A program made the translations under genes and the position numbers. A DNA stretch of 23,311 bases, from IMG/VR virus record IMGVR_UViG_3300036985_001413, positions 1-23,311 of that record; one strand, 5' to 3'. This document shows, piece after piece, positions 1 through 23,311 of this stretch. This DNA comes from a virus. The notes beneath the pieces are model-generated. The model did not search any database. It was given only the letters and a program-made list of their open reading frames with translations, and was not told the origin of the DNA. Within the stretch, counting starts at the first letter, position 1. Every line of letters starts with the position of its first letter.

Positions 1-131
1 CCTTCTACCGTCGCGCTCAAGCACAGGCGTTGCGGGATGCTGCTGACGCGGTGCATGACGATTACGGCTGTGATGCGGATTCTGCTGCAACGATTCGCCG
101 CATGGCCGACGAACTGGAGAACCAGAAATGA
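1..131 (+). CDS. 3' end of a small phage protein (5' end outside the window)
   Basis: An open frame runs from the left edge (first full codon at base 3) to TGA at 129-131, giving at least 42 residues. The visible part is helical, polar and alanine-rich, with the start RRAQAQALRDAADAV and the end MADELENQK. The stop overlaps the next start as ATGA (128-131), the coupling used throughout this operon, which is the main reason to believe it. Composition resembles its neighbours. I do not recognise the family, and the N-terminus is missing, so no function is assigned. Confidence 0.6.
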   Translation, partial: FYRRAQAQALRDAADAVHDDYGCDADSAATIRRMADELENQK

Positions 132-319
132 CCCCAGAAGAAGTAGCACAAGCCTGTCAGAAGTTTCAAGACTACCTCGCCGCCAACGGTGTTGAAGTCG
201 AGGGGTATTGTCTGCAATTTAACGGCTTGGTTGCCGCCACTATGCGGTATGACGCAGCCGTTGGAGCGTTACTCTGCGTCGTGGCTGATGTGAGGGGCTA
301 CAAGGTGGTGCCGAAATGA
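128..319 (+). CDS. Hypothetical phage protein, 63 aa
   Basis: This ORF starts with ATG at 128, overlapping the previous stop by ATGA, with GGAG about ten bases upstream. It encodes 63 residues: a helical N-terminus (TPEEVAQACQKFQDYLAANG) and then a hydrophobic, probably beta-rich second half. No signal peptide or clear TM segment is visible. It ends in another ATGA overlap with the next gene, so it sits inside a translationally coupled operon of tiny genes. The family is not recognised. Confidence rests on the chained overlaps, the ribosome binding site and the normal codon composition. Confidence 0.65.
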   Translation: MTPEEVAQACQKFQDYLAANGVEVEGYCLQFNGLVAATMRYDAAVGALLCVVADVRGYKVVPK

Positions 320-408
320 TCTCAATCACAACAGCATTCCTGATGATCCTCGCCGCTCTCGGCGTGGGGTTGCTTGTCGGCTGGATAATTTGGGGGAACT
401 TGGCATGA
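316..408 (+). CDS. Single-TM micropeptide, 30 aa
   Basis: A 30-codon ORF starts at ATG 316 and stops at TGA 406-408. Both ends are coupled: ATGA with the upstream stop (316-319) and ATGA with the downstream start (405-408). The product is nearly all hydrophobic from residue 3 to 27 (ISITTAFLMILAALGVGLLV, then GWIIW), with only a short polar end, so it is probably a membrane micropeptide. Without it there would be an 85-base hole in an otherwise gap-free operon. Its role is unknown; small membrane proteins of this kind in phages can be holin-like, exclusion or anti-host peptides, and nothing here decides between them. Confidence 0.55.
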   Translation: MISITTAFLMILAALGVGLLVGWIIWGNLA

Positions 409-575
409 AACACTTCGCCCGGCTAGTCCTCTGGTTCCTCTACCGCGATCAGATCACAGCCCGCAGCACAGGTCGTGGGCCGCAGTATGTGGCGGCGCTG
501 AACGACATGATTGCCGAGTGGGAACTGATACTTTGGAACGCGGAACATCCGCTGCACTTGGGAGATACGAAATGA
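405..575 (+). CDS. Hypothetical phage protein, 56 aa
   Basis: I place the start at ATG 405, which overlaps the previous stop by ATGA and has a G-rich ribosome binding site (GGGGGAAC) upstream. An in-frame ATG at 390 would add five residues but is less well placed. The 56-residue product starts MKHFARLVLWFLYRDQ, a short hydrophobic/aromatic helix, and continues as a soluble segment with ALNDMIAEWELILWNAEHP. The family is not recognised. The 3' end of the gene coincides with the left arm of a stem-loop (537-544 pairing with 593-600) just before the cassette array, so the gene lies exactly at the array's left edge. Confidence 0.6.
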   Translation: MKHFARLVLWFLYRDQITARSTGRGPQYVAALNDMIAEWELILWNAEHPLHLGDTK

Positions 576-616
576 ATACCGATAGCACAGCGTCCGCGTT
601 GACGTAAATGTTAGGA
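537..616 (+). repeat. Left-boundary attC-like (or attI-like) stem-loop
   Basis: The right side reads TCCGCGTTGA, seven bases, then GTTAGGA (610-616). This matches the right half of the attC-like site at 848-915 (TCCG, GTTGA, seven bases, GTTAGCC). The outer stem is AACGCGGA (537-544) with TCCGCGTT (593-600). An inner CGCTG/CAGCG pair extends it. A left R'' core (RYYYAAC) is not evident, so it is unclear whether this is a degenerate attC, an attI-like site or the target of the first insertion. The left arm lies inside the preceding gene. Confidence 0.4.
572..607 (+). pseudogene. Possible truncated gene start at the array edge, 11 codons
   Basis: ATG at 572 overlaps the previous stop by ATGA and has GGAG seven bases upstream, exactly like the real starts in this operon. 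The frame closes after only 11 codons (MNTDSTASALT), three bases before the first cassette boundary at 610/611. Two readings are possible: the start of an operon gene that was cut when the array arrived, or a chance ATGA. Removing 611-1719 in silico does not reopen the frame, because the stop lies upstream of the junction. The truncation idea therefore needs an additional change. Confidence 0.25.
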
Positions 617-628
617 ATGGAGATAGCC

Positions 629-853
629 ATGAAGTGGGAATGGAAAGGCAAAGAAGATAAGGCGGACAAGTCCGGAATCTTGGCGTTTGATTTTGCCGCA
701 GGAAAGACAAGCCTAGAACTGCCTGATTTTGGCGAGGCGCATTACTTGGCGCAGTTGATACACAAAGAGATTCAGGCAGCAGAACGTCGTGGAGCCACGA
801 ATGCGGTTGCGCGGTACGCAAGGCTTGGCGACGAGATTACCAATGATGCCTAA
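629..853 (+). CDS. Cassette A protein, unknown function, 74 aa
   Basis: I choose ATG 629 because GGAG (619-622) lies six bases upstream. In-frame ATGs at 608 and 617 have no suitable ribosome binding site, and 608 lies outside the cassette. The product is small and charged: MKWEWKGKEDKADKSG, a short beta-like stretch (ILAFDF, TSLELPDFGEA), then a helix containing LAQLIHKEIQAAERRG and a final ARLGDEITNDA. There is no signal peptide or TM segment. The stop codon TAA (851-853) lies inside the R'' core GCCTAAC of the following attC-like site, a position often seen in integron cassettes. I do not recognise the family. The beta-hairpin-plus-helix look is descriptive only. Confidence 0.7.
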   Translation: MKWEWKGKEDKADKSGILAFDFAAGKTSLELPDFGEAHYLAQLIHKEIQAAERRGATNAVARYARLGDEITNDA

Positions 854-915
854 CGCTGGCGTAACCGGCGCAGGCGGCTTTATCGCCTGCGTCCGTGTTG
901 AGCGACGTGTTAGCC
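848..915 (+). repeat. attC-like recombination site A, 68 bp
   Basis: R'' GCCTAAC (848-854) and R' GTTAGCC (909-915) bound an imperfect palindrome. The core is an 8-bp perfect stem CGCAGGCG/CGCCTGCG (869-876 with 884-891) around a 7-base loop, followed outward by AAC/GTT pairing. The left arm has TAAC where the right arm's complement has TCAAC. That one-base asymmetry is like the extrahelical bases that set strand choice in integron attC sites. The right part (TTGA, seven bases, GTT) matches the classic right end of 59-base elements. Confidence 0.7.
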
Positions 916-951
916 GCCGTACTACCAGCACCGACTTTTAAGGAGATGAAC

Positions 952-1212
952 ATGGCAGCAACGAGACAGGACATTGAAGGGTGGTTTGATCGTGGAGTGG
1001 CACAAAAGGCGCGGCACATGCTTGTTGTTTGCGACTCGTTCGACTACGACGACTATCCGGTCTTCACGACCACGGACGACGAGTGCTTGCGGAAGTACAA
1101 GCACCCCGGCGAAATGCAGCGCGTGATGGAAGTGTACGACCTCCGCGCCGACAAAGCCGAGCAGATGAACGAGCGCCGCGCCATGAGGTTGCCCGAGGCG
1201 GCTAACGCTTGA
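952..1212 (+). CDS. Cassette B protein, conserved-looking hypothetical, 86 aa
   Basis: The start is ATG 952, with AGGAG just upstream leaving six bases. ATG 946 is too close to the ribosome binding site, and earlier in-frame starts fall in the attC-like site. The product begins MAATRQDIEGWFDRGVAQKA, then HMLVVCDSFDYDDYPVF, and later MQRVMEVYDLRADKAEQMNE. This pattern (DIxxWFDRG, HMLVVCDxFDxxDYPV, MQRVMEVYDL) looks like a small widespread family of unknown function that I associate with phage and integron-cassette hypothetical proteins; that association is from memory. It is soluble, alpha/beta and acidic in the middle. The last codons (AANA) are read from the following attC-like site, with TGA at 1210-1212. 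Confidence 0.75.
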   Translation: MAATRQDIEGWFDRGVAQKARHMLVVCDSFDYDDYPVFTTTDDECLRKYKHPGEMQRVMEVYDLRADKAEQMNERRAMRLPEAANA

Positions 1213-1267
1213 AATGAGGGGGCTGAGCCGCTTTTGGCGAAGCTCCCGCTCGATTGACTGGTTGGGC
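1200..1267 (+). repeat. attC-like recombination site B, 68 bp
   Basis: R'' GGCTAAC (1200-1206) and R' GTTGGGC (1261-1267) bound a foldable region of the same length as site A. The inner stem is GCC/GGC (1227-1229 with 1236-1238). It extends through GCT/AGC (1222-1224 with 1241-1243) and GGG/CCC (1219-1221 with 1245-1247), with an unpaired T at 1244. R'' is the exact complement of GTTAGCC at the cassette's own left end (909-915) and not of the R' beside it, which is the diagnostic cassette pattern. Confidence 0.7.
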
Positions 1268-1286
1268 GGCTACTACGGAGAAGCAG

Positions 1287-1661
1287 ATGAACACCCAAGA
1301 CTTGAAGATACTGGCAAGTGATTTTATGAGCCACCCGCTTTCACGTGGCATATCGGATTGCGAGAAGGCCGGAGAGGCGCTGTTTGATGCGGCGCAAGAA
1401 ATTGACCGACTGAGCATCGAACTGGCGGATATGTGCGTCATTCGCGGGATTGATGACCGATTCGGCGGACGCTTGGCGCTGATGCTTGAATGCGCGATCC
1501 TCAATCCGAACGGATACTTTGATGATGCGTGCCGGCTGCTTGATGAATACAAGGCCGAGTGGGAGAAGGTGCATCCTTCGCCACCGACCTTCATGGGCGA
1601 ACCGATACCGTCTGAACGGCTTGAGAGATTTCGCGAATTCAAGACGCCCAACGTAAAGTAG
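1287..1661 (+). CDS. Cassette C protein, unknown function, 124 aa
   Basis: The start is ATG 1287 with GGAG at 1277-1280 and a six-base spacer, the same geometry as the other two cassette ORFs. A TTG at 1254 lies inside attC-like site B and is rejected. The 124-residue product is soluble and mostly helical: residues ~1-45 contain SDCEKAGEALFDAAQEIDRL. A middle segment has GIDDRFGGRLALMLECAIL. Then come NPNGYFDDACRLLDEYKAEW and a proline-rich, charged tail. No catalytic motif is evident. TAG at 1659-1661 lies within the third attC-like site, whose R'' GCCCAAC encodes part of the C-terminal TPNVK. The family is not recognised. Confidence 0.7.
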   Translation: MNTQDLKILASDFMSHPLSRGISDCEKAGEALFDAAQEIDRLSIELADMCVIRGIDDRFGGRLALMLECAILNPNGYFDDACRLLDEYKAEWEKVHPSPPTFMGEPIPSERLERFREFKTPNVK

Positions 1662-1725
1662 CCACCCTAAAAACCGGACAACTACACCGTCAAGGTGTCC
1701 ATTCCGATATTGAGCATAGTTTTAC
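1646..1725 (+). repeat. attC-like recombination site C, 80 bp, diverged right core
   Basis: R'' GCCCAAC (1646-1652) exactly complements GTTGGGC at the cassette's own left end (1261-1267). The centre contains a hairpin: ACACC (1684-1688) with GGTGT (1694-1698), or alternatively GGACA with TGTCC. The right part reads TTCCG, ATATTGAGC, then GTTTTAC (1719-1725), which lines up with TCCG, GTTGAGC and GTT in site A. The right core departs from GTTRRRY after GTT, as expected where the last cassette meets non-cassette DNA. This is the least certain of the three sites. Confidence 0.5.
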
Positions 1726-1806
1726 ACCAGAACATTCCGCCCCTGCGTGTGACATCTTCTGTGTCTAGTGAAAGCGCGGGGGTGGGAGGTACTAGGAGAG
1801 AACGAA

Positions 1807-1980
1807 ATGATTGGAATCAACGCACTTCATCTAAACGAAGCCACTATCACAGAAGCTGTGCAGGAGTGGTTAGATAAGCGTATGCCGAACGAAAATCAGT
1901 TGATAACTTCTGTGCAAGTAGAACGCGACGGAGCGTGTCAGATATTTGTAACTACGCTGACGCCAAAGGAGATGAAATGA
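1807..1980 (+). CDS. Hypothetical phage protein, 57 aa
   Basis: I choose ATG 1807, with GGAG at 1795-1798 and an eight-base spacer; a GTG at 1768 would add 13 residues without a ribosome binding site. It is the first gene after the cassette array, and the ATGA-overlap chain resumes from its 3' end (1977-1980). The product is a small soluble alpha/beta protein: MIGINALHLNEATITEAVQE, a helix to KRMPNE, then two beta-like stretches (LITSVQVER, CQIFVTTL). The family is not recognised. The 146-base leader before it could carry expression signals of its own, but no convincing promoter is visible. Confidence 0.65.
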   Translation: MIGINALHLNEATITEAVQEWLDKRMPNENQLITSVQVERDGACQIFVTTLTPKEMK

Positions 1981-2126
1981 CACGCACCGTCCTACTGTTA
2001 GTCGCACTACTCCTATCAGGCTGTGGCCAGCACTACCGCTGCATCGACGGCGTACTACACGAACGCATCGGAGTAACAGATGCATGGATTGTCAAAGGCA
2101 ACGAATGCAAGGAGATTAAAGAATGA
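1977..2126 (+). CDS. Small lipoprotein, 49 aa
   Basis: ATG at 1977 overlaps the previous stop by ATGA. The product opens with a textbook lipoprotein signal: MTRTVLLLVALLLSGCGQ, a basic residue, a leucine-rich core and the lipobox LLSGC with Cys16 as the lipidated residue. The mature part (~34 residues) contains two more cysteines (RCIDGVL and ECKEIKE), which could form a disulfide in the periplasm. It would be anchored in a membrane of a Gram-negative host. Small phage lipoproteins outside the lysis cassette can act in superinfection exclusion. That is only a possibility here. It is coupled to the next gene by ATGA at 2123-2126. Confidence 0.75.
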   Translation: MTRTVLLLVALLLSGCGQHYRCIDGVLHERIGVTDAWIVKGNECKEIKE

Positions 2127-2422
2127 CACGCACAGAAGAACTGCTTGCACTGGCAGAGGCAGCAACATCGGGGCCGTGGGACACAAACCCTGCTGATGCG
2201 TTCAGCAGTGAATTGGAAGTAACGGCGAGCAACCATTACGTGAGTGTCTGTAATGCGGCACCATATGACGCATTGTTCATCGCTGCAGCCAATCCCGAAA
2301 CCATCAAGCAATTGGTCGAGTTGGTGCGGTTGCAGCATGAGGCTTTGGAACGTGTTGGCCGTGACCAGCGGCCGATAACTGAGCCTGCCATAGAAGCATT
2401 CAACAAGTGGGAGGAGGAATGA
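2123..2422 (+). CDS. Ead/Ea22-like phage protein, 99 aa
   Basis: The gene starts by ATGA overlap at 2123. The product carries the hallmarks of a widespread phage early-region family: MTRTEELLALAEAATSGPW at the N-terminus and DALFIAAANPETIKQLVEL at residues ~49-67, followed by a helix (VRLQHEALERVG). I assign it to the Ead/Ea22-like group by this pattern, from memory. Members occur in lambdoid and other phages and mostly lack a known role. The C-terminal FNKWEEE is encoded by the GA-rich stretch that also serves as ribosome binding site for the next gene. Confidence 0.7.
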   Translation: MTRTEELLALAEAATSGPWDTNPADAFSSELEVTASNHYVSVCNAAPYDALFIAAANPETIKQLVELVRLQHEALERVGRDQRPITEPAIEAFNKWEEE

Positions 2423-2652
2423 GCCTCTACACCGTGTCATGGTGCGTCAAGGAGGGTGGTGAGTGGGTGAAACGGGTGGAGCGCGTCGAGTACCCCGACG
2501 ACGATGCTGCGAGGAAGCACATATTCCCACAAGAAGCTATCGACAGCCCCTACGCGCAGATCGAATCTAGCCCCATCGCAACGCCTTATATTCCCAAGTC
2601 GCACAAGGCCAAGAACACCAACGCATGGAAGCCTAAGAGGTACGGAGCATGA
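2419..2652 (+). CDS. Hypothetical phage protein, 77 aa
   Basis: The start is ATG 2419, overlapping the upstream stop as ATGA with GGAGG just before it; an ATG at 2407 is inside the GA-rich ribosome binding region. The product opens with beta-strand-like sequence (SLYTVSWCVKEGGEWVKRVE), has an acidic PDDDAARKH segment, and ends in a basic, proline- and asparagine-containing tail (KSHKAKNTNAWKPKRYGA). There is no membrane segment. The family is not recognised. It ends by ATGA overlap with the winged-helix gene. Confidence 0.65.
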   Translation: MSLYTVSWCVKEGGEWVKRVERVEYPDDDAARKHIFPQEAIDSPYAQIESSPIATPYIPKSHKAKNTNAWKPKRYGA

Positions 2653-3038
2653 CCGCCAACGAAGCCATCAGCAAAGCCGCCATAGCATACCTGCCAGCGA
2701 CCTACCGGCGTATCCTGCAACAGCTTGCTGTGGAGACGCTAGACGCGCAGGGGATAGCAGACCACCTCGGCATGACTCTCGGGGCCACCTACAAGCTGGT
2801 GATGATTCTGAAGGGGTTGAAAGTCATCTGCGTGGTCGAGTACCGGCGCGAGTCTGTCAAGGGCGCGCCGATTAAACTCTGGGGTCTTGGCAGCAGGGAT
2901 GTCCGACCCCCGCCGAAGATCGAACCGGCAGCGCGTAGCAAAGCGTGGCGTGAGCGGAACGGGCAGAAGCCGAAGATGGGGGTGTTTATGAAGTGGGCTA
3001 CTTCGGCACCGACTGTGCCAGCAAGTTCGTCTTCGTAA
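2649..3038 (+). CDS. Winged-helix DNA-binding protein, putative regulator, 129 aa
   Basis: This is the last gene of the plus-strand operon, started by ATGA overlap at 2649. Residues ~18-80 read as a winged helix: helix 1 (ATYRRILQQLAVETLDAQ), helix-turn-helix (GIADHLGMTLGATYKLVMIL) and a beta wing (KVICVVEYRRESVKGAPIKLWGLG). It is followed by a basic, proline-rich linker (RPPPKIEPAARSKAWRERNGQ) and a serine-rich end. A DNA-binding transcriptional role is inferred from the fold. Its targets are unknown. Its last 41 bases overlap the holin gene tail to tail (2998-3038), with no terminator visible between the converging units. Confidence 0.7.
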   Translation: MTANEAISKAAIAYLPATYRRILQQLAVETLDAQGIADHLGMTLGATYKLVMILKGLKVICVVEYRRESVKGAPIKLWGLGSRDVRPPPKIEPAARSKAWRERNGQKPKMGVFMKWATSAPTVPASSSS

Positions 3039-3504
3039 GGCTACCCTGGGTGGTTCCAAACCAGTACGATATGCACCCCGTCCAGGCTGTTCCGAGAGAA
3101 CCGAGCATTATCAGCAGCGGCGGGGAATTGACCACGGTTTCGTCGTACAGCATCAGCCCAAGGATGGTGAAGAACCCGACTGTGATCATGTAGGTCAGCA
3201 CAGTCGGCGTTGATGATCGCGTGGCAATCTGCATCTGCCTGGCTGAGTCACGATCCTTGAACTCAAGTTCAGAATACCGGAATCCAAGTTCCTTTTCCTT
3301 TGCTTGATACTCCAGTTCGAGTTTCTTGATCTCCGCGATCTGATCCGGCGTCACCCTGCCGTCACTGATGGCCTTGGCAACGTCTGTGACAGTCCCACCG
3401 TCGATGCCGAGTATCTTCGTCAGCCCGGCGACAGCAACGCCACCAAGAGGCCCGAGTAGGGCTGAAGCGATCGTTGGTGCAATACCTAGCAGGAACTCAT
3501 TCAT
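2998..3504 (-). CDS. Holin, GTA-holin-like three-TM family, 168 aa
   Basis: Holins make lesions in the inner membrane at the end of infection so that the endolysin can reach the cell wall. The product has a hydrophobic N-terminus (residues ~4-28, LLGIAPTIASALLGPLGGVA), a long charged, probably coiled-coil middle (~45-95), and two hydrophobic segments (~100-120 and ~128-149). It ends YWFGTTQGSLTKTNLL, a signature I associate with the family named holin of 3TMs for gene-transfer release. It is the last gene of the minus-strand block, started within overlaps with two small ORFs (3497-3504). It converges on the winged-helix gene and overlaps it by 41 bases. Confidence 0.75.
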   Translation of the reverse strand: MNEFLLGIAPTIASALLGPLGGVAVAGLTKILGIDGGTVTDVAKAISDGRVTPDQIAEIKKLELEYQAKEKELGFRYSELEFKDRDSARQMQIATRSSTPTVLTYMITVGFFTILGLMLYDETVVNSPPLLIMLGSLGTAWTGCISYWFGTTQGSLTKTNLLAQSVPK

Positions 3505-3589
3505 CTCTCGTCGCCTCCCATATCAGCAGGACTATCAGTATCAACGGAATCCCGATCACGAAGGTCACGGTCAGGTCGATCAACCACAT
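3497..3589 (-). CDS. Nested single-TM micropeptide next to the holin, 30 aa
   Basis: ATG at 3589 has an excellent ribosome binding site (TAGGAG, five bases, ATG). The 30-residue product begins MWLIDLTVTFVIGIPLILIV and is hydrophobic from ~2 to 23, followed by a charged end (WEATRDE): a single membrane helix. It lies wholly inside the 3' half of another small ORF (3501-3710) in a different frame, and its stop overlaps the holin start by eight bases. Position and topology suggest a holin regulator, antiholin or second holin, but there is no family match. The strong ribosome binding site and hydrophobicity argue that it is real. Confidence 0.55.
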   Translation of the reverse strand: MWLIDLTVTFVIGIPLILIVLLIWEATRDE

Positions 3590-3710
3590 GGAGTCTCCTA
3601 GAGGTGCGCCATGCCTTAATGAGTTCATGGGAGTCGTGTATCTCCGAGGGGAAGGGAGCATCGAGACGCAAGCAGAGGCCAAGGATGCGGTGGGAGAGTA
3701 GCGTGGTCAT
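3501..3710 (-). CDS. Small soluble ORF between endolysin and holin, 69 aa
   Basis: Its start ATG overlaps the endolysin stop as TAATG (3708-3712), and its stop overlaps the holin start as ATGA (3501-3504), so it fits exactly between the two lysis genes. There is no ribosome binding site, so expression would be by reinitiation after the endolysin. The product begins MTTLLSHRILGLCLRLDAPF, continues EIHDSHELIKAWRTSRRLHV, and ends very rich in Asp and Arg. That end is a likely by-product of sharing DNA with the nested TM peptide in another frame. I do not recognise it. If not coding, 3590-3709 would be a 120-base spacer. Confidence 0.4.
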   Translation of the reverse strand: MTTLLSHRILGLCLRLDAPFPSEIHDSHELIKAWRTSRRLHVVDRPDRDLRDRDSVDTDSPADMGGDER

Positions 3711-4123
3711 TACGGGTGGAATACACGCGATCCCGAGGCCGTTTTTCTTGTCGTCCAGTGACTCCAGCCCGGCGTTTCACTCGGCAGTTCCAGATATATC
3801 CCACACCACTCCAGCCGGCGCAGGTTCGCCATGCACCACCCATCAATCGCCCCCTCGGGGTCATAGCGATCGACAGCCATGCCTTCCTTATGCGCCGAGT
3901 GCTTGGCTCCAATGGCGCAGGACTGTGGCCTGAACCCGCCGAACTGAAACCCGCTGATCGGTGTCCCGGTGATGGAGTTCAAGGGGAACTCAACACCGTC
4001 CTGTCTGGCGAACACCTCAAGATCGGACACGGCATCCAGCAGTTTCTCGGCGTTATCGACACGCTCTGGAGTGGCGTCAGGGTGGCCTAACCACCTCCCC
4101 ATATAATCCGAAAACGTGATCAC
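3710..4123 (-). CDS. Endolysin, M15-type zinc peptidase, 137 aa
   Basis: This is probably a metallopeptidase that cuts the peptide stem or cross-link of peptidoglycan to lyse the host. I choose GTG 4123, which overlaps the previous stop as GTGA and gives MITFSDYMGRWLGHP, an opening typical of such phage endolysins; a GTG at 4144 is possible. The M15 metal motif SxHxxGxAxD is complete (S76, H78, G81, A83, D85 in SAHKEGMAVD), preceded by GFRP. A late histidine in GWSHW (H122), with a nearby Glu, would complete the zinc site and catalysis. There is no signal peptide or SAR domain, so it needs the holin to leave the cytoplasm. Its length suits a single-domain endolysin without a wall-binding module. 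Confidence 0.8.
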   Translation of the reverse strand: MITFSDYMGRWLGHPDATPERVDNAEKLLDAVSDLEVFARQDGVEFPLNSITGTPISGFQFGGFRPQSCAIGAKHSAHKEGMAVDRYDPEGAIDGWCMANLRRLEWCGIYLELPSETPGWSHWTTRKTASGSRVFHP

Positions 4124-4401
4124 TGGTGCACCACGTTCGGACACTCCGACCGATTCGCTTTGCCGTCGAGTTTGGTTTCGATCTTGTCCAACTTGGCGAA
4201 CAGGGCGATGATGGTCTTGTCGAAGTCATCACGCTTGATGTACGTCCCGGCGACCAAGACTTCAATCGCCTGAACCTTGGCCGCGAGTTTCTCGTCCGAG
4301 TCTCGCAGAGACTTCATGCTCTCCTGCAAGTTCTTCACGACCCACCCTCCGAGGAAGGAAATCAACCCGAGTGCTACGTTGATGAATACTTGCGGTTCCA
4401 T
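4120..4401 (-). CDS. TM plus coiled-coil protein of the lysis cassette, 93 aa (possible inner-membrane spanin or holin partner)
   Basis: ATG 4401 has a good ribosome binding site (AGGAAGGA). Residues ~5-22 (VFINVALGLISFLGGWVV) form one membrane helix near the N-terminus. The rest is charged and heptad-like, with KLAAKVQAIEVLVAG and then KRDDFDKTIIALFAKLDKIE. N-in topology would put the coiled coil in the periplasm. This is the layout of an inner-membrane spanin, though 93 residues is short for one. Similar short proteins beside phage endolysins are usually left as hypothetical. The stop overlaps the endolysin start (GTGA, 4120-4123). Confidence 0.6.
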   Translation of the reverse strand: MEPQVFINVALGLISFLGGWVVKNLQESMKSLRDSDEKLAAKVQAIEVLVAGTYIKRDDFDKTIIALFAKLDKIETKLDGKANRSECPNVVHQ

Positions 4402-4442
4402 GCTTCGTTCCTTCCTGGCCTCTGTGGGCTAGATGCGTTGTA

Positions 4443-4796
4443 CTACGAAACCTTTTCCCAATTCTGTGTCCCAGCAACCTGCAAGAGATGCCAGCGATAT
4501 GGCAACAAATCGTATTCCATCGGCAACGGATGCCTGTTATCCAGCACCCACGTCTGGCCGTCCCAATCGACTAGCAGAACAGCGTGGTAGCCGCCTGTCT
4601 CGACGTAGCATGTCGCAAGCCGCAAGAACTGCGTAGGCCATCCCATCTGCACCAGACGCTCGAACTTGGCAGTTGCGGCGCTATCACAATCGCCGGAAGT
4701 GACGATAGGAACCCAATCATCCTCAATCTCCGTTGCATATGGCAGCAGGTTGATCTTGGTATTGACCAGCCTCAGATCATTCAGAGAGATAGTCAT
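4443..4796 (-). CDS. Transglutaminase-like cysteine peptidase (BTLCP/C93-like), 117 aa
   Basis: I choose ATG 4796, which has GGGTGGGA upstream; ATGs at 4829 and 4811 lack a ribosome binding site. The catalytic triad of the transglutaminase-like fold is visible in order: Cys37 in SGDCDSAATAKFERL, His71 in GGYHAVLLV, Asp86 in TWVLDNR. The spacing and the phrases GDCD, HAVL and WVLDN match the bacterial transglutaminase-like cysteine peptidase family (from memory). At 117 residues it is a minimal version with no signal peptide. It lies among lysis genes just upstream of the TM/coiled-coil protein and the endolysin. It may process a peptide or virion protein, or act on cell-wall peptides, and the sequence does not say which. 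Confidence 0.75.
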   Translation of the reverse strand: MTISLNDLRLVNTKINLLPYATEIEDDWVPIVTSGDCDSAATAKFERLVQMGWPTQFLRLATCYVETGGYHAVLLVDWDGQTWVLDNRHPLPMEYDLLPYRWHLLQVAGTQNWEKVS

Positions 4797-4878
4797 AGGG
4801 TTCCCACCCATAGTAGATTCAGCTTGCATGTTTCGCTTGGTGTACTAGCCCTGAGGGGTAAGCCTTTAGGGTGGGAAT

Positions 4879-5028
4879 TCATTTCGGACAACTCGCTAGT
4901 TCAGGGTGCTCAATGCACAGCTTGCTGTAACCAGCAGGAGGCGTGGCCAGCTCTCCACTACCACGAAGAATACTTGGCTCAGTACAGCCCACCAGCACTA
5001 GGCTACAGAGAATCAGCAGCAGGCGCAT
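4879..5028 (-). CDS. Small lipoprotein, 49 aa (candidate outer-membrane spanin)
   Basis: ATG 5028 has GGAG with a seven-base spacer. A longer in-frame ORF from 5091 would bury the signal peptide, so it is rejected. The product begins MRLLLILCSLVLVGCTEP, a signal peptide with lipobox LVGC and Cys15 as the lipid anchor. The mature part is ~35 residues with PP and two later cysteines (KLCIEH, ASCPK). Size, lipobox, prolines and position in the lysis region fit an Rz1-like o-spanin, but the sequence is not a clear match and no gene nests it in the classic Rz/Rz1 way. Its start overlaps the 66-aa ORF by 26 bases. Confidence 0.65.
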   Translation of the reverse strand: MRLLLILCSLVLVGCTEPSILRGSGELATPPAGYSKLCIEHPELASCPK

Positions 5029-5203
5029 CGCTAGTCTCCGGCCATCCCGAGAAATGAAGCGTTCTCTGGCTGTAATCTCCCTTATGCACAATGACGAATG
5101 GCGAGGTCATATCCCACTCGGAGCACAGATCAACTGTTGCTAGATCAGGCATCTCAGTGACCATGGAGGTTTCGCCGTTGATGCTGATGTGGTAGTTGCT
5201 CAT
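5003..5203 (-). CDS. Hypothetical phage protein, 66 aa
   Basis: ATG 5203 overlaps the stop of the large fibre gene as ATGA (5200-5203), so the gene is probably translated by coupling to it. The product is small, acidic and soluble: MSNYHISINGETSMVTEMPD, then SEWDMTSPFVIVHKGDYSQR, and a tail SDAPAADSL. It has beta-rich character and no membrane segment. The family is not recognised. It could be a fibre chaperone or accessory given its place directly after the fibre gene, but this is positional inference only. Its 3' end contains the start and ribosome binding site of the lipoprotein gene. Confidence 0.55.
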   Translation of the reverse strand: MSNYHISINGETSMVTEMPDLATVDLCSEWDMTSPFVIVHKGDYSQRTLHFSGWPETSDAPAADSL

Positions 5204-8112
5204 GATGTGATTGCTCTCATTTCTGAGTCGGAGAGTTTGCGGTTCCAGATGCGGATATTTCTTACTGCTCCATTAAGTGGGCGCGTACCGTCAGTGCGAA
5301 CCCCCACGCCGATTGTGGTTAGTCCAGAAGCTGTGTAGTCAGACGAACCACTACTCACCACTGTTCCCTCGTTTATTACCGCCGAAAAATTAGCTCCGGA
5401 GAAGCTTATAGCGTATTTGTTTGTGGTGTTAGCAACTGCACCAGTTACGTTTACCCCCGTAGCTGCCCATCCGGTGTTAGTTCCGCCGGCGTTATTGATG
5501 TTTATATAACTACCTGTGGCGAGTGGCCCTGTGCTAACTACAGAACCTAGCGCCACTGCGCTGTTGTAACCACCCTCCGCAAAAATAGTGCCTACCGCCC
5601 CTAGATTCCCCGCACTTGGATAGGTGAGCACGTCAGCATTCCGCGCTACTGCGACGGTGGTGGTGGGGATATATGGGCCAGCAAAGGCTCCTAGATTTAC
5701 CATTGCGCCGTAGAATACTGCGGAGCCTTGGGCTGCTACGTCTAGAACTCCGGTAGGTTGCGTGGCGTCGGTTGTACCAGCTGGTATAAGGTAGTGCGTG
5801 TAGCTTGCGGCGGTTGCAGTATATGTAAGAGCAACCCGCCAAAAGCTATCGTTGTACGAAACACAAGAAGCTGATACTCCAACAAGTGTTGCTCCATACC
5901 CGTTCGATACCCATGCAGTAGCCACGCCATTGTTAGTGTCAATTGTTGCGAAGGCAAAAGCGACATTATTTACTTGAAGCACTGGAAATGCTGCGGCTCC
6001 GACAGTCTTTTTAACAAAGCCACTAAAGGTGTATGCCGCAGCAGTAAGCACAATATTTTGATATATTTGCTCAATATTGCCTCCGTCGTTGTCCGTCAGC
6101 GTCCATGCGGATATTGCGCCATCTGGCCCAACTACGTTTTGTGTCGCTGACGGAGTACCACCGTTCGTCCACGGTGCAGTAGCAAACGCATTACCCTGCA
6201 ACGCAATATTCGTCCTCGCCTCCCACGGCACATAGCCGACGATGGGGTAGTTTGACACTGGAATATATGCTGAACCATTCAGCGTCCAAGTCTCGCCTGT
6301 AGAACCAGTGAGAGTCGTGCCACCACCGCTGTAACGTGCTGCGTTGAAATCTACGGCGAGGGTGCCGTTGATGCCGTTGTAGATTTGGGCTTGGAATATT
6401 TTGCCGTTGAGGACCTGTGAGGTTCCAGTGCTGCGACTCCCAAGTTCTACAGTGACATTTGGGTCAAACAACGTTATCGCGGTAGCGGTAGTTACCGGGC
6501 TGCCTAGCTGCGTCCAAGTTTCACCATCTGTAGATGTATAAAACGTAACGTCATACCCTGCTGCCCCATTATCCACATCAACAGTAACACGGCACCAACC
6601 TGCCGCCCCGTCAGCAAATCCCATAGCAGATACGCTTCCTTTGATGATTACGTTAGCGCCCGTTGTAGATAAAAATACACGCAGTGCGCCATCAGTATTG
6701 ACTTGTAAAACCCAACTGTTTGTTGCGCCTCCAGTGCCCCACTTTGCAGCAAGCGTCGTTTCCGCAGCAGGCGTCCAATCCGTCAGTGCCGCCTTAACCC
6801 GAATATCAATATCCCCTGTGATACTAGCCGCCACACTATCCGGCGTAGAAACATACGTTCCAGCAACACCATTCAGCGTGACAGCTTCATACGTTGCGCT
6901 GGTCGCAATAGGATTCCCGAGTCTATCCGTGTCGTAGCACTTGACGCCATCTACCATGCTGCCGTGGTAGGCTGCGGGTTTGACGCTGATGTTGTCATAG
7001 AAACCAGTCTGTGTTGATGTCGACGATTGGTTAATCATCGAAATGTACGTTGTGGTTCCGGTAGCGGTGAACGTGAAAGTTGCAAATGTTGATGTTGTGC
7101 TAGTCGTAGTCTGCACACCTAGGCCAATTGCACCTTGACTTATTCCTGCGCCTATCGCCACACCTGTAGCAGTTCCACGGTACATTGTTCCAGACACGAC
7201 ATATTTAGTGCCAATGACAGTTGAGATCGCCCGATAGACATAGCCGAAATCCGCGCCACCATTGGTTATCAGGAGTTCAGAAGAAACCACTGTTGCAACA
7301 CCACTACCAGCAGCAGTCCACCCAGTAGTCGCTGAATCAAATGTGCCGTTAGTGATAGACTCCGGCCCTGCCCAATCAGCAGGGACACCAACAGAGACAT
7401 ACGGCCTGATAGTAGTCTGGTCGGTTTCGCCGGTGATGTCGTTGAGTTGTGGGTGCCAAACGAGAATATCTGCGGAAACTGTTCCACCAGCAGCGGAGAA
7501 CGAGAGTAACTCAAAACTTGTAGCAGCCCCTGAAACAGAATTCACCGAGAACTGCTGCCACACCTCCGTTACATCAATCAGAGGCTGTATGTTTGTGCTA
7601 GCAGACCCATTACGAAAGCACACCTGCTGAGAATCCCCTGCGGTTGTCCTAGCCCAGATAGCCCGTTGTGTAGTATTTCCCGGCGCTGCGCCCAATGCTG
7701 CTTGCTGAATTCTTGAGAAAGTCCCCGCCCCACGATCCAGTTGAAGCCGCGTAGCGGTGTAGGTTCCATCCGGAGCGGATACACTTCCATAATTGTCAGT
7801 AACAACAGGTAATGTTCCTCCACTGTTATCCTTAACCCAAATCGCATTCGAGAACGCTGCAGTGGTTGTGACAAGCAGATTCCTAACCCGCCTAGCCCCC
7901 TTGAATACCATCTCCCCAGCAAGCGCTGTGAAATCCAGATAGCCGTTGTCATCCCACTTCTGGCCGGTTTCCGTGGTGGCTCGGGTGAAGGATGGGGTGA
8001 GGGAGCCGCGAGTGGGGATGGCGGAGTGGGTGAGGGGGAGTTCAACAGCAGCAGAGTTGAACAGGCGCTGTATCGCGCTGACAGACCTACGCAATCCAGA
8101 CCAGACTATCAT
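5200..8112 (-). CDS. Large tail fibre / receptor-binding protein with repeated carbohydrate-binding-type domains, 970 aa
   Basis: ATG 8112 has AAGGA seven bases upstream. The protein is a mosaic of beta modules. An N-terminal segment (1-75) leads to a jelly-roll/CBM-like unit starting GARRVRNLLVTTTAAFSNA (72-~245). A second unit opens SITNGTFDSATTGWTAAGSG (252-~380). A LamG/concanavalin-like unit (~405-600) contains DGETWTQLGSPV. Another jelly-roll unit starts ARTNIALQGNAFATAPW (632-~825). A C-terminal LamG-like unit ends NIRIWNRKLSDSEMRAI. These phrases are typical of phage fibre proteins that bind surface sugars. No hydrolase triad or beta-helix spike signature was recognised, so binding is more likely than depolymerase activity. 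It probably decides host range. Confidence 0.75.
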   Translation of the reverse strand: MIVWSGLRRSVSAIQRLFNSAAVELPLTHSAIPTRGSLTPSFTRATTETGQKWDDNGYLDFTALAGEMVFKGARRVRNLLVTTTAAFSNAIWVKDNSGGTLPVVTDNYGSVSAPDGTYTATRLQLDRGAGTFSRIQQAALGAAPGNTTQRAIWARTTAGDSQQVCFRNGSASTNIQPLIDVTEVWQQFSVNSVSGAATSFELLSFSAAGGTVSADILVWHPQLNDITGETDQTTIRPYVSVGVPADWAGPESITNGTFDSATTGWTAAGSGVATVVSSELLITNGGADFGYVYRAISTVIGTKYVVSGTMYRGTATGVAIGAGISQGAIGLGVQTTTSTTSTFATFTFTATGTTTYISMINQSSTSTQTGFYDNISVKPAAYHGSMVDGVKCYDTDRLGNPIATSATYEAVTLNGVAGTYVSTPDSVAASITGDIDIRVKAALTDWTPAAETTLAAKWGTGGATNSWVLQVNTDGALRVFLSTTGANVIIKGSVSAMGFADGAAGWCRVTVDVDNGAAGYDVTFYTSTDGETWTQLGSPVTTATAITLFDPNVTVELGSRSTGTSQVLNGKIFQAQIYNGINGTLAVDFNAARYSGGGTTLTGSTGETWTLNGSAYIPVSNYPIVGYVPWEARTNIALQGNAFATAPWTNGGTPSATQNVVGPDGAISAWTLTDNDGGNIEQIYQNIVLTAAAYTFSGFVKKTVGAAAFPVLQVNNVAFAFATIDTNNGVATAWVSNGYGATLVGVSASCVSYNDSFWRVALTYTATAASYTHYLIPAGTTDATQPTGVLDVAAQGSAVFYGAMVNLGAFAGPYIPTTTVAVARNADVLTYPSAGNLGAVGTIFAEGGYNSAVALGSVVSTGPLATGSYININNAGGTNTGWAATGVNVTGAVANTTNKYAISFSGANFSAVINEGTVVSSGSSDYTASGLTTIGVGVRTDGTRPLNGAVRNIRIWNRKLSDSEMRAITS

Positions 8113-8121
8113 GATGAGTCC

Positions 8122-8412
8122 TTATGCGAACGGGGTGACGTATATCGTGCCGTCAGACGCAACCTGTATCGCGCTGACCTTGCCGCTCGGAGGGCATGAG
8201 AAATACTCAGGCACCAGAGCAGCCAAGTACATCCCGGTATCAGCAACGGCAGTCGGTGACGTACCGATCTCAATGAAGCAGTCAGTGGTCGAAACCACAC
8301 GCACCACTTCCGTATTGCTCGGCAGGGCCGCAGTCGTTCCGACAGCGCTGGTGTAAGCAACCTTCTTGCTTTGAGCCGGCATCGGTGATCCGTAGGTCAT
8401 GTTGGGTGTCAT
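8122..8412 (-). CDS. Small virion-associated-type protein, 96 aa
   Basis: ATG 8412 has AAAGGAG upstream. The product begins MTPNMTYGSPMPAQSKKVAY and is beta-rich, with TEVVRVVSTTDCFIEIGTSP and KVSAIQVASDGTIYVTPF, a pattern common in small jelly-roll-like phage structural proteins that sit beside fibre genes. It has no TM segment or signal. I do not know a specific function. Fibre attachment or decoration is a guess from the context between the 110-aa protein and the large fibre, nine bases upstream of the latter. Confidence 0.6.
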   Translation of the reverse strand: MTPNMTYGSPMPAQSKKVAYTSAVGTTAALPSNTEVVRVVSTTDCFIEIGTSPTAVADTGMYLAALVPEYFSCPPSGKVSAIQVASDGTIYVTPFA

Positions 8413-8431
8413 TTTGTTGCTCCTTTGTTAA

Positions 8432-8764
8432 TCAATCACCGATTTTCAATCGGCCAGAAAATTGAACTGCAAGCGAACCTTCATAAACATCAGCGGCTGG
8501 CATCCAGTTAGCATAGGCCTCTGAGTCCGCGCCATAGATCTTCGCGCCAAGATACCCGCGCCATCCCCACAGGTTCCAAGTGATCCAAGGGAGAATAGGA
8601 ATTGGACACCAGAAGCGCAGGATGCGTGAGAAGTACGGCGGCTTAAACCAATCCCCTTGACCTAGAGGATGAAGAACATCGCCGCCCCGAAGCGCAAGTG
8701 TGATGCCGGAAGTTTCGCGCTTCGGGTTAGTTGTCGCTTCGCCTGGGAATTGGGTAACACGCAT
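8432..8764 (-). CDS. Hypothetical phage protein, tryptophan-rich, 110 aa
   Basis: The start ATG 8764 overlaps the stop of the upstream fibre gene by one base (TGATG). The product has a central Trp/Pro-rich, partly hydrophobic stretch (ILRFWCPIPILPWITWNLWG) that could touch a membrane, then RGYLGAKIYGADSEAYANWM, VYEGSLAVQFSGRL and a short end. It recalls small phage proteins found near fibre and lysis genes, but I cannot name the family. It is not an obvious holin because the hydrophobic stretch contains several prolines and charges flank it closely. Confidence 0.6.
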   Translation of the reverse strand: MRVTQFPGEATTNPKRETSGITLALRGGDVLHPLGQGDWFKPPYFSRILRFWCPIPILPWITWNLWGWRGYLGAKIYGADSEAYANWMPAADVYEGSLAVQFSGRLKIGD

Positions 8765-9882
8765 CAGATGTCACCATAGACAGCAAAACAAACGATGGCT
8801 GGATCAGTGTTGGCTCCTGCAGCGAACGAAAGCACGAAGGTCGTCGTAGTCTGCGAGGACATACCGATTCCGTTGTAGTACGTGTTCCCTGGGTTTGCGA
8901 CTCCAGGGGAGCTAACAACTACGGCATAAACAGCATCCGACATCGTGATTGCCAGATTCACCGTATATTCACCTGTTCCTGTTCTCTGAATGCTAGTCAC
9001 GTTGTAACCTTTGCTAGGGGCATTCGTCCCCGCCGTTGTACCATTAAATCGCGCCCATGCTTTTGGTGCGCTTGGGTGATAATGTTGATTTGCCGGGGTA
9101 ACAGAAACAGCATTACTAGATGCAGCCTCCTGCTGCGCCTGAGATGCCGCAGCCAGACCAGCGCCAGTGCAGTTAGAAACGTCCCCCGAAGACGGCGTAC
9201 CCAACGCTCCGTTAAACAACACAGGCGCTCCGGCAGATCCTACGTTGATAGCCAGCGCCGTAGCGACTCCGGTGCCGAGTCCAGTGACATCACCGACAGC
9301 AGGAGCGACAGTTGCCTTGCCACTGGCCTTGTTGTACGCAGCGCAATACACCGTCGTACCATCCGACCAGTACAGCGCACGGTCATTGGCTGCGGTGGTG
9401 ATGTTTGCTCCACCAGGTAGGTTGTTCGCCGTGGCACTATGGGTGAGAGTCAGCGCACCGTCGAATATCACCATGCGCCACATTCCGCTGCCGAGCGTAA
9501 CTGCGGTGATCGTTGTCGTGCCGGTGATATGTACCGCATTGCCGGTTGCCGTGGTCAGGTTTATCGTGGCATCGGAGGCTATGTCAGCACCCTTCACCCA
9601 GTTCATCGCACCGAGCAAGGTAATGGCGCTGGTCGAGAACAGTTGCTCGTAGCGCAGCGAGTGGCCTGCCGTGGAGCCTGCGCCAAGCCCGGTGAGCCGG
9701 TAGCCTGCCATTGGCAGGTTGGCGGTGACTGTGCTCTGTCCATCCTTTGCTAGGCAGGTCGACAGCCCTGTGGCAACGTCTGCCGTGAATGCGTTGAATA
9801 CAGACGCCTCGATGAGCGTGTTGGCGCTCACAGGCTGGCCTGTGCTGTTTATGACGAAAACGCCGGAACCGTTGAAACTCAT
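8764..9882 (-). CDS. Tail fibre-type protein, 372 aa
   Basis: ATG 9882 has GGGAGGAAA upstream, inside the 3' end of the preceding gene. The N-terminus (SFNGSGVFVINSTGQPVSAN) followed by FNAFTADVATGLSTCLAKDG is the usual opening of phage fibres that attach to the tail. Residues ~90-190 carry a frequent fibre module (TLTHSATANNLPGGANITTA and YWSDGTTVYCAAYNKASG). The last ~100 residues (KAWARFNGTTAG, TRTGTGEYTVNL-like strands, FAVYGDI) resemble a compact C-terminal fibre domain. It is glycine/threonine/alanine-rich throughout. Together with the 970-aa protein it gives this phage two fibre candidates. Which one touches the receptor cannot be told from the sequence. Confidence 0.75.
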   Translation of the reverse strand: MSFNGSGVFVINSTGQPVSANTLIEASVFNAFTADVATGLSTCLAKDGQSTVTANLPMAGYRLTGLGAGSTAGHSLRYEQLFSTSAITLLGAMNWVKGADIASDATINLTTATGNAVHITGTTTITAVTLGSGMWRMVIFDGALTLTHSATANNLPGGANITTAANDRALYWSDGTTVYCAAYNKASGKATVAPAVGDVTGLGTGVATALAINVGSAGAPVLFNGALGTPSSGDVSNCTGAGLAAASQAQQEAASSNAVSVTPANQHYHPSAPKAWARFNGTTAGTNAPSKGYNVTSIQRTGTGEYTVNLAITMSDAVYAVVVSSPGVANPGNTYYNGIGMSSQTTTTFVLSFAAGANTDPAIVCFAVYGDI

Positions 9883-9885
9883 TTG

Positions 9886-12432
9886 TCATTTCCTCCCAAG
9901 AATCGCTGCAGTAATGCGCGGGTCAAAAGTCTTTTCAATCGGCATCTGTAGTTCGCCGCTTGCTTGCCAATTTGGGCCGTAGGCATCTTGTGGCCCACGC
10001 ATCCCGCGAGGTTGTGCAAACTCTCCAAACTTCTTCTGCAACTCCGTCAATTCTATAGCCGCCGCCGCTTGCTTGCGCCCGTCAATCGGATACTTGTTGT
10101 TGATGATCGCTTCCAACTCAGCCGCACGACTGCTTGCCGCCTCTCTGACTGCTACCTGTTCTTTTTGTTGCCAATACTCAGTCTTTCCCATCGCAGGTAC
10201 AGTTTCCTGTGATGGTGCTGCACGGGTCTTGACAGCCTCCGTTGTCATTTCTTCGACGCTCATCAACCCGCGACCTTCACGCGGAATGACGGGCAGCGGA
10301 GTGCGAGACACAGCAGGCCCACCGGCTTCAACAGTTCCAATTGGGATGTTAGTACCTTGGTAGCGATCCACTACCGGAAGCAGGTTCTCGCTCAACTCAG
10401 GCAGCGCCTCTGCCTTAGCCGCACGGCTAGGCATCAACGTAGGCGGCAAATCGCTAGTCGTGAATGCAATACCATCGGGATACGCCACTTCAGACGGAGG
10501 CGCAGGCGGCAACCGTGGGCCTTCATCTATGCCGCCCCGTTGGAACAGAGGCTGCAACCGTGGCTCGACAGGCATCTCAACTGCAGGCATCTGTGGCTCA
10601 GACCTGACCGGCATCTGACCTTCGTCAGCGAACCCAAGCAGCCCACGACCCTGCGGCATTGGGCCTTGCGGTGTAGGCGGCACAAGAGGCTCACCGACAG
10701 GTGCAAGCGACAGCGGCTCAGGCCCGACAGGAGTCTTCTCGTATCCCAATGCCTGACGCATCGGACGGGCATCAACAGGTACTGCATTTGCCTTTTGGTA
10801 GCCCGGAGATGCGATGCGCCTCGACCCAAGAATACTCGCCGCTTGCCCAACGGCGGCACCTACCATTGCGCCGGGAAGCGCTCCGATAAACGGCATGATG
10901 CCAGCGCCTATACCAGCGCCAATAGTAGCAGGGACTCCAGACCTAGCCAAAGTTCTTTGCATCAGCGCAAGAGGCCCACCGGAATGAAAAGACTCAGGCG
11001 ACACCCCGGCTATCTTGCCAAGGTCTGCAAATGGCCCGGTGAGCGCATTGTCTTCAGCGGTCATTTTTGCCAAACCAGCCATATCTACCTTGCCGGTATT
11101 CTCATCAAACAACTTTTCAAGCGCATACGTCTTCGCCTGAGTGGTTCGATCTTTCAAGTAGTTAGAAAACAGGTTTCCAAGTGTCGGGTCAGTTTGCGAC
11201 ATTCTGGTCAGGTTTTGCTCTAACAGTCCTTCAAGCGCATCTGACACACCCATTTTCGCTTTGGCTTGAGCAATGTTTTCAGTAATAGAAGCACCACTGT
11301 TGAACGTCTTTTTAGCTTCACCCCTGAGTTGCTCAATGTTCCGCAGCACATCAGCGCCGGTCATACCATTGTTGATCTGCGTGATTACGTCATCGATCAC
11401 GACAGCAACAGCTTTTTGTGATGCAGCGTCACCAGCGATCTTTCCAGGTTGAAGCCCGGCTATCTTCTGGCTTACTGTGCCGTCATCAGTCAATGCACCA
11501 ATCTGCTGAATCCTTGCGCGTGAGCCACCGGCAGCATCCCTTGCAGCATTGATTGATTCAAGCGACAACGGTGTTTCGGCGCTGATTCCAACGTCCATCT
11601 TAAGCGCACGTTCCGGTACGCCTGCGTTGGCTTTGGTCAAGGCTTCAGCCTTGTCGTTCCCGCGTATCCATGCTTCAGTGCCTCTATTCGTAATAGATTT
11701 ATTGAACTTGATAGGATCAACCGCAATCCCATATTGATTTGCAAGCCGACCAGCCTCAATCGTTCCTGCGTTGGCAACACTCTCCCTGACTGCTTGCGCT
11801 TGTGTGTAGGGATCATTCTTGCCTGTGACATTCGGGCGATTCGCCGCTTTGTTCATTCCGGCGCGGCCCATCAGGATTGTGGCGATAACCTCCGGTGCCT
11901 TCTCGCCAATCATCTCAGCGCCGAGTTCAGTGCCGGTCATTCTTGCGAGTTCGCTGTTCCTTCCGAGATACGCGCCGGCCTTTCCTGCGTACTCAATAGG
12001 CAACGCAGCAACACGGGCAGTCGTTTCACCTTCAGCGGTGCGAGGCTGATAGGTGTATTTGTCTTGAATGGCGCGGATACGCTCGGTAGCCTGATCCACA
12101 GTGCCACCGGATAGCAACTTGTTGATGCCTTCGATGCCGCCGACAGCAGAAGCCCCCATGCCTGTGAGCATGTTGGTTGCGCCTTCGGCTAGACCGTATG
12201 CGCCGCGAACGAGTGGGTTGCTACCCATCTGTTCAAAGCGGCTAGGTTGGGTGGCAGGAGTCGGCGTTTGTGATACGGCGGGGGCGGCTCCATCGCTGGT
12301 GTGCCACTTGTCACCAACAAGATACGCCTTTGCACCAGCAGAGTTTGTGGCCGTCTGAGACACAGGCTTCCACTCGCCGCCGATCAGGGCGACGGTTTCT
12401 CCGGTCTGCGGATTAGTGGCGGTCTGTGTCAT
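9886..12432 (-). CDS. Internal virion / DNA-ejection-type protein, 848 aa
   Basis: The start ATG overlaps the previous stop by one base (TAATG, 12430-12434). The N-terminus has a short tandem repeat (TATNPQTGETVALIGGEWKP, then TATNSAGAKAYLVGDKWH). Next come Gly/Ala-rich amphipathic helices (~70-110), a long helical region (~200-480), and a hydrophobic Gly/Ala segment near 500-540 (ATIGAGIGAGIMPFIGALPG) that could insert in a membrane. A proline-rich tail follows, with MPVEPRLQPLF-like stretches. Size, helicity, membrane-active segment and position after two other internal-type proteins fit ejection proteins of podoviruses, which leave the capsid and help DNA cross the cell envelope. No lytic transglycosylase motif was seen. 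No close named homologue is claimed. Confidence 0.65.
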   Translation of the reverse strand: MTQTATNPQTGETVALIGGEWKPVSQTATNSAGAKAYLVGDKWHTSDGAAPAVSQTPTPATQPSRFEQMGSNPLVRGAYGLAEGATNMLTGMGASAVGGIEGINKLLSGGTVDQATERIRAIQDKYTYQPRTAEGETTARVAALPIEYAGKAGAYLGRNSELARMTGTELGAEMIGEKAPEVIATILMGRAGMNKAANRPNVTGKNDPYTQAQAVRESVANAGTIEAGRLANQYGIAVDPIKFNKSITNRGTEAWIRGNDKAEALTKANAGVPERALKMDVGISAETPLSLESINAARDAAGGSRARIQQIGALTDDGTVSQKIAGLQPGKIAGDAASQKAVAVVIDDVITQINNGMTGADVLRNIEQLRGEAKKTFNSGASITENIAQAKAKMGVSDALEGLLEQNLTRMSQTDPTLGNLFSNYLKDRTTQAKTYALEKLFDENTGKVDMAGLAKMTAEDNALTGPFADLGKIAGVSPESFHSGGPLALMQRTLARSGVPATIGAGIGAGIMPFIGALPGAMVGAAVGQAASILGSRRIASPGYQKANAVPVDARPMRQALGYEKTPVGPEPLSLAPVGEPLVPPTPQGPMPQGRGLLGFADEGQMPVRSEPQMPAVEMPVEPRLQPLFQRGGIDEGPRLPPAPPSEVAYPDGIAFTTSDLPPTLMPSRAAKAEALPELSENLLPVVDRYQGTNIPIGTVEAGGPAVSRTPLPVIPREGRGLMSVEEMTTEAVKTRAAPSQETVPAMGKTEYWQQKEQVAVREAASSRAAELEAIINNKYPIDGRKQAAAAIELTELQKKFGEFAQPRGMRGPQDAYGPNWQASGELQMPIEKTFDPRITAAILGRK

Positions 12433-13832
12433 TAGTTAACCGTGAATCCCGGTGGCGGCGCTGGAGTACCCGGTGTAGCAAATGAGCCAGATGCGCCGGC
12501 AGGAAGCCGCCCCATCTTGCTTTGCGCTTCCAGTTTCTCAAAGCCTGCTGTGAGAGCGTTTTTATAGTCTTGAGCAGCCATCTTAAATTCGGCCTCAGAA
12601 GTCGACTTCTTCATGCGGTTCATTGCGACTGTTGCCTTAGTACCTTCAATCTCTGTAATCGCGCCGCCGCCCTTCAGCTTTTCAAATGCCTCCAAGAATG
12701 CTCCGCCTTCAAGTTGGTCAAGTTTTGCCTTCATGTCGGCTTCTGGAGTGCCATCAACTTTCGACGCGAACGGGCGCAATGTTGCACCTATATAGGACTC
12801 AAATCCAGGGTGTGCCAACATAGTATCTATATGGGCGAATACCGTATCCTTTATTTTCTGCGCTCCCGGTAAGGTCAATCTGGCTTTTGCTGCGCCTTCA
12901 CCGACTTCCCTCGCTTCGCTCTTTGCCCCAGCTATCCCACCTTGAATAGTCGCATCGCTGCTACCCAAGGTTCGCTTTTCATCAATAGCTTGCTTTCGGC
13001 TGATGAGTTCAGTACCCAAATTCGGAGCATCCTTGCCATCAGGCCCACGCTTCACTACAGAAACGGGGGCGTACTTGGCATCGTTGCCGCCTACGACAAC
13101 AGTCGACGCAACCTGTTTGGCGAACCGTGGGCTAGCATCGCCTTCATTTACCCATGTCCTGCCGTTATCGGTGCTGACCTTCTTTTGGACGTATGGCTCA
13201 TCTTTCGGGCCTTTGACGAAAACTTCCTTGAACATTGACGTTGCCACGGAAGGCGAACCAAACGGCTTCTGTTGCGTCGGGTTGTTTTTGTCAATGAGAA
13301 CCTTTTGCTTGTTACCGTTGGGGTCGTATTGCTCAACAACCTCCCAATCAGCCGATTTCATCTTGTCAGCAAGCATCGACTTCAATCCGGCGTCACGATA
13401 CGCAGGCATACGCGAAGTCATCATCGCCTGCAGAACCTGTTCTTTGGTTCCAGCAGGTACAGCCTCTCGCACTCCCATATCCCCCGTAGGCGTAGGCGGC
13501 CCCATAGGCTGTTCTTGACGGCCTTGCATGACCTCCACAATCTTTCCAATCTCGTTGTCGCGCCTGATGCGATTACTCTCGCCCAACGCCCGATACCCTT
13601 CCTCCGCCCCCTGCGTAGCCTTGCTAGCGTTGTACTGGTGCAGCATGTTGGCGATACCTTGCAACGGCGATGCGCCGACGTAGGTGTTGCCCACCATGCC
13701 ACCCGTAAGCGGCTGCTGACCTTTTGCTGCCATTGCAGCAGCCATCTTCTCCTGATTGGATAGACGCCGCAGTTCAGCAGCGGTTTCGGGGTCAGCATCC
13801 CACTCGGTTTGGCCGTATTGGTTAGTCGCCAT
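12432..13832 (-). CDS. Internal virion / ejection-type protein, 466 aa
   Basis: ATG 13832 has GAGGA upstream. The product is soluble, Ala/Gln/Lys-rich and mainly helical. Early residues (ELRRLSNQEKMAAAMAAKGQ) and GGMVGNTYVGASPLQGIANM match the openings of podovirus internal proteins. A middle domain holds KKVSTDNGRTWVNEG. Near residue ~390 is LKGGGAITEIEGTKATVAMN, a motif I recall from many phage proteins annotated as internal or DNA-transfer proteins. The C-terminus is Gly/Pro-rich. It probably travels inside the capsid with its two neighbours and is ejected. The stop overlaps the next gene as TAATG. Confidence 0.65.
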   Translation of the reverse strand: MATNQYGQTEWDADPETAAELRRLSNQEKMAAAMAAKGQQPLTGGMVGNTYVGASPLQGIANMLHQYNASKATQGAEEGYRALGESNRIRRDNEIGKIVEVMQGRQEQPMGPPTPTGDMGVREAVPAGTKEQVLQAMMTSRMPAYRDAGLKSMLADKMKSADWEVVEQYDPNGNKQKVLIDKNNPTQQKPFGSPSVATSMFKEVFVKGPKDEPYVQKKVSTDNGRTWVNEGDASPRFAKQVASTVVVGGNDAKYAPVSVVKRGPDGKDAPNLGTELISRKQAIDEKRTLGSSDATIQGGIAGAKSEAREVGEGAAKARLTLPGAQKIKDTVFAHIDTMLAHPGFESYIGATLRPFASKVDGTPEADMKAKLDQLEGGAFLEAFEKLKGGGAITEIEGTKATVAMNRMKKSTSEAEFKMAAQDYKNALTAGFEKLEAQSKMGRLPAGASGSFATPGTPAPPPGFTVN

Positions 13833-13840
13833 GATCGTCC

Positions 13841-14695
13841 TCAGAACTTGAACGTGCCAACTGGAGCGCCCATCGCAGCACCGCCTAGCGAGAACAACCC
13901 GCTCATCATGGCGTTGTTCGATGCGTTCTGGGCGTTCGATGCGTTCATGTCAGCACCATACTGAGCCTGCGCCGCACCAAACAACGGAGCCGGTGCAATA
14001 TTGCTGTTCTGAGCCGCACCCGGCACGGCAAACGGGTTCGATACCTGAGATCCGCTCATCAGGGCGTTGATCTCGTTCAGCGGGGTCTGCCGGCCCAACA
14101 GCAACTCGGCAACAGCATCCTTGCGGCGCTGCGTGTCCATGTTGAAGTCGCGCTGACCTTCTTGACCAGAAGCCAGTATCGCCTGCTGACGAGCATCGTT
14201 GTACTGCCGCCCAATCAGGTTCTGCGCGTCATCGTATGCCTCATTTCCGGGGCGAATACCTGCGGCGATCAATTCTGAGTTTCGCTGATCACGCTGGTTT
14301 GCAGTGTCCTCATTGACGCGAGACATAATGGCATCGTAGGCGCTACTGCGGGTCTGAGCCGCAGAGCCTGGTGCAGCCGGTGCGCCACTCAGGTCAAGTT
14401 GGTTGCCGATGACACCCTGCAGCGCCGTAGCACCCTGCGTACCTAGACCACCCAGCAAGCCCTTGGTCTGCATTGACGAGTCGTACAGCGCCTGTTGCTC
14501 AGGGCTGAACGTCTGTGTCATCGTGGGGCGATCTTGCGCCGTAGCGCCCTCAGTCCATGTCTGAGTCCCGTATGGGTTCACCACATTCGGGTTGTTGAGG
14601 CGCGAAGAAGCAGTTGCAGCTTCTTGGTTGGCAATGCCTTGCGCTACGGCAGCGCCTGTATAGTCGGGTGCGGGGGGTGGCGAGGGGGAACACAT
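13841..14695 (-). CDS. Internal virion / ejection-type protein, 284 aa
   Basis: ATG 14695 has TTAGGAG upstream in the 64-base gap that follows the acetyltransferase gene. The N-terminus MCSPSPPPAPDYTGAAVAQG is a typical start for a class of phage virion proteins. The middle is helical and Asn/Gln/Asp/Arg-rich (SELIAAGIRPGNEAYDDAQN, AELLLGRQTPLNEINALMSG). The C-terminus is Ala/Asn-rich and ends in a Gly/Ala hydrophobic helix (MMSGLFSLGGAAMGAP). This layout is common in podoviral proteins between the tail hub and the large ejection proteins. The Cys2 is not a lipobox because there is no signal peptide. It is probably the first of three ejection-type proteins. Confidence 0.6.
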   Translation of the reverse strand: MCSPSPPPAPDYTGAAVAQGIANQEAATASSRLNNPNVVNPYGTQTWTEGATAQDRPTMTQTFSPEQQALYDSSMQTKGLLGGLGTQGATALQGVIGNQLDLSGAPAAPGSAAQTRSSAYDAIMSRVNEDTANQRDQRNSELIAAGIRPGNEAYDDAQNLIGRQYNDARQQAILASGQEGQRDFNMDTQRRKDAVAELLLGRQTPLNEINALMSGSQVSNPFAVPGAAQNSNIAPAPLFGAAQAQYGADMNASNAQNASNNAMMSGLFSLGGAAMGAPVGTFKF

Positions 14696-14759
14696 GGGAC
14701 AGTCTCCTAACGGATTTCGCTATCAGGACTGTCGGCCCCTACGCGCAATATATGTTAAA

Positions 14760-15245
14760 TCATGCGGCTTGTAAAGCCTCTGCCGCATCAAGGTGTTTGC
14801 TGTATTGGTGGTTGATTACGCTGAACCCGATATGCTCCAGCAGGCGGCAAGCGGCAGATCCCGGCTTCGCTGTGACCACGATCTCCCGCGCCCCACGCTC
14901 TCGCAACTCGGCCTCAATGAACTGGTGGAACCGCAATCCATTACGCCCACGCCTGTACTCAGGCAGCAGGAATATCGTATCTTCGGTGGCAATCATGGTC
15001 TGGGTGTGCATCGACGGCACCAGATACATCAGGCTGTACCCGACCATCTGCCCTGTCTCTGAATTCCGCGCCGTGAAGGTGATGAGCCACCCGGCCTTGT
15101 CGTAACTGTTGTAGCGGTCATAGGATGGAGCGTAGGGCTGCTTTCCCCGGTAATACTCCATGGTTTCCTGCCAGTGAGCGCGGCCAATGGCTTCAATCTC
15201 AGACCAGCAGCCGGATAGTGGCTCAATATTGTAGGTTACGCTCAC
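14760..15245 (-). CDS. GNAT-family N-acetyltransferase-like protein, 161 aa
   Basis: The start is GTG at 15245, overlapping the gp10-like stop as GTGA. GNAT enzymes move an acetyl group from acetyl-CoA to an amine. The fold's signatures are visible: strand 4 (DTIFLLPEYRRG), the CoA-binding turn RRGRNG (98-103), the following helix (HQFIEAELRERGAREIVV), and the late motif ACRLLEHIGFSVINHQYSKH. The aromatic, charged N-terminus (HWQETMEYYRG) is common to phage members. It lies inside the tail/ejection gene block. A T7 gp13-like virion role or a host-modifying role are both possible; the acetylated target is unknown. Confidence 0.75.
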   Translation of the reverse strand: MSVTYNIEPLSGCWSEIEAIGRAHWQETMEYYRGKQPYAPSYDRYNSYDKAGWLITFTARNSETGQMVGYSLMYLVPSMHTQTMIATEDTIFLLPEYRRGRNGLRFHQFIEAELRERGAREIVVTAKPGSAACRLLEHIGFSVINHQYSKHLDAAEALQAA

Positions 15246-16804
15246 AGGGAGTTACCCACTTCAAATATGTACTCGTTAGCCATCCATTGCACTGTCAGGC
15301 TATTTGTGGCGATCTTAACCTTGCCTGACGCGCAGTAGCCCATGTCCTCGTCAGGCGAAGTCCATTCTTTGACAATCTGAAGTCCTGCCGCCCAGTTCGC
15401 CACATCCCAGTTGCTTGCATCCCATTGCGAGTTGGATGTAACCGAATACGTTGCTGAGCCTGTTATATCCGTGTCGTTAAAATCAACGTCAATATCAGTC
15501 AGGAACGACAGGTTTCCATTGACCGACAACACAGGGCGATACATGTTGTACCGCTTCTGCGAACCCATATCACCAAAGTATGAGAACGCAGTCTTGCCGT
15601 AGGCGATAATGTTATTCACCCCGTCAATGGCGCCTGTCCATGCCTTCTGCACGGTAGTTCCTGTGGCAAAGTACAACTCACCGTTGAACACGACAAAGGT
15701 TTCAGCGTTCCATGCAGTGAATTTGCACCACGATTTTGTGATGGTGTTCATCACATACTGCTCATGGGTGCCGCCTTCGGTGATGGGAATATTGACGATC
15801 AGCGCACCTTGGGCAGGGTACAGCGTGGCTTCCCACCCAAAGTTTGCACCGTAAGACCTGGCGGCTTCCGCGAAGGCATCTTCGATGATATTGGTGATGG
15901 CAAGCCGGTTGTCAATGGTTGCCGTCTGGAGCGCAGCCGATAGCGGGAAAGCGCCATTCTGGGTGATGATCACGATGTCGCCGCCGAATCGTGTCAGGCA
16001 ACGCCTCCCCAATGGCTCTCCGAGGTCATATACGCCCACTAGCGCCCAAGCAGTCGCACTGGATGGGTTCGTGCCTTGATAGACCAATACTTCGCCTTCA
16101 GAGGTCACAAACACGGCCTTATCGTCTGCCCCGTCGCCAGCGTCAATCGTCCAGGTAGCAGCGGCTACCAAGTAACCACCTTTCTTGGCAACACCACCAA
16201 GGTCGAACTCGGTCAGTGCGCCACCAGCAACGCCGGACGCGAGATACCAGAATGACAGCGAATTTTTCTCAAGGAACATCAGCCGGCCCTTGAACACAAA
16301 GGCGGCAAAGATGCTTGTTGTTGTCAGCCCGGTCAGCGCAGGAGAAGACACCGCATCGACAGCAATCCAACTTGATCCATCATAGTAGAGAGGCTTATCG
16401 ACACCGTTGAACATCATCAGGTACTGGTTCGTGCCGTCAGCGAAGTTGGTGCATTGGTGCTTGCCGTCTGTCCTGGCTGCCACCGAAGCGCCAACCGCAC
16501 CTGCGCTGGATACGTCATAGACGCCAGATGGTGTAGATGCGAACATCTTGCTCGTCCCGCTTGCGCCGTTGAACGTGGCGAGCGTCTTGACAGCACCTGT
16601 GGTTCCGGTTGCGTGGCTTGAGTAGCCGCCACGGATCTCGCAGTACGATGTACGCGGGAACCAGTTGCTCAGAACGATGGCGTGGTTTGGCTTCATCGCC
16701 GCAAGCGAGTCCCGTGCGTTCCACCCGGCTACCGGAGCAGGATAGGACATGGATCGATTGACACGCTGGCGGGGTGAGCCTTTGGATCGGAGTGGCTGTC
16801 TCAT
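15242..16804 (-). CDS. P22 gp10-like packaged-DNA stabilisation / tail hub protein, 520 aa
   Basis: Proteins of this family plug the portal after packaging and form the hub to which fibres and needle attach. The N-terminus carries SYPAPVAGWNARDSLAAM and IVLSNWFPRTSYCEIRGGY, the characteristic opening. The rest is beta-propeller-like repeats (SGVYDVSS, NQYLMMFNG, GRLMFLEKNSLSFWYL, EGEVLVYQG, FVVFNGELYFATG). Its length, 520 aa, is close to the P22 protein (~470 aa). I choose ATG 16804; a TTG at 16810 overlapping the previous stop is the alternative, and neither has a strong ribosome binding site. It is followed by the acetyltransferase through a GTGA overlap. Confidence 0.8.
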   Translation of the reverse strand: MRQPLRSKGSPRQRVNRSMSYPAPVAGWNARDSLAAMKPNHAIVLSNWFPRTSYCEIRGGYSSHATGTTGAVKTLATFNGASGTSKMFASTPSGVYDVSSAGAVGASVAARTDGKHQCTNFADGTNQYLMMFNGVDKPLYYDGSSWIAVDAVSSPALTGLTTTSIFAAFVFKGRLMFLEKNSLSFWYLASGVAGGALTEFDLGGVAKKGGYLVAAATWTIDAGDGADDKAVFVTSEGEVLVYQGTNPSSATAWALVGVYDLGEPLGRRCLTRFGGDIVIITQNGAFPLSAALQTATIDNRLAITNIIEDAFAEAARSYGANFGWEATLYPAQGALIVNIPITEGGTHEQYVMNTITKSWCKFTAWNAETFVVFNGELYFATGTTVQKAWTGAIDGVNNIIAYGKTAFSYFGDMGSQKRYNMYRPVLSVNGNLSFLTDIDVDFNDTDITGSATYSVTSNSQWDASNWDVANWAAGLQIVKEWTSPDEDMGYCASGKVKIATNSLTVQWMANEYIFEVGNSL

Positions 16805-16806
16805 AT

Positions 16807-17754
16807 TCAATTTGCCATCACAATGATTGAAAACGAAGCATCCAACTTATTGCCTGCCGGTGCTGCGCCGGGAATCGCGGAAATCTTGACCACAGCGTTC
16901 GCGGGCAGTTCGCGGTACTCAAGCGGTTGGGTTGCGTTCTGGCCAGACGCTAGCCACACTCGGTCGAGGAAGTGATAGACGGTGCTCAGGGAGGCATCAT
17001 CAGCGAACACCGTCGCCCGGATGCGGGTGTCCATCGTGTTGCTGATAGCCGCTGCGTCCCAATGTACAAGGTGGGCATGTGAGTCGGATGGCACCTTGTA
17101 CCGCCCGGACAGGCTGCGGTTCCCGCCCGGGCCGACACGATCAAAGGTAGTGGCAACAGTTGCCGCACCATTGGTGCTGCTGATCGTGACTGCACCGACA
17201 GCAACCTCACTGGTGCCTACGGAGGCAACCTCCATCCACTGAATGAATGTGTAGCCGGTTCCAATACTGACCGGCGTGGTGCCATTAAGCGTATCCGTCC
17301 TGACCTGCTGCAACCCGTTGGTGTCGAGATATACCGTCCTGACCGTCTGCGCCCCCACGCCGGCCGATGTGTCACTCGCGCTGGTGCTGACCAGATAGAG
17401 CGTCTGCCCACTGGTCGGGGTGTTCATCAGGTCTTTCGTGGTGTCCAGATAGTCGCAGGCGTCGCCGAGTACGGATGTCGAGTTCCAACCCTGCGACCTG
17501 CTGCCGAGGAGGTGGTACAGCTTGGCAGACATCCCGTCCAGTTGCCCTGTGTGCTGCACTTCGTACTCAACCGGGTGGGCGTAGGTGACTACTGGAACAG
17601 CACGTAACTCCGAGTTGGTTAATGGGCCGCTCACGGGAAGCGGATTCGATGAAGAAACCTCTGTTGTGTTGTCAGCACCAATCTGCGTAACAAATACGGC
17701 CTCGCTCGTTTCCGAGAAGCGAAAGTTCTGGTCGCCGTAGATCCGCTCGGTCAC
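16807..17754 (-). CDS. Hypothetical virion protein between adaptor and gp10-like genes, 315 aa
   Basis: I choose GTG 17754, which overlaps the previous stop as GTGA; a TTG at 17766 would add four residues. The product is beta-rich and Ser/Thr/Gly-rich, with SSNPLPVSGPLTNSELRAVP, VVTYAHPVEYEVQHTGQLDG and TGYTFIQWMEVASVGTSEVA. Its end includes PLEYRELPANAVVKISAI. It contains no enzyme motif, signal peptide or TM segment. In P22-like arrangements this slot holds small tail or connector parts, but the protein looks more like a virion surface or tail component. The specific family is not recognised. Confidence 0.6.
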   Translation of the reverse strand: MTERIYGDQNFRFSETSEAVFVTQIGADNTTEVSSSNPLPVSGPLTNSELRAVPVVTYAHPVEYEVQHTGQLDGMSAKLYHLLGSRSQGWNSTSVLGDACDYLDTTKDLMNTPTSGQTLYLVSTSASDTSAGVGAQTVRTVYLDTNGLQQVRTDTLNGTTPVSIGTGYTFIQWMEVASVGTSEVAVGAVTISSTNGAATVATTFDRVGPGGNRSLSGRYKVPSDSHAHLVHWDAAAISNTMDTRIRATVFADDASLSTVYHFLDRVWLASGQNATQPLEYRELPANAVVKISAIPGAAPAGNKLDASFSIIVMAN

Positions 17755-18461
17755 GGCGTAATCCAACTTCCAAGCGGTACGACTACCCCCGGCGACACCA
17801 TCGGCTCAGAATTACCCATGTTCAGCGTCTGCTTCATGCCGTTGCGCGACAGAGCATCCGTAACCTGATTCTCGTAGGTGCGGAAGTCTTCAGCGTACTC
17901 CAATCCTTTTTCCTTCTTCCAACGCCACCGCAGGCCCATCAGGACAATGGATTCCGGCAGCAGGATGGTGTCGGTGTCGAGCGTAAAATACTGCTTGTAG
18001 GTCGTTCCGTCGATGCCGAGAATCCAGTTCTTCGAGATGTACTCGAAAGCCCATGTGTGACCGGCAATCGGGGCGGGATTGGAGATCAGCTTGCCGCCAC
18101 GGATACGCGCCTGATAGCGAGGCCCGACAAGCGACATTGCCTTCGCAGCTTGCCAGTTCTGACCATCGATCACATAGACCGGGAGCCTCAGATCCCTGTC
18201 CCAGATCGTGCCGTTCTTGATGTAGTTGTAACCGTTGCTGGCAATCGTACTGATCGCGCCTTGGTCTTCCTGCGCCAGCGTAGTTAGCGTGGCTTCGAAC
18301 GTCAGTTCCTGCCAATCGCCGCGCTTCGACAGATCATCGCCTTCTTCCTCCAGTATGGCGAGAATCTGCCGGATCTGGGGGTCGGTAGTGCCATAAACAG
18401 TTGACGGTACGGTTAAGCCCGTCCTACCGCAAAACCGCTGAACCGTTGTCAACATGCTCAT
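17751..18461 (-). CDS. Putative head-to-tail adaptor protein, 236 aa
   Basis: ATG 18461 follows AAAGGTT. The N-terminal half is helical (LTTVQRFCGRTGLTVPSTVY, PQIRQILAILEEEGDDLSKR), followed by GDWQELTFEA and a mixed region (IWDRDLRLPVYVIDGQNWQA). Near the end is the helical WRWKKEKGLEYAEDFRTYEN. This architecture and position between capsid and gp10-like genes match adaptor proteins of podoviruses (P22 gp4-like or the first tail tubular protein), which bind the portal ring and extend the connector. The assignment rests on general pattern and context; no single diagnostic motif is present. It overlaps the next gene as GTGA. Confidence 0.55.
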   Translation of the reverse strand: MSMLTTVQRFCGRTGLTVPSTVYGTTDPQIRQILAILEEEGDDLSKRGDWQELTFEATLTTLAQEDQGAISTIASNGYNYIKNGTIWDRDLRLPVYVIDGQNWQAAKAMSLVGPRYQARIRGGKLISNPAPIAGHTWAFEYISKNWILGIDGTTYKQYFTLDTDTILLPESIVLMGLRWRWKKEKGLEYAEDFRTYENQVTDALSRNGMKQTLNMGNSEPMVSPGVVVPLGSWITP

Positions 18462-18472
18462 AGATTAACCTT

Positions 18473-19201
18473 TCAAATTACTCCATCAACCGTGGATTCC
18501 GACTTCGGTGGTCGGCCACGGCGTTTGGGCGGCTCACTGACCTGTGGTTCGTCATCCAATAGGTCAGATGCGCTGATTCCCTGCTCGACGTATGGCTGCT
18601 GAAACGTCTGCTGCTGCGGGATCATGCCCTTCAGCGCCTCAACTTGAGCCTTCAGCCCTTCAAGTGATGCCTTGAGTCCGGCGTTCTCCTGCTCCAGCGC
18701 GGTCATCTGGATCGTCAGACCACCATGATCCTTGACGGAGTTCAGCCAGTTCTTCGCCTTGTTACGGAGTTCCAGAGCGCCCATGCCGATTCGCTTCATG
18801 CCCTCATCGTTGACTTGCGCGAGGTCTTCCACGGTCAGACAGTTGATGGCAATCAGCATCTTCTGCTGTGCCGGCGACACTACGCCCCATCCGAGGATCG
18901 GCGTACCGTGCAGCGGCATCTCCTGCCCGTTCTGCCACTTCTTGTACCCGTCACGCCACAGATCAGCCCACTTCTGTGGGATTCGACCATCACGGACTCC
19001 GCGATCAAGGTCTTCAAGCCACCGGGTGACTTTCTGCTCAACACAGTCTTTGGAGTACGGCGGCGTCACCAAGGCGAAATCAACATCCTTCGCCATGTAT
19101 CTGCCTTCGCGCAAGCTGGCCTCCTTGTCTTCGACAGGGCGGCGCTCAAAGCGCACATAGGCAGGACGTTCTTCGCGGTTCGATACTTCTCCGACGGACA
19201 T
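18473..19201 (-). CDS. Virion-region protein with helix-hairpin-helix-like core, coiled coil and AT-hook-like tail, 242 aa
   Basis: ATG 19201 has a strong AAAGGAGG. Three parts are visible. Residues ~37-155 are a conserved-looking core (DFALVTPPYSKDCVEQKV, HGTPILGWGVVSPAQQKMLI) ending in a helix-hairpin-helix-like CLTVEDLAQVNDEGMKRIGM. Residues ~163-193 form a coiled coil (ALEQENAGLKASLEGLKAQV). Residues 226-233 (KRRGRPPK) are a good match to the AT-hook that binds the minor groove of AT-rich DNA. I recall similar cores in other phages, always of unknown role. DNA contact near the capsid vertex or a packaging/assembly role are possible. It lies between a 71-aa gene and the adaptor. Confidence 0.6.
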   Translation of the reverse strand: MSVGEVSNREERPAYVRFERRPVEDKEASLREGRYMAKDVDFALVTPPYSKDCVEQKVTRWLEDLDRGVRDGRIPQKWADLWRDGYKKWQNGQEMPLHGTPILGWGVVSPAQQKMLIAINCLTVEDLAQVNDEGMKRIGMGALELRNKAKNWLNSVKDHGGLTIQMTALEQENAGLKASLEGLKAQVEALKGMIPQQQTFQQPYVEQGISASDLLDDEPQVSEPPKRRGRPPKSESTVDGVI

Positions 19202-19215
19202 GGGTAAAGCCTCCT

Positions 19216-19431
19216 TTAGTTGGCGCTGAGTTGGGTCAGAACAGAAGCGGCTTGGGTGGCTGCGTTGTCGGCTGCGGTGGTGGTGACCAGTTTGGCACGA
19301 CCAGGTGCATCAAGGTTTCCCTCAACGTACCAATCTTGAAAAGTGGCAACCACGCCAAATTCCTGCGTTACTTTGGCATCGGTTGAACCAACACCCAATG
19401 CGGTTTGAAGTTGCGCTCCGGTGATAGCCAT
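19216..19431 (-). CDS. Hypothetical phage protein, 71 aa
   Basis: I choose ATG 19431, with AAAGGAG upstream; the longer frame from 19464 starts in the region just after the terminator and has no ribosome binding site. The product (MAITGAQLQTALGVGSTDAK, then EFGVVATFQDWYVEGNLDAP) is small, soluble and Ala/Thr-rich, ending TQAASVLTQLSAN. It is the first gene after the capsid block terminator, in front of the AT-hook-like protein. The family is not recognised; small virion-module proteins of this size are common. A TATAAT at 19464-19469 precedes it but lacks a -35 partner. Confidence 0.6.
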   Translation of the reverse strand: MAITGAQLQTALGVGSTDAKVTQEFGVVATFQDWYVEGNLDAPGRAKLVTTTAADNAATQAASVLTQLSAN

Positions 19432-19478
19432 GATGCTCTCCTTTGGGTTTGACGATGGACACAATTATATGCCCATTG

Positions 19479-19501
19479 AAAAACCCCCGCCGTAGCGGGG
19501 G
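19479..19501 (-). terminator. Rho-independent terminator after the capsid genes
   Basis: On the minus strand a perfect 7-bp GC stem (CCCCCGC with GCGGGGG, 19484-19490 pairing with 19495-19501) closes a four-base loop and is followed by five T residues (19479-19483). It starts 13 bases after the stop of the decoration-candidate gene and lies 48 bases before the next gene's start. It should end or reduce transcription leaving the capsid genes, lowering tail gene output unless read-through, antitermination or a second promoter operates. Confidence 0.9.
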
Positions 19502-19513
19502 AGTTCCGGTTGC

Positions 19514-19987
19514 TTAGTCCGGGCAGGTCAGCATGACGATCTTTGCCGAAGCATCGATTGCCACCGCACAGATGAAGTCAGTCACCAGTGCGCTGACATC
19601 CAGCGTACCATCAGTCGTGCCAATGGCCGTCAGAGCATTGCCGTCCGCACCTGCAGTAAGGGCGGTCGTCAGGGTTGCAACGCCACGGGTCTGAATCCAC
19701 CCATAGCCGCCGTCAGCAATAACGGCTTGAAACACGCCAGCTCCTACACCGCCGCTGTCCGTAACGTCCATCGTTACGATGGTCGTTTGGCCGGCAGAAG
19801 CACCGGAAACAGCGTAGTAGTAGGCAAAATTTCCGGCAACCGAAGCTACGTCGCCAGCGCCATTGTTGAACTCAACGTATTTGTACTGCTTGCCGTTGTA
19901 GTCTCGGCCAACGGTTCCAACAGCGAACTCCGGGCCTTCCGTGCTGGTGCGAACGCGATCCAGCAGCATTCCAGTGATGTAAGACAT
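19514..19987 (-). CDS. Putative capsid decoration / head protein, 157 aa
   Basis: ATG 19987 has AAAAGGAG upstream. The product is beta-rich, Gly/Ala/Thr-rich and acidic: MSYITGMLLDRVRTSTEGPE, then DYNGKQYKYVEFNNGAGDVA, FQAVIADGGYGWIQTRGVAT and ending AKIVMLTCPD. Proteins like this directly after the major capsid gene often decorate or stabilise the shell, and phrases such as GxVGRDYNGKQYKYVEF resemble that group. The call rests on position and composition only. It is the last gene before the terminator. Confidence 0.55.
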   Translation of the reverse strand: MSYITGMLLDRVRTSTEGPEFAVGTVGRDYNGKQYKYVEFNNGAGDVASVAGNFAYYYAVSGASAGQTTIVTMDVTDSGGVGAGVFQAVIADGGYGWIQTRGVATLTTALTAGADGNALTAIGTTDGTLDVSALVTDFICAVAIDASAKIVMLTCPD

Positions 19988-20008
19988 GATTTTCTCCTTT
20001 TCCGAGGG

Positions 20009-20971
20009 TTAGGCGAGAGCCAGACCTTGTTGATGACGGTTGGAGCAAGTCAGGTTGCCCATCCACAGGATCGGCACGACATCGCCGTCTTGGTTGATCG
20101 GACGCTGCGAATCGACGATTTCCAGATCCGCGTCACGATGCACCACCAGTTCCAGATAGTTGCTATTCAGGAAGTAGGCGTGAGTCGTGGGGATGCCGGA
20201 GTTGCCGTCGAAGTAGACGTCAGCGTTCTTGTACTTCAGGGAAACCAGGCCTGCATTGGCGCTCTCAGCGTTGGTGTAACGCTTGATGCTGGTCTGCGAA
20301 GCCTCGAAATACTTGTAGAACGTGTTGTCCATCACGATCAGGTCGGGCTGGTCATCGGGGCCGCGATCCAGATTGAGCCACAGCGGAAGCATGATGCTGT
20401 TCTCGATGGTCGTTGCCGATGCAGTGACCGAGTTGTCCGAGCAGTCGAAAATCTGACTTTTCCAGAACGTGTAGGTACCAGAATCAATGCCGCCGACAGT
20501 GCCGGTTCCGAGGTCGGAAACCAGAGCCTGCAAACCATTGATCTGGTTCGACAGGGTGCCAGCCGAGTACAGGTCGGACGAGAAGTTGTTGTTGAAGGTG
20601 CGGATCGCATTCTTCATCTTCGACTTCGCCAGCGAGAAGATGCGGGACTCGCCGGAGTTGATGCGCTTCTCACGACCGGAAGCGACGATGTTAACCGCGA
20701 TCTGACGCCACTGGTACTCGGCGGCGCTGATAACGTCGGACGCGCCGATGTTCAGCAAATCCCAATCGCTGTAACGCTGATAGGTGGAGTTCTCGGCATA
20801 GTCGAGCGGAGTAACGATGGTCAAGCCGCCGTCTTCGCTGCGATAGTTGCCGCGTTTGTACATGTGCTTCAGAAGGGCGTTGCGGTTCGTGAGGTTGTCC
20901 TTGACATCCTTGCGAACCTTGCGGAAGGTGGAAGTCACCAGTTCCGTGAAGGTACTATTGGGGCTAGCCAT
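20009..20971 (-). CDS. Major capsid protein, 320 aa
   Basis: This is the shell-forming subunit. ATG 20971 has AAAGGAG upstream. The product begins MASPNSTFTELVTSTFRKVR, followed by NRNALLKHMYKRGNYRSEDG and IVTPLDYAENSTYQRYSDWD, with later DQPDLIVMDNTFYKYFEASQ, LKYKNADVYFDGNSGIPTTH and YFLNSNYLELVVHRDA, ending in MGNLTCSNRHQQGLALA. These are characteristic of a phage major capsid family with a predicted HK97-like fold in podoviruses (from memory). Its length fits the family, and it sits directly after the scaffold gene. No protease gene is seen between scaffold and capsid. Confidence 0.85.
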   Translation of the reverse strand: MASPNSTFTELVTSTFRKVRKDVKDNLTNRNALLKHMYKRGNYRSEDGGLTIVTPLDYAENSTYQRYSDWDLLNIGASDVISAAEYQWRQIAVNIVASGREKRINSGESRIFSLAKSKMKNAIRTFNNNFSSDLYSAGTLSNQINGLQALVSDLGTGTVGGIDSGTYTFWKSQIFDCSDNSVTASATTIENSIMLPLWLNLDRGPDDQPDLIVMDNTFYKYFEASQTSIKRYTNAESANAGLVSLKYKNADVYFDGNSGIPTTHAYFLNSNYLELVVHRDADLEIVDSQRPINQDGDVVPILWMGNLTCSNRHQQGLALA

Positions 20972-20999
20972 GATTGGCTCCTTTAGGTTGTACTACGAG

Positions 21000-22010
21000 T
21001 TAATGACGTGATTTGATTTCGCGCATTGTTTCTCTGAGTGCGCTATCCAGACCAGACATCGTTGCCCGTGGCCCTGTAGGAGTCCGTTGGCTGTCCCGAT
21101 TTCTGAGATTTACTGATGCTGCCTTCTTCTTTGCTTCTGCTTCGGCAATCACCTTCGCTTTCAACGCCGCTTGCTGTTCTGTCTGAACACGCGACATCTC
21201 TTTCTGGCGAGTGACCGGATTTGCCCATACTGCTTTTTCGTAGGCATCTTCAAGCGTTGCACCGTTCTTCAGAAGCGCCACGATTTCTTCGGACACTTCA
21301 TCAAAATACGGATGCTTCGGGTCAGATGCAAACGAATTGACCTCATTCTGAATCTTATTTCGTTGTTCGTCAAGTTGTTGCTGATTGCCGGTCTGGATTA
21401 CCTGCTTCAGCCCGTACAACTCGTCTTGGAGTTGCTGCAGTCGCGGATCAACTGCCGGTTGCCCGTCATCCTGCCTCGCCATACCGCCGATATCCACCCC
21501 GTACTGCTTGGCAAGGTGCTGGAAGTACTGCGCCTTCTGGCTTGGCGAGCCGACACGCAACTGGTGGTCGGCGTTGAGCAAGCTGCGGATAGCGGTAGGA
21601 GCATCGACGCCGAGAGCGTTGATCGTGGCCATGTACGGGTTCAGTGTTTCCTTGATCTGTCTGGCAAACCCGGCATCTCCCTTGTACTGCTCCAGCCCGT
21701 CGAGCATCTGCTTCTCGCGCACCACCCAGTAGTCCTGAGTCTCCTTGGGCATCTTCGACCAATGGTCGTGCATCTCCTTCGGCCATGACTTCGGCGCGGT
21801 GCTGACGATTTCAGGGAGACCTTCCTCGGCAACAGGCTCCTGTGCTTCAGGTTCCGCCGTCAGATCGGGTTCGGATTCTTCACGCTCACTTGCTGGAAAC
21901 AGATCAGCCGCAAGATCAGTCGATTTCGACTCTACGTCGAATCCTTCTGACTCACCACCTATGTCTTGACTGCTGTCGGCAATCGCTTCGACTACTGCTT
22001 CTTCGCTCAT
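21000..22010 (-). CDS. Scaffolding protein, 336 aa
   Basis: Scaffolds direct capsid assembly and then leave. ATG 22010 has AGGAG upstream. The N-terminal ~70 residues are very acidic and low-complexity (SEREESEPDLTAEPEAQEPV). Next comes PKSWPKEMHDHWSKMPKETQ, an opening common to phage scaffolds. Then there is a helical middle (~110-180), a glutamine-rich coiled coil (~185-240), and a basic C-terminal region (KVIAEAEAKKKAASVNLRNR, ETMREIKSRH) that could bind the capsid protein. Its place just before the major capsid gene is canonical. It contains no protease motif. Confidence 0.85.
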   Translation of the reverse strand: MSEEAVVEAIADSSQDIGGESEGFDVESKSTDLAADLFPASEREESEPDLTAEPEAQEPVAEEGLPEIVSTAPKSWPKEMHDHWSKMPKETQDYWVVREKQMLDGLEQYKGDAGFARQIKETLNPYMATINALGVDAPTAIRSLLNADHQLRVGSPSQKAQYFQHLAKQYGVDIGGMARQDDGQPAVDPRLQQLQDELYGLKQVIQTGNQQQLDEQRNKIQNEVNSFASDPKHPYFDEVSEEIVALLKNGATLEDAYEKAVWANPVTRQKEMSRVQTEQQAALKAKVIAEAEAKKKAASVNLRNRDSQRTPTGPRATMSGLDSALRETMREIKSRH

Positions 22011-22026
22011 TTAGTTCTCCTGTAGG

Positions 22027-22440
22027 TTAAATACGGGCTACATCAACATCAAAGTGTTCCATCTCGGACGCCAACTTCTCCTTCTTCTCTATCGGCATCT
22101 CGTAGATGGTTTTCTCAACGTGTTCTTCGACCTTCTTGTCCAACTCGGCATCCTCACGGGCAATGCGCTGTTCCTGGTGCTTAATCAGGCTCGGTTCGTA
22201 ATCCACACAGCCTGATACCGCCATATCCTCCCGGCGCTGTGTCTTGCTGGTGATGAACTTGCCAGTAGTCGGTGACTGATACGACGGGAAGTTGGTGGCA
22301 TCGATGGAGAACATGCAAGCCGAGATGACCCGGTGCGCTGATGCGTTGCACTCGCAGGTCTGCGGCTCATCAAGGTTCGCCAGCTTGATGAAACGGTCGA
22401 ACTTGTGACCGTTGGCGCAGATCAGGTTATACAGAGGCAC
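22027..22440 (-). CDS. FmdB-like zinc-ribbon protein, 137 aa
   Basis: GTG 22440 is the start, inside the 3' end of the previous gene (14-base overlap). The N-terminus MPLYNLICANGHKFDRFIKL and TCECNASAHRVIS give likely zinc ligands Cys8, His12, Cys29 and Cys31, the plan of the FmdB/zinc-ribbon family, in which one Cys is often replaced in phage members. Residues ~50-137 are charged and helical (IKHQEQRIAREDAELDKKVE, EKKEKLASEMEHF). Such proteins occur regularly between portal and scaffold genes in podoviruses. Their role is not established; a regulatory or assembly role is possible. Confidence 0.7.
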   Translation of the reverse strand: MPLYNLICANGHKFDRFIKLANLDEPQTCECNASAHRVISACMFSIDATNFPSYQSPTTGKFITSKTQRREDMAVSGCVDYEPSLIKHQEQRIAREDAELDKKVEEHVEKTIYEMPIEKKEKLASEMEHFDVDVARI

Positions 22441-22657
22441 GAATAACCTGCTTTACTCTTGCCTTTGCGTCGGCGCTAGATGATGCGCCAGATAATGCAA
22501 ACCTTATATCGTCAATGTTTGGTGATTTACCAAAATCTTTACTTAAAACCATAATATGTTGAACAAGGTTATTAAACCACCGATCAAAGTTGTCTTTATT
22601 AAATTGATCTGCATCAAACTTCTTCGGAGGGCGCTTGCCCTTTCCTTTACAGGTCAT
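22427..22657 (-). CDS. AT-rich ORF between portal and zinc-ribbon genes, 76 aa
   Basis: ATG 22657 follows one base after the portal stop. The product begins MTCKGKGKRPPKKFDADQFN (a basic start), then DNFDRWFNNLVQHIMVLSKD and IDDIRFALSGASSSADAKAR. It is soluble and helical, with no motif I recognise. Base composition is very different from its neighbours: by direct count bases 22501-22620 are about 29% G+C (35/120), while the flanking virion genes are well above 50% over most lines. This suggests recent arrival of a moron-type gene between two core genes. Its 3' end overlaps the zinc-ribbon gene. Confidence 0.6.
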   Translation of the reverse strand: MTCKGKGKRPPKKFDADQFNKDNFDRWFNNLVQHIMVLSKDFGKSPNIDDIRFALSGASSSADAKARVKQVIRASV

Positions 22658-22658
22658 A

Positions 22659-23311
22659 TCAGTCTCCTTCGCTCTCGGTTTCGGTGGATTCCGCTTTCTC
22701 TTCAGCGACAGCCTTAGTGACCATCGCGTTGATCTGCGCTACCTGCAACTGTACATCAGCCTGTATCCGCGCAATCTGTATCTGCGTGTCCTTCTGGATA
22801 TTGGCCTTCATCTGCTCAATCGACCGCTGCGATGCCAACTTTGCCACATCGACTTCGGCCTGCATCTGCATCTTGCTCTGCTCGGACTGCTGTTGCGCCT
22901 GCATCTTGGCTTGCTCAAGCTGCATCGCCATCTGCGCTTCCGTGCGCGCCTTCATTACTTCCATCTGCATCTCAGCTTGAGACTTCTGTTGCTCCATCTG
23001 CATCTCAGCCTGGAACTGCTGCTGCTCCATCTGCATCTCGGCCTGACGCACTTGCATCTCCTGCTGCGCCTTTGCCATCTCAGCCTTGGCCTTGTCAGCC
23101 TCTGGATTCGCCTTCTGCGGCGGCTTCATGTTCTTGAAGTGATCCTCGACTTCCGTTCCGAACCGGAACCGGCGCACCACGGCGAGCAACAGCGACTGCG
23201 CCGCCTCGAATGGCATCCCACCTGTTTCGACCATCGGGGTCAAGCCAGCCATCAACTGACCCATCGCGTTCATAAAGTCACCGATCTGCTTCTGATCTTC
23301 GGTAGCCTCAA
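22659..23311 (-). CDS. Portal protein, C-terminal part (5' end outside the window)
   Basis: The frame is open to the right edge; the last complete codons before the first in-frame ATG (23273) read EATEDQKQIGDF. This part has a helical region (GGMPFEAAQSLLLAVVRRFR), then FGTEVEDHFKNMKPPQKANP, followed by ~140 residues of glutamine- and methionine-rich helix with an 11-residue repeat. P22-type portals end in a long helical barrel that runs into the capsid. The Gln-rich coiled tail and the position before scaffold and capsid support the call. The dodecameric ring body and wing are outside the window. Confidence 0.7.
   Translation of the reverse strand, partial: EATEDQKQIGDFMNAMGQLMAGLTPMVETGGMPFEAAQSLLLAVVRRFRFGTEVEDHFKNMKPPQKANPEADKAKAEMAKAQQEMQVRQAEMQMEQQQFQAEMQMEQQKSQAEMQMEVMKARTEAQMAMQLEQAKMQAQQQSEQSKMQMQAEVDVAKLASQRSIEQMKANIQKDTQIQIARIQADVQLQVAQINAMVTKAVAEEKAESTETESEGD
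22947..23045 (-). repeat. Three 33-bp tandem repeats in the portal barrel region
   Basis: Three successive 11-residue units QAEMQMEQQQF, QAEMQMEQQKS and QAEMQMEVMKA are encoded by near-identical 33-base blocks (the core QAEMQME is invariant). Eleven-residue (hendecad) periodicity is typical of long, slightly right-handed helical bundles. This is consistent with growth or shrinkage of the portal barrel helix by slippage or unequal exchange. Confidence 0.75.

Follow-up and report, generated by a model that had tools for sequence, protein, structure and literature searches.

An integron cassette array in a phage operon whose genes read against their attC sites

Can a row of small genes inside a phage operon be made of integron cassettes and, if so, which piece of DNA moves as the unit? 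The question is raised by positions 598-1661 of IMGVR_UViG_3300036985_001413, a linear phage fragment of 23,311 bases. The complete IMG/VR record was analysed and is called the window below. The ORF of an integron cassette normally points in the same direction as its attC site, which allows expression from the integron promoter Pc. IntI acts only on the folded bottom strand of attC, and this fixes the orientation of the cassettes so that they face Pc (PMC11023631). A sequence-only reading had described the locus as an integron-type cassette array within a phage operon. This holds: 598-1661 is a genuine integron cassette array (CALIN) inside the operon of a podovirus-like phage, with two attC sites found by a covariance model, and a related phage has an array with mostly different cassettes at the equivalent site. 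The polarity of the units is the reverse of that first described.

attC sites and ORFs of the array

The genes of the window are oriented rightward from 1 to 3038 and mostly leftward in the remainder. A short membrane-type gene, putatively holin-like, lies at 2998-3504 and the major head protein is encoded at 20009-20971 (phrog_9953, E 2.5e-74). Relatives of the head protein were found in MW202489 (63% amino acid identity, the best annotated relative), in Bradyrhizobium phage ppBjS10J-1 (42%) and in Stenotrophomonas phage BUCT555 (37%). Window DNA 1-8000 gave no match in cultured phages.

attC sites were searched with a covariance model, R1, trained without the window on 28 aligned attC from arrays upstream of bacterial intI genes. 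Its strand call was as expected in all 130 of 130 bacterial matches, and the model also detected class 1, Vibrio and Shewanella sites. Only two good sites were found on the window, both on the minus strand: attC1 at 848-915 (33.5 bits, E 4.1e-7; R'' GGCTAAC, R' GTTAGGC) and attC2 at 1200-1267 (43.4 bits, E 9.8e-10; R'' GCCCAAC, R' GTTAGCC). No other match in the 23 kb exceeded 9.9 bits, and on the plus strand the site at 848 reached only 8.1 bits. In the covariance model alignments, the anatomy of both sites is full length (R'', L'' with an extra base, variable stem, L' and R'). The L'' of attC2 carries its extra base as bacterial attC do. R1 found no attC in MW202489.

Folding as DNA gave z = -4.0 for the plus strand of 848-915. 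The value for 1199-1267 was -0.7, no better than that of shuffled sequences; because of this, the support for attC2 comes from the profile and not from the energy. A third palindrome, at 1646-1725, had also been taken as an attC. It was rejected, as R1 gave no match there up to E = 10 and the z values for the fold were -1.0 and -0.4 (1645-1725). The earlier prediction of three attC that would match a covariance model and fold was borne out on both counts at 848-915, for the model at 1200-1267, and on neither count at 1646-1725. A search with Rfam gave no result. A home-made fold-symmetry scan was too unspecific and was superseded by the covariance model and a profile pair.

Three ORFs were confirmed on the plus strand, co-directional and each with a GGAG six bases 5' of its ATG. 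ORF A (629-853, 74 aa) has its TAA stop directly at a cassette junction. ORF B (952-1212, 86 aa) belongs to a widespread phage family of unknown function, and the protein of ORF C (1287-1661, 124 aa) also occurs in other phage cassettes. The cores, at 610-616, 848-854, 909-915, 1200-1206, 1261-1267 and 1646-1652, were seen again, as was the surrounding operon of ATGA-overlapped genes, which continues past the array on the plus strand with small overlapping genes at 1807-2649 (ATGA overlaps). attC1 belongs to ORF B and attC2 to ORF C. The locus has the minimum of two attC within a few kb that defines a CALIN, and ORFs B and C provide one short ORF per unit between attC. To ORF A may belong a candidate attC0, an uncertain and degenerate R''+L'' half on the minus strand at 598-616 (TCCTAACATTTACGTCAAC). 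Its 5'-arm profile score of 10.6 is the fourth highest among those on the window's minus strand and its location is as expected; the covariance model gave no match to it. A complete integron would have intI and attI beside the array. No intI was found in the 23 kb record, which is a linear fragment; the complete phage genome may be different in this respect. Near the array, intergenic stretches that look alike (ctagtgaaagcgcgggggtggg and variants) occur at 1740-1800 of the window and at 740-790 and 2540-2610 of the related phage (L015). In both phages they are perhaps a promoter or a terminator.

Polarity of the genes and extent of the mobile unit

The attC of the window are on the minus strand and the ORFs on the plus strand; therefore, the genes read against their attC, whereas in canonical cassettes ORF and attC share a strand. 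The plus-strand calls of ORFs B and C are independent of the gene finder, as viral relatives were found at 21 loci for B and in three other contigs for C. With attC on the minus strand, G^TT falls at three points. Junction A/B is at 853/854 (GCCTAA^C, G^TT on minus), the position of R' of attC1, and junction B/C is at 1205/1206 (GGCTAA^C), the position of R' of attC2. The right end of the array, on the attI-like side, is at 1651/1652 (GCCCAA^C), where the R' core is complementary in 7/7 positions to R'' of attC2. No attC was detected beyond this point by the covariance model or by an arm-profile scan of the window. A unit is then an attC followed by an ORF, so that n cassettes require only n attC. 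Units of the [ORF + attC] type had been proposed at 611-909, 910-1261 and 1262-1719. With the strand of the attC taken into account, the units become 854-1205 and 1206-1651, and a further one ends at 853. The complementarity of each R'' to a core at the other end of its unit (6/7, 7/7, 7/7), from which the earlier boundaries and polarity had been deduced, is real but does not decide either of them, as the core pairs are identical in both readings. From its sequence, the mobile unit is thus predicted to be [attC + downstream ORF], cut at RYYYAA^C, and not the usual [ORF + attC]. Tools that define cassettes as an ORF upstream of an attC will misassign phage units, as happened with the window.

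The polarity of viral and bacterial cassettes was compared on a larger scale. A DNA pattern for one attC type yielded at least 120 stretches in viral contigs, most of them carrying attC, and 312 R1 matches were obtained in the first 80 of these loci. The bacterial set was composed of 80 intI loci, mostly betaproteobacterial or class 1, fetched via alignment of three IntI proteins. Sites were called with a profile-pair finder at a threshold of 32, the best score in 0.93 Mb of shuffled sequence being 28.6. A first count using the longest ORF alone gave 119 cassettes opposite to their attC, 37 in the same direction and 89 ambiguous. Because of this ambiguity, coding likelihood and ribosome site were used to score the ORFs anew. 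After rescoring, the deduplicated viral contigs gave 172 cassettes opposite and 8 same, and the deduplicated bacterial intI loci 5 opposite and 60 same. By contig, 58 viral contigs were mainly opposite, none mainly same and one was a tie, as compared to 1 opposite and 26 same for bacteria. The Fisher test gives p = 5e-42 for viral versus bacterial cassettes, but as the cassettes counted are non-independent, the contig figures (58:0 versus 1:26) are the fairer ones. Ascertainment differs between the two sets, one attC pattern having been used for the viral set and intI homology for the bacterial one; this difference is removed by a set of viral intI loci, in which 35 cassettes between attC are opposite and 3 same.

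The protein families point the same way. The proteins read opposite to attC (143 proteins) matched 95 PHROG families, whereas those read with attC in the same cassette set (102 proteins) matched none. Moreover, two genomes carry two arrays each, on opposite strands and in divergent operons, and all four arrays are reversed (G025, L250 3659-4764 and 11594-17257; G015, L256 640-3511 and 12560-15912). Misbinned bacterial integrons were rejected as the source of the viral arrays: the contigs checked, other than short and nearly all-cassette ones such as L154, carry tape measure, primase, tail fibre, head closure, major head or other phage-family proteins, and misbinning is also opposed by the reversed polarity. 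Overall, almost all of the comparable phage arrays found here have reversed genes, suggesting a cassette exchange that belongs to the phages and is separate from the bacterial one.

The ends of the units could be located on near-identical cassettes that occur in more than one viral contig. Such cassettes were found in L120/L184 (99.9%), L169/L184 (99.1%), L155/L203 (86%) and L035/L195 (84%). The shared segments begin at a distance of 2-4 nt from the RYYYAA^C that precedes the 5' attC, and most of them extend 2-16 nt beyond the following RYYYAA^C; with strict scoring, the L035/L195 segment stops 46 nt short. In L262, one cassette is duplicated within one array (5266-5926 and 6341-7001), with both ends of the duplicated segment exactly at AA^C, which points to recent recombination. 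Junctions analogous to A/B and B/C were thereby verified in other phages, on cassettes that are either shared or duplicated. As a control, both ends of bacterial aadA-type cassettes were located within 1-8 nt of G^TT.

Relatives of the array and competing explanations

The closest comparison is with the related phage L015, the holin-like protein of which is 84% identical in amino acids. Its array lies at the same place and has minus attC, rightward ORFs and mostly different cassettes. Window 870-1053, covering most of attC1 and the first 34 residues of B, is 93% identical in DNA to L015; other genes follow. ORF B itself is 94% identical to its L015 counterpart for 34 residues (window 952-1053, L015 886-987) and then unrelated, a break that apparently reflects homologous recombination within the cassette gene. 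As regards the mobility of units in the window itself, only the differing content of L015 and the common attC1+B block bear on it. Among other relatives, G002 and G008 have arrays elsewhere in the genome, that of G002 being far from the holin-like gene, and no attC match was obtained in the recovered sequence of G003, G004, G005, G006, G007 and G009.

The three ORFs differ in their distribution. For ORF A, relatives were not found in viral or bacterial contigs. ORF B is a common phage gene, present at 21 viral loci (39-94% identity) and in 9 cultured-phage records, elsewhere without attC. Homologues of ORF C are encoded in cassettes of G011/L133 (64%) and L195 (55%). In G011, four attC are on the plus strand and the cassette genes, including the C homologue, on the minus strand. 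In L031, a C homologue at 2635-3080 is followed by a lone core-like CTCTAAC and then by a gene for a tyrosine recombinase, which may be what is left of a decayed array. A scan of bacteria with fragments of C and A joined together, using six short patterns, gave no relatives, a result that does not prove their absence.

Could the array be a fossil, that is an old site-specific insertion that has become fixed and in which the attC have at most a role as hairpins between cistrons? The half lost from attC0, the lack of intI on the fragment and the weak fold of attC2 would agree with this. However, the L boxes and extra bases are conserved in two attC, L015 carries other cassettes at this site and near-identical cassettes circulate among other phages, so that we regard a fossil array as rather unlikely. 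Canonical bacterial cassettes (ORF then attC), taken from a host integron by the host integrase, could also be envisaged, since the cores and the ORF spacing are compatible with either polarity and the TAA stop of ORF A lies inside a core, as in many cassettes. This origin is already contradicted by the strand of the attC. In addition, the B block common with L015 includes the upstream attC, bacterial relatives of A or C were not found in the six-pattern scan, and attC1 is nearer to phage than to bacterial attC, with alignment scores of 0.87-0.90 versus attC of other phages (including the intI-bearing L272) and of 0.76 at best with bacterial ones; we consider it very improbable. Ordinary phage gene mosaicism with palindromic terminators in place of integron sites, which would account for B being a common phage gene without attC elsewhere and for the identity with L015 ending inside ORF B as after homologous recombination, hardly deserves credence in view of the E values obtained with the bacterial attC profile, the full anatomy of the two sites and the lack of anything comparable in the window.

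Overall, the most convincing interpretation, which we hold with high confidence, is that the window carries a CALIN at the promoter-distal end of a phage operon, each unit being composed of an attC and a promoterless gene in the orientation opposite to that of bacterial cassettes. The missing intI, the degenerate attC0, the weak fold of attC2, the lack of relatives of ORF A and the L015/L189 pair, which have only an ORF and not the attC in common, weigh against it.

The following mechanism can be proposed for such a reversed CALIN. An integron integrase would recombine the folded bottom strand of attC, predicted to be the coding (plus) strand in the window, and the units would be joined at RYYYAA^C (G^TT on the opposite strand). 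Because the genes read against their attC, captured cassettes of the reversed convention would all land in the direction of the phage operon. Their transcription would come from the phage operon promoter, replacing Pc. The insertions in the window may have been made by the IntI of the host, of a co-infecting phage, or of a lost or unsequenced gene of the phage itself, and A, B and C are possibly small accessory or host-takeover proteins. The polarity would be maintained because a cassette of the opposite convention would be antisense. As a possible additional effect, transcription may expose the non-template strand, hence the recombinogenic hairpin.

Phage integrases, cargo and known systems

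Clusters of attC without integrase, as in the window, have already been published in phages (Qi et al. 2023, PMC9892861): phage attC were shown to recombine with IntI1, and DNA methyltransferases are among the cargo. With this publication and the viral stretches collected here, the earlier statement that phage cassette clusters are rarely described has to be amended. Two arrays used experimentally in that study, TJE1 and PH101, are there called typical of bacterial arrays (PMC9892861). According to R1, the attC of TJE1 indeed share the strand of the annotated ORFs, unlike those of the window. In contrast, another example from the same paper, MW202573 (L299 2069-3738), has attC on minus by R1 and annotated CDS on plus, and is thus reversed; its polarity passes without remark there. 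Phage CALINs are therefore known, while we found no report of reversed polarity. A literature search on reversed polarity or on phage-encoded integron integrases, with preprints and most subscription journals outside its scope, retrieved nothing on point.

Phage arrays resemble bacterial chromosomal and class 1 integrons (betaproteobacterial attC type) in attC anatomy, G^TT cut and intI/attI/attC geometry. They differ from them in that the cassette ORFs read against attC, toward intI, and the window fragment has no intI. In Treponema integrons, intI and cassette genes are also transcribed in one direction (PMC3607928); there, however, intI is oriented toward attI and the cassettes away, whereas phage intI has its usual orientation, away from attI, and it is the cassette genes that are reversed. 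In the inverted superintegron of V. cholerae, the placement of the attC bottom strand alters excision rates (PMC11023631). In that case the whole array is flipped relative to replication, whereas in phages it is the single ORF that is inverted with respect to the attC of its unit.

Phage-encoded integrases were searched in 47 viral records with arrays, using a curated IntI cut-off. Only one record exceeded it, with 390 bits (G018, IMGVR_3300037311_000474, L248 1-4581). This 40 kb phage contig has intI at its end, about nine attC, and ORFs directed toward intI. With this IntI as query, 32 near-full-length viral homologues were retrieved, about 18 of which adjoin detectable attC in the standard geometry. 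In a tree of IntI sequences, of which the root is uncertain and the bacterial sample biased to IntI1-like sequences, 23 viral IntI are split from all 25 bacterial IntI (branch support 100/99). Eight other viral IntI are found elsewhere, near Vibrio and Shewanella IntI.

The cargo was considered through the 143 cluster representatives read opposite to attC. N6/N4 and C5 DNA methyltransferases, Dam, Mom, Lar and MazG are among them, as well as dATP/dGTP diphosphohydrolase, RNA ligase, NinX and HNH proteins. For the majority, as for A, B and C, no function is known. The reversed arrays, several of which have their own integrase together with methyltransferase, Mom, Dam or Lar cargo, imply that phages can shuffle counter-defence genes site-specifically.

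We lean towards the view that a distinct integron system belongs to phages whose hosts are environmental and probably for the most part proteobacteria, with a phage IntI lineage, an attI at the end of an operon, and small counter-defence or host-takeover genes pooled as [attC+ORF] units of a polarity fixed opposite to the bacterial one. The sequence-only reading had offered a choice between a phage as a vehicle for cassettes and a phage as a site of insertion by a host integrase. That choice misses the option favoured by the data, a phage-borne cassette pool, partly beside phage intI. If true, the reversed convention would keep phage and bacterial pools apart, as a cassette of the foreign pool would insert antisense and would not be expressed. 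In a distinct phage system, the strand that recombines would also be the non-template strand of an operon with strong transcription. The origin of the cassettes, the mixing of phage and bacterial pools and the reason why polarity is kept can now be tested.

Two further observations concern the viral integrases. A second viral IntI group (L282-L289) stands apart from the first in the tree and has few detectable attC; its arrays may be of another attC type. Finally, in L266 an array in which eleven attC were detected is followed by intI and by a second large ORF with the length of a recombinase. At 4569-6778, its intI is directly followed by this 392 aa gene, a candidate second tyrosine recombinase which, if confirmed as such, would suggest a temperate phage.
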